Below the pieces are notes generated by a model. The model did no database searches and was not told the origin of the DNA. It saw nothing but the letters and a program-made list of their open reading frames with translations. Below, piece by piece: positions 1-64,000 of a DNA stretch of 64,000 nucleotides; within the stretch, counting starts at the first letter, position 1; each line of letters opens with the position of its first letter. Source of the DNA: Tepiditoga spiralis (GTDB lineage: Bacteria > Thermotogota > Thermotogae > Petrotogales > Petrotogaceae); contig NZ_AP018712.1 of the NCBI RefSeq assembly GCF_014701195.1, forward strand, positions 1,258,501 through 1,322,500, read 5' to 3'. The translations under genes and the position numbers were made by a program.

Positions 1-1134
1 ATAAAAAATAAATATCCAAATATTTTAGTTTTAAGGAAAGATTTTTTAACTTCAAAAAAAGATATAGAAATTTCATATAATGTTGGAGCAGACATCATTT
101 TATTAATAACTTCATTATTTATTAAAGAAAAAAATGGATTAAAAAAAATGAAAGAATTAAAAGATTATGCTGAAAAATTGGGTATGACATGTTTAATTGA
201 AATTCATTCTAAAAAAGAATTAAACTTTGCTTTAAAACTCGAACCAAAATTACTTGGAATTAATTCAAGAGATTTAAATACTTTTAAAATAAAAAAAGAA
301 TTGCCATTTGAATTAAAAAAATATATAAAAAAAATAAAAGTAATATATGAATCTGGTATTAATAATTATTTAGATTCGTTTTCAATAGGTGTATTTGGAT
401 TTAATGGTATACTTTGTGGAACATCAGTTATAGAAAACAAGAAAAGAATACCAGAAATAATAAAAGGATTTAATGATGGGAAAAACAATCAAAATAAATT
501 TTATAAATATATGTTTAATAAAATTTATTTAAAGAAAGAGCTAGTGGTTAAAGTATGTGGATTAACTAATTTAAAAGATACTGAATTTGTTATAAAAAAA
601 GGTGCAAATATCGTTGGATTTATTATGGCTAAAAGTTTAAGACAAGTCAATTATGAATTTTTAAAAAATACTGCATTAAAAATAAAAAATAATATGAGAG
701 CTTTAGTGATTACAAAAGAATATTTGGATCAAGCAATAAAAGCATACAATGAAAATTTGATAGATGTTGTGCAAGTTCATGGAGAATTCAATGAAAATAA
801 ATTAAAAAAAATAAAAATACCTTACTATAAAGCAGTTAATTTAAAAGATAAATTACAAATAAAAAAAAGCATATTTACTTTATACGATGCATTTTCTGAA
901 AACACTTATGGAGGTACAGGAAAAACATTATCAAACGAATTAATAAAAGCAATAAAAGAAAAAGAAAGCTTTTTGGCTATTGCTGGTGGAATCAATGAAA
1001 AAAATATACAAAAAATTTTAAAATATACCCCTAATATGATAGATTTATCTTCAGGTTTAGAAAAAGTTCCAGGAAAAAAAGATAAAGAAAAAGTAGAAAA
1101 ATTTTTTTATGAGGTGAAAAAATGGAAAAAATAG
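1..1134 (+). CDS. trpCF: Indole-3-glycerol-phosphate synthase / phosphoribosylanthranilate isomerase fusion (TrpC-TrpF), 5' end missing
   Basis: The reading frame is open from base 1, so the start lies outside the window; 377 codons are visible. The first ~165 residues are the C-terminal two thirds of TrpC: LVLRKDF (catalytic Lys strand), GADIILLI, LIEIH, LLGINSRDLNTF and YESGI all match the IGPS barrel. From about residue 183 a second barrel starts with VVKVCGLTN, the TrpF N-terminal strand with its catalytic Cys, and ends with the phosphate-binding GGTGKT and AGGINEKN motifs. The fused enzyme would convert PRA to CdRP and then to indole-glycerol phosphate in the cytoplasm. It overlaps trpB by 13 bp, so translation is probably coupled. 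IGPS motif INNRDL is INSRDL here, a mild change. The family call is firm; the missing N-terminus holds the first IGPS catalytic Lys. Confidence 0.95.
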   Translation: MKNKYPNILVLRKDFLTSKKDIEISYNVGADIILLITSLFIKEKNGLKKMKELKDYAEKLGMTCLIEIHSKKELNFALKLEPKLLGINSRDLNTFKIKKELPFELKKYIKKIKVIYESGINNYLDSFSIGVFGFNGILCGTSVIENKKRIPEIIKGFNDGKNNQNKFYKYMFNKIYLKKELVVKVCGLTNLKDTEFVIKKGANIVGFIMAKSLRQVNYEFLKNTALKIKNNMRALVITKEYLDQAIKAYNENLIDVVQVHGEFNENKLKKIKIPYYKAVNLKDKLQIKKSIFTLYDAFSENTYGGTGKTLSNELIKAIKEKESFLAIAGGINEKNIQKILKYTPNMIDLSSGLEKVPGKKDKEKVEKFFYEVKKWKK

Positions 1135-2345
1135 AATATTATGGAGTTTATGGTGGAACTTATATACCAGAAGTATTAAAGTCATCAATAGATGAATTAA
1201 AAGAAAATTTTTATAGATATGCAGAAGACAAAAAATTCAATGAAGAGTACAAAAATTTATTAAAAACTTTTGTAGGAAGGCCAACACCGTTGTATTATGC
1301 AGAAAATTTAACAAAAAAAATAGGTGGAGCAAAAATATTTTTTAAATTAGAAGGATTGGCAAATACTGGGGCACATAAGATTAATAATTCATTAGGCCAA
1401 GCCTTGCTTGCTAAAAAAATAGGTAAAAAAAGAATAATAGCTGAAACAGGAGCTGGACAACATGGAGTTGCTACTGCTGCAGTTTGTGCAAAGTTAAATC
1501 TTGAATGTGAAATATTCATGGGTGAAGTTGATATAAAAAGACAAAGGCCAAATGTTTTTATAATGGAACAATTTGGAGCAAAGATTCATTCAGTTACTAA
1601 TGGTACGAAAACTTTAAAGGACGCTGTAAATGAAGCATTAAGATATTGGACAAAAAGAAGTTTTGATACGCATTATTTAATAGGTTCTGCATTAGGACCT
1701 GCGCCTTATCCTCAAATGGTTAAATTTTTTCAATCAATTATTGGTAAAGAAGTAAAAGAACAATTAAGAAGTGAAAATATAAATAAACCAGATTATATGA
1801 TTGCTTGTGTTGGAGGAGGTTCAAATGCTATAGGTTTTTTTTCAGAGTATATAAATGATGAAAGTGTTAAATTAATAGGTGTTGAAGCAGGTGGAAAAGG
1901 AATTGAAAGTAATGAACATGCATCTAAAATTTCTGGTAATGGAACAGTTGGTATAGTACAAGGATATAAATCAAAATTTTTGCAAAATAATGATGGTCAG
2001 ATCTTATCAACACATTCGATAAGTGCTGGATTGGATTATGCGGGCATAGGTCCTGAATTAGTATATTTAAATGAAATAAAAAGAATAAACTTTGTAAACG
2101 AAAAAGATGATGAAGTTATAAAAACTTTTAATTTTGTAACAAAAAATGAAGGAATAGTACCAGCTTTAGAGTCAACTCATGCAATATCTTATGCATTAAA
2201 ATTAGCTTCAAATTTAAATAAAAACAAAAATATAATAGTAAATATTTCAGGAATTGGAAATAAAGATATTTTTATAACTGCTAAACTTTTAGATAAAACA
2301 AATTGGATTAACTTTTTAAAAAGAGAGGTTGAAGAAAATGGATAA
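1122..2345 (+). CDS. trpB: Tryptophan synthase beta chain
   Basis: A 407-residue protein of normal TrpB1 length, joining indole and serine to make tryptophan in complex with TrpA. The PLP lysine is in GAHKINNS (about K86), followed by the ETGAGQHGVATA loop and the PLP-phosphate loop CVGGGSNA. The start at 1122 lies inside the end of trpCF, with GAGGTG about 5 bases upstream (1111-1116), and the last codons overlap the trpA start. The gene order trpCF-trpB-trpA and these overlaps show one operon. No missing residue or truncation was seen. Confidence 0.98.
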   Translation: MEKIEYYGVYGGTYIPEVLKSSIDELKENFYRYAEDKKFNEEYKNLLKTFVGRPTPLYYAENLTKKIGGAKIFFKLEGLANTGAHKINNSLGQALLAKKIGKKRIIAETGAGQHGVATAAVCAKLNLECEIFMGEVDIKRQRPNVFIMEQFGAKIHSVTNGTKTLKDAVNEALRYWTKRSFDTHYLIGSALGPAPYPQMVKFFQSIIGKEVKEQLRSENINKPDYMIACVGGGSNAIGFFSEYINDESVKLIGVEAGGKGIESNEHASKISGNGTVGIVQGYKSKFLQNNDGQILSTHSISAGLDYAGIGPELVYLNEIKRINFVNEKDDEVIKTFNFVTKNEGIVPALESTHAISYALKLASNLNKNKNIIVNISGIGNKDIFITAKLLDKTNWINFLKREVEENG

Positions 2346-3090
2346 AAAATTTTTGATGACACATCTTGTATGTGGATATCCAAATTTAAAAAAGACAAAA
2401 GACATTATAGAAGCAATGAATGATGGTGGAGCAAAGTATATAGAAGTTCAAATTCCATTTTCTGATCCAATAGCTGATGGTCCTTTAATAGAAGATGCTT
2501 CTAAAGATGCAATAAATAATCAAATTACAGTAAAAAAGTGTTTAGATTTTATAAGTAGTTTAGATGAAAAATTAAGAAAAAAAATAATAATAGTAACTTA
2601 TGCTAATATTATTTTTAAATATGGAATTGAAAATTTTGTATCTAAACTTTCCAAGTTAAAACTTTATGGAATATTAATTCCAGACTTATTACCTGAATAT
2701 GATGAGGGTTTATCAAATTTTTGTAATAAATATAAAATACATAATATATTAATAATATCTAAAAATACAAACTTGAATAGAATAAAGTATTTAAATAAAA
2801 AAGGAAATGGTTTTTTTTATGTTACAGCAAGAAATGGAATAACTGGAGAAAAGACAATATTTAATTTAGAAACATTAAATTGGTTAAAAAAAATTAAAGA
2901 CATTATAATTAAGCCAATTGCATTGGGATTTGGAATAAATTCAAAAGATCAAATATTAAAAATAAAAGAATTTACAGACATAGTAGTTGTTGGAAGTCAC
3001 TTTATAAAAATAATTAATGAAAATAAAAACTGCAAAAAAATATATGAAGTAATAAGAAAAGAAACAGAAAAATTAGTGAATTTTTTATAA
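2338..3090 (+). CDS. trpA: Tryptophan synthase alpha chain
   Basis: The 250-residue alpha subunit that cleaves indole-3-glycerol phosphate. The signature EVQIPFSDPIADGP carries both catalytic acids (family Glu49 and Asp60), and FFYVTARNGITG and ALGFGIN form the phosphate-binding loops. I chose the ATG at 2338 because GAGAGG lies at 2323-2328 with a 9-base gap; a TTG three codons upstream is also in frame but lacks suitable spacing. The start overlaps the trpB stop by 8 bases. This is the last gene of the operon and is followed directly by a hairpin terminator. At 250 residues it is slightly shorter than most TrpA (260-270). Confidence 0.97.
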   Translation: MDKKFLMTHLVCGYPNLKKTKDIIEAMNDGGAKYIEVQIPFSDPIADGPLIEDASKDAINNQITVKKCLDFISSLDEKLRKKIIIVTYANIIFKYGIENFVSKLSKLKLYGILIPDLLPEYDEGLSNFCNKYKIHNILIISKNTNLNRIKYLNKKGNGFFYVTARNGITGEKTIFNLETLNWLKKIKDIIIKPIALGFGINSKDQILKIKEFTDIVVVGSHFIKIINENKNCKKIYEVIRKETEKLVNFL

Positions 3091-3091
3091 T

Positions 3092-3119
3092 AAAACTCCA
3101 GTTAAACTGGAGTTTTTAG
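3092..3119. terminator. Bidirectional intrinsic terminator between trpA and the 3-hydroxyacyl-CoA dehydrogenase gene
   Basis: AAAACTCCAG and CTGGAGTTTT form a 10-bp stem around a 5-base loop, with A-run before and T-run after, so it can stop both the trp transcript and the converging minus-strand gene ending at 3116. Confidence 0.85.
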
Positions 3120-4018
3120 TTATTTATTAAGAAATTAGGATCTTGATAAGCTGGATTTGGATACTTATAAAATCCTTCACCAGTTTTAATACCTTTTTTC
3201 CCTTTATCTATATAATTTTTCTTACAATATTCAGCCATTTTTAATGATTCAGTATCATTACCAATGGTACCATTTCTTAAAGCAATATTGTAAACTGTAT
3301 CCATACCAACCATATCAATTATACCAAAAGGACCTATTTTTGCTCCTGTACTAATCATCCATGTTTTATCAACACTTTGAGGATCAGAAATACCTTTGAA
3401 AATAAGAGTTCTTGCAGCTTTTAATAATGGAACTAAAAGGGAATTTAAAACATAACCAGGTTGTTCTTTATAAATTGGTATAGGAATCATACCAATATCT
3501 TTAGCAAAATTTAAAACTATGTCAAAATATTTTTTATCTGTTTTATCATGCATCATTACTTCTCCAATGTTTGCATCCCAAACCGGATTTGCAAAGTGTA
3601 GAGCTAAAAATTTTTCTGGTCTTTTTGTTTCATTAGCAAACATACTGGGCAACATTGTTGAAGAATTTGTTGTGAAAATGGTTTTTTCTGGAGCAACTTT
3701 AGATAAATTAGAATAAAATGTTTTTTTTATTTCAGATACTTCTGGAATAGATTCACTTACTAAATCAGCATTTTTAACGGCTTCTTCTAAATTTGTTGTG
3801 TAAGACAAACGAGAAAGAGTTGAGTCAATTTGCTCTTTAGTTGCTCCTTTTTTTTCTTCAAATAATTTAGCAAATTTTTTATGAAATTCTTTTCCGCCTT
3901 CAAGTCCTTTTTCAAAGGCATCATAAACAACTACATTAAAACCATTAAATGCTACTTGCCAAGCTATTTGTGCCCCCAACACACCAGCACCAGCTACCAT
4001 TACATTGTTTATTTCCAT
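3116..4018 (-). CDS. 3-hydroxyacyl-CoA dehydrogenase family protein (3-hydroxybutyryl-CoA dehydrogenase-like)
   Basis: A 300-residue NAD-dependent dehydrogenase expected to oxidise or reduce 3-hydroxyacyl-CoA. The N-terminus has the Rossmann motif VAGAGVLGAQIA; NSSTM and LHFANPV...GEVM carry the family's active-site Ser, His and Glu; the C-terminal helical domain has GYVLNSLL, GPFGIIDMVGMD and GEGFYKY. The start at 4018 follows AAGGGGG on the minus strand. The gene stands alone between two terminable units, so no thiolase or enoyl-CoA hydratase partner is visible and the physiological substrate is open. It has its own promoter with an operator-like palindrome at the transcript start. Related proteins are often annotated hbd/fadB-like; a specific symbol would be a guess. 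Confidence 0.9.
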   Translation of the reverse strand: MEINNVMVAGAGVLGAQIAWQVAFNGFNVVVYDAFEKGLEGGKEFHKKFAKLFEEKKGATKEQIDSTLSRLSYTTNLEEAVKNADLVSESIPEVSEIKKTFYSNLSKVAPEKTIFTTNSSTMLPSMFANETKRPEKFLALHFANPVWDANIGEVMMHDKTDKKYFDIVLNFAKDIGMIPIPIYKEQPGYVLNSLLVPLLKAARTLIFKGISDPQSVDKTWMISTGAKIGPFGIIDMVGMDTVYNIALRNGTIGNDTESLKMAEYCKKNYIDKGKKGIKTGEGFYKYPNPAYQDPNFLINN

Positions 4019-4045
4019 GATTTTTCCCCCTTACTATAGATAATT

Positions 4046-4104
4046 TTGAGCAAATTTCACAAATGCTCAATTTATATTATATCACTTTTTCACAAAAATG
4101 TCAT
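4046..4104 (-). promoter_or_regulatory. Promoter and operator-like palindrome of the 3-hydroxyacyl-CoA dehydrogenase gene
   Basis: On the minus strand a -35 ATGACA (4099-4104) and -10 TATAAT (4076-4081) are 17 bp apart. Immediately downstream, TTGAGCA and TGCTCAA (4046-4052 and 4064-4070) form a palindrome covering the expected transcript start. This is the usual place for a repressor site; the regulator is unknown. Confidence 0.6.
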
Positions 4105-4345
4105 CATAATTTACCACCAATTCAATGGACAATTTAAAAAATAAAGTATGTATAATAAAAAAATAAAATATTAAAACAAGATAAAAAATAATTTTTTCTG
4201 GTATAATTTTAATATATGAACGTTTTTTTATGAAAAAATTAAGAATTAAAAAAGCCTATATTTTAGTATGATGTAGTGATTATGAGTGATTATTTGTAAA
4301 AGAACACAAATATAAGTAAAAAAAATAAAAAATCTTTAAAATACC
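4105..4345. other. Non-coding AT-rich stretch upstream of glgP, with a second possible promoter
   Basis: No credible gene is seen. TGGTATAAT at 4199-4207 is an extended -10 element on the plus strand and could start a longer glgP transcript with a ~210-base leader. The only ATG-led reading frame after it encodes 13 residues and is not convincing. Confidence 0.4.
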
Positions 4346-4375
4346 TTGATTTTAGTAATAAGTTTTTGGTATAAT
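4346..4375 (+). promoter_or_regulatory. glgP promoter
   Basis: TTGATT (4346-4351), an 18-bp spacer and TGG-TATAAT (-10 at 4370-4375) give a near-consensus promoter with an extended -10, about 45 bases before the glgP start. Confidence 0.65.
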
Positions 4376-4420
4376 TACTATGAAAACAATTTCATAAATT
4401 ATCCGGAGGGAGGAAGAATA

Positions 4421-6985
4421 ATGAATTTTTTAAGTAAAGTTACAGCAATTCCAAAGCTTCCTGAAAGAATAAAAGGATTAAAAGTTCTTTCAAAAAATAT
4501 GTGGTGGACATGGAACTATGATTCACAGAAGTTATTTGAAATAATTGATTTAGATTTATGGATTTCAACAAATAGAAATCCAGTAGTTTTTTTAAAGAAT
4601 GTTAGCCAAAAAAAATTAGATTCTGTTTTGAATGATGAAGAGTTTTTGAATTTATATGATTATGTGATGAAAACATTTGAAAATTATATGAACACGGATG
4701 ATACATGGTTTAATAAAACACACAAAAATTATAAAGGTGGAGAAATTGCTTATTTTTGTGCTGAATATGGAATACATGAATCTTTACCTATTTATTCAGG
4801 AGGTTTAGGAATATTAGCTGGAGATCATGTTAAATCTGCAAGTGATATAGGAATACCATATATTGGTGTTGGATTTTTATATAGACAAGGTTATTTTCAA
4901 CAAAAAATAAATAATGAAGGTTGGCAAGAAAGCATATATGAAAGTTATGATTTTGCAGATCTTGCTGTTGATCCTGCAAAAGATAAAAATGGAGAAGAAG
5001 TTTATGTTGATATAGATATAGCAGGTAAAAAAGTATTCGTGAAAGTTTGGGAATTAAAGGTTGGAAGAGTAAAGGTATATTTATTAGATACAGATATACC
5101 TCAAAATGATCCAGATGAAAGATGGTTAACTTCAAGATTGTATGGTGGCGACCAAGAAATGAGAATAAGACAAGAAATGCTTCTTGGTATTGCAGGAGTT
5201 AGAGCATTAAGAAAATTAGATATAAATCCTTCTGTTTGGCATATGAATGAAGGTCATGCTGCATTTTTAAATCTTGAAAGAATGAGAGAATTAATACAAA
5301 GTAATAATTTAACTTTTAAAGAAGCAATAGAAGTTGTTAGAGCTGGATCAATCTTTACAACACATACACCGGTTCCTGCTGGAAACGATGCATTTCCTTT
5401 GTATTTAATGGATAAATATTTTGGTAATTATTGGCCAACATTAAAAGCAACAAGACCAGAGTTTATGCAATTAGGATTAGAAGCTAGACCAGATGGATCT
5501 GAAATGTTTTCAATGACAATATTGGCACTTTCTCTTGCGGGAAGAGCAAATGGTGTTTCAAAACTCCACGGTGAAGTATCAAGAAACTTATGGAAACATG
5601 TATGGAATGGTATAGAAGCAGTTGAAGTACCTATAACTCATGTAACTAATGGAGTTCATAGTGAAACTTGGATAGCAGATGACTTACAAAAACTGTTTAA
5701 AGAAGAGTTTGGTGAAAACTGGAATAATGAAATAGACGATCCAGATATGTGGGCTAAAATTGAAAAAATATCAGATAAAGAATTATGGGAAAAGCATCAA
5801 AAACTAAAATTAAAACTTATTAATCATTTACACGAAAGATTAAAAACACAAAGATCAAGACATGGTGAAACTGTTGAAGAATTAGAAAGTATAGAAGATA
5901 TTTTAGATCCAAAAGCATTAACTATAGGTTTTGCAAGAAGATTTGCAACTTATAAAAGAGCAATATTAATATTTAGAGATTTACAAAGACTTGAAAAAAT
6001 ACTAAATAATCCAGAAAGACCAGTTCAAATAATTTTTGCTGGTAAAGCACATCCAGCTGATAAGCCTGGACAAGAGTTTATAAAAAGAATATATGAAATT
6101 TCAAGAATGGAGCAGTTTAAAAATAGAATAGTTATAGTAGAAAATTATGATATGAATCTTGCAAGACATCTTGTTTCAGGTGTTGATATTTGGCTTAACA
6201 ATCCAAGAAGACCTCATGAAGCATCAGGAACATCAGGAGAAAAAGCAGGAATGAATGGTGCAATGAATTTTTCAGTTCTTGATGGCTGGTGGGTTGAAGG
6301 ATATAATAAGAAAAACGGATGGGCAATAGGCGATAATAGAGATTATACAGATTTAGAATTACAAGATAATATTGATAGTGTTTCAATGTATAATACATTA
6401 GAAAAAGAGATAGTACCAATGTATTATGATAATAGAAAAGAAGATATTCCAGTAAATTGGATTAAAGTTATGAAAGAATCAATAAGATCAGTTGCATCTT
6501 TTTTTAATACTTCAAGAATGGTTAAAGAATATACACAAAAATTATATATGCCAGCACAAGTTCAAAACAATAAGTTCGTAAAAGATAATTTTGAAGTAGC
6601 AAAAGATTTTGCAAATTGGAGAGACATATTAGAAAGAAATTGGAATTCAATAAAAATAAAAGTAACTTCTAATCAAGATTTTTCAGAAACACTTGAAGTT
6701 GGAAAAATAATAGAAATAGAGTCAGAAATATATTTACCAGGAATAGGACCAGATTCAATAGAACCAGAAATAGTTGTAGCTAAACTCGAAGATGATAAAG
6801 TAATAAGTTTAAAAACATATGATTTAAAGATGATAAAAGAAATTCAACAAGATACTTATTTATATAGAGGTAGTTTTGAAATAGAAGATAGAGGCCAATA
6901 TGGATACAATGTTAGAGTTTCTGCAAGTCATCCTTATATGCCACATAGAAATTATTTAATGAACTTAGTAAAGTATCCTATGTAA
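4421..6985 (+). CDS. glgP: Alpha-glucan (glycogen/maltodextrin) phosphorylase, GT35 short type
   Basis: An 854-residue phosphorylase releasing glucose-1-phosphate from alpha-1,4-glucans. It belongs to the short-N-terminus subgroup typical of Thermotoga AgpA: it opens with a KVLSKNMWWTWN domain and YFCAEYGIHESLPIYSGGLG rather than the long eukaryotic regulatory region. HMNEGHAAF, TTHTPVPAG, THVTNGVH and FAGKAHPAD are conserved barrel motifs, and ASGTSGEKAGMNG holds the PLP lysine (about K608). I set the start at 4421 because GGAGGGAGG at 4405-4413 precedes it; an upstream in-frame extension to 4346 would overlap the promoter. It is monocistronic, ending at a strong terminator. A C-terminal ~100-residue beta domain follows the catalytic part, as in this subgroup. 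Together with the cytoplasmic GH13 at 56595 it points to storage or imported glucan use. Confidence 0.97.
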   Translation: MNFLSKVTAIPKLPERIKGLKVLSKNMWWTWNYDSQKLFEIIDLDLWISTNRNPVVFLKNVSQKKLDSVLNDEEFLNLYDYVMKTFENYMNTDDTWFNKTHKNYKGGEIAYFCAEYGIHESLPIYSGGLGILAGDHVKSASDIGIPYIGVGFLYRQGYFQQKINNEGWQESIYESYDFADLAVDPAKDKNGEEVYVDIDIAGKKVFVKVWELKVGRVKVYLLDTDIPQNDPDERWLTSRLYGGDQEMRIRQEMLLGIAGVRALRKLDINPSVWHMNEGHAAFLNLERMRELIQSNNLTFKEAIEVVRAGSIFTTHTPVPAGNDAFPLYLMDKYFGNYWPTLKATRPEFMQLGLEARPDGSEMFSMTILALSLAGRANGVSKLHGEVSRNLWKHVWNGIEAVEVPITHVTNGVHSETWIADDLQKLFKEEFGENWNNEIDDPDMWAKIEKISDKELWEKHQKLKLKLINHLHERLKTQRSRHGETVEELESIEDILDPKALTIGFARRFATYKRAILIFRDLQRLEKILNNPERPVQIIFAGKAHPADKPGQEFIKRIYEISRMEQFKNRIVIVENYDMNLARHLVSGVDIWLNNPRRPHEASGTSGEKAGMNGAMNFSVLDGWWVEGYNKKNGWAIGDNRDYTDLELQDNIDSVSMYNTLEKEIVPMYYDNRKEDIPVNWIKVMKESIRSVASFFNTSRMVKEYTQKLYMPAQVQNNKFVKDNFEVAKDFANWRDILERNWNSIKIKVTSNQDFSETLEVGKIIEIESEIYLPGIGPDSIEPEIVVAKLEDDKVISLKTYDLKMIKEIQQDTYLYRGSFEIEDRGQYGYNVRVSASHPYMPHRNYLMNLVKYPM

Positions 6986-6993
6986 TAAATATA

Positions 6994-7026
6994 AAAAAGT
7001 GATTCCGAATGGAATCACTTTTTTTA
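6994..7026. terminator. Intrinsic terminator after glgP, usable from both strands
   Basis: AAAAAGTGATTCC / GGAATCACTTTTT form a 13-bp stem with a 4-base loop, followed by a T-run on the plus strand and preceded by A-run, facing the converging FliK-like gene. Confidence 0.9.
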
Positions 7027-7049
7027 AAAATATTCTAAATAAAAATATT

Positions 7050-9140
7050 CTAAAAAATATTTTCTTTTACTGTTATATCTTTTTCATTTTTATAAATATT
7101 TAATGAGTTTAGTTTGTAACCAAGTTTTTCAATGTTGGTTGATAATTTATCTAAATCTGATTTAAAAATTTCTTCATTTTTATCAAGTCCAATTTTTAAT
7201 ATTACATCTTTTTCAGAAATATACATGTTTATATCTGTTATTCCAAAAGTTTCGGTTGGAAGAACTAATCTTAATTTTCCATAGTTTGAAGAATTTTCTT
7301 TGTTATTGTGTATTTCATTACCTTTTTTAAAACTCATAAATACAGGTACTCCAAGCATATTAAACATCATATATGAAGTATCATTTATATTTTTAGAATT
7401 TTCCATAGTTTTGTAGGCTGAAACTGCTTTTTCCATAGTTTTGTTTAATGTGAGTATATTTTTTTTAAATAATGTTTGTACTTGTTCTTCGTCTTTTTTC
7501 TTAACTTGCTCGAAATTTAATCTTTCATTTATAGAGTCATTTTTAAAAATTTTTTGTTTCAAAGTATTTGTTTTTACAATATTTTGTTTTTTTAAATGTT
7601 GTTCAAGATTTAATTTGAAGTTTTTATCTTTTAAAGTAGTTATTTTTTGATTTTTAATTTTAATTTTATTTTTTTGAATGAGTTTTTGTTTTATATACTT
7701 TTTTTTAGAAGATTGATTTTTAGAACTTTGTTTATTTATAATTTTTTTGAATTTAACATTTTTTTGAATTATATATTTTTTAGAATTTTTTACTAATGTA
7801 GTATTTTTGTGTGGAATTATTTTTTTTAAGTTGATATTTTTTTTATTAATAATACTTTTGTATTTTTTAAAAGAAGGTAATCGTATAAGTCTTTTTAATT
7901 TTTTTATGTTATTTTCTTTTATTGATATTTTACTTATTTCTTCATTACTTTTTTTGTTAATATTCAAAAATTTATTGTCTTGTATTTTTTCATTTAGTTG
8001 GTTTTTATTTTTTAAAATATTTTTTTCATTAATTATTGATTTATTAACAGTTTTAATACTTTGATTATTAGTATTTTGATTATTAATTTGTTGAATATTT
8101 TTTTTAAAAATATTTTGATTGTTTTTGTTTTTTTCTAATACTATATTATTTTGTTTTTGATACTCATTAGTTTTTGTTTCTTTTGTATCTTTATTACTTA
8201 TAATATTATTGTTTTTAAAAATATTTTTCCCAGTTTTATTAATTTCTTCTTTTAATATCTTTTTTCCTTCATTAAAAGTTTCAATTTTTTGTTTTTTAGA
8301 TTCAGTAAATTCAAATGTATTTTTTTTATTTATTTGTTGCTTTGAGTTATCATCATTTTTAAGAATATTTTTTTCAAGATTTTTATTTAATTTTTTATTT
8401 TTTATTATACCTTCATTATTGTCATTTTCTAATATATTTTTTTTATTTAATGAAGTATTATTGTTTTCTTTTGAAGTATCTTTTTTTAATAATTCTGTAT
8501 TTAATGAATTATTATTTAATGAGTTTTTATTAATTTCTTTTTTAGGTGAAATAAAATTTTTTATTATTTGTTCAACTTTTTTTGCAATAAAATTTGGTGA
8601 TGGATGAACTAATTTTGATTTTAAAAAGCTTTTTGAAAATTCATCTATTATAGAACGAATAAATCCTTTAACTTGTTTTTGCTTTTCAGGGGTTATATTT
8701 TCTAAAAGTTTTTCTATATTAGTATTTTCTAAGTTGTTTTTAGAAAAATTTTCTTTTAGTGATTCAGAAAATTCTGAGATCCACATTAATAATTTACTCT
8801 TTTGAATGTTTGGAATATTTGAAATATCTATATTGAATGAAAGATTTTTAAAAATTTCTATATGGAGTGTATTATTAGTTAAGTTACCAAGCGCTTTTGT
8901 AAAAATAGCATTTTTTAATTCTTTTAAATCATTTGAAGTATTGAAAAGTAAATTTACAATACTTCCTTCTGGAAGCTTTTTTCCATTGCTATCTAATATA
9001 TAAAGTTTACCCCCAGCATTTACTATATTTAATTTATTATCAGAATAAACTACCTTTCCTTGAAGCTTTTTAGAATATACATTATTAGAATTTTTTTTTA
9101 TTGGTATATTTATTTTAACTTGCGAATTAATTTCATTCAT
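7050..9140 (-). CDS. FliK-like flagellar hook-length control protein (tentative)
   Basis: A 696-residue protein in three parts. Residues 1-200 are an ordered region with KVVYSDNKLNIVNAGGKLY and a helical segment. Residues ~200-560 are extremely rich in Asn and Lys, with no obvious domain and many short polar repeats. The last ~90 residues (LRLVLPTETFGITDINMYI ... LGYKLNSLNIY) match the pattern of the FliK C-terminal Flg_hook domain: an amphipathic strand, a leucine-rich helix and a final strand. A long disordered centre between two folded ends is what a FliK molecular ruler looks like. The start at 9140 follows GAGGTG. It is the last gene of the minus-strand run, and no other flagellar gene is in view, so the call rests on architecture only. 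The phenylalanine-rich open frames on the opposite strand are a by-product of its AAA/AAT codons. Confidence 0.5.
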   Translation of the reverse strand: MNEINSQVKINIPIKKNSNNVYSKKLQGKVVYSDNKLNIVNAGGKLYILDSNGKKLPEGSIVNLLFNTSNDLKELKNAIFTKALGNLTNNTLHIEIFKNLSFNIDISNIPNIQKSKLLMWISEFSESLKENFSKNNLENTNIEKLLENITPEKQKQVKGFIRSIIDEFSKSFLKSKLVHPSPNFIAKKVEQIIKNFISPKKEINKNSLNNNSLNTELLKKDTSKENNNTSLNKKNILENDNNEGIIKNKKLNKNLEKNILKNDDNSKQQINKKNTFEFTESKKQKIETFNEGKKILKEEINKTGKNIFKNNNIISNKDTKETKTNEYQKQNNIVLEKNKNNQNIFKKNIQQINNQNTNNQSIKTVNKSIINEKNILKNKNQLNEKIQDNKFLNINKKSNEEISKISIKENNIKKLKRLIRLPSFKKYKSIINKKNINLKKIIPHKNTTLVKNSKKYIIQKNVKFKKIINKQSSKNQSSKKKYIKQKLIQKNKIKIKNQKITTLKDKNFKLNLEQHLKKQNIVKTNTLKQKIFKNDSINERLNFEQVKKKDEEQVQTLFKKNILTLNKTMEKAVSAYKTMENSKNINDTSYMMFNMLGVPVFMSFKKGNEIHNNKENSSNYGKLRLVLPTETFGITDINMYISEKDVILKIGLDKNEEIFKSDLDKLSTNIEKLGYKLNSLNIYKNEKDITVKENIF

Positions 9141-9172
9141 AAAATCACCTCAAGATATTATCGGCTTTTAAA

Positions 9173-9667
9173 TTACTTTCCTTCAAATTCCATATATTCT
9201 GGAAATACTTTGGCGTGTTTAAAAATTTTAATTATGTCTTCTTTTTTTAATAGTAAAACTGTTCCAAGTTTATTTGGATGACTATCAAATTCTTCATTGC
9301 TTTCCCACATTTCTTTATCTATAATTACTTTAAAATTATCTTTTTTATAGTTTAAAAATGCTATATAAGATAAAGAACCTAACTCTATATCAAACAACTC
9401 TTTTAACTGTGCTTCTGAAGCAAAGCTCAAATTTTTAACTTGAAGTTTTTTTGATAATTTTTTTAGATCAACTTTTTTATTTTCATCGACCATGACCATA
9501 ATATATTCATCTTTTTTCTTTATTTTCAAAAGTAAATTTTTAGTTCTAACTCCAGGCATATCTTTGGGTAATAAATTAGTTATTTCTTCACAAGTTTTAG
9601 CATTTTTATCATAATCATATTTTTTATAATTAATATTTAACTCTTTTAATATTTCATAAATATCCAT
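9173..9667 (-). CDS. YbaK/ProX-family aminoacyl-tRNA deacylase (PrdX-like)
   Basis: A 164-residue editing-domain protein, the normal length for stand-alone PrdX/ProXp members that hydrolyse mischarged Ala- or Cys-tRNAPro in the cytoplasm. Family features are visible: TKNLLLKIKKK with the conserved Lys, VDLKKLSKKL, LSFASEAQLKELFDIELGS, then a strand with VIIDKEM and SHPNKLGTVLL where the FHPN element sits. Start at 9667, with GAGG upstream. It lies 32 bp after the FliK-like gene in the opposite reading sense of coordinates (upstream of it in the transcript) and 16 bp downstream of the SNF2 gene, so it is co-transcribed. Which tRNA it edits cannot be told from sequence. Confidence 0.9.
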   Translation of the reverse strand: MDIYEILKELNINYKKYDYDKNAKTCEEITNLLPKDMPGVRTKNLLLKIKKKDEYIMVMVDENKKVDLKKLSKKLQVKNLSFASEAQLKELFDIELGSLSYIAFLNYKKDNFKVIIDKEMWESNEEFDSHPNKLGTVLLLKKEDIIKIFKHAKVFPEYMEFEGK

Positions 9668-9683
9668 AAAAGTATACCTCGCT

Positions 9684-12600
9684 TTATAGTTTTAGTTTGA
9701 ATATTTCTTTTAATTCTTTATCTGAAAATTCTGTAATCCATTTTTCACTAAAATTCAATATGTTTTTACTTAGTTCATTTTTACTTTTTAAAATTTCATT
9801 TATTTTTTCTTCAAAGGTATTTTTAGTAATCATTCTGTGTACTATAACATTTTTCTTTTGACCAATTCTATAGGCTCTATCTGTTGCTTGATTTTCTACA
9901 GCTGGATTCCACCAAAGATCATAGTGAATTACATGTGATGCGTTAGTTAAATTTAATCCAGTTCCTCCAGCTTTTAAGGATATTATCATTATTGGAAATT
10001 GATGTTTAGTTTGAAAGTCTTCTACCATTTGGTCTCTTTGTTTTCTTGATAAAGATCCATAAAAAAACAATGAATTTGTTTTCAATTCTTTTTTTATTAA
10101 CTTTTCCAATATAATGCCCATTTCTTTATATTGAGTAAAGATTAAAACTTTTTCATTTGATTCTAAAATATTATTTAAAATAGATATTAATTTTTCTGTT
10201 TTTCCTGAATCGTTTGATTCAGCTTCACTGGATTTTAAATACTGTGAAGGATGATTACAGATTTGCTTTAATGAGGTTATTAATTTTAATATCATTCCTT
10301 TTTTTTCTATACCACTACTTTTTAAAATTTCATCAACTAAGTTTAATGTTTCTTTGTATAAAGCTATTTGTTGTGGTTTTAAATAAACATATTGATCAAA
10401 AATTATTTTTTCTGGTAAATCTTTTATTATACTTTTATCTGTTTTTAAGCGTCTTAAGATAAAAGGAGTTATTATTTTTTTTAAGTTTTCCATTTTTGAT
10501 ATGTCATTAAACTTTTCTATTGGCTTTGCTACATTGTTTTTAAAAGTTTCATTTTTTCCAAGATAACCAGGCATTAAAAAATCAAAGATGCTCCAAAGTT
10601 CTAATAATTTATTTTCTATTGGAGTTCCAGTTAAAGCAATTTTTTTATTTCCATTTAAACTTTTAACTGATTTTGTTTGTTTTGTATTTGGATTTTTAAT
10701 ATTTTGAGCTTCATCTATTACTATATAAGACCAATTTATTTTTTTAAAGTTTTCAACATCTCTTCTTATTAATCCATAAGAGGTTATTAAAACATCTACA
10801 TTTTCTTTTAGCTCACGTGCACCTCCATAATAAATATGATACTTTAATAGCGGTGCAAACTTTGTTAATTCATTTTCCCAATTTCCTATTAAAGAAGTAG
10901 GGCAAATAATCAAAGCAGGAGACTTTAATTTTTTTAACTCTTTTTGTTTTAATAATAAAGAAATAGTTTGTATTGTCTTTCCAAGCCCCATATCATCTGC
11001 TAAACAACATCCAAATCCATTTTCACTATTTGTATATAACCATCTATAGCCTTTTTTTTGATAAGTTCTCAAAGTAGCATTTAATGATGATGGTTGTCGT
11101 ATATTTTTTGGTTTTTTTAAGTTTTCTAAAATCTTTTTAACTTCATCATCAAAGAACAATTTTATCCCATTTAGTTCTTCCGTCAATAATGCACTCATTA
11201 ATTCATACTGTGAATTTATATTAATATCTTCATCTATTTTTTTTAAAATCTTTAAAAGTTTTTCAGGTTCAATTTTTATATACATATCTTTGAACTTAAT
11301 AATACCTTTTGATTTTTTAGTTAATTTAAGGAATTCATCATAACTTATAGTTGTATCTCCAAGTGCTATTTTCCATTCAAACTTAATTAATTCATTTAAG
11401 TTTATATAGCTTTTTATATTTTTATCTGTTTTTACTTGTAAAATAGCTGATGGAGTTAAGATTTTTTTCATTTCTTTTGGTAATATAATATCTACGTTGA
11501 ATAATTCTAATACTGGCAGTGTGTTTGTGAAAAAATCACTCAATTCTTTGGGAGTTATTTGTACGGATTCATTTTTTAATATTTTTGCTCCATCGTATGA
11601 CTTTGAAGAAATAAATCCAATTTGTTTTACTATATCAATCTTAAATTTTTCATATTTTTTTAAAGATAAAAATTTGTTTAATGGAATTCCTTCTTTTAAA
11701 GGATCTTTTTTGTCTTGAACGTATAATTCCATTACATAATGATCTTTTATAAAAGGATATATCTTTATAAGTAAAGAGTATCTTATATTCTTCAAATAAA
11801 AAGGTTCAAAATAATTTTTAAGAGCATTAAAGGTTTGTTTTTCTTCAAACTTTTCGGCATTATATATATCATCAGTTATAAAAGTATTCAATAGCTTATC
11901 AAATGTCAAGTCTTTACAAGCTTTTTTTATAATTTCTTTTAATATTAAAGAAATTATGTATTCAATAGAACTATCTTTTTTCATAGTTAAACTTTCATTT
12001 TCAGTTACTATAAAATTATTTGGAAGTATACTAATTAAGTATTTAATATACTCTTTTAATCCATATGTTAAAGGATTATATTTTATATAAAATTCATTAT
12101 TGCTTATGGAAACAGGTTTTGGAATAAACAATTTATTTAAAACAAGATTATATGTAAAACTTAATATTTTTTTGAAAAAAACAGAATACTCATTATCAAA
12201 ATTATTTATAGTCAAAGGAATACTTTCAAAGTTGTTGTACAAATCTTGAAAGGATAATTTGCTTTTTTTATTAAATGGATTATTTTTTATTTTAATTATT
12301 GGATTCAGTTCTGAGTATATTACTTTAAAAGAAGTATCTTTAAAGTAAGTACTTTTATTTTCTTTAATTTTTAAATTTTTTATATAGTTTATTGTTGTTT
12401 CATATACAGTATTAAATAAAAGTTCATTAAAGTTTCCATTAAAGAATAAGGTTTCATTTGGAAGCATTTTTATTATATTATCTATTTGAGAAGAAAAATC
12501 AACAATTGGTTCTTTAAATTCTTTAATTTTTTCATTAGTGTTTATTGGAATGAAGATTTTATCTTGAATATTTGAGTTTGTTTTTGCAAATGATATTAAT

Positions 12601-13103
12601 TCATCTTTTTTTAAACCATGCATTTCAAAAATTAAAAATGGATCTTTATCTATTTCATTTGCAATAATATAGTATACAGCAGCGAGATGTTTACAAGGAT
12701 TTGCCCAATCTGGACACGAACAATGAGAATCAATTTCTTTCCAAGATTTTGGAAATAAGTATATATGTTCATTTTCTAAAATAGAAAGCAGTTCTTCTGG
12801 CATAACACCAATTATTAATTGAGAAGATAAGTCAGGTCTACTATTTAAAAGCTCTTTTATTTTATTTTTTTCTTTAGTTAAAAAATTTTTTAAAGATATT
12901 TTTTCATTGTAAGGTTTTGGTCTTGTTCCTTGAACCTTAGCGATGATATCAAATTCTTTATTTATTTTTATTTCTAAAACAAGTTTTTTATTAGCATAAG
13001 TTTTTCCACGTGGAAGTCTATTTGTATTCATATCAATTTTTTTTATTGCTTCAACCCATTTTTTCCCCCACCATGTTTTACCAAAAATAATTCTTTTTCC
13101 CAT
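9684..13103 (-). CDS. SNF2-family DNA-dependent ATPase with N-terminal SWIM zinc finger
   Basis: A 1139-residue bacterial SNF2/RapA-like remodeller. CSCPDWANPCKH near residue 130 is a SWIM zinc finger (CxCx(n)CxH). A long divergent middle (~170-660) precedes the motor: LADDMGLGKTIQT is Walker A, VIDEAQNIKN the DEAQ box, LTGTPIENKL motif III, and the second RecA lobe has SLKAGGTGLNLTNASHVIH and RAYRIGQ. The ATPase would translocate on duplex DNA; a function in repair or transcription recycling is likely from the family but unproven. Start at 13103 behind TGAGGGA. It sits in the long minus-strand transcript between the VOC/AHSA1 and deacylase genes, with gaps of 16-30 bp. Full length, no lesion seen. 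Confidence 0.95.
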   Translation of the reverse strand: MGKRIIFGKTWWGKKWVEAIKKIDMNTNRLPRGKTYANKKLVLEIKINKEFDIIAKVQGTRPKPYNEKISLKNFLTKEKNKIKELLNSRPDLSSQLIIGVMPEELLSILENEHIYLFPKSWKEIDSHCSCPDWANPCKHLAAVYYIIANEIDKDPFLIFEMHGLKKDELISFAKTNSNIQDKIFIPINTNEKIKEFKEPIVDFSSQIDNIIKMLPNETLFFNGNFNELLFNTVYETTINYIKNLKIKENKSTYFKDTSFKVIYSELNPIIKIKNNPFNKKSKLSFQDLYNNFESIPLTINNFDNEYSVFFKKILSFTYNLVLNKLFIPKPVSISNNEFYIKYNPLTYGLKEYIKYLISILPNNFIVTENESLTMKKDSSIEYIISLILKEIIKKACKDLTFDKLLNTFITDDIYNAEKFEEKQTFNALKNYFEPFYLKNIRYSLLIKIYPFIKDHYVMELYVQDKKDPLKEGIPLNKFLSLKKYEKFKIDIVKQIGFISSKSYDGAKILKNESVQITPKELSDFFTNTLPVLELFNVDIILPKEMKKILTPSAILQVKTDKNIKSYINLNELIKFEWKIALGDTTISYDEFLKLTKKSKGIIKFKDMYIKIEPEKLLKILKKIDEDININSQYELMSALLTEELNGIKLFFDDEVKKILENLKKPKNIRQPSSLNATLRTYQKKGYRWLYTNSENGFGCCLADDMGLGKTIQTISLLLKQKELKKLKSPALIICPTSLIGNWENELTKFAPLLKYHIYYGGARELKENVDVLITSYGLIRRDVENFKKINWSYIVIDEAQNIKNPNTKQTKSVKSLNGNKKIALTGTPIENKLLELWSIFDFLMPGYLGKNETFKNNVAKPIEKFNDISKMENLKKIITPFILRRLKTDKSIIKDLPEKIIFDQYVYLKPQQIALYKETLNLVDEILKSSGIEKKGMILKLITSLKQICNHPSQYLKSSEAESNDSGKTEKLISILNNILESNEKVLIFTQYKEMGIILEKLIKKELKTNSLFFYGSLSRKQRDQMVEDFQTKHQFPIMIISLKAGGTGLNLTNASHVIHYDLWWNPAVENQATDRAYRIGQKKNVIVHRMITKNTFEEKINEILKSKNELSKNILNFSEKWITEFSDKELKEIFKLKL

Positions 13104-13133
13104 AAAAATCCCTCATTTTATTTTTTTATTATG

Positions 13134-13829
13134 TTATTTAAAGATACTTATGCCTTTTTCAATCCAAAACTTTGCAAGAGTCAACATCTCACCCCAACCA
13201 ACAGCACAGTCTAATTTTATTTTAAACTCTTCTTCATTGGTAACTAAGTTTTCATCTTCAACATAAATCCATGTTCCACCAATTTGAGCTTCAAAAAATC
13301 TCATAGTCACCATTGATTTGTATATATCACCATACTTGTTCCAGCTAAAAACTATTTTATTATGTTCAATCAATGTATGAATTATTCCTTCATCTAATAC
13401 TTCTTCTCCATAAGTTTGATCAAACCATCTAATTTTCATTTTTCCTTCTTCTTTTAAGACCATTGTCATGCCATTAGTAAACCATTCATCCCATCCATTT
13501 GGATTTACAAAAGTATCCCATACTTTTTTTAAATCTGCTTTTATTAATTTGGCAGCAATTGTTGGTGGATAATTATATTTTTGAATTCTTTTATTAGAAA
13601 ATTCTATTTTAGTTCCTGATGGATCGTTATAGACTTCTTTTTCAACATAATTTTCATCATAAAAAGATATTTCATTTTCCCCAAACATTCTCAACAGTAT
13701 ATTCACATTTTCATTTTGAATTAAAGCTTGATCGTCCATTTTAAATAAAACATTAAAACCAAACTTTGAGTAAAATTCTATTGATTTTGAAAGATCGTTT
13801 ACTTTAATTGTTATGTGAGAAAAGTCCAT
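13134..13829 (-). CDS. Fusion of a single glyoxalase/VOC module with an AHSA1 (SRPBCC) domain
   Basis: A 231-residue protein. Residues 1-~85 (FSHITIKVNDLSKSIEFYSK ... DPSGTKIEFSN) are one beta-alpha-beta3 VOC module, about the length needed for half of a glyoxalase site when two such modules pair. Residues ~90-231 (TIAAKLIKADLKKVWDTFVN ... GWGEMLTLAKFWIEKG) are an AHSA1-type START fold, normally a hydrophobic-ligand binder or Hsp90 activator homologue. I prefer the ATG at 13829, 5-7 bases after GAGGTG; a GTG three codons upstream is part of that same ribosome site. It starts 5 bases after the ispE stop and is surely co-transcribed. Substrate unknown. Confidence 0.8.
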   Translation of the reverse strand: MDFSHITIKVNDLSKSIEFYSKFGFNVLFKMDDQALIQNENVNILLRMFGENEISFYDENYVEKEVYNDPSGTKIEFSNKRIQKYNYPPTIAAKLIKADLKKVWDTFVNPNGWDEWFTNGMTMVLKEEGKMKIRWFDQTYGEEVLDEGIIHTLIEHNKIVFSWNKYGDIYKSMVTMRFFEAQIGGTWIYVEDENLVTNEEEFKIKLDCAVGWGEMLTLAKFWIEKGISIFK

Positions 13830-13834
13830 AGTTT

Positions 13835-14599
13835 TCACCTCACGATTTCAAAGATAGTGCTTCCGCTTCCACTCATCATTATTAGTTCATTTTTATTTCT
13901 TTCTATTAATTCTGATTTTTTTTCTTTTATTTTAGCATACTTTTTAAACACTACTTGTTCAAAGATATTGAACATATTATTTTTTATTTCATAATAGTTA
14001 TTTTGTTTTAAAGCTTCATACAATTTATAAGGATTTCCACATCTATTCAACGTATTCCAACTTTTATCAATTTCTTTATACATTTCTGGAGTGCTAATAG
14101 ATACATTTTGTGGATATATTTTTATTTTTAAATTAAGTTCATCTAAAAAAGTTAGTTTTTCACCTTTTCCTTCTGCAATAGCTGTTCCACCTTTTATTAA
14201 AAAGGGAACATCACTACCAATTTTTTCACCAATTATGAATAAATCATTTAATGATACATTAAATTCATTTCCAAGGAATTTTAAAATAGCGGCAGAATCG
14301 GAACTACCTCCACCTATTCCACCGCCCATAGGCAAACTTTTATTTAATTTTATTTTTAAATTAAATTTGTATCCAGTTTCATTTTTAAACAAATCAATAC
14401 TCTTTTTTATTAAATTTTGTTTCCAAGAAAAGTTTAATTTTTTATTGCAAGAAAAGATTTCGTATTCGTTAAATTCTATATCAATTTCATCATAATATGG
14501 TGTTGTTTGAAATAAAGTCAGTATATCATGAAATCCATCGTCTCTTTTTTTTGTAACATCCAAGTATAAGTTTACTTTTGAATGAGCATGTAAAATCAT
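13835..14599 (-). CDS. ispE: 4-diphosphocytidyl-2-C-methyl-D-erythritol kinase
   Basis: A 254-residue GHMP kinase phosphorylating CDP-ME in the MEP isoprenoid pathway. It opens with HAHSKVNLYLDVTKKRDDGFH, where the Lys and the GFH turn are diagnostic of IspE, has the ATP loop LPMGGGIGGGSSDSAAIL at ~90-107 and ends with the glycine motif MMSGSGSTIFE. It is a little shorter than E. coli IspE (283). Its start overlaps the end of the NUDIX gene by one base. The MEP pathway supplies the undecaprenyl carrier, which fits the cell-wall genes alr and ddl in the same transcript. Confidence 0.97.
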   Translation of the reverse strand: MILHAHSKVNLYLDVTKKRDDGFHDILTLFQTTPYYDEIDIEFNEYEIFSCNKKLNFSWKQNLIKKSIDLFKNETGYKFNLKIKLNKSLPMGGGIGGGSSDSAAILKFLGNEFNVSLNDLFIIGEKIGSDVPFLIKGGTAIAEGKGEKLTFLDELNLKIKIYPQNVSISTPEMYKEIDKSWNTLNRCGNPYKLYEALKQNNYYEIKNNMFNIFEQVVFKKYAKIKEKKSELIERNKNELIMMSGSGSTIFEIVR

Positions 14600-15195
14600 T
14601 ATTTTAGTTCTCCATATTTTTTTAAAGCGTCAAAGGTTATAATAGACCATTCTTCTAATTTTTCTTTGTGTGTTTCAAGTTCTTTAACTGTCATCCAAGA
14701 TAGTTCAAAGTTTTCTTTTTCTTTTATTTTAGCATCCTTAACAGTAGCTTTAAAAACAACACCAAGATGAACTCTTGAAACTTCATTTGAATCATTATAA
14801 AGCAATCCTTGATACTCTAATTTTTTTAAATCATTTATTTCAAGTTCTTCATTTATTTCTCTATTTAAACCATTTAATAAAGTCATCTCACCATGATTAG
14901 CGTCATCAATTGGATTTATATGTCCACCAATACCTATTGAGAGTTTTTCATGCAATCTTTTTTCAGTTTGTTTTTTTGTTCTTTTTACAACTAAAATTTT
15001 ATCTTCTTTTGTGAATACCACATAAGGAATTATTTGTTTAAAGTCTTCATTATATTCAGCTTCACTTCTTTTAAAGAATTTAGCATTATTAAACAATGGT
15101 TCTAGAGCTTTGAACAACATTTTTCTAAACCCTTGCAAATTAGGAACTGTTTTATTCAGTAATTCTGCAGAAACTGCCCAAACCATTTCTTCCAT
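14599..15195 (-). CDS. NUDIX hydrolase-family protein
   Basis: A 198-residue protein with one NUDIX box: GGHINP then LNREINEELEI fits GX5EX7REUXEEXGU with a longer spacer than usual. Flanking strands IPYVVFTKEDKILVVKRTKK and VHLGVVFKATV complete the fold. Family members hydrolyse nucleoside diphosphates linked to another group; this sequence gives no substrate. The ATG at 15195 is preferred because GGAGG lies 7 bases upstream; a longer frame to 15237 would overlap hslV deeply and lacks a ribosome site. Its start overlaps the hslV stop by one base, so the two are translationally linked. Confidence 0.85.
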   Translation of the reverse strand: MEEMVWAVSAELLNKTVPNLQGFRKMLFKALEPLFNNAKFFKRSEAEYNEDFKQIIPYVVFTKEDKILVVKRTKKQTEKRLHEKLSIGIGGHINPIDDANHGEMTLLNGLNREINEELEINDLKKLEYQGLLYNDSNEVSRVHLGVVFKATVKDAKIKEKENFELSWMTVKELETHKEKLEEWSIITFDALKKYGELK

Positions 15196-15725
15196 TAAAC
15201 AACCTCCACAGTAATATTTTGATTTGTATAAATACAAATTTCTCCAGCAATGGAAATTGAACGTTTTGCTATTTCTTCAGCATCGAGTTCTGTATTTCTC
15301 ATCAACGCTTTTGCTGCAGCCATTGCATAAGGGCCACCAGATCCTATTGCAAGAATATTTTCTTCTGGTTCAATAACTTCTCCTGTTCCAGAAATTATTA
15401 ATAAATGTTCATTATCTGCAACTATGAGCATGGCTTCTAACTTTCTTAAAGCTTTATCCATTCTCCAATCTTTCGTTAATTCTACAGCAGCTTTTAATAA
15501 GTTTCCATTAGCTGCTCTGTATTTTATTTCAAATCTTTCAAATAAAGAGAGTGCATCTGCAACAGAACCAGCAAAACCAGCAACTACTTTATTGTTGCCA
15601 AGTCTTCTAACCTTTCTTGCAGTTCCTTTGAAAACAGTGTTTCCAAGTGTTACTTGTCCATCGCCAGCTATTACAGTTTTTCCATTTCGTTTAACACCAA
15701 TAATAGTCGTTCCACGTAATTCCAT
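15195..15725 (-). CDS. hslV: ATP-dependent protease peptidase subunit HslV (ClpQ)
   Basis: The 176-residue proteasome-like peptidase. After processing of MELRG, the N-terminal nucleophile Thr of TTIIGV is exposed; [13 protein letters not shown] and [17 protein letters not shown] follow as in all HslV, and [16 protein letters not shown] closes the core. The start is set at 15725, with AGGAGGGA at 15731-15738; an in-frame ATG eight codons upstream would put extra residues before the catalytic Thr. HslV needs the ATPase HslU, which is normally the next gene but is not in this window. Here it is between ddl and the NUDIX gene. Confidence 0.95.
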
Positions 15726-15726
15726 A

Positions 15727-16611
15727 TTAATCCCTCCTATGATTTTCAATAATTATCTTTATCAATTCATTAAACTCTATATTATTTGCTTTGGCTGATT
15801 GAGGTAAATCACTAATTTTAGTCAATCCTGGTACTGTATTTAATTCTAATACGTACACTTCATCATTTAATATAATTGCGTCTATTCTAAATATATCTTT
15901 TAATTTTAATATTTTAAAAATTTCTTCTTTTATATTATTTATTTTTTTATTTATTTCTTTATTTGATTCATATATACTAAAATTAGTCATTCCATCTTTA
16001 TACTTTGCTTCATAATCATAAAATTCATTTTTAGGAAGTATTTCAAGTATTGGTAAGACTACAAATTCATTATCTTTTTCTAAGAAAGATATTGAAATTT
16101 CAGTTCCTTTTATAGCTTCTTGAATCAATACTTCGGTATAAATTTTTATATTTTTTTCTAATTTTTCTTTGTATTCAACTTCATTGTGAACTATATAAAC
16201 GCCCTTACTCGATCCACCGGTGTTTGGTTTTATAAAAATTGGAAATTTAAAAGGAGGATCAATATAATTTTTAGTGAGTATTGTTTTTGGCATTTTAAAT
16301 TTATTTTTGAAAAGTTCATAAAATAAAAATTTATCAAAACATACAACACATGTTTTTTGTTCTGAACATGTATATGGTACTTTGTTTAATTCAAAGTATC
16401 CTTGTATTTTCCCATCTTCACCAGTTTCTCCATGAAGTACATTGAAAATTAAATCGAATTCTTTAATTTTTTTATTAAAATCCTTATCTGTTGGATCAAT
16501 GAGTTCTGATTCATAATTTAATTCTTTTAATGTTTCTAAAACATTTTTAGCACTCAATAATGAAATTTCTTTTTCATTAGAAGTTCCACCAGCTAAAACG
16601 GCAATTTTCAT
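15727..16611 (-). CDS. ddl: D-alanine--D-alanine ligase
   Basis: A 294-residue ATP-grasp ligase making the D-Ala-D-Ala dipeptide for peptidoglycan. [20 protein letters not shown] is the N-terminal signature, [19 protein letters not shown] the substrate loop, [12 protein letters not shown] the ATP-grasp lid and [10 protein letters not shown] the Mg site. Shorter than E. coli DdlB (306) but complete. The ATG overlaps the topA stop as ATGA, with GAGGAG inside the end of topA as ribosome site. The same transcript carries alr, the enzyme that makes its substrate. Confidence 0.96.
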
Positions 16612-18854
16612 TCTTTATACTCCTCAATATCAAAGTATTGTTTTTCTTCAGGGCAGAACAACATTTCTTTTTTATTTTTATAAACATAAAAAAGTGGTTT
16701 TCCGCAACTTTTACATTTGAAATTAGAAGGTTCGTTCCAAAACATTGCTCCACATTCTGTACATTTATAGTATAGTTTACCTTTTTTACTTTTTAGCTTT
16801 GCAACCTCTCCACCACATTCAGGACATTTTCCTCTTGCAGGTACACTTTTTGTAAATTTACATTCTGGATAATTACTACATGCAATAAACTGTCCAAATC
16901 TTCCTGATTTTAAAACTAAATCTGCACCACATTTTGGACATTTTTCGCCTGTTTTTTGAGCTTCAGGAGAAGCTAATGTTGGTATTTCTTCAGTTATATA
17001 AACTTTATCTTTTATTGTAACCCCTAATATGTATGGTGGAAGTTTTTTTGTTTTTTCACATTTTTCACATTTTAAGTACATTCCATATCTTCCAAACATT
17101 AGGTTCATTTCTTCATTACATTCTTCGCATTTTATGGTGCTCTTATAATTTAGATTTAACTCAGCATTTTTTATTTTTTTGCTTATTTCTTTCAATGTTG
17201 GTCCAAAGTCTTTATAGAATTCTCCAAGCAATTGTTTACTCGTTTCTTCTCCATGTTCTACCATATCAAGTTCATTTTCCATAGATGCTGTAAACTTTGA
17301 ATCTATTATGTCTGGAAAAGTTTTTTCTAAAAAGTCATTTACAACAAAACCAGTCAATGTTGGTATTAAAATATTTTTTTCAAGTCTTTTTATATAATTT
17401 CTTGTTATTAAGGTTGAAATTATAGTGGCATAAGTTGAAGGCCTTCCAATACCGTTACTTTCTAATTCCTTAACAAGTGAAGCTTCACTGAACCTTGCTG
17501 GTGGTTTTGTTTGAGCTTCTTCAGCATTTAATTTTGCAGGTTCAACCTTACCACTTTTATTTAAGTTTATCTTTTTTTCAGTTTCTGAGCTTTTCCAAAA
17601 GATTTCAAATCCTTTAAACTTTCTTTTTTTTGCAGAAACTTGAAATTCAAATCTTTCACCATTATCAAAGATATTGTATGTTGTTTCATCATACTTTGAA
17701 GCTGTAGATTGAGATGCCATAAATCTATTCCAAATTAATGTATAAAGTCTTAAATTATCTCCACTCAAATAAGATTTTGCTGTTTGAGGGGTCATTTCTA
17801 TATTTGTTGGTCTTATAGCCTCATGAGCATCTTGAACCTTTGATTTAGATTTTTTAGATTTGTATGTACCAGAAAATTCTTTGCCATAATTTTTTGTTAT
17901 ATGTTCATTTGCCGCTTTCATTGCAACATCTGATATTCTTGTTGAATCAGTTCTCATATAAGTTATAAAAGCTATATGTCCTTCTTTTGTTTCTATACCT
18001 TCATACAAACCTTGAGCTACTTTCATAGTCTTTTTTGAAGACCATCCAAGCATATTTATTGCAGACTGTTGTAGTGTACTTGTTATAAAAGGCATAGGAG
18101 GGTTTCTTTTTGCTTCTCTGTTTTTTACACTCTTAACAAAGTATTCTTTGTCTTTTAGATATTCTAAGATTTCATTTTTCTTTTCTAAATCAATTTTTTC
18201 AGCATTTAATTTTTTTCCGTTTTCTTTTACAAGTGGAATTTTTAATTCATTATGTTGTATAGAAATTTTAAAGTATGTTTTTGGCTTGAATTTAAATATT
18301 TTTCTTTCTTTGTCTATTAAAATTTTTAAGGTTGCAGATTGTACTCTACCAGCACTTGTGTTACCGCTTTTAAATATCTTCCACAATAAAGGACTTATTT
18401 TATATCCAACTATTCTATCCAACATTCTTCTTGCAAGTTGTGCATCTACTTTTTTTAAATCAATTTTTAATGGTTCTTTTATAGCTTTGTTTATAGCGTT
18501 TTTTGTTATTTCAGTAAATATTATTCTATTTTCTTCATTTTTCTTCAATTTTAATATTTCAGAAAGGTGCCAAGCAATTGCTTCTCCTTCTCTATCCATA
18601 TCAGCTGCAAGAAACACTTTTTTCCCTTTTACAGTTTTTTTAATTGAAGAAATTACCTTATCTTTTCCGCTCATTATTTCAAATTCTGGTTCAAAGTTGT
18701 TTTTTAAATCTATTCCAAATTTTTTTGGTGGTAAATCTCTAACATGTCCTTTAGAAGCTATTACTTCATAGTCTTTTCCAAGATATCTTTCAATAGTTTT
18801 AGCTTTTGCAGGAGATTCAACTATTACTACGTATTTTGAATTTTTTGAAGGCAT
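16608..18854 (-). CDS. topA: DNA topoisomerase I
   Basis: A 748-residue type IA topoisomerase relaxing negative supercoils. The Toprim domain begins YVVIVESPAKAKTIERYLG with DMDREGEAIAW for Mg; the catalytic Tyr is in FITYMRTDSTR at about residue 297. The C-terminal ~190 residues hold four Cys4-type ribbon modules (CEEC...CEKC, CPKC...C...C, CPEC...CTEC, CKSC...C), more than in many low-GC bacteria. Start at 18854 with AGGAGG. It follows the YhaM-like gene after one base and precedes ddl with a 4-base overlap. Confidence 0.97.
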   Translation of the reverse strand: MPSKNSKYVVIVESPAKAKTIERYLGKDYEVIASKGHVRDLPPKKFGIDLKNNFEPEFEIMSGKDKVISSIKKTVKGKKVFLAADMDREGEAIAWHLSEILKLKKNEENRIIFTEITKNAINKAIKEPLKIDLKKVDAQLARRMLDRIVGYKISPLLWKIFKSGNTSAGRVQSATLKILIDKERKIFKFKPKTYFKISIQHNELKIPLVKENGKKLNAEKIDLEKKNEILEYLKDKEYFVKSVKNREAKRNPPMPFITSTLQQSAINMLGWSSKKTMKVAQGLYEGIETKEGHIAFITYMRTDSTRISDVAMKAANEHITKNYGKEFSGTYKSKKSKSKVQDAHEAIRPTNIEMTPQTAKSYLSGDNLRLYTLIWNRFMASQSTASKYDETTYNIFDNGERFEFQVSAKKRKFKGFEIFWKSSETEKKINLNKSGKVEPAKLNAEEAQTKPPARFSEASLVKELESNGIGRPSTYATIISTLITRNYIKRLEKNILIPTLTGFVVNDFLEKTFPDIIDSKFTASMENELDMVEHGEETSKQLLGEFYKDFGPTLKEISKKIKNAELNLNYKSTIKCEECNEEMNLMFGRYGMYLKCEKCEKTKKLPPYILGVTIKDKVYITEEIPTLASPEAQKTGEKCPKCGADLVLKSGRFGQFIACSNYPECKFTKSVPARGKCPECGGEVAKLKSKKGKLYYKCTECGAMFWNEPSNFKCKSCGKPLFYVYKNKKEMLFCPEEKQYFDIEEYKE

Positions 18855-18855
18855 T

Positions 18856-19890
18856 TTAAAGTTCCTCCTGTTTGTTTATTTTAAATTTTCTTCCCATTCT
18901 TTTATTAAAATCTGTCCAACTTGCATCGTTATCAATCATCAAAGTATTATTCATACTCTCAATTGATTGTTGTATCTTTGAGTCTATATTATCAGCAAAA
19001 TGAACTATTAAGCTTTCAATAGTTTTTGGAAGAATTGGACTTCCATACTCTATTTCACCGTGATGAGATAAGATTATATGTATTATTTCATCAAGATATT
19101 CTTTTTTTAATCCAGCTATCTTTTTGCTCTTGTTCATTACTAAGTTAGATCCAATGTTTATGTGACCAAAAAGCTCCCCTTCAGATGTTTTTTCAATACC
19201 ATAAGGCTTTACTTCATATTCATATATTTTTCCTATATCATGCAATAATGCTCCAGCAATTAGTACATCTTTATTTACATTCTTATAAGTTTCAGAAATT
19301 TTTAAAGCTAATTCAGTAACCTTTAGGGTATGTGCAATTAATCCACCTTTATAAGCATGGTGAACAGTCATGGCAGCAGGAGAATTGAAAAAATCTTTTT
19401 TTATTTTTTCGTCATTTATAAAAATATCTTCTAAAAGTTTTTTTATTTTTTTATCATTTATGGAATTTATAAATGATAAAAGTTTTTTTTGTAATTCATT
19501 TATATTATTTTTATTTGAGTTTAAAAACTTTTCAGAGTTTATATCTTCTTCTTTGATCAAAATCACTGAATCTTCATTTCTTGATACATTTAATTGAAGT
19601 CTATTATCAAACATAACAACCTTTCCCGTTACATTTATTATAGATCCAATTTTTATTGTACTGTCAAATTCTTCAGCATGAAATCTATCTACTGCTCTAA
19701 CAACTCCAGTTTTATCTCCAAGTGTCATTAATAAAAATTTTTTTCCATCTCTTGCTTCTTGTAATCTTTTACTTATCAATTTTACTTCTATTGTTATATT
19801 TTCATTGGGTTTTAAATCTTTTACATACAATGTTTCGTTAATTAAATTATTTCTTTCAAATAAATCTCCAAGATTAACACCATCACTCAA
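18856..19890 (-). CDS. YhaM-like 3'-5' exoribonuclease (OB fold + HD domain)
   Basis: A 344-residue protein with an N-terminal OB fold (FLLMTLGDKTGVVRAVDRF ... GSIINVTGKVV) and a C-terminal HD domain: HHAYKGGLIAHTLKV and GALLHDIGKIYEY carry the metal-binding His/Asp residues, and LSHHGEIEYGSP follows. This is the architecture of Bacillus YhaM/CBF1, which trims RNA and can act on DNA. The start is probably a TTG at 19890, 8 bases after GAGGAGG; a GTG at 19917 is in frame but is upstream of that site. The TTG lies inside the end of alr, an 8-base overlap. Confidence 0.88.
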   Translation of the reverse strand: MSDGVNLGDLFERNNLINETLYVKDLKPNENITIEVKLISKRLQEARDGKKFLLMTLGDKTGVVRAVDRFHAEEFDSTIKIGSIINVTGKVVMFDNRLQLNVSRNEDSVILIKEEDINSEKFLNSNKNNINELQKKLLSFINSINDKKIKKLLEDIFINDEKIKKDFFNSPAAMTVHHAYKGGLIAHTLKVTELALKISETYKNVNKDVLIAGALLHDIGKIYEYEVKPYGIEKTSEGELFGHINIGSNLVMNKSKKIAGLKKEYLDEIIHIILSHHGEIEYGSPILPKTIESLIVHFADNIDSKIQQSIESMNNTLMIDNDASWTDFNKRMGRKFKINKQEEL

Positions 19891-21004
19891 AATATTTTCC
19901 TCCTCTAAAATACACACGTTTTACTCTATTTGTTATTTTTGAAGTTATTTCATAATTTATTGTATTGGATAAGTTAGCTAATTCTTCAGAAGTTATTTCT
20001 TCATTTTTTTGTTTTCCTATTAAAACAACTTCATCTCCAATTTTAGCCTTTGCATTAGTTACATCTATTATTATTTGATCCATGGAAACTCTTCCTATAA
20101 TTTTACACCGAATTCCATTTACAAGCATTTCTGCCTTGTTTGAAAGATTTCTAAAGTAACCATCAGCATAACCAACAGGTACTATTCCAGCAATCATTTT
20201 TTTATCTGCTTTAAAGGTTCTTCCATAGCCAACTGTATCTCCAATATTTAACTCATTTAACTTTGCTATAACACTTTTAAATGATAAAACAGGTTTTAAT
20301 TCTTTTATAATTTTTTTATTAGAAGGTTGCATTCCATAAGAAGCTATTCCAGGTCTAACAGCATCCAATGAATATTCAGGAAATAATAAAGAAGCAGCAC
20401 TATTAGACATGTGCTTTAATCTTATACTTATATTTTCTTCTTTTAAAATATCTAATACTTCTAAGTATTTTTTGTGTTGAAAGTGTACAAATTCATCCAT
20501 ATCATCTGCAGTAGCATAATGAGAATAAAAACCATCTATTTGTATATTATTTTCTTTTATTATAGTTATTAATTCTTTTAATTCATTTTTACTCAATCCA
20601 ACTCTAAACATACCAGTGTTATAATTTATATGAAATTTAAACTTTGTTATATCTTCTTTTAAAATTTCAACAGCTTCCTTTAAGAAATCAACAGAAGTTA
20701 TTGTTGGTAGTATATAATCAGAAAATTCAATTAATTCTTTAAGATCTTGTGGATTAAAGTAGTTAAATATTAATGTTTGAATTTTTGTTTCTTTTAATAT
20801 TTCGAGTGCTTCACTTAAATAAGCGACTGCAATTAAGTCATATCCTTCTTTTTTTAATTCTTTTGCCAAGATTTCTTTTCCATGCCCATAAGCATTTGCT
20901 TTTAATACAGGTATTACTTTAGAATTTGTAATTTTTTCTATGTACTTTAAGTTATTGATGTAATTATCGATGTTTATTAAAACAAAAGTTTCTCTATCCT
21001 TCAT
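19883..21004 (-). CDS. alr: Alanine racemase
   Basis: A 373-residue PLP enzyme making D-alanine. VIPVLKANAYGHG contains the PLP lysine (about K38), GFYSHYATADD and RPGIASYGMQP are conserved barrel loops, VGYGRTF carries the second catalytic Tyr, and RVSMDQIIIDVT the C-terminal domain signature. The ATG at 21004 gives good spacing to AGGGGG; one two codons upstream is too close. The start overlaps the upstream membrane-protein gene. Confidence 0.97.
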   Translation of the reverse strand: MKDRETFVLINIDNYINNLKYIEKITNSKVIPVLKANAYGHGKEILAKELKKEGYDLIAVAYLSEALEILKETKIQTLIFNYFNPQDLKELIEFSDYILPTITSVDFLKEAVEILKEDITKFKFHINYNTGMFRVGLSKNELKELITIIKENNIQIDGFYSHYATADDMDEFVHFQHKKYLEVLDILKEENISIRLKHMSNSAASLLFPEYSLDAVRPGIASYGMQPSNKKIIKELKPVLSFKSVIAKLNELNIGDTVGYGRTFKADKKMIAGIVPVGYADGYFRNLSNKAEMLVNGIRCKIIGRVSMDQIIIDVTNAKAKIGDEVVLIGKQKNEEITSEELANLSNTINYEITSKITNRVKRVYFRGGKYFE

Positions 21005-21392
21005 TTTCATCCCCCTGAATTAAATTTAATAATTCTTCTATATTTTCTATTTTAGTGTGAAACTCATAAATATTACTTTTTACTACAATTTTAAATTTCT
21101 TTTTTTTAAAGGAAAAACTTTCAATTTCTTTTATTGAATATTCATTATACTCTTCATTATAGGCTTTTGTATTTATAAAAATTTTTTTATTTTTTGTATC
21201 TATAATTATTGGACTTTTTCTATACTTTCTAATCATTATACCAAAGTAAAGAAAAGTTATTATTAAAGAAAGTATAGCTATTATAACATTTGGAAAAAAA
21301 TTATAAAGTATACTACCACATACATACAAAATAATAGTTATAAATATAACTTTCAAATAAGAAAGTTTTGAGTATCTAAAATGTTTAATCAT
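20994..21392 (-). CDS. Small membrane protein of unknown function
   Basis: A 132-residue protein with a basic N-terminus, two membrane segments at about residues 12-32 and 35-52 with a short loop, then a soluble ~75-residue tail of alternating strands (IIIDTKNKKIFINTKAYNEE ... IESFSFKKKKFKIVVKS). The two-helix plus beta tail layout resembles bacterial PH-like (bPH/YdbT-type) membrane proteins, but no diagnostic motif is present. It is the first gene of the long minus-strand unit, with GGAGG before the ATG at 21392, and overlaps alr. Confidence 0.7.
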   Translation of the reverse strand: MIKHFRYSKLSYLKVIFITIILYVCGSILYNFFPNVIIAILSLIITFLYFGIMIRKYRKSPIIIDTKNKKIFINTKAYNEEYNEYSIKEIESFSFKKKKFKIVVKSNIYEFHTKIENIEELLNLIQGDENEG

Positions 21393-21418
21393 ATTTTTCC
21401 TCCAGTTCTTTTAAATAT

Positions 21419-21446
21419 ATTATACATCAAAGAATTAAGAAATCAA
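21419..21446 (-). promoter_or_regulatory. Promoter of the 21392-7050 gene run
   Basis: On the minus strand TTGATT (21441-21446), a 16-bp spacer and TATAAT (21419-21424) lie about 27 bases before the first start codon. It is the only good promoter pattern at the head of this run. Confidence 0.55.
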
Positions 21447-21501
21447 ATAAAGATTTTTATAAATTATGGCGTTTATGATAAAAAATTACTAATAGTTATG
21501 T

Positions 21502-21537
21502 TTGCTAACTAATAATGTTTGTGATATTATATATAAT
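21502..21537 (+). promoter_or_regulatory. tldD promoter region
   Basis: TTGCTA (21502-21507) and TATTAT (21525-21530) are 17 bp apart; an overlapping TATAAT at 21532-21537 is an alternative -10. The ribosome site GGAGGTGA follows at 21552. Confidence 0.5.
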
Positions 21538-21563
21538 GATATTATAATTTTGGAGGTGACTAT

Positions 21564-22952
21564 ATGCTTTCTAAAGAAACAGTGGAGAAAATCCTTTCCA
21601 CACTTTTAAAACATGGTGGGGATTTTGCAGAAGTCTTTGTGGAAGATAAGTATGATAATCGTATTGAAATGAAGGATAACAAAATACAAAAGATCAATTC
21701 AGGAATAGAAAAAGGAATAGGTATAAGAGGATTTCTTGGAACTAAATCAGTTTATGCTTATACTAATGATTTTACTGAAGATAATCTTTTAAAGGTAGCA
21801 AAAAGAGTTGGTCAAGTTCTTGGTGAAGTTACAATGAATAATATTGTTTTGAACTTTGATAAAACCGAAGTTCAAAATATACATCCAATTCATTTTTATC
21901 CTCAAGATATAAAAAAGAATGAAAAAGTAAATATAATGAAAATAGCTTCTGAATCGGCAAAAAATTATTCTGATTTGATAAAACAAGTAGTTGTTAATTT
22001 TTGGGATTACGATCAAAAGATTTTAGTAGCAAATTCAGAGGGCGTTTTTAAACAAGATAGAAGAATAAGAAATAGACTCATGATAAACTCTATTGCAGAA
22101 TTTAATGGTGCACGTGAAAGTGGATTTTATGGACCAGGTGCAGGAATGGGATTTGAATTTTTTAATATTTTAAATCCAAGAGAAGCTGGTGAAAGGGCTT
22201 CAAGAATAGCAAGCAGAATGGTAAAAGCTGATTATATTGAAGCTGGTAAAATGCCTGTAATAATTTCAAATGAATTTGGTGGAGTTATATTTCATGAAGC
22301 AGTTGGACATGCGCTTGAAGCATCTTCAGTTGCTAAAGGAGCATCTGTTTTTTCTGGAAAACTTGGTGAAAAAGTGGCTTCTGAATGTGTTTCTGCTGTT
22401 GATGATCCTACAATACCAAATGCATGGGGTTCAGCAAACATAGATGATGAAGGAACAGAAACAAAGAGAAATTTATTAATTGAAAAAGGTATTTTAAAAA
22501 GTTATATGATAGATAAACTTGGTGGAAGAAGAATGAATATGGAATCAACGGGAAGTTCAAGAAGAATGAACTATAAGTTTGCACCTACATCAAGAATGAG
22601 TAATACATTTATTTTAGCTGGCGATTACTATCCAGAAGAAATAATATCTAATACAAATAATGGATTATATGCTAAATCATTGGGTGGAGGATCAGTTAAT
22701 CCATCAACTGGTGAATTTAACTTTGCAGTTAATGAAGGATATCTTGTTGAAAATGGAAAAATAACTAAACCTGTTAGAGGAGCAACCTTAATAGGTAAAG
22801 GGTATGAAGTAATAAAAAAGATTGATATGGTTGGCAATGACGTTGCAAGAGGACAAGGTATGTGTGGAGCTGCTTCTGGAAGTATACCAGCAGATGTTGG
22901 ACAACCTACTATAAGAGTTAGTGAAATAGTTGTAGGAGGGAGAAATAAATGA
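21564..22952 (+). CDS. tldD: Metalloprotease TldD
   Basis: A 462-residue TldD with the diagnostic HEAVGH metal motif (HExxxH, about residues 244-249) and the C-terminal Cys-containing GQGMCGAASGSI and GQPTIRVSEIVVGG. TldD and TldE form a heterodimeric zinc protease that degrades unfolded peptides, and in several bacteria matures peptide natural products such as microcin B17. Start at 21564 behind GGAGGTGA. It overlaps tldE by 4 bases (ATGA). Confidence 0.96.
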   Translation: MLSKETVEKILSTLLKHGGDFAEVFVEDKYDNRIEMKDNKIQKINSGIEKGIGIRGFLGTKSVYAYTNDFTEDNLLKVAKRVGQVLGEVTMNNIVLNFDKTEVQNIHPIHFYPQDIKKNEKVNIMKIASESAKNYSDLIKQVVVNFWDYDQKILVANSEGVFKQDRRIRNRLMINSIAEFNGARESGFYGPGAGMGFEFFNILNPREAGERASRIASRMVKADYIEAGKMPVIISNEFGGVIFHEAVGHALEASSVAKGASVFSGKLGEKVASECVSAVDDPTIPNAWGSANIDDEGTETKRNLLIEKGILKSYMIDKLGGRRMNMESTGSSRRMNYKFAPTSRMSNTFILAGDYYPEEIISNTNNGLYAKSLGGGSVNPSTGEFNFAVNEGYLVENGKITKPVRGATLIGKGYEVIKKIDMVGNDVARGQGMCGAASGSIPADVGQPTIRVSEIVVGGRNK

Positions 22953-24259
22953 CATACAAAGAATTTAAAGAAAAAGCATTTGCTTATTCAAAAAAAATAG
23001 GTATTGAAGCTTGTCAAATAAATTATCAAAATAATAAAAATTTTTCTCTTTCATTAGGAAATGGAGAACTTGAAAAATATCAAGATGCATCGAGTTATAA
23101 AATAACATTAAAAGTTTTAAAAGATGGAAAAATAGGATCGGCATTCAGTGAAAGTTTAGAAGATGCTGAAAAAATAGTTGATGAAGCATATGAAAATTTG
23201 AAATTAATAGACTCAGAAGAAATAAATTATTTTTATGATGGAAAAGGAAAGTATCTTGAAATGAATACTTATTCTGGAAAGTTTGAAGAAATGGAAGTTA
23301 ATAAAAAATTAGAATTTGTAAATAACATTCATAAAGAAATTTCAAATGATGAAAAGATAGCAATGGTTCCTATGGTCGTTTATCAAGAAATAGGAATAGA
23401 AAACAAACTTTCCAATACATATGGATTAGATTTAGAAAATAAAATGGATGGAGCATTTTCTTATGCTATGGCTGTTGCCAAGGATACATCACCAAGATCT
23501 GGTGTAGACTATATTGTGGCTTCAGATCCTTCTAAATTAACTTTAGACTTTGCAAAAAATGTAAAAAAATTTGCAATAGAAAAGATAGGATCTAAATCAG
23601 TAAAAAGTGGAAAGTATGATGTAGTATTTTTAAATTCAGCTTTTTCAGATGTTCTTGGCATGTTTAATCATATGTTATCAGCAGAAAATATACAAAAAGG
23701 ACTATCACCATTAAAAGGAAAATTAAATAGCAAAATAGGAAGTAATAAGTTAAATATAAAAGATTTAGCTTATTATGATGGAAGTATATCAAATACACCA
23801 TTTGATTCAGAAGGAGTTCCAACAAAAGATAAAGTAATACTTGAAGATGGGATTTTAAAAACATATCTTTATGACTTAAAAACAGCAAAAAAAGATAAAG
23901 TAGAACCAACTGGAAATTCAATTTCCGGAAGAATAACTTATATGAATTTATTTGTAGAACCTGGGATAAATTCATACGAAGAATTATTAAAAAAAGTAAA
24001 TAATGGAATTGTTATTACTGAAGTAGAAGGTATGCACTCTGGAGCAAATCCTATATCAGGTGACTTTTCATTGGGAGCTCAAGGCTTGCTAATAGAAAAT
24101 GGAAAGATAATTCGTGGTGTAGAACAGATAACTATATCAGGTAATTTTTTAGATATGCTCTCTAAAGTATCAGAAATAGGAAATGATATGAAAATAGGTC
24201 AAAATATAGTAAATCCATCTGTTATAATAAAACAAATGGACATTGCAGGAAATATTTAG
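22949..24259 (+). CDS. tldE: TldE (PmbA), partner of TldD
   Basis: A 436-residue TldD/PmbA-family protein without the HExxxH motif, hence the TldE-type subunit. GKYDVVFLNSAFSDVLG, DGSISNTPFDSEGVP and EGMHSGANPISGDFSLGAQG are family strands. The ribosome site GGAGGG is inside the tldD end. The partner pair is complete. No precursor peptide gene is nearby. Confidence 0.94.
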   Translation: MTYKEFKEKAFAYSKKIGIEACQINYQNNKNFSLSLGNGELEKYQDASSYKITLKVLKDGKIGSAFSESLEDAEKIVDEAYENLKLIDSEEINYFYDGKGKYLEMNTYSGKFEEMEVNKKLEFVNNIHKEISNDEKIAMVPMVVYQEIGIENKLSNTYGLDLENKMDGAFSYAMAVAKDTSPRSGVDYIVASDPSKLTLDFAKNVKKFAIEKIGSKSVKSGKYDVVFLNSAFSDVLGMFNHMLSAENIQKGLSPLKGKLNSKIGSNKLNIKDLAYYDGSISNTPFDSEGVPTKDKVILEDGILKTYLYDLKTAKKDKVEPTGNSISGRITYMNLFVEPGINSYEELLKKVNNGIVITEVEGMHSGANPISGDFSLGAQGLLIENGKIIRGVEQITISGNFLDMLSKVSEIGNDMKIGQNIVNPSVIIKQMDIAGNI

Positions 24260-24434
24260 AACGTCAAAAAAGTAAGATAATTTTTATCTATATCATTTAT
24301 ATCTATAGATAGAGCAAAAGATTTAATTTATTAAAAAAGTTTTTCTTTTTACAAGAAAAATCTTGAAATATTTTGATTCATATATTTATATTGAATAGGA
24401 CACTCCTTTTATAGATTCTTGGAGTGTCCATTTT
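24260..24434 (+). terminator. tldE downstream region with a hairpin terminator at 24398-24429
   Basis: GGACACTCC and GGAGTGTCC (24398-24406 and 24421-24429) form a 9-bp stem with a 14-base loop, then ATTTTTTAT. It is 138 bases after tldE. The bases between show no gene. Confidence 0.6.
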
Positions 24435-24589
24435 TTATATTTGAAACTTATTAATTAATGATAAAATTCTTTGTTTTTTTAGCGTTTCAAATTTATATCT
24501 TCCATACATCATTCTTTTTATTAATTTTATTTATTTTTTCTTCTACTAATACATTACTATAGCTATATTTTATGGAATTTCCTACTACT
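24435..24589 (-). pseudogene. Decayed C-terminus of a transposase (ISL3-like)
   Basis: Read on the minus strand, one frame gives NSIKYSYSNVLVEEKINKI and a second frame, one shift away, continues MMYGRYKFETLKKQRIL before a stop. Together they match the end of ISL3-type transposases (SxxYSNGxxEgxxNKIKxxKRxMYGRxxFExLKxRiL). The frame break and loss of everything upstream show it is dead. No ends or target duplication could be found. It marks old mobile-element activity just beside the restriction locus. Confidence 0.5.
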
Positions 24590-24673
24590 TTTATATCATT
24601 TTTTTATTTGATTCTTTCTTTCTTTTATTTGATATTAACTCTAATAAAATTAGGAGTAAAAAGATTTTTATTT

Positions 24674-27562
24674 TTAAAAATTTTTATCAAATGTTTCTTG
24701 TATTAAATTTGCCATTTTTTTATTACTAAATTGTGTTTTAAATTTTATTTGTACCATATCTCCAAAAAATTTTTCTGCATGCTTAATTTTTTGTATTTCT
24801 TCATTCCTCAAACTTTCTTCATTGGTATTTTTTGTTTCTACAATAAAATAAAGCTTTTTCTTCCCATTTTTAAAATTTAAAACATATGCAAAATCAGGTG
24901 AATAACTTTTCCCTCCTGCAACTGGTATTTTAATTGAGTTTTTAGGTATTTTAGTAAATACAATGACTTCTTTTATATTTTCTTTTATATTTTCTTCTTC
25001 TAATTCTGAATCAAAAAAAATTTCATCAAAAAAATAATTATCTGCTACTTTTTCATCAGAGTGAAATACACCAATATCAGAGGCATTAACCTCGGTTTTT
25101 ATCTTTCCATCTTTATTTGTAAATTTAGTTGGATGGATAGAACTCGCAACTTTTTGATATCCAATTTGAAATTTACTTAAAGCCTTATACATTAAATAAT
25201 CATTAAATTTTTGTTTAAATAATCTAAGTGTTGTTTGATTCAAATATTTATTTATATCTGTTTTAGTTTCTAAAAAACTTTTATGCAATGTTTTCAAATT
25301 TATATTCAAGCTATCAGACAACAGTTTTAAAAATTCACTATACTGAATTGTAGAAATTGGTGTAATATCATTTCCATAAATAGCAACTTCTTCTTTTAAT
25401 ATTACTTGATCATTTTCAATATCTATTTTTTCAGTCCTTTCTTTCACTCCTTCAACTTCAAAAGGTGTATAATTTTGTAAAAAATCTACAAAAAGCTTTT
25501 GAAACTCATTCTCATTTTCAATTTTATATTCTAAAACTACTTTTTCATTAAGTTTTTCCCATAATTCTTTTAATTCTGCATACTTTTCTACTCTTACTTT
25601 TATTTTTTTCTTTTTATCTGTTGATTTTCTTACTTTATTTGAATCAACCCCTTCAAAAATCAAAGGATAGTTTGCTTTTATATACTCAAAACCATTTTTC
25701 TTAAAGTCATTATTTCTTTTTATAACATTTTCATTATCTAGCTTTTCTAATAAATCATCTTCATCTATTTTATATTTTTCAACTATTTGTTTGATAATTT
25801 TATCAGTTAGTTTTTTAGGTATATCTTCTCTTGAAATAGCTCCCGATTTTTCATTGATTTCATTTACTAGCTTTTCTACAAAATCATTTTCTGTAAAATC
25901 TACAAAATAGTTTAAATAAAATTGTTCATCTTTTACACGATTTCCATATTGATTAATTGGTAAACGAAGTCCTCTACCCACTTCTTGCAATTTTGATATT
26001 TCACTTCCACTACTTCTCAATTTACAAATTTGGAAAATGTTTGGATTATCCCACCCTTCTCTCAAAGTCCATTTAGAAAAAATAAATCTTCTTGGATTTT
26101 CTAAATCTAAGATTGCTTGTTTATCGTGTAAAATTTCATTCACTTCTTTTTCTATTAATTCATCGTTTTCACTATTATCTTTAGAAAAATAACCACCATG
26201 AGTTTTTGATATATCCTTTAAAGTTTTTTTTAAATAGGCTTTATACTCTTCATTTGTTTCAGTTTTTAATAATTTTTCAACTTCTGCTTTTATGTATTTT
26301 TCAACAGCTTTTCTAATATAACCGTCTTTGTTTCTATATTCTTCAATATTATCAATAAAGAACAGAGTTAGAGGTTTTATTTTTACCTCTCTTGTTAGAT
26401 ATTCTTTTTCCTTTTCAAAATGATATTTTATAGCTTTTTGAATCATTGTTTCTTGCAATGTTTCAGCATAAGAGTAAGGATTAATTTTATCTCCTTTTTT
26501 TAATTCTAACCCATTTGATAAAACAACTGTGCTTTTATTTAATTTTTCTATAAATAAGTCTGTCATTGCATTATGAACTTTTTCTAAACTTTCATTTTTA
26601 GTAATTTTAAAATGTTTTTTGATATTATTTTTTTTAAAACTTGCTTCTTTTCCATCAGAGTTTACAAATTTGACTATTACATTTTTACCCATTTCAAATT
26701 CTGTGATGTGTCCAATAACACCTTTTACTAAATTTCTATTAAAGGAATCAACTGCTGTAAGTATATAAATTAAATTTTCGTTTTCTTTAAATGTAGCACC
26801 ATATCTTATGATAAATTGTGGGTTCATTTTTTGAATATTTTGCCAAGTCTTATTATTTTGATCAAATTTATGTGGTTCATCAATTATCATAAAAGGTTTT
26901 ACTGATGATATTGCTTCAAAAGGAACTGAATATTTATCTAATAAACTCTTATCATATGATTTACCCAGTGTTAATACCTGTTTGCCTGTTTTTTTATCCT
27001 TACTACTCGCATTTATCATTCCTGCATTGATAATCAAGACTTGAATTTTATTTTTTTCAACACTTCTTGCATTTACGAAACTTGTCACTGCTGATGGCAT
27101 AGATGGTTTTTTACTTTTTTTACTCTCTACAATATGAAGTTTCAAAGTTTTTCCATATTGCTCTTTAAAATGCTCTCTTGCACTATCGGAATTTAAAAAA
27201 TCAATCGTTCCTGCCTTAATTGGAAGTGTTGGAACAACAATTATAAATTTAAAAATTCCATACAACTTATTCAATTCAAAAATAGTTTTAGTATATGTAT
27301 AAGTTTTTCCTGTTCCTGTTTCCATCATTATATCAATGATGTTGCTTTTTCCTTTTCCTTTTCTTTCTATACTATTTTGTTCTTGTAAATCTCCAATATT
27401 ATGAATATATTGAAAATTTGTATTCGTATCAAAAACTGGATTTACAAACTCTTTATTTATTCCTTGTGGCTTTACTATTTCCACATTATTAAAAACACCA
27501 ACAGTTGATTTAACTGCCTGAGATTGATGTTCTAAATTTTTTTCAAAATTAAATCCTGCCAT
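24674..27562 (-). CDS. res: Type III restriction endonuclease, Res subunit
   Basis: A 962-residue superfamily 2 helicase-nuclease. METGTGKTYTYTKTI is Walker A, MIIDEPHKF the DEPH Walker B box, WTLREGWDNPNIFQICKL and LQEVGRGLRLPIN motifs V-VI. The C-terminus has the PD-(D/E)XK site, SPDFAYVL then FIVETKN. With Mod it cleaves DNA bearing unmethylated head-to-head sites. It starts one base after the mod stop, with GAGG inside the mod end, so the two are translated together. The gene is intact, which makes the condition of mod (frameshifted) important: Res is inactive without Mod. Confidence 0.95.
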   Translation of the reverse strand: MAGFNFEKNLEHQSQAVKSTVGVFNNVEIVKPQGINKEFVNPVFDTNTNFQYIHNIGDLQEQNSIERKGKGKSNIIDIMMETGTGKTYTYTKTIFELNKLYGIFKFIIVVPTLPIKAGTIDFLNSDSAREHFKEQYGKTLKLHIVESKKSKKPSMPSAVTSFVNARSVEKNKIQVLIINAGMINASSKDKKTGKQVLTLGKSYDKSLLDKYSVPFEAISSVKPFMIIDEPHKFDQNNKTWQNIQKMNPQFIIRYGATFKENENLIYILTAVDSFNRNLVKGVIGHITEFEMGKNVIVKFVNSDGKEASFKKNNIKKHFKITKNESLEKVHNAMTDLFIEKLNKSTVVLSNGLELKKGDKINPYSYAETLQETMIQKAIKYHFEKEKEYLTREVKIKPLTLFFIDNIEEYRNKDGYIRKAVEKYIKAEVEKLLKTETNEEYKAYLKKTLKDISKTHGGYFSKDNSENDELIEKEVNEILHDKQAILDLENPRRFIFSKWTLREGWDNPNIFQICKLRSSGSEISKLQEVGRGLRLPINQYGNRVKDEQFYLNYFVDFTENDFVEKLVNEINEKSGAISREDIPKKLTDKIIKQIVEKYKIDEDDLLEKLDNENVIKRNNDFKKNGFEYIKANYPLIFEGVDSNKVRKSTDKKKKIKVRVEKYAELKELWEKLNEKVVLEYKIENENEFQKLFVDFLQNYTPFEVEGVKERTEKIDIENDQVILKEEVAIYGNDITPISTIQYSEFLKLLSDSLNINLKTLHKSFLETKTDINKYLNQTTLRLFKQKFNDYLMYKALSKFQIGYQKVASSIHPTKFTNKDGKIKTEVNASDIGVFHSDEKVADNYFFDEIFFDSELEEENIKENIKEVIVFTKIPKNSIKIPVAGGKSYSPDFAYVLNFKNGKKKLYFIVETKNTNEESLRNEEIQKIKHAEKFFGDMVQIKFKTQFSNKKMANLIQETFDKNF

Positions 27563-27563
27563 A

Positions 27564-29644
27564 TTAATACCTCGCTATAAAATCAATATCTATTTGTTTT
27601 TTATTTGCATAAGATTTTACATTATCTGCAATTTCTCTTAAAGATTTACTTTCAAAATTATATCCAAAAGCAATAATACTTGCTGGATTAAAATCTTTCT
27701 TTTTATCAATTTCTTCAAGTAATCTTTTTAGACTTTTTGTAGTAAATCCTTTATTTACTAAATAGAGTTTTGTATCAAAATAATATCCAGTGTATCCATC
27801 TAAATCTATTTCTTTTAAGTTTTTAGTAAGAGGAATACCATCATAAGTTTTCCAAGTAATTAAAAGAGTTTTTAAATCTTCATCAGATAATTCTGTTTCA
27901 TCAAAAAGTTTTAGTTGTGGGTCAAATTCTTCTGCTTTAAAAAGATAATTTTCCCAAACTCCTTCGTAATTTGGAATAGTTTCAAAAATTTTAAATCCAA
28001 AATCAACATTTGATAAATCTTTCTTTTTAGTTGCTTCAATTTTTATAGTATATTTACCTTTACAAGCAGGACAATGCTCCCCATTTCCGTTATAACCTTC
28101 GCACTTAACTTTTTTAGAACTTGCAGGTCTGTCTTTGTTTTCTTCTTGTATTTTCTCTCCTGCTCTTATGAGTCTTTCTTTGGTGATATCAAAAATTGTA
28201 GGATTTTCTATTTTTAATTCATTTTTCACAAAATCATAAGCAGTTTTATTTTTCTTTTTATCAATTTCTTCTGGAAGTTGAACCAAAATATATTTTCTAT
28301 TTCCATTGTCTTCTGCGTTAAGTTGCATTACGGCATCGCCTGTTGTTCCAGAGCCTGCGAAGAAGTCAAGAATATACATATTCTTTTCATTATTATCGTT
28401 GATTAAATTTATTAAGTGTATAATTAATTCTATTGGTTTCGGATTGCTAAACAAAGCTTTAAATGGTTTAAAAAGATAATTAAACCTTTTTGTACCATCT
28501 GCATTTCTATATTGTTCAAACCAAGCTTTTTCTACCTGATATATGTTGTTGTCTTTTGAAGAATCAAAATATATTTTTCTTTGAATTTTACCATTATCAT
28601 AATGAATAAAACGTTTGTTATCTTTTTCAAATTTATCAGCATTCCACAACCATCTTCCATCTTCTCCATTGACTTTATTTGGAAGTATTATTTTTTTTAT
28701 TTTGCCCTTTTTAATTGTAGTTAATGTTCCGTCTTCTAATTCATAAATAGGATAAAACATATTCGGTCGTGCAGACCTTGTAGCATCTGAACCAGATGCT
28801 TGAAATTGAGCTAATAAATATTTTCCAAAAGAATCTTTCAATGGGAATTTCTTTACACCAATTAATTTTGGCTTAAAGGTAAATTCACTTTTTTTATAGA
28901 TAAATACATAATCATTTAATTTTCTTAATTCTGATTTTGACCTTGTTGCGGCTGAACCTGCTCCTGTTTTTCTTGGAGCTAATGCAATAAAATTCTCCTC
29001 CCCAAAAATCTCATCCATTAAAATTCTTAATTGTGCCACTTCATTATCGTCAATAGAAACAAAAATAACTCCATCATCTTTAAGAAGTTGTTTTGCAATA
29101 TAAAGTCTTGGATACATAAAAGTAAGCCATGCAGAATGAGAATTGCTTTTACTTTGAGTAAATTCTAAAATTCTTTTTGCTTTTTTTCATTAATTCCTGC
29201 AAGTTTTGATAATTCTTCTACAGTAAATTTTCTATCATCTTGATATACAAATCCATCACTTCCAGTATTGTAAGGAGGGTCAATGTATATCATTTTTATT
29301 TTTTCATAATAGGCGTTTGATAGATGTTTTAAAACTTCTAAATTATCACCTTTTATGAGTAAATTCTCTGAATTTTTATTTTCTTGCTTTTTATTCCACT
29401 CTTCATCTTCTTTCAAAAGAGTAGTTGCTTCATCACTTGCTAAAAGCTTTGCATACGATTTTCCGAGCCAATCCATACCATAAGATTCTTTTGAAAAATT
29501 TATTTCACTTTTTGATAATTCTTTTTTAAACTTTTCAAAATCAAAATTTCCATTTTTATCAAAACATTGTGGAAAATCTTTTTTTAGTTTTTCTACATTT
29601 TGGTTAGGAACCTTAATATTGTTAGTTATTTGTTGTTTATACAT
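27564..29644 (-). CDS. mod: Type III DNA methyltransferase Mod, interrupted by a -1 frameshift at an A-AAA-AAG heptamer
   Basis: Two adjoining frames make one beta-class adenine methyltransferase. The first, from ATG 29644 (GGAGG 5 bases upstream), has LLIKGDNLEVLKHL and YIDPPYNTGSDGF (motif IV) and stops at 29165 after NEKKQKEF. Moving to the -1 frame at the A7 run (29181-29187 on the plus strand) restores NEKK-AKRILEFTQSKSNSH SAWLTFMYPR, the conserved continuation, and the rest to 27564 carries DFFAGSGTTGDAV (motif I, SAM site). Full length would be about 694 residues. The N-terminal piece alone has the catalytic DPPY but no SAM site. The cause may be a homopolymer deletion (phase variation), programmed frameshifting, or a sequencing error. 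A Cys pair element (CEGYNGNGEHCPACKGKY) lies in the C-terminal half. Confidence 0.9.
29180..29198 (-). other. Slippery heptamer A-AAA-AAG with upstream SD-like AGGA in mod
   Basis: On the coding (minus) strand the zero-frame reading is GAA AAA AAG CAA; the heptamer A AAA AAG occupies 29186-29180 in exactly the phase used by E. coli dnaX. AGGA (29198-29195) is 8 bases upstream, where a stimulating Shine-Dalgarno would be. A weak stem (AGAAT-TTACT / AGTAA...ATTCT) can form ~13 bases downstream. Confidence 0.6.
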
Positions 29645-29681
29645 AATTACCTCCATATTATATTTAAAAGTTTATCATTAT

Positions 29682-31472
29682 TTATATCTTTTCATAATAT
29701 TTTCTCATTTTTTCAGCCATTAATTTCCTTCGTTCTATTAGAAATTCTTGATAATCATCCATTGTTATTTCAAAAATACTAATTGGAACTGCATTTTGTT
29801 TAAAATTGTCTTCAAGTAAGGAAAATTCTGTTATTCCACCATATTTTAATTCTCCTCCATTGCATTGTTCTTTAACCTCTTGTAAATATTTTTCAATTGG
29901 TTTATTTCCTATTTTAATATTTATTTCACTTTGAGTATAAACATAATTAGCAATTTGATTATATTGCCCTCTTGTTAGATCTTTCTTTTTTAATAAATCT
30001 CTTGGGAAAATATGGTGAACATCCCCTCTCTGTTCAATTAAGTTTTTAACGGTAATATCTTTTGATAAAAACCCTTTGTCATTAAAATAACATTGAGAAG
30101 CTAGGAAAACATTAAATACAGGGCTTGTAGAAATTGAAGTGTTTAATCTTTGAATTAATTCTGCATTCCAAAAGGCATCTGATAATTGAGCATCTTCAAT
30201 TTCTTTTAGATATTCACCAAAATCTTTTTGAGAGATATTTTTTATATCAAAATCAAATTCACTTTCTGGCGAACCAGAATATCGTCTTGTTAATATAGTA
30301 AGAACAAACCATTTTTTTACATATTTTTCAATTAAAGCAGAATTATATTTTTGTTCTTTTAGTTTTAAGTAAAGTATATAGGCAAAATTTAATGCATTTA
30401 CAGACCTAATCAAACGATTATCAACAAATCCTGCAGACTTTATAATCATTAGGAATCTTTTAAAGTTTGTTTCATTAATAAATTCCTTTACTCCTGAAAT
30501 TAAAGAATCGTATGATTGTTTAGTAATTTCTTCTTCAAATTCCCTTGTTTCAAAATTTCTACCTGATAATAAACTTACTAAATCACTTAGTTTCCCTCTG
30601 TTAAATTTAAAAGTAAATGCAACACGCAAAATATCTTTATAAGTTGGATTGTATAAATCTCCATTTTCATTTTTTAACCAACTAATTTTCTGAAAATAGT
30701 CAGTTTTTGAAAATTCAGTATCATTTTCAGCAATATGAGAATAATATTCTGGAGCTTTTGATAAGTGGCTAAAATAATCAATTGCTTTTCTTAATAAATT
30801 TCCCCCATAAGTTTCATTTGATGAAATTTTAGACATAACAAAATCTGCTTGACTTAATTCAACTCCTTGACTGTTTATTCGGATAAAAATTTCTGTTACT
30901 TTTTCTATGTCTAAATCCCCACTTAATTCTATAAGTCCAATCTGCTTTTTAGGTATATTTATCAAATCTTGAAAAACTGTTTGAATTTTTAATTTGTCAG
31001 CATCAGGATTATTTTCTAAATAATCCCCTACTATATCAAATAAATTACCATTAAAAACAGTTGAAACATCATCTATCCATTTTTTATCTTTTGCTATAGC
31101 TGGTGTTAAAGTCTCAAACTTTTCTTCAAGTGGATTGAAGGCAATTTGAATCTTAATTTTTTTATAATCTTTGTTTACAACTTTTTGCCCAATAATTGCA
31201 GCAGTTAAAGATGTAACTCTCTGTTGCCCGTCAATTAATATTTTTTTGCCTTCTGATAAACTACCATCTTTTAATTTGACATTAGGGTTTTTCCAAGCGA
31301 TTATATACCCTATAGGATAGCCTTGATATAAGCTATCCATTAAATCTCTAACTTTTTTTGAACTCCATACAAAAGGTCTTTGAATTTCTGGAATTGCTAT
31401 TTCACCAGATTTTACCCAATTAATTAACGTTTCAATTAATGGTTGATTTACCGCATATTTTTGTGAATTCAT
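29682..31472 (-). CDS. DUF262 / HNH (DUF1524-like) protein, GmrSD-type
   Basis: A 596-residue protein. The N-terminal DUF262 domain shows IPEIQRPFVWSSKKVRDLMD, YQGYPIGYI and ILIDGQQRVTSL (the DGQQR nucleotide-hydrolysis motif at ~80). Near residue 505 GDVHHIFPRDLL followed by NQIANYV is an HNH/DUF1524-like nuclease site. This combination is that of GmrSD-type modification-dependent enzymes and related anti-phage proteins. It is the first gene of the minus-strand unit DUF262-mod-res, 37 bases before mod, so it may act as an accessory effector to the type III system or as an independent defence protein. Start at 31472. Confidence 0.85.
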   Translation of the reverse strand: MNSQKYAVNQPLIETLINWVKSGEIAIPEIQRPFVWSSKKVRDLMDSLYQGYPIGYIIAWKNPNVKLKDGSLSEGKKILIDGQQRVTSLTAAIIGQKVVNKDYKKIKIQIAFNPLEEKFETLTPAIAKDKKWIDDVSTVFNGNLFDIVGDYLENNPDADKLKIQTVFQDLINIPKKQIGLIELSGDLDIEKVTEIFIRINSQGVELSQADFVMSKISSNETYGGNLLRKAIDYFSHLSKAPEYYSHIAENDTEFSKTDYFQKISWLKNENGDLYNPTYKDILRVAFTFKFNRGKLSDLVSLLSGRNFETREFEEEITKQSYDSLISGVKEFINETNFKRFLMIIKSAGFVDNRLIRSVNALNFAYILYLKLKEQKYNSALIEKYVKKWFVLTILTRRYSGSPESEFDFDIKNISQKDFGEYLKEIEDAQLSDAFWNAELIQRLNTSISTSPVFNVFLASQCYFNDKGFLSKDITVKNLIEQRGDVHHIFPRDLLKKKDLTRGQYNQIANYVYTQSEINIKIGNKPIEKYLQEVKEQCNGGELKYGGITEFSLLEDNFKQNAVPISIFEITMDDYQEFLIERRKLMAEKMRKYYEKI

Positions 31473-31929
31473 ATTATTTTAATCTCCTTTATATTTTTTA
31501 TTTTTGATGATTATTAATGGTAAATATATTTTAGTATTTGTTGTTTTATTGCACTAACTTTTTAACTCAATGTACAGTTTATTTATATTCATGATTTTTC
31601 AAATTAACTATTATTCACTCAATACCATATATCTAATTGTGTTTTTTGTAATTATCTAAATATATAACAACTAAATATCTATTTTTAGGATTTCATTTTA
31701 TATTTGGATTTTTCTTCACTCTTTTTATTAGGTATTTATCATAAAAATATTCTTTGATTATAGAATATAATGAAAATCTTTTCTCTATATTATAGTATAA
31801 TTTTTTTTTGATAGTGTCAAGTTTTTTCGTATATAATTTCTATTATGTTATATCAAATTTTTTTAATTAATATTTTCAATTAGCCGTATAAAAAAATGTA
31901 AATACGATTTAAAAAGTGATGAGAACATA
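31473..31929 (-). promoter_or_regulatory. Intergenic region with the promoter of the defence operon (31792-31820)
   Basis: On the minus strand TTGACA (31815-31820), a 17-bp spacer and TACTAT (31792-31797; TATAAT three bases further) make a strong promoter, which would leave a leader of ~310 bases before the DUF262 gene. The leader is AT-rich, without a gene, riboswitch or terminator that I can see. Confidence 0.55.
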
Positions 31930-31938
31930 TGGTATAAT
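31930..31938 (+). promoter_or_regulatory. Extended -10 of the AAA-ATPase-like gene
   Basis: TGG-TATAAT is 20 bases before the start codon and the ribosome site AGAGGTGAT follows. No clear -35 is present. Confidence 0.5.
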
Positions 31939-31957
31939 GAAATTAGAGGTGATAAAA

Positions 31958-33502
31958 ATGAAAAAACTACCAATAGGAGTACAAGACTATAAAAAAATAA
32001 AAGAAGGAAATTATACATATATAGATAAAACAAAGTATATATTAGAATTAATAAGTTCAGAAGCACCTATTTTTTTATCACGCCCAAGAAGATTTGGAAA
32101 GAGTTTAACAATATCAACACTTTACTATCTATTTAAAGGAGAAAAAGACTTATTTAAAGGAACGTATATATACGATAAATGGGAGTTCAAAGAATATCCA
32201 GTAATAAAAATAGATATGTCAGATAATACATTAACAACATATGAAGAATTTATAAAATCATTATATGATAAAATAAATGAATTATATAAAGAAGAAGAAC
32301 TGACACCAACAACAGATGATTTGCCGACAATGTTTGGAAACTTAATAATGAAATTAAGCAAAAAGCATGAAGAAAGAGTGACTATACTAATAGATGAATA
32401 TGAATCGCCAATATTAGAACATCTAAACAACAAAGAAGAAGCAGAAAAAGTAAGAAGATTTTTAAGAGAGTTCTATAAGAAAATAAAATCAAAAGACGAA
32501 TACATAAAGTTTGTATTCATGACAGGAATAACAAAGTTTACAAAAACAGGAGTATTTTCAGCATTAAATAACTTGAACGATATATCATTAGATAAAACAT
32601 ACTCGCAAATGTTGGGATACACACAAGAAGAATTAGAAGAAAACTTTAAAGAACACATAAAAGAAACAGCAATTGAGATGAAGATGGAAGAAAAAGAGTT
32701 ATTAAAAAACTTAAAGATGTACTACAATGGATTTTCATTTGATGGAGAAGATAGTGTATACAATCCATTTTCAATACTACAATTTTTCAAAAAAAGGAAG
32801 TTTCAAAACTATTGGTTTGAAAGTGGATCACCATCATTTTTGTATGAATACATAAAAGGAAAGAAGATAAGATATGAAGACTTAGTGAAGTATCCAGTGA
32901 GTGAACTCGACTTTTCAACTCGAGAAATAGAAGAAGCAAATGCAAGTATATTTTTTACACAATCAGGGTACTTAACCTTTAAAGGAAAAGAACAGTATGG
33001 AATGGAATATGAATACCTATTAGACTATCCAAATATAGAAGTAAAGAACAGCTTTTCAAAGATGATATTAGAAGCAAACTATGAGCTTGAAAGAGGAAAA
33101 ATAAAAGAAATAAACAAAACAGTGTGGAAAGCAATAAAAGAAAAAGACATAGAAGGAATAATAAAAGAAATAAAAAGAATAATAAGTGCAATCCCATACA
33201 ACTTGCATAAAAAAGAAGAAAGCTACTATCATTCATTGATATACACAATACTCGCATCAGCAGGACTGAACGTAACAGCAGAAGAGTTAACGAACTTGGG
33301 AAGAAGTGATATAGTAATAGAATTTGAAGACATCATATATATAATGGAAATAAAGATAGACAAGAGTGCAGAAAAAGCCTTGAATCAAATAAAAGAAATG
33401 AAGTACTATGAAAAGTACAAAGGAAAAGAAGTTTATATAATAGGAATAAACATAAACTCAGAAAAAAGGAACATAGACGAATACAAAATAGAAAAGATAT
33501 AA
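31958..33502 (+). CDS. AAA-ATPase-like protein with C-terminal PD-(D/E)XK nuclease domain
   Basis: A 514-residue member of the large AAA-ATPase_like / PDDEXK_9 family. It opens with the family hallmark LPIGVQDYKKIKEGNYTYID, then SRPRRFGKSLTIS (Walker A-like), ILIDEYESPI (Walker B) and FMTGITKF. The end has GRSDIVIEF ... IMEIKID, the D...ExK nuclease site. Function is not established; the family is multicopy and patchily distributed in anaerobes, and has been suggested to be linked to mobile elements. Start at 31958 with AGAGGTGAT; upstream in-frame ATGs precede the ribosome site. Single gene with own promoter and terminator, between the defence operon and the IS cluster. Confidence 0.9.
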   Translation: MKKLPIGVQDYKKIKEGNYTYIDKTKYILELISSEAPIFLSRPRRFGKSLTISTLYYLFKGEKDLFKGTYIYDKWEFKEYPVIKIDMSDNTLTTYEEFIKSLYDKINELYKEEELTPTTDDLPTMFGNLIMKLSKKHEERVTILIDEYESPILEHLNNKEEAEKVRRFLREFYKKIKSKDEYIKFVFMTGITKFTKTGVFSALNNLNDISLDKTYSQMLGYTQEELEENFKEHIKETAIEMKMEEKELLKNLKMYYNGFSFDGEDSVYNPFSILQFFKKRKFQNYWFESGSPSFLYEYIKGKKIRYEDLVKYPVSELDFSTREIEEANASIFFTQSGYLTFKGKEQYGMEYEYLLDYPNIEVKNSFSKMILEANYELERGKIKEINKTVWKAIKEKDIEGIIKEIKRIISAIPYNLHKKEESYYHSLIYTILASAGLNVTAEELTNLGRSDIVIEFEDIIYIMEIKIDKSAEKALNQIKEMKYYEKYKGKEVYIIGININSEKRNIDEYKIEKI

Positions 33503-33531
33503 TCCCAGCGGGTGCTGGGATATTTTTTTAT
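33502..33531 (+). terminator. Intrinsic terminator of the AAA-ATPase-like gene
   Basis: ATCCCAGC / GCTGGGAT make an 8-bp stem with a 4-base loop, followed by ATTTTTTTA, directly at the stop codon. Confidence 0.88.
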
Positions 33532-33790
33532 AAAAAGAATATATAAAATTAAAAATTAAAACAAAACACAATAGATTAAAGATAAAATCAAAGTAAAAAA
33601 ACACTCAAATTTTTGAAGTTGATATTGTGTTAATAATGAAATGTTAAACCAAAATATTTATACTCAGATTATACAGTTTGAGTAAATAGAAATGAAACAA
33701 AACGAGAAAAAAATTAATAAATAAAGAGGACATGGCCGATTAACTTAATATAGGAAGCATAACAACTTCTATATTAAGGAGGTAATGACC
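33532..33790. other. AT-rich spacer and left end of an old insertion sequence
   Basis: No gene to about 33720. From there the sequence changes to GGACATGGCCG..., followed by a hairpin (TAATATAGGAAG / CTTCTATATTA) and AAGGAGG before the ATG at 33791, which looks like the leader of the split transposase. The exact left end of that element cannot be fixed because its right end is missing. Confidence 0.35.
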
Positions 33791-33949
33791 ATGTCCAATA
33801 AAATGGTACCACTTTTATTAGCCATAGTCAACTGTCTGTTTAAATTTGTAAGGTTCAAAAGGTACGATACGAGAGTGTAAAATATTAAGTGTATAAGGAA
33901 AAAAAGATACAGATCTGGTGGTAAAATAAAACCAGAGGAGGTACGAAAA

Positions 33950-35167
33950 ATGGGAAATGTACTACAGGAAATAATAAAGGAAATGGTAAGAAAAGGAGAA
34001 ATCCGAACAATAAAGGATATAAAGGAATTAACAAAATCACTGACAGGAAATCTGATCCAGGAAGTACTGGAAGCGGAACTCGAAGACGAGCTGGGCTATG
34101 GAAAGTATGACAGAGAAAAGAAAAATACAGAAAATTCAAGAAATGGCTACAGGAAGAAGAATTTAAAGAGTAGTAGCGGTATGATAGAATTAATGGTACC
34201 TCGAGACAGAAAGGGAGAATATGAACCCAAAATAGTTCCAAAGTATTCGAATGATATTTCAGAGATAGAGGAAAAAATAATAAGTTTGTACGCAAGAGGA
34301 ATGACCACCAGGGATATATCTGATCAGATAATGGATTTGTACGGATTTGAAGTATCAGCTGAACTGGTGAGCAAAATAACAAATAAGCTTATGCCATTAA
34401 TAAAAGACTGGCAAGAAAGGCCATTACACGAAATATACACCTTCGTTTTCTTGGATGCAATATACTTCAACGTTAGAGAGGACGGAAGGATAGTAAAGAA
34501 GGCTGCTTATGTAATAATAGGTGTTGACATAGATGGAATTAAAGATGTGCTCGGGATATATGTTGGTGAAGTAGAAAGTGCCAAGTTTTGGATGGGAGTA
34601 CTTAACAACCTCAAAAACAGAGGAGTTAAGGACATACTTGTAGCTTCAATAGATGGTCTTTCTGGATTCGAGCAGGCTATAAATGCAACCTTCCCGCAAA
34701 CTATGATACAAAGGTGCATAATCCACCAGATTAGAAACACCCTGAAATATGTTCCTCACAAGGACAGGAAAGAGTTCGCAAAGGACTTAAAGACAATCTA
34801 TACAGCACTGGATGAAAAGACAGGCTATGATAATCTAACCAATGTAATAAACAAATGGGGAGACAAGTATTACGCTTCATTGAGGAGCTGGGAGAAAAAT
34901 TGGCACCTATTATCCACCTTCTTTCAGTTCTCAGACGGGGTAAGGAAGATTATGTACACCACGAACATCATAGAGTCACTTAACAGGCAATTCAGGAAGG
35001 CTACCAAGACCAAATCAATATTCCCTAATGACGATGCTGTCCTTAAAAGTTTATACCTTACTACCAAAAACGTGACAAAAAAATGGACAGCACGGTTTCA
35101 CAACTGGAACGCTGTTATTTCCGAACTGGCCATCCTTTTCGAGGAACGTCTTAAAGACTACCTCTGA
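33950..35167 (+). CDS. IS256-family transposase, intact
   Basis: A 405-residue DDE transposase. FLDAIYFNVRED holds the first Asp, ASIDGLSGF the second, and TTNIIESLNRQFRKATKTKS the catalytic Glu, all typical of IS256/MULE-type enzymes; RNGYRKKNLKSSSG and MTTRDISDQI are the N-terminal family segments. It would catalyse copy-out-paste-in transposition through circular intermediates. AGAGGAGG precedes the ATG. Its GC content is visibly higher than that of the neighbouring genes, consistent with recent arrival. Confidence 0.96.
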   Translation: MGNVLQEIIKEMVRKGEIRTIKDIKELTKSLTGNLIQEVLEAELEDELGYGKYDREKKNTENSRNGYRKKNLKSSSGMIELMVPRDRKGEYEPKIVPKYSNDISEIEEKIISLYARGMTTRDISDQIMDLYGFEVSAELVSKITNKLMPLIKDWQERPLHEIYTFVFLDAIYFNVREDGRIVKKAAYVIIGVDIDGIKDVLGIYVGEVESAKFWMGVLNNLKNRGVKDILVASIDGLSGFEQAINATFPQTMIQRCIIHQIRNTLKYVPHKDRKEFAKDLKTIYTALDEKTGYDNLTNVINKWGDKYYASLRSWEKNWHLLSTFFQFSDGVRKIMYTTNIIESLNRQFRKATKTKSIFPNDDAVLKSLYLTTKNVTKKWTARFHNWNAVISELAILFEERLKDYL

Positions 35168-35189
35168 AAGTAGCTTGTAATCCTAAAAA

Positions 35190-35209
35190 ACTTAATATTT
35201 TACACTCTC
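35190..35209 (-). repeat. Perfect inverted copy of the copy-1 left terminus inside the element
   Basis: ACTTAATATTTTACACTCTC is the exact complement of the first 20 bases of the element (33871-33890). It is 22 bases after the transposase stop and is not present at the same place in copy 2. Confidence 0.8.
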
Positions 35210-35213
35210 GGGA

Positions 35214-36000
35214 GATGGGTTGTCGCCCTTTCAGTCATTGCAGTTTTTTACTGTAAAAGGTTGGTTTTACCAATTTTGCCTTATTTAATTCATACTATTC
35301 AGGAACATTTTTTTCATTTTCTAATAACTACATTTTTTTAAGATTTTTGTCGTTGTTTTCCAATATTTATATGCTACCAGATATATCTAATACACACTAA
35401 TCTTTACAGACTCTACGATACAAAGGATAAGCTTATAAACTATGTCTTTGGTCTTCTCACGATAAAAAACTTTTCAATGCTTGCACTTGAAAAACTCAGT
35501 AAAATGAATGAATCGTGTTATTCAAGGCTATTGAATTCTACAAGCGTTTTATACAGGGACCTCGTGAGTTCAAGGATAAGAATGATCGAGAAATTCCTTA
35601 GCTCGCATTATTTAAAGCCTGTATATTTAATACTGGACGAAACGGTAATTAAGAAGTACGGCAAATATATAGGGGGACTTAACAAGTTCTATTCAACAAT
35701 AGAAAACATGGTAATTAAAGGCGTCTGCTTCCTTCAATGTTTAATGTATAATAAAAGTAAGCCAGAAATACAATTGAAAAATGGGCCAGGAAGGAAAAAT
35801 GAGTCTGTAAAGATTAGTGTGTATTAGATATATCTGGTAGCATATAAATATTGGAAAACAACGACAAAAATCTTAAAAAAATGTAGTTATTTGAAAATGA
35901 AAAAAATGTTCCTGAATAGTATGAATTAAATAAGGCAAAATTGGTAAAACCAACCTTTTACAGTAAAAAACTGCAATGACTGAAAGGGCGACAACCCATC
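35214..36000. repeat. 200-bp inverted repeat arms (tails of IS256 copies 1 and 2)
   Basis: 35214-35413 and 35801-36000 are complementary over 200 bases with one mismatch that I could find. They are the non-coding right tails of two oppositely oriented IS copies, separated by a 387-bp core. Confidence 0.9.
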
Positions 36001-37339
36001 TGCGCGGTACAAAGTATAGATTTTTTAAGGATTACAAGCTACTTTCAGAGGTAGTCTTTAAGACGATCCTCGAAAAGGATGGCCAGTTCGGAAATAACAG
36101 CGTTCCAGTTGTGAAACCGTGCTGTCCATTTTTTTGTCACGTTTTTGGTAGTAAGGTATAAACTTTTAAGGACAGCATCGTCATTAGGGAATATTGATTT
36201 GGTCTTGGTAGCCTTCCTGAATTGCCTGTTAAGTAACTCTATGATGTTGTGGTGTACATAATCTTCCTTACCCCGTCTGAGAACTGAAAGAAGGTGGATA
36301 ATAGGTGCCAATTTTTCTCCCAGCTCCTCAATGAAGCGTAATACTTGTCTCCCCATTTGTTTATTACATTGGTTAGATTATCATAGCCTGTCTTTTCATC
36401 CAGTGCTGTATAGATTGTCTTTAAATCCTTTGCGAACTCTTTCCTATCCTTGTGAGGAACATATTTCAGGGTGTTTCTAATCTGGTGGATTATGCACCTT
36501 TGTATCATAGTTTGCGGGAAGGTTGCATTTATAGCCTGCTCGAATCCAGAAAGACCATCTATTGAAGCTACAAGTATGTCCTTAACTCCTCTGTTTTTGA
36601 GGTTGTTAAGTACTCCCATCCAAAACTTGGCACTTTCTACTTCACCAACATATATCCCGAGCACATCTTTAATTCCGTCTATGTCAACACCTATTATTAC
36701 ATAAGCAGCCTTTTTTACTATCCTTCCGTCCTCTCTAACGTTGAAGTATATTGCATCCAAGAAAACGAAGGTGTATATTTCGTGTAATGGCCTTTCCTGC
36801 CAGTCTTTTATTACTGGCATAAGCTTATTTGTTATCTTGCTCACCAGTTCAGCTGATACTTCAAATCCGTACAAATCCATTATCTGATCAGATATATCCC
36901 TGGTGGTCATTCCTCTTGCGTACAAACTTATTATTTTTTCCTCTATCTTGAAATATCATTCTAATACTTTGGAACTATTTTGGGTTCATATTCTCCCTTC
37001 CTGTCTCGAGGTACCTTTAACTCTATCATACCGCTACTACTCTTTAAATTCTTCTTCCTGTAGCCATTTCTTGAATTTTCTGTATTTTTCTTTTCTCTGT
37101 CATACTTTCCATAGCCCAGCTCGTCTTCGAGTTCCGCTTCCAGTACTTCCTGGATCAGATTTCCTGTCAGTGATTTTGTTAATTCCTTTATATCCTTTAT
37201 TGTTCGGATTTCTCCTTTTCTTACCATTTCCTTTATTATTTCCTGTAGTACATTTCCCATTTTTCGTACCTCCTCTGGTTTTATTTTACCACCAGATCTG
37301 TATCTTTTTTTCCTTATACACTTAATATTTTACACTTTC
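35801..37339 (-). mobile_element. IS256-family element, copy 2 (inverted, 1539 bp)
   Basis: The minus-strand element begins GAAAGTGTAAAATATTAAG at 37339 and ends at 35801 with the same right terminus as copy 1. No target duplication is found: the left flank is the old transposase core and the right flank is the inside of copy 3. It differs from copy 1 by small indels, including a replaced ~25-bp segment near 36001-36025. Confidence 0.82.
36045..37260 (-). pseudogene. IS256-family transposase, inactivated
   Basis: Nearly identical to the intact copy at 33950 but broken: the start-proximal 99 residues end at a TAG near 36961 (TTCGAA changed to TTCTAA on the plus strand), one base is missing near 36948 (CTCTGAA to CTTGAA), and a second is missing near 36260 (GTTCGTGG to GTTGTGG). 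All three DDE residues are still encoded, in two different frames. It cannot make a full transposase. Confidence 0.92.
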
Positions 37340-38453
37340 TAGTAAGGTATAAACTTTTAAGGACAGCATCGTCATTAGGGAATATTGATTTGGTCTTGGT
37401 AGCCTTCCTGAATTGCCTGTTAAGTGACTCTATGATGTTCGTGGTGTACATAATCTTCCTTACCCCGTCTGAGAACTGAAAGAAGGTGGATAATAGGTGC
37501 CAATTTTTCTCCCAGCTCCTCAATGAAGCGTAATACTTGTCTCCCCATTTGTTTATTACATTGGTTAGATTATCATAGCCTGTCTTTTCATCCAGTGCTG
37601 TATAGATTGTCTTTAAATCCTTTGCGAACTCTTTCCTATCCTTGTGAGGAACATATTTTAGAGTGTTTCTAATCTGGTGGATTATGCACCTTTGTATCAT
37701 AGTTTGCGGGAAGGTTGCATTTATAGCCTGCTCGAATCCAGAAAGACCATCTATTGAAGCTACAAGTATGTCCTTAACTCCTCTGTTTTTGAGGTTGTTA
37801 AGTACTCCCATCCAAAACTTGGCACTTTCTACTTCACCAACATATATCCCTAGCACATCTTTAATTCCGTCTATGTCAACACCTATTATTACATAAGCAG
37901 CCTTTTTTACTATCCTTCCGTCTTCTCTAACGTTGAAGTATATTGCATCCAAGAAAACGAAGGTGTATATTTCGTGTAATGGCCTTTCCTGCCAGTCTTT
38001 TATTACTGGCATAAGCTTATTTGTTATCTTGCTCACCAGTTCAGCTGATACTTCAAATCCGTACAAATCCATTATCTGATCAGATATATCCCTGGTGGTC
38101 ATTCCTCTTGCGTACAAACTTATTATTTTTTCCTCTATCTCTGAAATATCATTCGAATACTTTGGAACTATTTTGGGTTCATATTCTCCCTTTCTGTCTC
38201 GAGGTACCATTAATTCTATCATACCGCTACTACTCTTTAAATTCTTCTTCCTGTAGCCATTTCTTGAATTTTCTGTATTTTTCTTTTCTCTGTCATACTT
38301 TCCATAGCCCAGCTCGTCTTCGAGTTCCGCTTCCAGTACTTCCTGGATCAGATTTCCTGTCAGTGATTTTGTTAACTCCTTTATATCCTTTATTGTTCGG
38401 ATTTCTCCTTTTCTTACCATTTCCTTTATTATTTCCTGTAGTACATTTCCCAT
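37314..38453 (-). pseudogene. IS256-family transposase, C-terminally truncated (copy 3)
   Basis: Starts at 38453 like the intact copy and follows it to DDAVLKSLYLT, keeping the Asp, Asp and Glu residues, but then runs into the terminus of copy 2 and ends after RKCKILSV. About 35 C-terminal residues are lost, so of 405 only ~371 remain plus 8 foreign ones. Activity is doubtful. AGGAGG site intact. Confidence 0.9.
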
Positions 38454-38532
38454 TTTTCGTACCTCCTCTGGTTTTATTTTACCACCAGATCTGTATCTTT
38501 TTTTCCTTATACACTTAATATTTTACACTCTC
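37340..38532 (-). mobile_element. IS256-family element, copy 3 (3' end deleted)
   Basis: The terminus ACTTAATATTTTACACTCTC ends at 38532 exactly where the permease coding sequence resumes. The other end is lost at 37340, where copy 2 is joined inside the transposase gene. Confidence 0.85.
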
Positions 38533-38537
38533 TTTAA

Positions 38538-39287
38538 ATAGAATTTTATAAATTATTAAAAAGAAAAGATATATGGATACTTTTAACTATGATATTAATA
38601 CCAATATTTTATACTGTTGGTATGTATTTAAATGCTTCTTTTATACAATACACAAGAGAAACAAAGATGTATTGTATGGATTTTGTCAATGGTATGTATA
38701 TGTTTGTATATTATGTTTCAATATTTACTTTTTTTATAATGTTTTCTAGCATTCAATCTCTACGAGGAGAAGTTGAAAATAAAAGTATCAAACTCTATAT
38801 TCCAAGATGTCAAAGTAGATCAAAAATCTATATTGCTAAAAATATTAGTTTATCTTTGATGTTTATTATTATAACTATAATTTTTTATATTATAACTATT
38901 ATTTTAGATTATTTATTTTTAATTCATAGAACTGATATAGCTTTAAACGTTTTTTGGAAAAGTCAAGATACAGAGTCAATAATATTTTTTATAATATCAA
39001 TGCTATTTTATTATTTGTTCCTCATTCAATTTGCATTTTTTTTGAGTTCTTTTTTCAATCCTTTGATGAGCTCAATATTAGCTTTAATTACAACTATTTT
39101 AACTTTTTATTTAAAAGTAATTTCTTATATACAAACTTTAGTTCTAACTTATTATCTTGAAAAAATTATGAATAGTATTAAAATACAATATAATGATATA
39201 TTTCTTTACTTTTTGTTAATCTTAATTTATGGAATAATTTTTAATTTACTTGGAATTAAAAAATTCAAAAAATTGGATGTAATATAA
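38538..39287 (+). pseudogene. ABC-2-type transporter permease, N-terminus removed by IS256 copy 3
   Basis: The frame enters from a stop at 38535, just outside the IS end, and reads IEFYKLLKRKDIWILLTMIL, the usual juxtamembrane start of an ABC-2 permease, then about six hydrophobic segments and FKKLDVI at the end. Only the first few residues and the start codon seem lost; an ATG at 38589 within the first helix could give a 232-residue product. No ribosome site precedes it. The ATP-binding partner that should be upstream is absent. Overlaps the CPBP gene by one base. Confidence 0.7.
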
Positions 39288-39910
39288 TGAATTATAATAA
39301 TGAATATAATAAAAAAGATAAGTGGTTATTTTTTATATTACTTAGTTTTTTACCAGTTTTTAGTGCACTATTTTTGAGTATATTATCTCTTACGTTATTA
39401 AACAACTTAAATTTATCAGTTAAAAGTATTTTGTCTGTTTTATTTTCTATGGGAATATCAATGATTTTATTACCCTCATTACTGGTTAAAAAAAGATTTA
39501 AAAATTCTTTAAAAAAATTTGGATTAAGCATAACTATTGAATTTTTTGATATTGTTTTTCTAATACTTATTTTTTTTATCATTATGAGTTTTCAAATATT
39601 TTATCATTCCATAGATTTTTTTAAAACAATACTGTTTCAAACTATAGTAGTAGCTATTTCAGAAGAATTTTGGGCAAGAGGAATATTAATTAACTATTTG
39701 AATAAAATCATAAATTCGAAATTTATGATTCTTAGTATTTCTAGTTTTATATTTGCTTTTATAACACACATCAATAATCCTATTGTAGATAATTTAATTT
39801 GGAGATTCCCTATGGGATTTTTATTAGGATATTTGTATATGAAAAGTGGAAAATTATGGATTCCTATTGGTCTACATTTATGTAATAATATGATATCTTT
39901 GTATATTTAA
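39287..39910 (+). CDS. CPBP-family intramembrane metalloprotease (CAAX protease-like)
   Basis: A 207-residue membrane protein with about six hydrophobic segments. ISEEFWARGILINYL is the EExxxR motif 1, FAFITHINNP holds the His of motif 2, and GLHLCNNMISLYI the His/Asn of motif 3. Bacterial CPBP proteins act as proteases or immunity and maturation factors in bacteriocin and peptide clusters (Abi/PlnI group), which agrees with the exporter genes on both sides. The start ATG overlaps the permease stop (TAATG). Confidence 0.85.
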   Translation: MNYNNEYNKKDKWLFFILLSFLPVFSALFLSILSLTLLNNLNLSVKSILSVLFSMGISMILLPSLLVKKRFKNSLKKFGLSITIEFFDIVFLILIFFIIMSFQIFYHSIDFFKTILFQTIVVAISEEFWARGILINYLNKIINSKFMILSISSFIFAFITHINNPIVDNLIWRFPMGFLLGYLYMKSGKLWIPIGLHLCNNMISLYI

Positions 39911-39937
39911 GTAAAAAAATTAAAAGGGAGGGATTTT

Positions 39938-40366
39938 ATGAGAAAAAAATTTTTTATGATTTCTATAGGAATAATGTATATAATATTTACATTTGTTTTT
40001 ATTTTTTATATGAAGGATATTAATGTTCTATCTTTAATATTAATTTGTTTAATCCCATCAATAATTTCTTTAATAATGTATTCTTTGTACTATTTTTTTA
40101 ATTCATTGGATTTAAAAACAAATAATCAATTAACTATATTTAATGGAATAATTTATAGCATTTTTTTAGGGTTGATTTTATTTTTGATTAAAAGTAATAA
40201 TTTAAAAGAAATTATTTTTAATAACAGTAAATTTTTAGAATCTAGTACAATGACAATATCACAAGATAAGTTTCCAATTATAAATTTATTGATATTTGTA
40301 TTAATCATAATGATAATACAATACTTCTTAGGTAAGTTTATTATTAATTTAAAAAACAAGAAATAA
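39938..40366 (+). CDS. Small four-helix membrane protein, unknown
   Basis: A 142-residue protein with four hydrophobic segments (about 7-27, 31-52, 66-86, 115-137) and a short polar loop before the last. AGGGAGG lies 8 bases before the ATG. No family recognised. Position between CPBP and the ABC exporters suggests a part in the same peptide export or immunity function, by association only. Confidence 0.75.
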   Translation: MRKKFFMISIGIMYIIFTFVFIFYMKDINVLSLILICLIPSIISLIMYSLYYFFNSLDLKTNNQLTIFNGIIYSIFLGLILFLIKSNNLKEIIFNNSKFLESSTMTISQDKFPIINLLIFVLIIMIIQYFLGKFIINLKNKK

Positions 40367-40399
40367 ATTAAAAAGTTTATTTTAGTAGGAGTGGAAAAG

Positions 40400-42109
40400 A
40401 TGGGAATATCTATAACAGTTCAAAATAAAGATAATGATGATAAAAATAATAAAATAAATAAAAATGAAAAGAAACTCCTTAGTTCAATGGTTATTAAACC
40501 TTACTTTAAAAATTATATTTTATCTTTTATAATTTCTTTTTTTACTGCTTTTGGGATTATAAGCATTGTATTATTAGAAAAAGATTTAATAAATTTCCTC
40601 ACAAACAAAAACTATGATATGTTTTTTAATATTGGTTATAAGTTATTCTTTTTAAGTATAGGTGTATCAATTCTTGTTTTCATCAAAACATTTGTAAATA
40701 ATGTATCAACTGAAAAAATAATTGTAAAGCTTAGAAATAAATTTTCTGAAAAGCTTTTAACTTCTAAATATACAGATCTTGAAAAGCAACAAACTGGAGA
40801 AATAATGACATTGTTTTTGAATGATATTGATTTAATAAAAGATTATATTTCAAAGGTGTTTAATGACTTACTTTATCAACCAATCATTTTTATTATTTCT
40901 ATTTCATTTGCTTTATTCATAAATTGGAAATTAACCGTTGTTTCATTTCTTATAATACCCATAAGTTTAATAATATCACTTATTGTTGCATTACCAATAA
41001 AATCTTATACTTTTAAACAACAAAATATAATAGATAAATCAAATACAATATTTAGTGATGCGATTTCTGGCATAGATGTCTTAAAAGCATTTCAACTTGA
41101 AAGTATATTTCTATCAAAATTCAAAAAACAAATTAGCTTTTTTTTAAAAAATTATAAAAAAATATCTTTCTTTGATTCTTTATTATTTCAAATGAATATC
41201 ATAATTATGTTTTTACCTATTTTAATACTATTTGCATATGGAGGATTTGAGATTATAAATAATAGACTAACCCTTGGAGAATTAATAGCCTTTATGCAAT
41301 TTATAATTTTATTCATTACTCCACTTAGTTTTTCTACTCACTATATTTCTTCAAGAAATAAAGCAGTTGTTTCAATTAAAAGAATTAAAAAAATATTAGA
41401 TTTGAAAGAGGAACAAACTGGTAAAAAAACAAATATAAATATAAACTATAACCCTACTATTGAATTTGATAATGTATCTTTTAAATATACAGATGAGTTT
41501 ATATTCAATGATTTGAGTTTTACAATAAATAGAGGAGAAAAAGTTGTTATTTTAGGCTCAAGTGGTTCTGGAAAATCAACAATTTTGAAATTGTTAATGG
41601 GTTTTTATAAAGTAAATAAAGGAAAAATAAAAATTTTTGGTGAAGATATTAATAATTATGATATACATGAATTAAGAAAATATGTGTCCATAGTTCCTCA
41701 AGATATTTTTCTTTTTAATGAATCTATACGTTGGAATGTAAAATTTTCTGATTTTGATAATGTTACTGATGAAGAAATTATTCAATCAATGAAAAAATCT
41801 CAAATTATTTCTTTAATCAATCAAAAAACTCGAACATTAGATACAAAAATAAGTGAGTTTGGAAATAGTTTATCTGGTGGCGAAAAACAAAGATTATCGA
41901 TTGCTCGTGGTTTATCGAAAAGTGCGGAAATATTTATATTTGATGAATCTACTTCTGCGCTTGACCTTGAAACTGAAAATAAATTACTTGAAAATATTTT
42001 TTCGGAATTAAAAGATAAAACTATAATATTTATTACCCATAGAAAATCTATTTTAAAATGGTTTGATAAAAAAATTATTATAGAAAATGGAAGGGATCTA
42101 AATGAGTAA
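40400..42109 (+). CDS. ABC exporter (fused membrane and ATP-binding domains), first of a pair
   Basis: A 569-residue half-transporter. A Lys/Asn/Asp-rich soluble tail of ~35 residues precedes six membrane helices (~40-320). The nucleotide-binding domain has LGSSGSGKST (Walker A), SLSGGEKQRLS (signature), IFIFDESTSALD (Walker B and D-loop) and THRKS (H-loop). There is no C39 peptidase domain. I chose ATG 40400, 8 bases after AGGAG; a GTG three codons earlier is inside that site. Overlaps the next exporter by 8 bases, which points to a heterodimer. Confidence 0.92.
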   Translation: MGISITVQNKDNDDKNNKINKNEKKLLSSMVIKPYFKNYILSFIISFFTAFGIISIVLLEKDLINFLTNKNYDMFFNIGYKLFFLSIGVSILVFIKTFVNNVSTEKIIVKLRNKFSEKLLTSKYTDLEKQQTGEIMTLFLNDIDLIKDYISKVFNDLLYQPIIFIISISFALFINWKLTVVSFLIIPISLIISLIVALPIKSYTFKQQNIIDKSNTIFSDAISGIDVLKAFQLESIFLSKFKKQISFFLKNYKKISFFDSLLFQMNIIIMFLPILILFAYGGFEIINNRLTLGELIAFMQFIILFITPLSFSTHYISSRNKAVVSIKRIKKILDLKEEQTGKKTNININYNPTIEFDNVSFKYTDEFIFNDLSFTINRGEKVVILGSSGSGKSTILKLLMGFYKVNKGKIKIFGEDINNYDIHELRKYVSIVPQDIFLFNESIRWNVKFSDFDNVTDEEIIQSMKKSQIISLINQKTRTLDTKISEFGNSLSGGEKQRLSIARGLSKSAEIFIFDESTSALDLETENKLLENIFSELKDKTIIFITHRKSILKWFDKKIIIENGRDLNE

Positions 42110-43790
42110 AAATTCTTCTGTTAAATTTATACTTTCATTCATGAGAAAAAATGGTGGTAATACATTTATATTTTTAGCTTATTGGATATCTGTATTTTTT
42201 GTTGCATCACAAAACTTCTTTTTTAATTATTATGTTGCTAAAGGGTTACAAACTTCTGTAGACGGTATGATGCAAAAAGACTTTTCGTCATTTTTAGGTG
42301 GTTTTATTCTTGTTTTAAGATCTTTTGGTATTTTGATTATTGTAATGGGGATATTTTCATATATAAATGATTATGTAGTAAAAAAAATTACAAGTATAAT
42401 AAAAGAATATTTTTTTAAAAAAGTTTTAAGATTAAAACCTTTTTTTGATGAAAAGTATACTTCAGGAAAAATTATGACACTTTATAATAGTGATATAGAA
42501 AAAGTTGAAAGTATTTATTCAAATCAAATATTGAATTTATTAATGGCTATTGTGGGAGCACTTGGTGGTGCTGTTATAATATTTAAATTAAATAAATACA
42601 TATTTATTTATATAATAACTATTGGTATTTTTAATCTCATATTAAATTATATTTTTATAAAAAAGATGAAGGTTAATTCTCGGAATATACAAAATACAAT
42701 ATCTAAACAAACAGAACATATTTCAAATTTTTTGAGTGGAAGTTATATAATAAAAGCTTTTAATAATGAAAATTTTTTTATTAAAATTTTTAAAAACACA
42801 ACAAAAAAATATTTTGATTTTTCAAAAAAAAGAGCAAAATATGATGCAGGAATTTCTTTTGTAAATAATGCTTCAGAATATTTTGAATTTGCTGGTCTTT
42901 TAATAATATCTGGTTTTTTTAGTTTAAAAGGTGCAATCTCAATAGGGAGTGTTTTATTGTGTGTTCAACTTGGAAGACCAATTATAGATTTATTTAAAGC
43001 TTTGAGCTCATATTTTTCAAATATTCAAAGTATTCTTGCATCAACAGAAAGAATTTCAAATATTTTAAATTTAAATGATGAGGAAATAAATGAAAAAGAA
43101 TTTTTTGAAAATAATACAAAAAATTTTCAAGAAACACCTTATGCCATAGAATTTGATAATGTTAGTTTTTCATACAATAAAGATAAGTATATTTTTAAAG
43201 ATTTATCTTTTAAAGTTAAAAGTGGATCAAAAACACTACTCGTTGGTAATAGTGGAATAGGAAAAAGTACAATATTAAAGATATTACTTAAATATCATAC
43301 TAATTACAGTGGGAATATTTTTGTGTTTGGAAAGTCTTTAAAAGATTATGATGTACATGAACTTAGAAAACTTTTTTCATATGTTCCACAAAATTCTTTT
43401 CTTTTCAATGATTCAATTTTTGAAAATATTCATTATGGAAATATAAATAAAAGTAGTGATGAAATTATTAAAGTATCAAAAAAGGTAAGATCTCATGAAT
43501 TTATAGAAAAACTTCCAAATAAATATGAAACAACTTTAACTAACAACGGGAATACTTTATCAGGGGGACAAAAACAAAGATTAGCAATAGCAAGAGCACT
43601 TTTAAAAGATGCACCAATTTTTATTTTTGATGAACCAACATCATCTTTAAATGAAAAACTAAAAGACAAAATCAATTCAGTAATAAAAAATACTATGCAA
43701 AATAAAACATTTTTTTTGATTTCACATGAATTTAACTCTGAAGATTATGATGAAGTTATAACTCTTGATTTTAATAAAGTAAAGATCTAA
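42102..43790 (+). CDS. ABC exporter (fused membrane and ATP-binding domains), second of a pair
   Basis: A 562-residue half-transporter with six membrane helices and an ATPase domain: VGNSGIGKST, TLSGGQKQRLA, IFIFDEPTSSL, ISHEFN. The D-loop is SLNEK in place of SALD, so the two ATP sites of the pair are probably unequal, although both keep the catalytic Glu. The start overlaps the previous gene. The substrate is unknown; the CPBP and ABC-2 genes suggest a peptide. Confidence 0.92.
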   Translation: MSKNSSVKFILSFMRKNGGNTFIFLAYWISVFFVASQNFFFNYYVAKGLQTSVDGMMQKDFSSFLGGFILVLRSFGILIIVMGIFSYINDYVVKKITSIIKEYFFKKVLRLKPFFDEKYTSGKIMTLYNSDIEKVESIYSNQILNLLMAIVGALGGAVIIFKLNKYIFIYIITIGIFNLILNYIFIKKMKVNSRNIQNTISKQTEHISNFLSGSYIIKAFNNENFFIKIFKNTTKKYFDFSKKRAKYDAGISFVNNASEYFEFAGLLIISGFFSLKGAISIGSVLLCVQLGRPIIDLFKALSSYFSNIQSILASTERISNILNLNDEEINEKEFFENNTKNFQETPYAIEFDNVSFSYNKDKYIFKDLSFKVKSGSKTLLVGNSGIGKSTILKILLKYHTNYSGNIFVFGKSLKDYDVHELRKLFSYVPQNSFLFNDSIFENIHYGNINKSSDEIIKVSKKVRSHEFIEKLPNKYETTLTNNGNTLSGGQKQRLAIARALLKDAPIFIFDEPTSSLNEKLKDKINSVIKNTMQNKTFFLISHEFNSEDYDEVITLDFNKVKI

Positions 43791-43905
43791 TAATATAGAA
43801 TAAATTTATTTTTAATAATGCTTATAAGCTTAATTAAATGGTACAAAATATAGTAAATTCATTATAAATAAATATTTCAAGAAATATAAAATGAAACAAA
43901 TCCAT

Positions 43906-45741
43906 TTAACGGCTTTGTTTCATTTTATACATTTTTTCATCTGCTTTTTTTATAGATTTTTCAATAGATTCTTTTGAAGTTATTTTTTCAATACCATATG
44001 AAATATCGATTTTAAAGTTAAAGTTTAAATGCTTAACTTCGTTTTTTATTTTTTGCATTCGTTCTTCGATAAAATTTAAGTTTGTATTTTCAAATACAAT
44101 TAAAAATTCATCTCCCCCAAATCTGGTGGCAAAGTCCATTTTTCTAATGTTATTTAATATTATTTTTGAAATAGATTTTAAAACTTTATCGCCAGTAAGA
44201 TGACCATAATTATCATTTATTTGTTTGAATTTATCAACATCTATAACTACAAGAATTGATTCTTCACTTGTTCTTTTTAGTTTTTCTCGTTTTTTATAAT
44301 GCCATTCATAAAAAAAGTATTTTGTATATAGTCCAGTTAAAGAGTCTTTTAAAGCAATATTTTTATATTTTTCTTTTTCTAAATGTAATTGATTTAATAT
44401 TTCTTTGTATTTAAATGATAATTCTATTTCTTTAGCAATTGTATTTAAAATACTTTTATCTACTTTTTTATAAGAGTTTTCTCCAGTTTTTTCAAATAAA
44501 ATTACCCCTTTATTATGTTTTGTTTTTATTGGTATCGATAAAATAGTCAAACTTTTATTCAAAAAATTTTTATCTTGTACACGTGGAGTATAATCCGGAT
44601 CTTTCCACTTTAAAATATTGGGTATGTATAAAGATTTATTAGTATCAATTGAATACCAAGATATATTTTTTGTTTTTGCACTTTTTTTAAGCGTATAATC
44701 AATTATTTTGTTTTTACTTAACCCTAATTTAAAATTTAAATTGTTATTATCTAAAAAACCTAAACCTAAGAAATCTATTAAATTTAGTTTTTTTAATTCT
44801 AAATAAATATAAGTAAAAAAATCAAAAGAATCTATTTTTTCAGAAGTTATTAAATCAAATGATTTTTCTAAAAAGTCTATATTATTTAAAATTTTTATTA
44901 TCTTTTTTTTATTTTTATATTTTAATAATAAAAATATAAAAGTAAAGACTATTATTAAAAATATTCCAAAGAGTATCTGTTTTAAAGTTTGAGATAGATT
45001 ATATATATTTCCTTTTTTTGGAAAATATTTTGAAAAAATAGTATAATAATAAGAATTTTTATTATCTTTTAAAAGCTTAAATTTATTTTTAATATCATTT
45101 AAAAACAAAATTCCTGTTTTAGATTTTTTAGAAGTGGCTATAGTTAAATCTGCAGGAGAGAATACAATACCAGTTTTTTTTAATGTGTTATTAGAAGTAA
45201 GAAACGAATTAGAAAAAACTCCAGCAAAAATTATATGTTTTTTTAATGCTTTGACAATTTCATCATAATTATTAAACTCTATGAACTCACTATTTATATT
45301 AAAATCTCTTAAAAGGTTTTTAAATCCTTTTTCTCCAATGTAATGTATATCATTTTTCATAACTCCTATTTTTTTATTTTCTAGTAGTTTTATTGAAGAT
45401 AAGTTTATATTTTTTGAGGTTGCAAGTTCTCCATAATTATAAAAAAAACTTTCTTTAAAAAAAATATAATTTTTTTCTCTTTCCTTTATATCTTTTATAT
45501 TAATTAAAATGTCTATTTTTCCATCTTTTAGTTCTTCTAATAAGTTATTCAAATTACCATAGATCCAGTTAATATTCCAAGTGTCTTTTGAAATATAGTT
45601 TAGTATATCAACAAAAAAACCACTTTCAGTTTTATTTTTTTTAAAACAAAGTGGATAATCATTATAATAACCTATTTTTATGGATTGAGAGTATATGAAT
45701 GAAATTTGAAACAAAAGAATTAATAATAATATTTTTTTCAT
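43906..45741 (-). CDS. Diguanylate cyclase with periplasmic SBP_bac_3-like sensor
   Basis: A 611-residue sensor. Residues 1-18 are a signal peptide or anchor, ~20-230 an amino-acid-binding-protein-like domain (IKIGYYNDYPLCFKKN, LKDGKIDILINIKD), ~255-275 a membrane helix, ~290-430 a GAF-like region, ~450-611 a GGDEF domain. GGDEF is intact in TRFGGDEFLIVF, and RKMD five residues before it is a c-di-GMP inhibitory I-site. It would make c-di-GMP in response to a periplasmic ligand. GGAGG before the ATG. Divergent from the second cyclase at 45928. Confidence 0.9.
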   Translation of the reverse strand: MKKILLLILLFQISFIYSQSIKIGYYNDYPLCFKKNKTESGFFVDILNYISKDTWNINWIYGNLNNLLEELKDGKIDILINIKDIKEREKNYIFFKESFFYNYGELATSKNINLSSIKLLENKKIGVMKNDIHYIGEKGFKNLLRDFNINSEFIEFNNYDEIVKALKKHIIFAGVFSNSFLTSNNTLKKTGIVFSPADLTIATSKKSKTGILFLNDIKNKFKLLKDNKNSYYYTIFSKYFPKKGNIYNLSQTLKQILFGIFLIIVFTFIFLLLKYKNKKKIIKILNNIDFLEKSFDLITSEKIDSFDFFTYIYLELKKLNLIDFLGLGFLDNNNLNFKLGLSKNKIIDYTLKKSAKTKNISWYSIDTNKSLYIPNILKWKDPDYTPRVQDKNFLNKSLTILSIPIKTKHNKGVILFEKTGENSYKKVDKSILNTIAKEIELSFKYKEILNQLHLEKEKYKNIALKDSLTGLYTKYFFYEWHYKKREKLKRTSEESILVVIDVDKFKQINDNYGHLTGDKVLKSISKIILNNIRKMDFATRFGGDEFLIVFENTNLNFIEERMQKIKNEVKHLNFNFKIDISYGIEKITSKESIEKSIKKADEKMYKMKQSR

Positions 45742-45888
45742 ATTTCCTCCAAATAAATACTTATATAATATATTATATAATTGTTTATATTAAAAAAAAG
45801 CAAAAAATGTAACAGAATAAAAACGATTATGTTTAAATTTAAATATAAAAAAATACAAAAAATACAAAAATATTTTTATAGTTGATTA

Positions 45889-45897
45889 TGATATAAT
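45889..45897 (+). promoter_or_regulatory. Extended -10 of the PAS-GAF-GGDEF gene
   Basis: TGA-TATAAT, about 31 bases before the ATG; no strong -35 seen. The ribosome site AAGGAGAGGG follows. Confidence 0.45.
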
Positions 45898-45927
45898 TAA
45901 GTATAAACGTTTAAGGAGAGGGATAAA

Positions 45928-47277
45928 ATGAATATAGATTTTAATAATTTTGATTTATTTGTTATAAAATTAAATAAAAATGGAGAAATTATATATGCAA
46001 ATGATTTTGCTACTTATTTATTGAAAACTACAGAAGAAGATTTATTAAATAAAAATTGGTTTAATAACTTCTTACCTAATGAAGTAAAAAAGGAAACTTT
46101 TGAATACTTTAAAACAATAATTTCTGGTGTTAATGAAATGACAAAAACACATGTAAATGAAATTTTAAATTCGGAAAATGAAAAAATATATGTTAAATTT
46201 TTTAATGATGTAGTAAAAAATAAAAAAAATGAAATTATAGAAGTTATTAGTATAGGAATTGACATAACAGAAGAAATCAAAACAAAAAAGTTAAAAGAAT
46301 CTATGAGGAAGATTTATAAAGCCCTTTTAGATTTGTATGAAATATCTTTAAATAAAAAAAATTATTCAGAAGTTTTTAAATATTTTTTAAAAGAGGCAAT
46401 TTCAATGATTGATGGTATTAATGCTGGTAGCATTTTTCTTAAAGATAATAATAAAAATTTTAAGTGTGTTGCAATATATAATTATGATTTTAAAGATATT
46501 AAAACACTTTCTTTTAATGAAAAATATTTTGAAAGATACAAAAAATTTTTTATATTCAATGATTATAAAAATTACTATACAAAAGTTAAAGATAAAATTA
46601 AAAATTATGGAATAAAATCTTCTATTTCTGTTCCGGTTTTTGTAGACAATGAGCATGTAGCTCATTTATTTCTTGATTCTTTTAAAGGTAAAAATGCATT
46701 ATCAGATCTAAGCCTTAGTTTATCTAAAATAGTTTCAAATCAGCTCAGTATATTTTTAAAAAGAATGAAGGTTGAAGAAAAATTAAATAAATTATCTATG
46801 TATGATTTTTTAACAGATTTACCTAATAGAAGATATTTAGATCAAAACTTGGGCAATATATTCAGTCTTGCTGAAAGAAATAAGTTTGAAATAGCTTTCG
46901 TGTACATTGATTTAAACAAATTTAAATGTATTAATGACAAATATGGACATGATATTGGAGATTATGTTTTGAAAAAATTTGGTAAAATTTTAAAAGAATC
47001 TTTAAGAAAGAGTGATTTTACTGCCAGACTTGGTGGAGATGAATTTTTAATAGTTTTAAATGATGTAAGAAAAGAGTTTATTGAACAAACATTAAGTCGT
47101 TTGTTGAATAAAGAAAATGAAAGAATAAACATTGATGGAGATGAATTTAAAATTTCAATAAGCTGTGGAGTTTCAATCTTTCCAAAAGATGGAAAAAATT
47201 TTAATACTTTATTGATGAAAGCTGATAAAGCTATGTATAAAGCTAAAAAGTCAAAGAAACTCTATGAATTTTATTAA
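45928..47277 (+). CDS. PAS-GAF-GGDEF diguanylate cyclase
   Basis: A 449-residue soluble protein. Residues 1-115 are a PAS domain (FVIKLNKNGEIIYANDFA, GIDITEE), ~130-280 a GAF domain, 285-449 a GGDEF domain starting YDFLTDLPNRRYLDQNL. The active site LGGDEFLIVL is intact, with RKSD five residues upstream as I-site. Cytoplasmic sensing of a small ligand or redox state is likely from PAS and GAF. Divergent from the membrane-bound cyclase at 45741; the spacing of ~186 bp holds both promoters. Confidence 0.93.
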   Translation: MNIDFNNFDLFVIKLNKNGEIIYANDFATYLLKTTEEDLLNKNWFNNFLPNEVKKETFEYFKTIISGVNEMTKTHVNEILNSENEKIYVKFFNDVVKNKKNEIIEVISIGIDITEEIKTKKLKESMRKIYKALLDLYEISLNKKNYSEVFKYFLKEAISMIDGINAGSIFLKDNNKNFKCVAIYNYDFKDIKTLSFNEKYFERYKKFFIFNDYKNYYTKVKDKIKNYGIKSSISVPVFVDNEHVAHLFLDSFKGKNALSDLSLSLSKIVSNQLSIFLKRMKVEEKLNKLSMYDFLTDLPNRRYLDQNLGNIFSLAERNKFEIAFVYIDLNKFKCINDKYGHDIGDYVLKKFGKILKESLRKSDFTARLGGDEFLIVLNDVRKEFIEQTLSRLLNKENERINIDGDEFKISISCGVSIFPKDGKNFNTLLMKADKAMYKAKKSKKLYEFY

Positions 47278-47291
47278 AGTTCATAGAGTTT
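47257..47291. terminator. Bidirectional hairpin over two converging stop codons
   Basis: AAACTCTATGAA and TTCATAGAGTTT form a 12-bp stem with an 11-base loop that includes both stop codons. Confidence 0.7.
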
Positions 47292-47675
47292 AAATCTCAA
47301 TTTATGATTTTTAAATAATTCGTATATTTTTTCAAATTTTATTCCAAAAATATTATCATTAAAGAGTTTTTTAGTTTTTATAGCTGCTATTTCTTTGCTT
47401 TCAAGAGTTGGTGTTAAGGTATTTAAAATATTTAATAAGGTTTTTATTATTATTTCTTCATTTTGAATAGTAGTATTGTAAAGAGCTATTCCAATTAAAA
47501 TTTTATTTTCATATCTATTTAAAAGAACATCACCGTGGTCAAGATCTTTTTTGTTTTCCAATAATTTCCAATTAGAATTTTTCTTTAAAATTTTTATTAC
47601 TTTATCTTCTTTTCCATTAATATCAATTCCAAACATTATATATTTTTCTGGTATTTCTGAAATTTTTTTTATCAT
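47274..47675 (-). CDS. Hypothetical protein
   Basis: A 133-residue soluble, Lys/Ile/Glu-rich protein. No recognised domain; IMFGIDINGKEDKVIKILK and KILIGIALYNTTIQNEE suggest an alpha/beta fold. GGGGTGA before the ATG is a good ribosome site. It converges on the diguanylate cyclase at its 3' end and diverges from the phosphatase gene. Confidence 0.65.
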   Translation of the reverse strand: MIKKISEIPEKYIMFGIDINGKEDKVIKILKKNSNWKLLENKKDLDHGDVLLNRYENKILIGIALYNTTIQNEEIIIKTLLNILNTLTPTLESKEIAAIKTKKLFNDNIFGIKFEKIYELFKNHKLRFKLYEL

Positions 47676-47718
47676 TTTATCACCCCTTTTAAATTATAGC
47701 ATAAATTGGAGGTTTAAA

Positions 47719-48348
47719 TTGATTAGATTATATATAACTCGGCATGGAGAAACAGAATGGAATATTGAAAAAAAATTCCAAGGTTGGGGAGATTCACCGT
47801 TAACCAAAAAAGGAATAAATCAAGCTAAATTATTATCCGAAAGATTAAAAAATATTAAATTTAATGCTATTTATTCAAGTTCACTCAAAAGAGCTTATAA
47901 AACAGCTGAAATTTTAAAAAGAGATAGAAAAATTGAAATAAAGCAAATGGAAGATCTTAAAGAAATAAACCTTGGAAAATGGCAAGGAGTTAATTATGAA
48001 AGTTTTAATGGGATTTATTCCAATGAGCTTTATTTATTTTGGAATAAACCACATCTTTATAAAAATGAAACAGGCGAAAATTTTTACGAAGTAAAAAAAA
48101 GAGTAAAAGAAGTTTTAAATAAAATAATAAAAAATCATAATGAAGGAAATGTTTTAATTGTAACTCATGGAATTATATTAAAAATAATAATGTCTATTTA
48201 TGAAAATATTGAGCTCAAAGATTTGTGGAAAAAAACTTATTGTGAAAATACTTCATTGACTATTGTAGAAGTTAATGATAATAAGTTTAATATATTAATG
48301 ACAGGAGATAAATCACATTTGAAAGGAGAAGAGTATGCTATCAAATAA
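47719..48348 (+). CDS. Histidine phosphatase (phosphoglycerate mutase-like/CobC-type)
   Basis: A 209-residue protein with the RHGETEWN motif at residues 8-15, SSLKRAYKTAEI and THGIILKI, giving both catalytic His, and EINLGKWQG. The start is a TTG at 47719, 6 bases after GGAGG; the longer frame would begin in the divergent gene. Family members dephosphorylate small molecules (for example alpha-ribazole phosphate) or are mutases; the substrate here is not determinable, but a B12 importer is in this window. Overlaps lysA by 14 bases. Confidence 0.88.
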   Translation: MIRLYITRHGETEWNIEKKFQGWGDSPLTKKGINQAKLLSERLKNIKFNAIYSSSLKRAYKTAEILKRDRKIEIKQMEDLKEINLGKWQGVNYESFNGIYSNELYLFWNKPHLYKNETGENFYEVKKRVKEVLNKIIKNHNEGNVLIVTHGIILKIIMSIYENIELKDLWKKTYCENTSLTIVEVNDNKFNILMTGDKSHLKGEEYAIK

Positions 48349-49576
48349 AAGGGCTAAAGAACTTGTCAATAAGTATGGGACTCCACTGTTTGTATATTCA
48401 AAAGATATTATTTTGGATAAGATTAATGAATTAAGAGAAAACTTTTTAGAAAAACACGATAACACAGAAGCTGTTTATGCAGGTAAAGCATTTCTTTGCA
48501 AAGAAATGTGTAGAATTTTAAAAAGAGAAAATATGAGTTTAGATGTTGTCTCTGGTGGGGAATTATATACAGCTATGAGTGTAGAGTTCCCTGAAAATAA
48601 AATATACTTTCATGGAAATAATAAAACAATTGAAGAGATAAAAACGGGAGTAGAATATGGAGTTAATTTTATTGTAGATAATGAAAATGAGTTGAATAAT
48701 TTAATTCAAATTACAGATAATTTAAATAAAAAAATAAATATTCTTTTTAGAGTTTCACCAGGTGTTGAAGCACATACTCATAAGTATATAATTACTGGAA
48801 ATGTAGACTCAAAGTTTGGATTTCAATTAAATGATTATTTATTAAAGGTATTAAAAAAAGCTATAAATTCAAATACTTTAAACTTTATGGGTTTTCATTT
48901 TCATATAGGTTCTCAACTATTTGATGTATCTCCATACATAGAAGCAATAAAAAAAATAACTGAATATGCGAAAAGAATAAAAAAAGAACTTAATTATGAT
49001 ATAAAAATTTTAGATGTTGGTGGTGGATTTGGTATAAAATATACAGATGAAACAGAGCCTAAGATAAATTTTTTTACAGATAAAATTATGGAAACTGTAC
49101 AAAATGAATTTAAGTCAAAAGAATTAATAATTCCAAAAATTTTAATTGAACCAGGAAGATGGTTAATAGGAAAAGCTGGTATGACTTTGTATAAAATTGG
49201 AACAATAAAAGAAATTCCAGATGTAAGAAAGTATGTGAGTGTAGATGGTGGAATGACAGATAACATAAGACCAGCTCTCTATGGATCAAATTATGATGCA
49301 GTGGTTTTTAATGACTTAGATAAAAATGAAATTGAAAAAATAACTTTAGCTGGAAAGTGTTGCGAATCTGGAGATATTTTAATAAAAGATATTGAACTTC
49401 CAAAATTAAAGACAAATGATATTATTGGCGTTTTAAGTACAGGTGCTTATTGTTATTCAATGTCAAGTAATTATAATAAACTTCCAAAACCTGCAGTTGT
49501 GATGATAAATGGAAGTGAAGATAAATTAATAATAAAAAGACAATCTTATGAAAAAATGATAGAAGATGAGCTTTAA
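48335..49576 (+). CDS. lysA: Diaminopimelate decarboxylase
   Basis: A 413-residue PLP enzyme completing lysine synthesis. YAGKAFLCKEM holds the PLP Lys, DVVSGGELYTA and HFHIGSQ are the substrate and PLP-contact loops, DVGGGFG the phosphate loop, and GKCCESGDIL the active-site Cys region of the partner subunit. The ATG at 48335 follows AAGGAG. Ends at a strong terminator. No other lysine gene is near. Confidence 0.96.
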   Translation: MLSNKRAKELVNKYGTPLFVYSKDIILDKINELRENFLEKHDNTEAVYAGKAFLCKEMCRILKRENMSLDVVSGGELYTAMSVEFPENKIYFHGNNKTIEEIKTGVEYGVNFIVDNENELNNLIQITDNLNKKINILFRVSPGVEAHTHKYIITGNVDSKFGFQLNDYLLKVLKKAINSNTLNFMGFHFHIGSQLFDVSPYIEAIKKITEYAKRIKKELNYDIKILDVGGGFGIKYTDETEPKINFFTDKIMETVQNEFKSKELIIPKILIEPGRWLIGKAGMTLYKIGTIKEIPDVRKYVSVDGGMTDNIRPALYGSNYDAVVFNDLDKNEIEKITLAGKCCESGDILIKDIELPKLKTNDIIGVLSTGAYCYSMSSNYNKLPKPAVVMINGSEDKLIIKRQSYEKMIEDEL

Positions 49577-49610
49577 AAAACGGACAAAAATTTTTGTCCG
49601 TTTTATTTTT
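49577..49610. terminator. lysA terminator
   Basis: AAAACGGACAAAAA / TTTTTGTCCGTTTT forms a long stem with almost no loop, followed by ATTTTT. Confidence 0.9.
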
Positions 49611-49687
49611 AGCAATTCTATTAAAATACTTACACTAAAATAAAAATAGAATTTATATTAATTAACTTTAAAACATAATCAAATAGA

Positions 49688-49717
49688 TTGACAAGATAGT
49701 ATTAAAAGAGTTATAAT
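49688..49717 (+). promoter_or_regulatory. Consensus promoter of the ATPase gene
   Basis: TTGACA (49688-49693), 18-bp spacer and TATAAT (49712-49717): both hexamers perfect, the strongest promoter pattern in the window. Confidence 0.8.
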
Positions 49718-49763
49718 TATACTAACCAGTATTATACTATTCAGTATAATACTGGTTAGTATA
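49718..49763 (+). repeat. 46-bp palindrome at the transcript start of the ATPase gene
   Basis: Two 21-base arms (49718-49738 and 49743-49763), perfectly complementary by eye, with loop ATTC. It abuts the -10 and spans the expected +1, so it is either a repressor site or a 5' RNA hairpin 5 bases before the ribosome site. The inner half also carries TATAAT in both directions. Confidence 0.75.
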
Positions 49764-49781
49764 AATTAGAGGTGAAAAAAA

Positions 49782-51149
49782 TTGAAATTTTATAATAGAA
49801 AAAAAGAAATTGATTTTTTCAATAAAATAAAAAAAACAAATAAAAAAGTTTTTATTGTATTGTATGGAAGACGTAGAATTGGAAAAACAACTTTAATAAA
49901 AAAAGTTTTTGAAAATGAAATAAATACTTTTTATTATTTTGTTGAAGTAAAAAAAGAAGAAACGTTATTAAAAGAATTGAGCTTAAGTTTTTCAAAAGGT
50001 TTATATATGAATTGGTATGACCTTTTTTTAGATTTATTTAAAAAATATGAATACGTTATTTTTGATGAATTTCAAAACTTTTTTAAAATAAATAAAGAAA
50101 TATTGTATGCCTTTCAACATGCATGGGATGAAAACAAAGATAAAACTAAATTAATAATCTTAGGTTCATATGTGGGAATGATAAAAAAAATATTTACTGA
50201 TGAAAAAATGCCTTTATTTGGTAGAAATGACTATCTTTTAAAGATAAAAGAATTTTCTTTAAAAGATACACTTTTAATGCTAAAAGATTTTGGTTATAGT
50301 ATAAATGAATCATTAGAAATATATAGTATAACTGGTGGAATTCCTAAATATTTATGGCTTTTTAAAGAGAAAAACTCATTAAAAACTTTAATTAATAATT
50401 TATTTATTGATGAATTCTCACCTTTAAAAGAAGAAGCAAAAAATATTTTAATAACAGAGTTTGGATCAGAACATAAATCTTACTTTTCAATTTTAGAATC
50501 TCTATCTGGTGGAATGAAGAGCAGTTCTGAAATATCAGATATTTCTAAGATACCTCAAACTAATTTGCCAAAATATTTAAATGAATTAAATAGCATATAT
50601 GAAATCATTTCAAAAGAAAAATCTTTATTTAGTAAAAAAAGTAAAGACATAAAATATATGATAAATGATAATTTTTACAATTTTTATTTTCAAAATATAT
50701 ATAAAAACTTTTCATTGATTGAATTTGTTCCTGAAAAAGCACTTGAAAAGATTTATTTGAATTTCAATAATTATGTTGGATTTCAATTTGAAAAAATTTG
50801 CAAAAAATTTATAATTGAAAATCCAAATATACTTGGTTTTATACCAGAAAAAATTGGGAAATGTTGGGGAAAGGTTCCGTATAAAAAAAATGAGTCTTAT
50901 GATATTGATATAATAGTATATAATGAAACTAATATTGTATTTGGAGAATGTAAATGGACAAATAAAAAAGTAGGATTAAAAGTATATGATAAATTAAAAT
51001 TACGAAGTACATTTATTAATTGTGGTAACAAAAATAAAAAATATATAATTTTTTCAAAAAATGGTTTTTTAGATGAAATTCTCAATTTAAAAGATGAGTC
51101 ATTACTTTTATTTACTCCTAAAGATATAAAAAAAATCTATAATATATAA
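49782..51149 (+). CDS. AAA ATPase of the ATPase_2/DUF234 family
   Basis: A 455-residue protein. FYNRKKEIDFF and LYGRRRIGKTTLIKK (Walker A) start the ATPase, VIFDEFQNFFK is Walker B; a winged-helix segment (SSEISDISKIPQTNLPKYLNE) follows, then a C-terminal DUF234 PD-(D/E)XK-like domain with DIDIIVYNE and VFGECKW. Common in archaea and Thermotogota; function unknown. The start is TTG at 49782, 7 bases after AGAGGTG. Single gene with a consensus promoter and palindrome. Domain logic is like that of the gene at 31958 but the families differ. Confidence 0.88.
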   Translation: MKFYNRKKEIDFFNKIKKTNKKVFIVLYGRRRIGKTTLIKKVFENEINTFYYFVEVKKEETLLKELSLSFSKGLYMNWYDLFLDLFKKYEYVIFDEFQNFFKINKEILYAFQHAWDENKDKTKLIILGSYVGMIKKIFTDEKMPLFGRNDYLLKIKEFSLKDTLLMLKDFGYSINESLEIYSITGGIPKYLWLFKEKNSLKTLINNLFIDEFSPLKEEAKNILITEFGSEHKSYFSILESLSGGMKSSSEISDISKIPQTNLPKYLNELNSIYEIISKEKSLFSKKSKDIKYMINDNFYNFYFQNIYKNFSLIEFVPEKALEKIYLNFNNYVGFQFEKICKKFIIENPNILGFIPEKIGKCWGKVPYKKNESYDIDIIVYNETNIVFGECKWTNKKVGLKVYDKLKLRSTFINCGNKNKKYIIFSKNGFLDEILNLKDESLLLFTPKDIKKIYNI

Positions 51150-51198
51150 TGCATTAGCTTATGAATATATATTTTTTCTTTTTTCTTAACATAATAAA

Positions 51199-51260
51199 AA
51201 TACCTCCGTGTAGTTCAATGCAAATTTTTAATTATTTACACTGGCTACTCTGGAGGTATT
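51199..51260 (-). terminator. Possible terminator of the uppP-DUF368 unit
   Basis: AATACCTCC and GGAGGTATT (51199-51207, 51252-51260) pair with a long ~44-base loop (partly closed by GTGTAG/CTAC). On the minus strand TTTTTATTATG follows. Weak because of the long loop. Confidence 0.35.
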
Positions 51261-51277
51261 ATATCAATCTATTTTCT

Positions 51278-52051
51278 TTATTTTTGAAATATTTTTTCCA
51301 TTATATATCCAAGATAAAATCCCACAAAAATAAATACAATTACTAAAAAGTTTAAATGTGGGAATATCTTTACTGTTCCTGCGATTGTTAAACCTATTAA
51401 AAAAGACATAACTACTTGTTCATTCTTTTTAAGTAAAAAGTCTAAAAGTTTTACAATAAAAATTAAACCTATTATTACACCAATTCCAACAGGTAAAATT
51501 ATTGTCATATCAAATTCTGAAATTGCTTTAATAAATGGTTCATATACTCCCATAATCAAAAGCATAGATGATCCACTTATTCCAGGGAGTACCATTGTTG
51601 CTGCACCTATAATTCCTGCAAATATTAAATAAAAAAAGTTTAAATTCCCATTAGCTTTAGTTGAAGGTAACATAAAAAATATTATTAAGAATATTATTAT
51701 TGAACTAATTATAGTTAAAAGATTTGTTTTTGATTTTAAATTTATTTTTTTAAATAAATATACAATTCCTCCAAAGATTAATCCAACAAATGTCCCAACA
51801 AGATAAATTTCAAAGTTTGAAAAGAGATATGTTATTACTTTTGAAAAACCAATTACAGAAACTCCTGCCCCTAAAAATAGCATTAATAAAAACATAAGCA
51901 TTTTTTTATTAAACTTAAATGAAATAAAATCAGAAACAGAAGTTAAAAGTTGTTCGTACTTTCCTGAAATAACGGCTATTGTTCCACCACTTATTCCAGG
52001 AACTAAATTTGCAAGACCTATTAAAAAGCCAAGAAAAAAATCTTGAAACAT
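51278..52051 (-). CDS. DUF368 membrane protein (PopT-type undecaprenyl-phosphate translocase family)
   Basis: A 257-residue protein of eight or so membrane segments. LANLVPGISGGTIAVISGKYE and the second half-repeat TMVLPGISGSSMLLIMGVYE are the paired DUF368 motifs of an inverted-topology duplication. DUF368 proteins have been reported to return undecaprenyl phosphate across the membrane in other bacteria. The neighbour 21 bp upstream in the transcript is uppP, which makes that very lipid, so the role is well supported by context. Start at 52051, AGGAGG upstream. Confidence 0.88.
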   Translation of the reverse strand: MFQDFFLGFLIGLANLVPGISGGTIAVISGKYEQLLTSVSDFISFKFNKKMLMFLLMLFLGAGVSVIGFSKVITYLFSNFEIYLVGTFVGLIFGGIVYLFKKINLKSKTNLLTIISSIIIFLIIFFMLPSTKANGNLNFFYLIFAGIIGAATMVLPGISGSSMLLIMGVYEPFIKAISEFDMTIILPVGIGVIIGLIFIVKLLDFLLKKNEQVVMSFLIGLTIAGTVKIFPHLNFLVIVFIFVGFYLGYIMEKIFQK

Positions 52052-52072
52052 AATGTGCCTCCTATATGATTT

Positions 52073-52822
52073 TTACATAAATATTATTGCAATTGCTGCC
52101 ATTGTAAAACAATAGTAAGCAAAGTATTTTAGTTTTCCATTAATTACAATCTTTTTAACTAAGTATAATCCTAATAGACCACTTAAAAATGCTGCTATAA
52201 CCCCAAAGTATTGACTTGTGTTCAAGGTTATTTTTTGCATTTCTAATATACCTGCACCAAAGGTAACTGGTAAACTCATTAAGAATGAATATTTAACAGC
52301 TTCTTCTTTTTTCATTCCAAGAAGTAATGCAGCAAATAAAGTAGAACCACTTCTTGATACTCCAGGAAAAATAGCAAATGCTTGTATTAACCCTATTAAA
52401 AGAGCATCCATCCAGGTTATTGTATTCATAGTTTTTTGATTTTTATTTAATCTATCTGAAAATAGCATCATCAATGCCGTTATTGCTAAAAATATTCCTA
52501 CGAGTTTTATAGAAGAAAAAGCTTCTTCTATTTTAGAATTAAACATGAGCCCAAAAAAGACAGCTGGTATTGTAGAAACTATTAGTTTTCCAGCAAGATT
52601 TAAATAGTCTTTGTTTAAAGTAAAAATTCCTTTTAAAATTAACCAAACTTCTTTAAAAACAAAAAACAATACCGCAAAGAATGTTGCAAGGTGAAGAACC
52701 GCAAAATAAGGTAAATTTGTGTTTATTTCCATAAACTTTGAAAAAATAGTTAAGTGACCTGAACTCGATACTGGTAAAAATTCTGTTAATCCTTGAACTA
52801 ATCCCAAAATAAAATCTTGCAT
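52073..52822 (-). CDS. uppP: Undecaprenyl-diphosphate phosphatase (UppP/BacA)
   Basis: A 249-residue membrane phosphatase. [18 protein letters not shown] and [22 protein letters not shown] are the two catalytic motifs with the conserved Glu, Ser and Arg residues. It recycles the carrier lipid for cell-wall synthesis and gives bacitracin tolerance in the family. Start at 52822 with GGGAGG. Promoter to the right; co-transcribed with the DUF368 gene. Confidence 0.96.
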
Positions 52823-52854
52823 TTTGAACCTCCCTATTAAATAAAATCCAATGC

Positions 52855-52904
52855 ATTATATCATTTTTTTATTAAAATAGACTTAAATTCTTTTATGGTA
52901 TAAT
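52855..52904. promoter_or_regulatory. Divergent promoters of uppP (-) and the PAP2 gene (+)
   Basis: Minus strand TGA-TATAAT at 52855-52863 faces uppP; plus strand TGG-TATAAT at 52896-52904 faces the PAP2 gene. The two -10 elements are 38 bp apart, so binding at one may affect the other. Confidence 0.5.
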
Positions 52905-52937
52905 ATTTTTATCTTAAATAAGGAGGGTACTTTTTTT

Positions 52938-53462
52938 ATGGATAAAGCTATTATTGATTTTTTTCAAAATTTTACTACTTCAAATCATTTTATTTTAAAT
53001 AACATTTTTATATTTTTTACAAAAATTGGAAATTTAGGAATGATTTGGATTTTAATTTCATTATTGTTTTTAATATTTAAAAGTACAAGAAAGATTGGTA
53101 TAGTATCATTACTCAGTTTATTTTTTTCTTTTATAATTTCAAATTTATTTTTAAAACATCTCATTGCAAGGCCAAGACCATTTACAACTTATGATTTAAA
53201 AATACTCATACCTTTGCCAAAAGATTTTTCATTTCCTTCTGGTCATGCTTCAGCTTCTTTTGCTTCAGCTTTTGGTATTTTTTTGAGTTCAAATAAAAAA
53301 TCATTAAAATGGGTTGTTATAACTTTAGCTTCTTTAATTGCATTTTCAAGGATATATTTGAGTGTTCATTACTTTATTGATGTTATTTCTGGAGTTGGAA
53401 TTGGTATTTTTTGCGGATATTTATCTATAAAAATATACGAAAAAATTATGAAAAACAAATAA
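52938..53462 (+). CDS. PAP2-family lipid phosphatase
   Basis: A 174-residue membrane protein with six hydrophobic segments. KHLIARPRPF (KxxxxxxRP), FPSGHASASF (PSGH) and SRIYLSVHYFIDV (SRxxxxxHxxxD) are the complete catalytic triad motifs. It may dephosphorylate undecaprenyl diphosphate (PgpB/BcrC type) or phosphatidylglycerol phosphate. Divergent from uppP, which favours carrier-lipid recycling. AAGGAGGG before the ATG. Confidence 0.93.
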   Translation: MDKAIIDFFQNFTTSNHFILNNIFIFFTKIGNLGMIWILISLLFLIFKSTRKIGIVSLLSLFFSFIISNLFLKHLIARPRPFTTYDLKILIPLPKDFSFPSGHASASFASAFGIFLSSNKKSLKWVVITLASLIAFSRIYLSVHYFIDVISGVGIGIFCGYLSIKIYEKIMKNK

Positions 53463-53500
53463 AAGAAACAACTTTTGTTCAAAAGTTGTTTCTTTTATTT
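53461..53500 (+). terminator. Terminator of the PAP2 gene
   Basis: AAAAGAAACAACTTTT / AAAAGTTGTTTCTTTT: a 16-bp perfect stem with loop GTTC, followed by ATTT. Confidence 0.9.
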
Positions 53501-53519
53501 ATGATATAATTGATTGGGG

Positions 53520-53828
53520 GTGATTACTATAAAAGACATTCAATTAAAAAATATAATGGAAGATATAGTTGAAGATGTTTATAATGATTTACTAAAAACA
53601 AATTTGATTAAAATTTGTAACTGTCCAAAATGTCATGCTGATGTTTTGGCAATTGTTTTAAATAATATTAAACCAAAGTATGTTGTCACGGAAAAAGGAG
53701 AAGCTATTGAAAGAACAAATGAACTTCGAGATCAAATTAGAGTTGATGTTCTAGAGCAGCTTTTAAAGGCTGTTGAAATTGTTAGTAAAAATCCTCATCA
53801 TAATCAAAATGATGTTGGATTAATTTAA
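53520..53828 (+). CDS. ComFB-family protein
   Basis: A ~100-residue protein with NIMEDIVEDVYNDLLKT, the pair CNCPKCHADVLAIVLN and KPKYVVTEKGEA, the core of the ComFB (late competence) family, whose members bind zinc and in cyanobacteria c-di-GMP-type nucleotides. The start is unclear. TATAAT (53504-53509) lies so close that transcription would begin near 53516. GTG at 53520 is used here; GGGGGTGA (53516-53523) is ideally placed for an ATA at 53529. Overlaps the MATE gene tail to tail by 4 bases. Confidence 0.8.
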   Translation: MITIKDIQLKNIMEDIVEDVYNDLLKTNLIKICNCPKCHADVLAIVLNNIKPKYVVTEKGEAIERTNELRDQIRVDVLEQLLKAVEIVSKNPHHNQNDVGLI

Positions 53829-55171
53829 TTTTCATATTCTTTTACTAATCTAATTTTCCATTTATCAGTTTTTAAAAATCCATAGGCTAATAACATGGCA
53901 AGAATATTACTTATTATCATTGCATAAAATATTCCTATAAAACCATAATAGTCAGCCATAAGTTTTATTAAAGGTATTCTTATGATCCATAATCTTGTTA
54001 AGTTTATTATGGTTGTTTGTACTGTGTGTCCTGTTCCGTTCATTGCAGCTAAAAAAATTGACATTGTTGCAAAAAATGGTAATGATAATGAGACCATAGA
54101 AAAATAAATTTTACCAGTATTTATTACTTCGATTTCATTTATAAAGAAGCTTGTTACGTTTTTTCCATATAAAAATAAGAAAAAACTTAATATAAAAACA
54201 CTAAAAAAGGTTAATATTGATGCTTTTTTTAAGGTTTCTATTGCTTTATTTTTATTGTTAGATCCTATAAACTGACCTATCATTATAGAGGTTGCTCCCG
54301 AAATTCCCATCGAAACCATAACAATTAAATTAGTAACTCTATTACCAATACCATAAGCAGTTACGACGTTTGTACCAAATTTTGACACAACCTTCATTAT
54401 TATTGCAAATCCCATGGCTGTTACTGATTGACCAAATGAAGTTGGAAGTCCAATTAATAGTATTTTTTTTATATATCTTAAATCAAACTTCAAATCTTTA
54501 AGATGAATTTTAAAACCATATTTTCCTGTAAACATTTCATACATTAAGTATAAAGAAAAAATAATTTTTGATATTAAAGTTGCTATGGCAGCGCCTTCAA
54601 CTCCCATTTTAAAAACAAAAATAAAAATTGGGTCTAATATTATATTTAAAGTTATAGAAAAAAATCTTAAAATGAGCGGAGTAAAGGTATTTCCCCATCC
54701 TCTAAGAATAGCTGTGTTTACTTCAAAAAAGAATAAAAAAGGCGTGGATATTAATATTATATTGAAGTATTTTAATGAATATTCTAAGGTTAAATCTCTT
54801 GCGCCTATGTAATAAAGCATACTTTTTGAAAAAAACAAACCAAAGAGCATAGTAATAATGGAAATTAAAGTAACTGTTAAAATTGTTTGAGCAGCAGATT
54901 TTTCAGCGAGTTCTTTTCTTTTCATTCCTGTATATTGAGCTACCATTGAAGAACCTGCCATACTAAAACCGCCAGATATTGAAATAAATATAAAAATTAG
55001 TGGCCATGATATTGTAGGCGCTGCTATTTCAATACTTCCTAATTTACCTAAAAAATATGTATCGGTTATATTATATACAGCTTGAAAAATATTTGCTAAA
55101 ATTATTGGCCATGATAACTTTAATAAACTTTCCCATATACTCACTTTAAAAATATCTATTTTTGTTTTCAA
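53825..55171 (-). CDS. MATE-family efflux transporter
   Basis: A 448-residue protein with twelve membrane segments in two homologous halves: ANIFQAVYNITDTYFLGKLG in the first and AIIMKVVSKFGTNVVTAYGIG in the second. Exports cationic drugs or metabolites in exchange for Na+ or H+. Start at 55171 following AGGAGGTA. Single gene; convergent with ComFB. Confidence 0.94.
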   Translation of the reverse strand: MKTKIDIFKVSIWESLLKLSWPIILANIFQAVYNITDTYFLGKLGSIEIAAPTISWPLIFIFISISGGFSMAGSSMVAQYTGMKRKELAEKSAAQTILTVTLISIITMLFGLFFSKSMLYYIGARDLTLEYSLKYFNIILISTPFLFFFEVNTAILRGWGNTFTPLILRFFSITLNIILDPIFIFVFKMGVEGAAIATLISKIIFSLYLMYEMFTGKYGFKIHLKDLKFDLRYIKKILLIGLPTSFGQSVTAMGFAIIMKVVSKFGTNVVTAYGIGNRVTNLIVMVSMGISGATSIMIGQFIGSNNKNKAIETLKKASILTFFSVFILSFFLFLYGKNVTSFFINEIEVINTGKIYFSMVSLSLPFFATMSIFLAAMNGTGHTVQTTIINLTRLWIIRIPLIKLMADYYGFIGIFYAMIISNILAMLLAYGFLKTDKWKIRLVKEYEN

Positions 55172-55230
55172 AAGAATACCTCCTCATTAATTAGCTTTCC
55201 TAACTAATTATAACACATTTTTTTTAAAAA

Positions 55231-55239
55231 TGGTATAAT
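55231..55239 (+). promoter_or_regulatory. Extended -10 of the nuclease gene
   Basis: TGG-TATAAT, 20 bases before the TTG start, followed by GGAGGTG at 55248. Confidence 0.5.
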
Positions 55240-55259
55240 AAATTCATGGAGGTGTTATT

Positions 55260-56195
55260 TTGTTTGAAAAAAGAGAATATCCAGAAAAATCTTGGTCTGT
55301 TTCTAAAATGGATATATTTGAAAGTTGTAAAAGAAAATATTATTATAGTACATATGCTCAATGGAATGGATGGGAAAATGATGCATCTACCTTATCTAAA
55401 AAAGCCTATACATTAAATAAATTGGGAAATGTATATTCTGCATTAGGAACTTATTTACACACAATGATAAAAAATAATATTCTTGGAATGAATATGGATA
55501 GTAATACTATTTACTTAAATATATTAGGTAGTATAAAAGAAGATTGTAAAAATTCTTTTTATAAAAAAGAAGAATGGCTTAAATCTCCAAAAAGCATAAA
55601 TATGCTTCATGAATATTATTATGGAAACGGTTTAGATAAATCTTTGGGTAAAAAAATAGCTCAGAGAGTAAAGGTTTGTTCTGAAAATATATTTAACTCA
55701 AAGACTTATAATGAGTTAAAAGATACTAAGAGTAAGATTTTTGAACTTGATGAAGAGTCTTTTAATTTTTTTAAATATAAAAATACGAAGTTATATGCAA
55801 TTTTAGATGCTTTATATAAGATAGATGATAAAATTGTAATAGCTGATTGGAAAACTGGAAAAAAAGATACTGCAAAACATGATATACAGATGATAATTTA
55901 TGTGATGTATGTTCTTTCAGAGTATAAGGATATTAATATAGAAAAAATAGAGTGTGTTAATGAGTATTTACTTACAGGAGAGAGTTATGTTAGAACATTT
56001 ACTTATGATGAAATAAAAAATGTTCAGAAATATATAGATAATAGTATTGAAAAAATAGAAGAGTATCTTGAAGATTCGGAAATTAATAAGCCAAAATCAA
56101 TGGAATCATTTAAGGCTAATCCTGGTTATTCGTGTAAGATGTGTAATTTTATTGAGATATGTGATGAAGGTAAAAAATTCTTAAAAATAAAATAA
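55260..56195 (+). CDS. PD-(D/E)XK nuclease, Cas4/AddB-C-domain-like with Fe-S cysteines
   Basis: A 311-residue protein. WSVSKMDIFESCKRKYYY starts the fold with the first Cys; YAILDALYKI and IADWKTGKK carry the catalytic Asp, Asp and Lys; DIQMIIYVMYV is the QhxxY motif; YSCKMCNFIEIC at the end gives three further Cys. One N-terminal and three C-terminal Cys are the 4Fe-4S arrangement of Cas4, AddB and related exonucleases. No cas genes or helicase are adjacent and it stands alone. Start is TTG at 55260 with GGAGG 7 bases before. Confidence 0.88.
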   Translation: MFEKREYPEKSWSVSKMDIFESCKRKYYYSTYAQWNGWENDASTLSKKAYTLNKLGNVYSALGTYLHTMIKNNILGMNMDSNTIYLNILGSIKEDCKNSFYKKEEWLKSPKSINMLHEYYYGNGLDKSLGKKIAQRVKVCSENIFNSKTYNELKDTKSKIFELDEESFNFFKYKNTKLYAILDALYKIDDKIVIADWKTGKKDTAKHDIQMIIYVMYVLSEYKDINIEKIECVNEYLLTGESYVRTFTYDEIKNVQKYIDNSIEKIEEYLEDSEINKPKSMESFKANPGYSCKMCNFIEICDEGKKFLKIK

Positions 56196-56226
56196 TAAAG
56201 GAGTTTTAACTCCTTTATTATTTTAT
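56191..56226. terminator. Bidirectional terminator between the nuclease and STAS genes
   Basis: AATAATAAAGGAGTT / AACTCCTTTATTATT with a 2-base loop; T-rich on the plus side. Confidence 0.85.
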
Positions 56227-56517
56227 TTTTATTATTTTATCTAATTTTACTATTTCAACTACTTTTTTAACATTTTCATTTACTATATTGTGAATTTCCA
56301 TTAATCCACCATCTCTCTTATAATCAGCAAAAAAATAAAAAATTCTACCAAGTCCACTACTATCGATGTATTCTAATTCTTCCATGTCAATTACTATTTT
56401 TCTTATACCGTTATCTTTTAGTTCATATAAAAGTTTTTTTAAATCAGAAGAATTTGTTATATCAACTCTTCCATCAAGATAAACTCTTGCTGTATTTCCT
56501 CTAATTTCTTTTCTCAT
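56218..56517 (-). CDS. STAS-domain anti-sigma-factor antagonist
   Basis: A 99-residue SpoIIAA/RsbV-like protein. VYLDGRVDITNSSDLKKLL, IVIDMEELEYIDSSGLGRI (the Ser phosphorylation site of the family) are clear. It would bind an anti-sigma factor kinase; none is adjacent. The ATG at 56517 follows GGAGGTGA; the longer frame begins upstream of that site. A promoter TATAAT (minus) is at 56549-56554. Confidence 0.9.
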   Translation of the reverse strand: MRKEIRGNTARVYLDGRVDITNSSDLKKLLYELKDNGIRKIVIDMEELEYIDSSGLGRIFYFFADYKRDGGLMEIHNIVNENVKKVVEIVKLDKIIKIK

Positions 56518-56594
56518 TGAGTCACCTCCATTTTTCATTTACTATTAAATTATAACATATATAATTAGAAAAGTAAACAAAGTTTTTCTTTTTT

Positions 56595-58562
56595 TTAATA
56601 TTTTAATTCAAAAATAAATGCAGATTTTTTTGGAGCAATAAAGTTTAAATTTCCATTGTTAAAGTTTAATTCTTCTTGATTTGTTTCTTGATTTGAAATA
56701 AGTAGATTTGCTTTTCCTTGATTTATTTCTAATAACCAGACAGGAATATTTACATTTTTTTCAATTTCTTCTCTATTTATTATAACAATGTATTTCTTTT
56801 CATCGTTCCATAATCCATAAGATAAATAGCCACCATCATTATTTAAAAATTCGAAACTACCTTTTCTTAATGCATTGTTTTTTTTATAAATACTTATTAT
56901 TTTTTTTATGAAGTTTAGTATTTTATTGTTTTCGACTTCATTCCAAGGAAATGGTCTTCTGTTGTCTGGATCTGTCCAACCAGCTAATCCAATTTCATCT
57001 CCATAGTATAAACCTGGTGAACCTGGCAATGTAAACATCATCATTATTCCAATTTTAAAAACGTCTAAATCAATATCTTTAGCTGCTTCTTCATGACCTA
57101 TTGTATTAATCCTTCCTATTTTTCTGGTTGTTCTTGTCATCCATCTTGAATGGTCATGATTACTAAGTTGATTTAGTGCTATAAATTTACTATTCATAGG
57201 TAGTTGAGATAATGCATGAGTTACACTTTTTATAAACTCATTTGAATTCATGAACAATGATTCATTAATTGAATCATTATGTTTTTCAATACCAGTTAGA
57301 AAATAACTAACAGGATCCATACAAGTAATATAGTTCATAATTGAATCCCATGATTTTTTTTCTATCCATTCTAATGGAGATTTATATACTTCTGCAAATA
57401 TTATTGTATCTTTATTTTTAGACTTTATTTTTTTATTAAAAAATTTCCAAAATTCAATATTTTCTTCTTTGCTTTTTCCAAGATCATCTGCAACATCTAA
57501 TCTCCAACCATCAATTTTGTAATTATCAACCCATTTAATACCTATATTTGCTATATATTCTCTTAGTTTTATATTACTATAATTTAGTTTTGGTAAAGTA
57601 CTATATCCCCACCATCCTTCATAATTTTCACCATTCCAATAAAAATTTTCTTTATACTTTGAATTTTTATTGTTTTTTACGCCATCATCATATATGTTAA
57701 GTTCATCAACCCATTTATGATACGATCCGCAGTGATTAAAAACACCATCAAGAATTATTTTTATATTGTTTTTATGTAATGTGTTAACAAAGTCTAAAAA
57801 TAAAGAGTTACTTGCTTTAAGATTACTTTTAAAGGTTGTTCTAACTTTATATTTTTCTTTAATATCTTCTGTATCTTCTACTATTTTTCCAAAATGAGGA
57901 TCTATATTTTCGTAGTCTTGTGTGTCGTATTTATGAGGGCTTGGAGAAACAAAGATGGGATTGAGGTAAATCGTTTCCACTCCAAGATCTTTTAAATAAT
58001 CTATTTTATCCATTATTCCTTTTAAATCTCCACCATAAAATTCTCTATGTCCATTTTCTTGACTTGGTAGTTCATTCCATTCTTTTTTTATTATTTTTTT
58101 ACCATCGTATATATATTCATCATTAACAGGATCATTAGTTTTATCTCCATTATTAAATCTGTCAACAAATATTTGATAATAAATAGATCCATGAGACCAT
58201 TCTGGAGTTTTAAAATTTGGGATTAAAACAAAATTATGTATAGAACGTTTGTTTACTAATCCCATTGCATCATATTTTATTTTTTGATTTTTATCTAAAA
58301 GTTCTATTTCAAAATGATAATGAATATTTCTATCTGGCATTATAAAAGATCTTTCAAAATAAACAAAAAGTTCTGTTTCTTTTATGAGCTTCATTTTTAT
58401 ATTTCTGTATTTTTTTATATTTTTTTCAGGTGTTACATAAACGCTTCCCAATACTTTGCCGAGATATTTTGGAACTCTAACTCTTATTTTTACTTTTTCA
58501 CCTACAATAGGTTCTTCTGGAGTCAAGTAAAGTTTGGTTTGGTCTGAGTAAATTCCATTCAT
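56595..58562 (-). CDS. GH13 alpha-amylase-family glycoside hydrolase (neopullulanase/cyclomaltodextrinase-like)
   Basis: A 655-residue cytoplasmic enzyme without signal peptide. Residues ~1-115 are an N-terminal beta domain (CBM34-like), followed by the barrel: YQIFVDRFNNGD, DGVFNHCG (region I), DGWRLDVADD (nucleophile Asp), IIFAEVYKSP (acid Glu), LSNHDHSRW (third Asp); a C-terminal beta domain ends it. Acts on maltodextrins, pullulan or cyclodextrins; GlgP at 4421 would act on its products. The start overlaps the ABC-F stop as ATGA with GGAGG upstream. Confidence 0.93.
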   Translation of the reverse strand: MNGIYSDQTKLYLTPEEPIVGEKVKIRVRVPKYLGKVLGSVYVTPEKNIKKYRNIKMKLIKETELFVYFERSFIMPDRNIHYHFEIELLDKNQKIKYDAMGLVNKRSIHNFVLIPNFKTPEWSHGSIYYQIFVDRFNNGDKTNDPVNDEYIYDGKKIIKKEWNELPSQENGHREFYGGDLKGIMDKIDYLKDLGVETIYLNPIFVSPSPHKYDTQDYENIDPHFGKIVEDTEDIKEKYKVRTTFKSNLKASNSLFLDFVNTLHKNNIKIILDGVFNHCGSYHKWVDELNIYDDGVKNNKNSKYKENFYWNGENYEGWWGYSTLPKLNYSNIKLREYIANIGIKWVDNYKIDGWRLDVADDLGKSKEENIEFWKFFNKKIKSKNKDTIIFAEVYKSPLEWIEKKSWDSIMNYITCMDPVSYFLTGIEKHNDSINESLFMNSNEFIKSVTHALSQLPMNSKFIALNQLSNHDHSRWMTRTTRKIGRINTIGHEEAAKDIDLDVFKIGIMMMFTLPGSPGLYYGDEIGLAGWTDPDNRRPFPWNEVENNKILNFIKKIISIYKKNNALRKGSFEFLNNDGGYLSYGLWNDEKKYIVIINREEIEKNVNIPVWLLEINQGKANLLISNQETNQEELNFNNGNLNFIAPKKSAFIFELKY

Positions 58563-60349
58563 ATTAAATCCTCCATTTGATTTAATTCTTCATTAATTTC
58601 TACTTCTTCTAATTCTATTTTTTCTAAATTCTTTTCAAGCTGTTCCTTTTCTTCCATTAATTCCATAACTTTTGAATAATTATTTCCATGAGTTATCATT
58701 AATTTTTCTAGATCATCTAATCGTTCGAAAGTGTTATTAGCTTCATTTTGAATTTGAAGCTTTCTTCTTTCTAATGTTTTTTTTCTGTTTTTTAATTTTT
58801 TTATTTCTGCATAATTTGAAGTGTCTTTTTTTCTTTTTTCAATTTTAAAAGAATCATTTTTTATATCTTCAAGAAAATCATTTAATTCTTTAGAAACTTT
58901 TGATTTCCCATCTTTTATAAAAACAAATTTATTGCTGATATTTTTTATCAGTCTTTCATCATGTGATATTAATATAATTGCACCTTTAAATTCTTTTAAA
59001 GTTTCTTCAAGAACTCCTACAGTTATTATGTCTAAGTGATTAGTAGGTTCATCGAGTACTAATACATTTGGTTTTGTTAAAATTATTTTTGCAAGAGCTA
59101 ATCTTGTTAATTCCCCACCAGATAAATCTTCTATTTTTTTAAATACATTATCACCATAAAAACCAAATCTCCCAAGATACTTTCTAACTTCATAATCAGG
59201 CCAATCTGGAACAAATTTCCAAGTTTCAGAAAGCATATCTATACTTTTGTCAAATGAAGAAATAACCTGATCTAAATAACCAACTTTTATGTTGTATCCC
59301 CATTCATACATTCCTGATAGTGGTTTGAGTTTATTTGATAGTATTTTTATTAAGGTACTTTTACCAGATCCATTTTTTCCTATTATAGAAACCTTTTCTC
59401 CTTCCATAACATCAAAGGATATTTTGTTTAAAAGAGGTTTATCTTCATAAGAAAAGTTTAGATTTTCAACTTTTAAAACAACGTGTCCAGTTCTAGTTGG
59501 TTCTGGAATTTTTATTTTTATTCCTCTGTCTTGAGTTAGTTGTTCTATTTCAGAATATTCTTCTTTTAATTTTTTTAATGTCCTTTCTCTTATAATTGCT
59601 TGTCTAACCATTTTTTCTGTTCCAAATTTTCTATACATAGCTATCATGTTTTCTACTCTTTTAATTTCTTTTAAAAGATTTTTCTTTCGTGCTTCTGTAG
59701 AAATTATTACTTTTTCTCTTTGGTCAATATATTTGTCATAAGTTCCATTAAATTGCCATAGTTTATAATTATTTATTTCTACATATTTATTACAAATTCC
59801 ATTTAAAAAATCTCTATCATGAGATATTAAAATTATTGCTCCTTTATAGTTTTTTAAGTATTTTTGTAACCATTTTATAGAGTACAGGTCTAAATGATTA
59901 GTAGGTTCATCAAGCAACAAAAGATTATGGTTTCCAGCTAAAGCTTTTCCAAGAGAAAGACGTGTTAATTCTCCACCACTGAGTGTAGAAATTTTTCTTG
60001 TCCATTGAGATTCATCGAATCCAAGACCAACGACTATGCTTCTAACTGTTTTATCTATCATTACTTCTTCAACATCCGTTACAGCTTCTTTTACAAAATC
60101 AAATAAAGTTAATTCTGGATTTGTTATTCTAAATTGTTTTAAAAAGCTTTCTTTTAAAGAGTTACTTCTTATTATTTTTCCTTCAGTAGGTTCTATTTCA
60201 CCGGAAAGTATATTTAAAAGAGTGGTTTTACCACTTCCATTTTGACCGATTAAAGCTATTCTATCTTGTTCATATACAGTTAAATTAACATCAAAAAATA
60301 ATTCTTGTGTTCCAAAGTTATGTGCAATATCTTCTAGTCTTATTAGCAT
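58559..60349 (-). CDS. ABC-F family ATPase
   Basis: A 596-residue protein with two ABC domains and no membrane segments: GQNGSGKTT/LSGGELTR and GKNGSGKST/LSGGELTR, each with DEPTNHLD, and the inter-domain arm typical of ABC-F, plus a charged C-terminal coiled coil (~510-596). Such proteins act on the ribosome (Uup/EttA/resistance types). The ATG at 60349 is 7 bases after AGAGGTG; a GTG three codons upstream is part of that site. Confidence 0.95.
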   Translation of the reverse strand: MLIRLEDIAHNFGTQELFFDVNLTVYEQDRIALIGQNGSGKTTLLNILSGEIEPTEGKIIRSNSLKESFLKQFRITNPELTLFDFVKEAVTDVEEVMIDKTVRSIVVGLGFDESQWTRKISTLSGGELTRLSLGKALAGNHNLLLLDEPTNHLDLYSIKWLQKYLKNYKGAIILISHDRDFLNGICNKYVEINNYKLWQFNGTYDKYIDQREKVIISTEARKKNLLKEIKRVENMIAMYRKFGTEKMVRQAIIRERTLKKLKEEYSEIEQLTQDRGIKIKIPEPTRTGHVVLKVENLNFSYEDKPLLNKISFDVMEGEKVSIIGKNGSGKSTLIKILSNKLKPLSGMYEWGYNIKVGYLDQVISSFDKSIDMLSETWKFVPDWPDYEVRKYLGRFGFYGDNVFKKIEDLSGGELTRLALAKIILTKPNVLVLDEPTNHLDIITVGVLEETLKEFKGAIILISHDERLIKNISNKFVFIKDGKSKVSKELNDFLEDIKNDSFKIEKRKKDTSNYAEIKKLKNRKKTLERRKLQIQNEANNTFERLDDLEKLMITHGNNYSKVMELMEEKEQLEKNLEKIELEEVEINEELNQMEDLI

Positions 60350-60468
60350 AAAATTCACCTCTTACTATTTTCTCAAGATATTATACAACATAAAGTTAAA
60401 ATATCAAAGAGTATTGAGTATATTTAAGTTTAAAAATAAAAAATGATAAAAAATAAGTATTATTAGAC

Positions 60469-60497
60469 TTGTTTTTTTTAATTTAAAGTGGTATAAT
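60469..60497 (+). promoter_or_regulatory. btu operon promoter
   Basis: TTGTTT (60469-60474), 17-bp spacer, TGG-TATAAT (-10 at 60492-60497). Transcription would begin about 60504, exactly at the first base of the riboswitch P1 stem. Confidence 0.65.
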
Positions 60498-60504
60498 TTG
60501 CATG

Positions 60505-60623
60505 AATTTATTAAGGGAAAACAGTGAAATTCTGTTGCGGTCGCGCCACCGTAAAGCCGGGATACTTAATAAATTTGAAACAAAAACCAACCTTCCGCGC
60601 CAGAAGGGGGGGCTTATTTTTTT
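60505..60623 (+). ncRNA. Cobalamin riboswitch, short form
   Basis: P1 is AATTTATTAAG (60505-60515) paired with CTTAATAAATT (60565-60575). Inside are GGGAA, AGTGAAATTCT, GCGGTCGCGCCACCGTAA and AGCCGGGATAC, the conserved cobalamin-riboswitch core. Downstream CCTTC-CGCGCCA-GAAGG (60591-60607) is a hairpin whose loop can kiss the CGCG of L5, followed by a G run and ATTTTTTT, which may act as a terminator. The aptamer of ~71 bases is much shorter than the ~200 of the classical form. Confidence 0.88.
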
Positions 60624-60653
60624 GGCGTAATAAATAAATAGGAGGAGTATAAG

Positions 60654-61679
60654 GTGAAAAAACTTTTAACGATTTTATTTGTAGTTGTTGCATTAGTATC
60701 ATTTTCTCTCACTGTAATAGATGATATAGGAAGAGTGGTTACATTTGAAACATCAGTAAATAGAGTTATATGTGCAGCTCCATCAATATCTGATTTTATT
60801 TCTAATTTGAACTTAAAAGGTAAAGTAGTAGGAGTTACTGATTGGGATACTTCAATTGGAAATGAAATATCTTATACAGTAAAAAAAGGTGATACATTAT
60901 ACAGTATAATGCAAAAATTTGGATATTCTGATGCAAGATTAAATGAAATAAAAAAAGCTAATAATTTAAAGAATAACTCTTTAAAAATAGGTATGAAATT
61001 AAAATTGCCTCTTGCAGAAAAAATAGGAAATATGGTTCCTCTTAACATTGAAAAAATAGTTTCATTGAATCCAGATGTTGTTTTTTTAACTGGAGGATTT
61101 CAAGAACCAGAAGTTAAAAAACTTGAAAAATATGGTATAAAAGCATTTGTTATAAATCCAACATCATTTAATGAAATACTTAGAGATGTATCTGTTATTG
61201 GTACAATATTAGGAAAATCTAAAGAAGCGGAAAAACTATCTTCTTCTTTAAGAGCAAAGGTAATTTCAATTGCTAAGAGTAATTCAAATAAAAAGAATAA
61301 ACCAAGAGTAATGTATGCAATGGTTTCAAACAATGTTTCTACAATTTGGACAGCAGGAACAGGTTCTTTTACAAATGAAATGATAGCCTATGCAGGTGGA
61401 TTAAACCTAGTAGCTCCTTACACTGGAAACAATGGATGGTTATCTGTTGGACCAGAATTTGTTGTTAATGAAAATCCAGATGCAATAATAGTTCCTTCTT
61501 ATTATCCAGGAGATACATCATCTAAAGATAAGTTAATGTCAGCAGAACAATTTAAAGATGTTAATGCAATAAAAAATGGAAAAATAATATTGATAGATGG
61601 AAATAAAGCTTCTCAAGCCTCACCATCGCTTATAAATGTACTTGAAGATTTAAATAAAAAAATTGGTGAATTAAATTGA
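60654..61679 (+). CDS. btuF: Cobalamin-binding BtuF-like periplasmic protein with an inserted LysM domain
   Basis: A 341-residue secreted protein. Signal peptide ~1-19 without lipobox Cys. TVIDDIGRVVTFETSVNRVI and LKGKVVGVTDWD start the TroA-like fold, then residues 74-119 are a complete LysM repeat (YTVKKGDTLYSIMQKFG ... NNLKNNSLKIGMKLKLP), and the lobe resumes at IEKIVSLNPDVVFL. The rest (FTNEMIAYAGGLNLVAP, NPDAIIVPSYY) is a normal binding protein. Start is GTG at 60654 with GGAGGAG. It follows the cobalamin riboswitch and is coupled to btuC. LysM binds peptidoglycan or other GlcNAc polymers. Confidence 0.9.
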   Translation: MKKLLTILFVVVALVSFSLTVIDDIGRVVTFETSVNRVICAAPSISDFISNLNLKGKVVGVTDWDTSIGNEISYTVKKGDTLYSIMQKFGYSDARLNEIKKANNLKNNSLKIGMKLKLPLAEKIGNMVPLNIEKIVSLNPDVVFLTGGFQEPEVKKLEKYGIKAFVINPTSFNEILRDVSVIGTILGKSKEAEKLSSSLRAKVISIAKSNSNKKNKPRVMYAMVSNNVSTIWTAGTGSFTNEMIAYAGGLNLVAPYTGNNGWLSVGPEFVVNENPDAIIVPSYYPGDTSSKDKLMSAEQFKDVNAIKNGKIILIDGNKASQASPSLINVLEDLNKKIGELN

Positions 61680-62686
61680 AAAAAAATTTAAAAGGGGCTT
61701 TGCCCCTTTTTCTATTTTTAATGATAAGTAGTTTTATTTTAATAATATTTTTTAATTCATTTGGAACTGTTAAATTGAGTTTCAAAGATATTCTTTTAAT
61801 TTTTTTTAATAAAAATCCAAACAAAATATATACTAATATAATATTAAATATAAGACTTCCAAGAGTTTTAGGAAGCTTTATTACCGGTGCAATACTTGCA
61901 ATTTCAGGAAATATACTGCAATTAATAATTCAAAATCCACTTGCAGATCCGTATATTTTGGGTATATCTTCTGGTGCAAGTTTTGGAGCGGTTATTTATT
62001 CAGCTCTAACAATGATATATGCAATAAAATTACCTTTTGGAATGGAAAGTACAGCCTTCTTTTTTGGTGTTTTTTCAACTATATTAGTATTTTTAATTGC
62101 AAAAGAAGGGAAAAAAATACCAATATTGTCTTTGATTTTAAGTGGTGTTATTGTAAGTTTTTTATTTAACTCAATAACAACCTTATTTACTGTTATGTAT
62201 TGGAAAAACTTAATTCATGTAAACATATGGTTAATGGGGAGTACAGCATCTTTAACTTGGAAAGATTGCTATATATTATTATTTGTTTTATTTTTACAAA
62301 TAATAACTTCTTTATTATTTTCAAAACAGTTAAATGTTCTCTCAATGGGAGAACATATGGCTGTTTATTCTGGAATAAATCCAGAGAAAATAAAAATAAT
62401 TTTAATAGGAATAAATGTTTTAGCAGTTTCAATTGCCGTTTCTAAAACTGGTATAATAGGTTTTGTTGGATTAGTTATTCCTCATATTGTAAGAAAAGTT
62501 ACAGGACCTTATTCATCAGTATCAACTTTTTATTCATTGTTTGTTGGTGGATCATTTCTTGCAGCAAGTGATTTTGTTTCAAGAACTATATTTGCACCAA
62601 CAGAATTACCAATAGGGGTTGTAACTTCAATAATTGGTGCTCCAGTATTTATTTACATACTAAAGAGGGAGAGAAAAAATGATTAA
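61676..62686 (+). CDS. btuC: Cobalamin ABC importer permease (FecCD/BtuC family)
   Basis: A 336-residue permease with about nine hydrophobic segments. RLPRVLGSFITGAILAISGNILQ, NPLADPYILGISSGASFGA, FVGLVIPHIVRKVTGP and GELPIGVVTS-like EA-loop region are FecCD marks. The start is a TTG overlapping the btuF stop with no independent ribosome site, so it depends on coupling. The substrate is inferred from the riboswitch. Confidence 0.93.
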   Translation: MKKNLKGALPLFLFLMISSFILIIFFNSFGTVKLSFKDILLIFFNKNPNKIYTNIILNIRLPRVLGSFITGAILAISGNILQLIIQNPLADPYILGISSGASFGAVIYSALTMIYAIKLPFGMESTAFFFGVFSTILVFLIAKEGKKIPILSLILSGVIVSFLFNSITTLFTVMYWKNLIHVNIWLMGSTASLTWKDCYILLFVLFLQIITSLLFSKQLNVLSMGEHMAVYSGINPEKIKIILIGINVLAVSIAVSKTGIIGFVGLVIPHIVRKVTGPYSSVSTFYSLFVGGSFLAASDFVSRTIFAPTELPIGVVTSIIGAPVFIYILKRERKND

Positions 62687-63446
62687 AATAAATAATTTAA
62701 ACTTTTCTTATGGTAATGGATTTAATTTAAATATAGAAAAATTAAATATAAAAGCTGGAGAATTTGTGTCAATAATAGGTCCTAATGGTTCTGGTAAAAG
62801 CACACTATTGAAGATATTATCAGGTATTTTAAAAAATTTTAATGGAGAAATTTTAATAAAAAATAAAAATATTAAAAATTTTAATTATAAAGAGTTAGCT
62901 AAAACAATATCTATTGTTCCACAAGAGTTTAATACTATTTTTAAATATGATGTTGAGAGTATAATTTCAACGTCGAGGGTTCCTTATTCTAAAACGTTTT
63001 CTTTTTTTGAAACAATGGAAGATAAAAAAATAATTGAAGAAGCTATGAAAAAAACAGATACAATTAAATATAAAAATAAATTTTTTTCAAATTTATCAGG
63101 TGGAGAAAAACAAAGGGTAATGATTGCAAGAGCTTTAGCTCAAAAAACTAAAATTTTATTTTTAGATGAGTTTACTTCTCATTTAGATCCTGGTCATGCA
63201 CAATCATTAATGAATATAGTAAAAGAAAATACTCAAAATGGACATACAGTTGTAGCGGTTTTTCATGATATAAATCTTGCGAGTATTTATTCAAAAAGAT
63301 TAATTATAATGCTAAAAGGTAATGTTGTGTGTGATGGTTCACCAATAGATGTAATAACCCAAGAAAATATTAAAGATATTTATAATCTCGATGGAAGTAT
63401 AATAAAGCATCCTAAATATAATGTTCCACAGATAGTATTTAATTAA
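62679..63446 (+). CDS. btuD: Cobalamin ABC importer ATPase (BtuD family)
   Basis: A 255-residue ATPase: IIGPNGSGKSTLLKILSG (Walker A), NLSGGEKQRVMIARAL (signature), ILFLDEFTSHLD (Walker B with DE), VFHDINLA (H-loop). Completes the importer; starts within btuC. GAGGGAGAG ribosome site. Followed at once by a terminator. Confidence 0.93.
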   Translation: MIKINNLNFSYGNGFNLNIEKLNIKAGEFVSIIGPNGSGKSTLLKILSGILKNFNGEILIKNKNIKNFNYKELAKTISIVPQEFNTIFKYDVESIISTSRVPYSKTFSFFETMEDKKIIEEAMKKTDTIKYKNKFFSNLSGGEKQRVMIARALAQKTKILFLDEFTSHLDPGHAQSLMNIVKENTQNGHTVVAVFHDINLASIYSKRLIIMLKGNVVCDGSPIDVITQENIKDIYNLDGSIIKHPKYNVPQIVFN

Positions 63447-63447
63447 A

Positions 63448-63488
63448 ACAATAAATGATAATTGAAAAATTCAATTATCATTTATTGT
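63448..63488. terminator. Bidirectional terminator after btuD
   Basis: ACAATAAATGATAATTGAA / TTCAATTATCATTTATTGT: a perfect 19-bp stem with loop AAA, between btuD and the converging gene whose stop it overlaps. Confidence 0.8.
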
Positions 63489-64000
63489 AGAGGTTTATAA
63501 ATAACATTACTTCACCTATTCCTATATTTAATTTTTTTCCTATTTCTTGAGGGGTTAATCCTTGATGATAATATTCTAAAACCATACTTTTTTTATCTAA
63601 TATTATTTCTTCTTTATATTTATTTTTTGTAGTTTCATTATTTTCTTTATTGATAATTTTTTCTTCATTTTCACTTTTAATTATTTCATCATTTTTTTCA
63701 AGTATTTCATTTATTTTTTGAGATTCTAAGGGTTTTTCATCGCTAGCTTTTATACTATCTATAATTTTATTATTCATAATTTTATTTTTAAAATGTTCAT
63801 CATTTATTTTTTCTACTTCAGATAATATTGAAGCTAAACGACTATAAGATTCATTAACATCTTTTAATAACTGATCAACTATTTCAATTTTATTATCTAA
63901 AGCTCTTAATTTAGTTGTAGTTATTTTTTGGAATCTTGCTAAAAGTTTATTTGATTCCTCATCAAAGCTAATAGAAGTTAATTCGTTGTTTTTATCTGTT
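63478..64000 (-). CDS. Coiled-coil protein with C-terminal helix-turn-helix-like motif, partial
   Basis: The frame is open to the right edge, so the start is outside; 173 residues are visible. The visible N-terminal ~75 residues form a coiled coil (NKLLARFQKITTTKLRALDN, YSRLASILSEVEKIND), a Lys/Glu/Asn-rich linker follows, and the last 35 residues VLEYYHQGLTPQEIGKKLN, IGIGEVMLFINLY resemble the DUF6115 helix-turn-helix found in small proteins near flagellar genes of Gram-positives. Function not known. An internal ATG at 63777 is not needed because the frame continues upstream with similar composition. Confidence 0.6.
   Translation of the reverse strand, partial: TDKNNELTSISFDEESNKLLARFQKITTTKLRALDNKIEIVDQLLKDVNESYSRLASILSEVEKINDEHFKNKIMNNKIIDSIKASDEKPLESQKINEILEKNDEIIKSENEEKIINKENNETTKNKYKEEIILDKKSMVLEYYHQGLTPQEIGKKLNIGIGEVMLFINLYNK

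Follow-up and report, generated by a model that had tools for sequence, protein, structure and literature searches.

A 15-bp-phased operator array, probably autoregulatory, at the start of DUF234 ATPase/nuclease-like genes in bacteria and archaea

The window gene, its product and its promoter

Our study concerns a gene on the forward strand of a 64,000-nucleotide stretch of the Tepiditoga spiralis genome (the window; positions below are those of this stretch), which encodes a 455-aa protein of the PDC-S27 family made up of an ATPase_2 domain, a winged helix and a DUF234 nuclease-like domain (49782-51149, +). The gene begins with TTG, and the placement of this start at 49782 is backed by the L020-L023 orthologues, in which an ATG stands at the equivalent codon and the residues after it are nearly identical. 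A sequence scan found a terminator-like hairpin with a 12-pair stem and a T tail 3' of the preceding gene (49577-49604, +), and the following long ORF downstream is on the opposite strand; judging from the hairpin between them, the ATPase gene appears to be a transcription unit separate from the preceding gene. The protein scores 68.6 bits against PF01637 (ATPase_2; curated cut-off 33.2) and 61.3 bits against PF03008 (DUF234; cut-off 22.5), and it matches the PADLOC profile PDLC04984 (PDC-S27) almost end to end, over residues 3-420 of 455 (E 1.4e-40); the same profile is matched by 79/79 aligned relatives. The initial annotation held that DUF234 ATPases have no known role, a statement that needs updating, since the family is the phage defence candidate PDC-S27 of PADLOC; according to the accessible part of the source, validation is pending for most such candidates, and 3503 PDC-S27 systems are counted in archaeal genomes and 4562 in bacterial ones (PMC12988326). 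The defence role is thus a candidate one, proposed by others.

The AlphaFold2 model of the window protein is very confident (pLDDT 95.4, pTM 0.92) and shows an ATPase domain and a C-terminal domain and, between them, a winged helix formed by helices 248-255 and 262-272 and strands up to residue 294. The Walker A region (GRRRIGKT, residues 29-36; 49866-49889, +) occupies invariant alignment columns, the modelled helix-turn-helix spans residues 248-272 (50523-50597, +) with 262-272 as the presumed recognition helix, and the C-terminal nuclease-like domain, delimited from Pfam, the alignment and the model, covers residues 297-455 (50670-51146, +). In this last domain E337 and D376 are invariant and E389 and K391 are present in at least 90% of the 79 proteins, an E...D...ExK pattern which we take to be that of PD-(D/E)XK nucleases; on this motif the domain is nuclease-like and a predicted nuclease, assigned within a full-chain comparison. 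The winged-helix Pfam models HTH_45 and HTH_5 match 16 and 15 of the 79 relatives, respectively. The nearest solved folds are those of the archaeal ATPases PABY2304 (2qen; Z 22.2 over 286 residues, 3.2 A) and SSO1545 (2fna; Z 21.1 over 284 residues, 3.1 A). The ATPase and winged helix are alike in all three proteins, but the solved chains (350 and 352 residues, respectively) align to residues 1-305 only, and the window protein has an extra nuclease-like domain. Plant NLR and CED-4 proteins (Z 14-17) and archaeal Orc1/Cdc6 come next, and such neighbours are, on the model, as expected for a STAND-like ATPase joined to a winged helix; the window protein would have the STAND-type switch fold in common with NLR/CED-4 proteins and with STAND regulators, of which MalT is one. 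Another PD-(D/E)XK ORF, listed with a TTG start, lies about 4 kb downstream in the window (55260-56195, +; PDDEXK_1, E 7.5e-15).

Upstream of the gene, a promoter scan places a -35 box TTGACA at 49688-49693 (+) and, after an 18-bp spacer, a -10 box TATAAT at 49712-49717 (+). The perfect promoter described in the initial annotation is therefore present, and it is the sole 12-of-12 match between 45000 and 55000, in a scan whose total of 84 promoter-like sites is at chance level (80.3 in shuffles). The palindrome reported at +1 is equally real, but its dimensions were not 46 bp and 21-base arms: the repeat search gives 48 bp (49717-49764), with perfect 22-nt arms and a 4-nt centre. The half-site search that had been proposed for it returned exact copies at 49721-49738 (+) and 49743-49760 (-), and 3 matches with up to 3 mismatches where 0.05 were expected. 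A motif search resolves the whole repeat into three tandem 14-bp palindromes of the form ATACT-N4-AGTAT, set at 15-bp steps: operator 1 (ATACTAACCAGTAT, 49719-49732), operator 2 (ATACTATTCAGTAT, 49734-49747) and operator 3 (ATACTGGTTAGTAT, 49749-49762). Their N4 spacers are AACC, ATTC and GGTT, respectively, and the long hairpin is a by-product of the operators because the spacers of the two outer ones are mutually complementary. Operator 1 begins one base past the -10 box, so transcription would be expected to start inside it, and a protein bound at this site would block the promoter; a ribosome-binding site, AGGTG, is seen by eye at 49770-49774 (+). The window gene thus has phased palindromic sites at its core promoter and is classed as a tandem-operator gene. 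A second tandem pair was found nowhere else in the 2.50-Mb genome with 3 mismatches allowed (nor any with the reversed control pattern), and single ATACT-N4-AGTAT sites number 14, of which 3 are at the window locus, versus 7 for the reversed control. With 14 single sites against 7 yet no further tandem in the genome, the idea of a genome-wide regulon was dropped.

Conservation of the array across the family

For the initial annotation, a palindrome that was not conserved upstream of orthologues would have refuted its reading. With orthologues drawn from the family of the source genome, Marinitoga lauensis among them, the outcome is mixed: the long palindrome is not conserved, its perfect arms ranging from <9 to 22 nt, whereas the operator array with its 15-bp phase is kept. 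By eye, the DNA preceding the promoter is unlike among the window, L019/L048, L020 and L021, and is common to L022 and L023 and likewise to L024 and L025. Each of these has ACT-N4-AGT-like palindromes, one every 15 bp, over or past the -10 box. Distant paralogues keep the 15-bp step with other half-sites (AACT-N4-AGTT, ATAGTT/AACTAT and AACAT/ATGTT), and the Thermosipho orthologue L049 (56% identity) has no such array upstream. Of the two readings offered initially, an operator or a 5' hairpin before an orphan ATPase/nuclease, a multi-site DNA operator is therefore the better half and the hairpin the weaker one, the phase being kept and the hairpin variable. The accompanying label of a toxin-like or inducible gene is plausible.

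We measured phasing in 161 non-identical sequences upstream of ATPase_2/DUF234 genes, drawn from Thermotogota, from 38 loci and from extra copies in 23 of their genomes, in a family sample of bacteria and archaea; the controls were 189 upstream sequences taken from other genes of these loci. The 161 genes are what was kept of 240 family ORFs after removal of 32 duplicate upstreams, 23 ORFs without the N-terminus, 15 without the C-terminal part, 4 without a start, 2 without an upstream and 3 shorter than 400 aa, the family searches having been fetched without short, broken and contig-end genes and the tail of the lists. Start codons were assigned by rule rather than from annotation, here and in the Lachnospiraceae and DUF4143 sets below, and each upstream was compared without gaps with itself at every lag from 9 to 40 and given the score of its best match. 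In 121/161 family genes the best lag was 14-16 (exactly 15 in 107), versus 23/189 controls, and 12/189 controls had a best lag of exactly 15, a little above what an equal spread over all lags would give. At lag 15 the mean score was 10.48 in the family and 4.33 in the controls; the score was also raised at lag 30 (5.12 vs 3.98) and slightly at lag 16 (4.30 vs 3.84), other lags being about as in the controls. The 14-16 signal exceeded 95% of dinucleotide shuffles in 119/161 family genes versus 16/189 controls (17/189 in a rerun).

Bacterial genes had a best lag of 14-16 in 89/106 cases and archaeal genes in 32/55 (positions -110..0), or 36/55 when the first 30 coding bases were taken in (-70..+30), the controls having been scored on the former stretch. 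Many archaeal members look leaderless and their sites cross the start codon, as in ACTAATCCACATTAGT|ACTAATCATGATTAGT of L160. In this widespread family most sampled bacterial members and many archaeal ones thus carry, at the start of the gene and on or near its core promoter, a short, evenly spaced array of symmetrical sites, whose half-sites differ from member to member. In L160, L161, L174, L122 and L116 the palindromes take in the ATG and the first codons (for example AATC-ATG-ATT), and the operator may therefore constrain the first protein residues in leaderless archaeal members. A large paralogue set is found in the Methanosarcinales genome that holds L061 (G110; about 3.7 Mb), with 28 DUF234 domain matches.

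With identical arrays counted once, 123 of 126 arrays were analysed for the anatomy of the site. The repeat unit is dyad-symmetric (at least 0.8) in 57/123, versus a mean of 5.2 (maximum 8) when unit positions are permuted. Within 74 symmetric 15-bp arrays, the flanking 5 bp on each side are 0.90-0.95 identical between units and the central 4 bp 0.42-0.54 identical, a low conservation of the spacer that is partly by construction, since the axis was set to the more variable centre; the symmetry test is unaffected by this choice. The family site is thus two 5-bp half-sites around a 4-bp spacer, with half-site centres 9 bp, or about one helical turn, apart, a distance that would suit a winged-helix dimer. 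A -35/-10 pair was recognised for 68/105 bacterial arrays: 17 of these start at most 20 bp past the -10 box, as in the window, and the -10 box ends 0-44 bp past the array start in 43 and further on in 8. Since the position of the array relative to the -10 box varies, repression is likely and activation possible in some members.

Three further sets were collected after the hypothesis had been formed. Among 64 Lachnospiraceae genes, retained after removal of 7, the best lag was 14-16 in 34 (versus 4/34 controls). On viral contigs, where 10 of 11 family loci were used and 1 duplicate removed, it was 15 or 16 in 8/10, with a shuffle p of at most 0.02 likewise in 8/10. The 12 plasmid records, chosen for host variety among 40 listed of 148, include five haloarchaea and the large element of Methanocaldococcus jannaschii; for these named plasmids the best lag was 15 in 7/12 and p was at most 0.05 in 8/12, L384 and L386 have a significant single palindrome, and L387 (p 0.06) and L391 (p 0.34) failed the array test. 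In a Lachnospiraceae subgroup (L314, L316, L317, L320, L334 and L335), AACTCG...ACCGAGTCGG-type repeats are seen by eye near the ribosome-binding site.

Altogether 99/225 family genes fall below the array threshold. The threshold misses some arrays, because a clade of 8 genes, 7 of them below it, has operators that are clear by eye; the half-sites of this clade differ, again by eye, between units. None of a clade of 21 genes, formed by L192 and 20 of the Lachnospiraceae set (L296, L313, L318, L322-L333 and L337-L341), is above the threshold (0/21), and its helix-turn-helix is unusually constant (0.53 vs 0.35 for its ATPase; 0.32 vs 0.37 in array genes, where it varies as much as the rest). Perhaps these 21 proteins read one fixed target, or have lost autoregulation. 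Their recognition helix is strikingly constant, mostly SRAKISVYLKNL-like.

The reader of the array

Similarity between operators goes with similarity between winged helices. The partial correlation of operator similarity with winged-helix identity over 7503 pairs is 0.189 (0/300 permutations), against -0.006 with ATPase identity (169/300) and 0.063 with nuclease identity (7/300), each with the identities of the other two domains held constant. When the set is thinned to <60% identity the winged-helix value is 0.163 (mean 0.2 of 100 permutations), at <50% it is 0.142 (2.8 of 100) and at <45% 0.119 (10.6 of 100), and at these last two levels the nuclease value (0.126 and 0.164) is as large as the winged-helix effect. 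In a scan along the residues, peaks appear at 226-241, 256-271 and 286-291, and also at 181-196 and 386-401. Cross-genome pairs with a winged-helix identity of at least 0.6 have a mean operator similarity of 0.433 (221 pairs), and same-genome paralogues have a mean 6-mer similarity of 0.059 (64 pairs), lower than that of cross-genome pairs as a whole (0.103). L023 and L033, for instance, carry unlike arrays in a single genome. Genomes were assigned manually for 98/123 genes, and the remaining 25 were treated as cross-genome. The cross-genome similarity is partly explained by shared descent of the gene and its upstream DNA, which bears less on the partial correlations, on the constant helix-turn-helix of the clade of 21 and on the absence of a recurrent neighbour gene (367 clustered ORFs gave no cluster present in more than 3 of the 38 loci, many of which are cut by contig ends). 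Together these four lines of evidence favour recognition of the array by the winged helix of the gene's own product.

We therefore consider it quite probable, from these sequence comparisons, that the palindrome of the window serves the ATPase-winged helix-nuclease protein as a three-site operator array for repression of its own promoter. A winged-helix dimer would bind each 14-bp palindrome, and neighbouring dimers, about 1.4 helical turns apart, would bind cooperatively as a stack covering the transcription start, so that expression would stay low; the protein would in effect combine autorepressor and nuclease in one chain. Its release would follow from a change in the bound nucleotide (ATP/ADP), or from assembly of the STAND-like ATPase into oligomers, for instance when an invader is sensed, and would raise expression and set the nuclease free. 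Phage or foreign DNA as the trigger, and a nuclease parked in the array-bound protein, are speculative parts of this scheme. Because paralogues within one cell have unlike operators, a given copy would control no gene but its own and may thus switch itself on and off.

That a separate host regulator of the TetR, MarR or ArsR type reads the array instead seems unlikely to us. In its favour, ATACT-N4-AGTAT is about as long as the usual binding site of a dimeric repressor, and 9 stretches of viral contigs hold tandem ATACT operators with no recognised family gene next to them, so that our claim is one of motif enrichment at the family and not of uniqueness. The lack of a recurrent neighbour described above argues against such a regulator, within the limit set by the truncated loci, and since paralogue operators within one genome are mostly unrelated, a dedicated regulator would be needed for each copy; moreover, the arrays go with the gene in different phyla, on plasmids and on viral contigs, and their sequence follows the gene's own winged helix. 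It is very unlikely that the palindrome acts as RNA, through a 5' hairpin serving as attenuator, RNase site or translation block. A 22-bp stem is indeed predicted for the window transcript (-29.3 kcal/mol, z -10.2) and long stems also occur in L025, L027 and L023 (22, 20 and 18), but among the window and the 17 relatives folded the longest stem is anywhere between 6 and 22 while the 15-bp phase persists, and a hairpin requires no 15-bp period. Many bacterial arrays overlap or precede the -10 box and archaeal ones reach or enter the start codon, so many would not be leader RNA. We rejected the attenuator or 5' hairpin for its lack of conservation, with arms of <9 to 22 nt and stems of 6 to 22.

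The remaining proposal, to which we give only the slightest chance, is that the array is a mobile-element end or a set of iterons, bound by the ATPase for transposition or replication. Its appeal lies in sequence and fold neighbours such as TnsC and Orc1/Cdc6, which bind DNA as assemblies, and in two plasmid members that adjoin integrase or recombinase genes; the array is nevertheless found at the gene's promoter or its start codon, and no clear matching array was found within 160 bp 3' of the gene for 119 array genes. In these 160 bp the best lag was 14-16 in 21/119 cases, versus 23/189 for the upstream controls, and 8-mers of the gene's own array averaged 1.46 versus 1.12 for the arrays of other genes, with at least 3 in common in 15/119. 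In two viral contigs (L380:2936-2964 and L381:1210-1238), a tandem ATACT-N4-AGTAT lies 26 bp before a 562-aa ORF that is unlike the ATPase, and no family gene was recognised in either locus.

Related systems and the sister family

Autorepression through tandem operators is an old theme, and the operators of toxin-antitoxin and restriction-control (C-protein) systems are autoregulated. The window gene resembles these as a potentially harmful gene that would be held down by palindromes at its own promoter; it differs from them in that they have a separate antitoxin or control protein, whereas its presumed reader and its nuclease are one polypeptide. We know of no precedent for a private, diverging array coupled to a single-protein ATPase-nuclease in two domains of life. 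IniR, according to the accessible part of its description, is a promoter-binding protein whose ATPase domain resembles that of SSO1545, but its target is a different operon, contacted by a distinct DNA-binding domain at the C-terminus (PMC5760070), whereas in the window the array stands at the very gene that encodes the presumed reader, with a nuclease-like domain as effector. Our search of the open-licence PMC literature found no report of promoter arrays in the DUF234 ATPase family, many text matches to DUF234 being longer numbers (such as DUF2341). The window protein matches PDC-S27, an ATPase with a PD-(D/E)XK domain, almost throughout, and the accessible parts of two accounts of this system leave a promoter feature unmentioned (PMC12988326; PMC13356809), and the cis array extends the account given of the family; neither PDC-S27 nor PDC-S01 is mentioned in the accessible part of a third source (PMC11514479). 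To our knowledge, the protein family is thus known as a defence candidate and the family-wide cis array is new.

The presence of the array in both domains of life provides a ready assay, supplying a likely ligand (for each protein, the operator of its own gene), the helix presumed to recognise it and a predicted response, derepression on a trigger. The family also offers a large natural set of protein/operator pairs from which the winged-helix recognition code might be read, and a source of mutually insulated repressors. A broader scheme, which we put forward tentatively and regard as somewhat doubtful, is that PDC-S27 and PDC-S01, which rank among the commonest single-gene ATPase-nuclease defence candidates, both work as immune switches wired to themselves. 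Each protein would oligomerise through its winged helix on a private array located at the promoter of its gene, which would silence the gene and keep the nuclease parked, inactive, on DNA. An invader, through competing sites, DNA ends, a nucleotide change or a viral block of host transcription, would displace the protein and so derepress the gene and activate the nuclease in a single step, and diverging pairs of operator and recognition helix would let many paralogues coexist without cross-talk.

PDC-S01 (AAA_14 + DUF4143) is a sister ATPase-nuclease family that likewise has palindromes near its promoters; it differs from PDC-S27 in having two of them, 32-33 bp apart and often, by eye, around the -35 box. 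A Thermus AAA_14/DUF4143 gene is up 6.6-fold in plasmid-bearing versus plasmid-free cells in which Argonaute is present, as given in the accessible part of that report (PMC4406477). Our DUF4143 set comprises 39 of 47 Thermotogota candidates, after removal of 2 duplicates and 6 without a start, and the 6 genes checked against PADLOC are all PDC-S01 (6/6). None of the 39 has a best lag of 15; lags of 31-34 are significant in 29/39 versus 28/189 controls, the best lag is 32 or 33 in 26/39, and the palindrome is significant in 30/39 versus 29/189. Other genes in the DUF4143 loci, which may include DUF234 neighbours, have a best lag of 14-16 in 5/23 cases. The half-sites of the Thermotogota DUF4143/PDC-S01 genes (L243-L272 and L342-L361) vary by subgroup, for example GGTCA/TGACC and TCCATAAA/TTTATGGA, and form a second family-wide cis feature.
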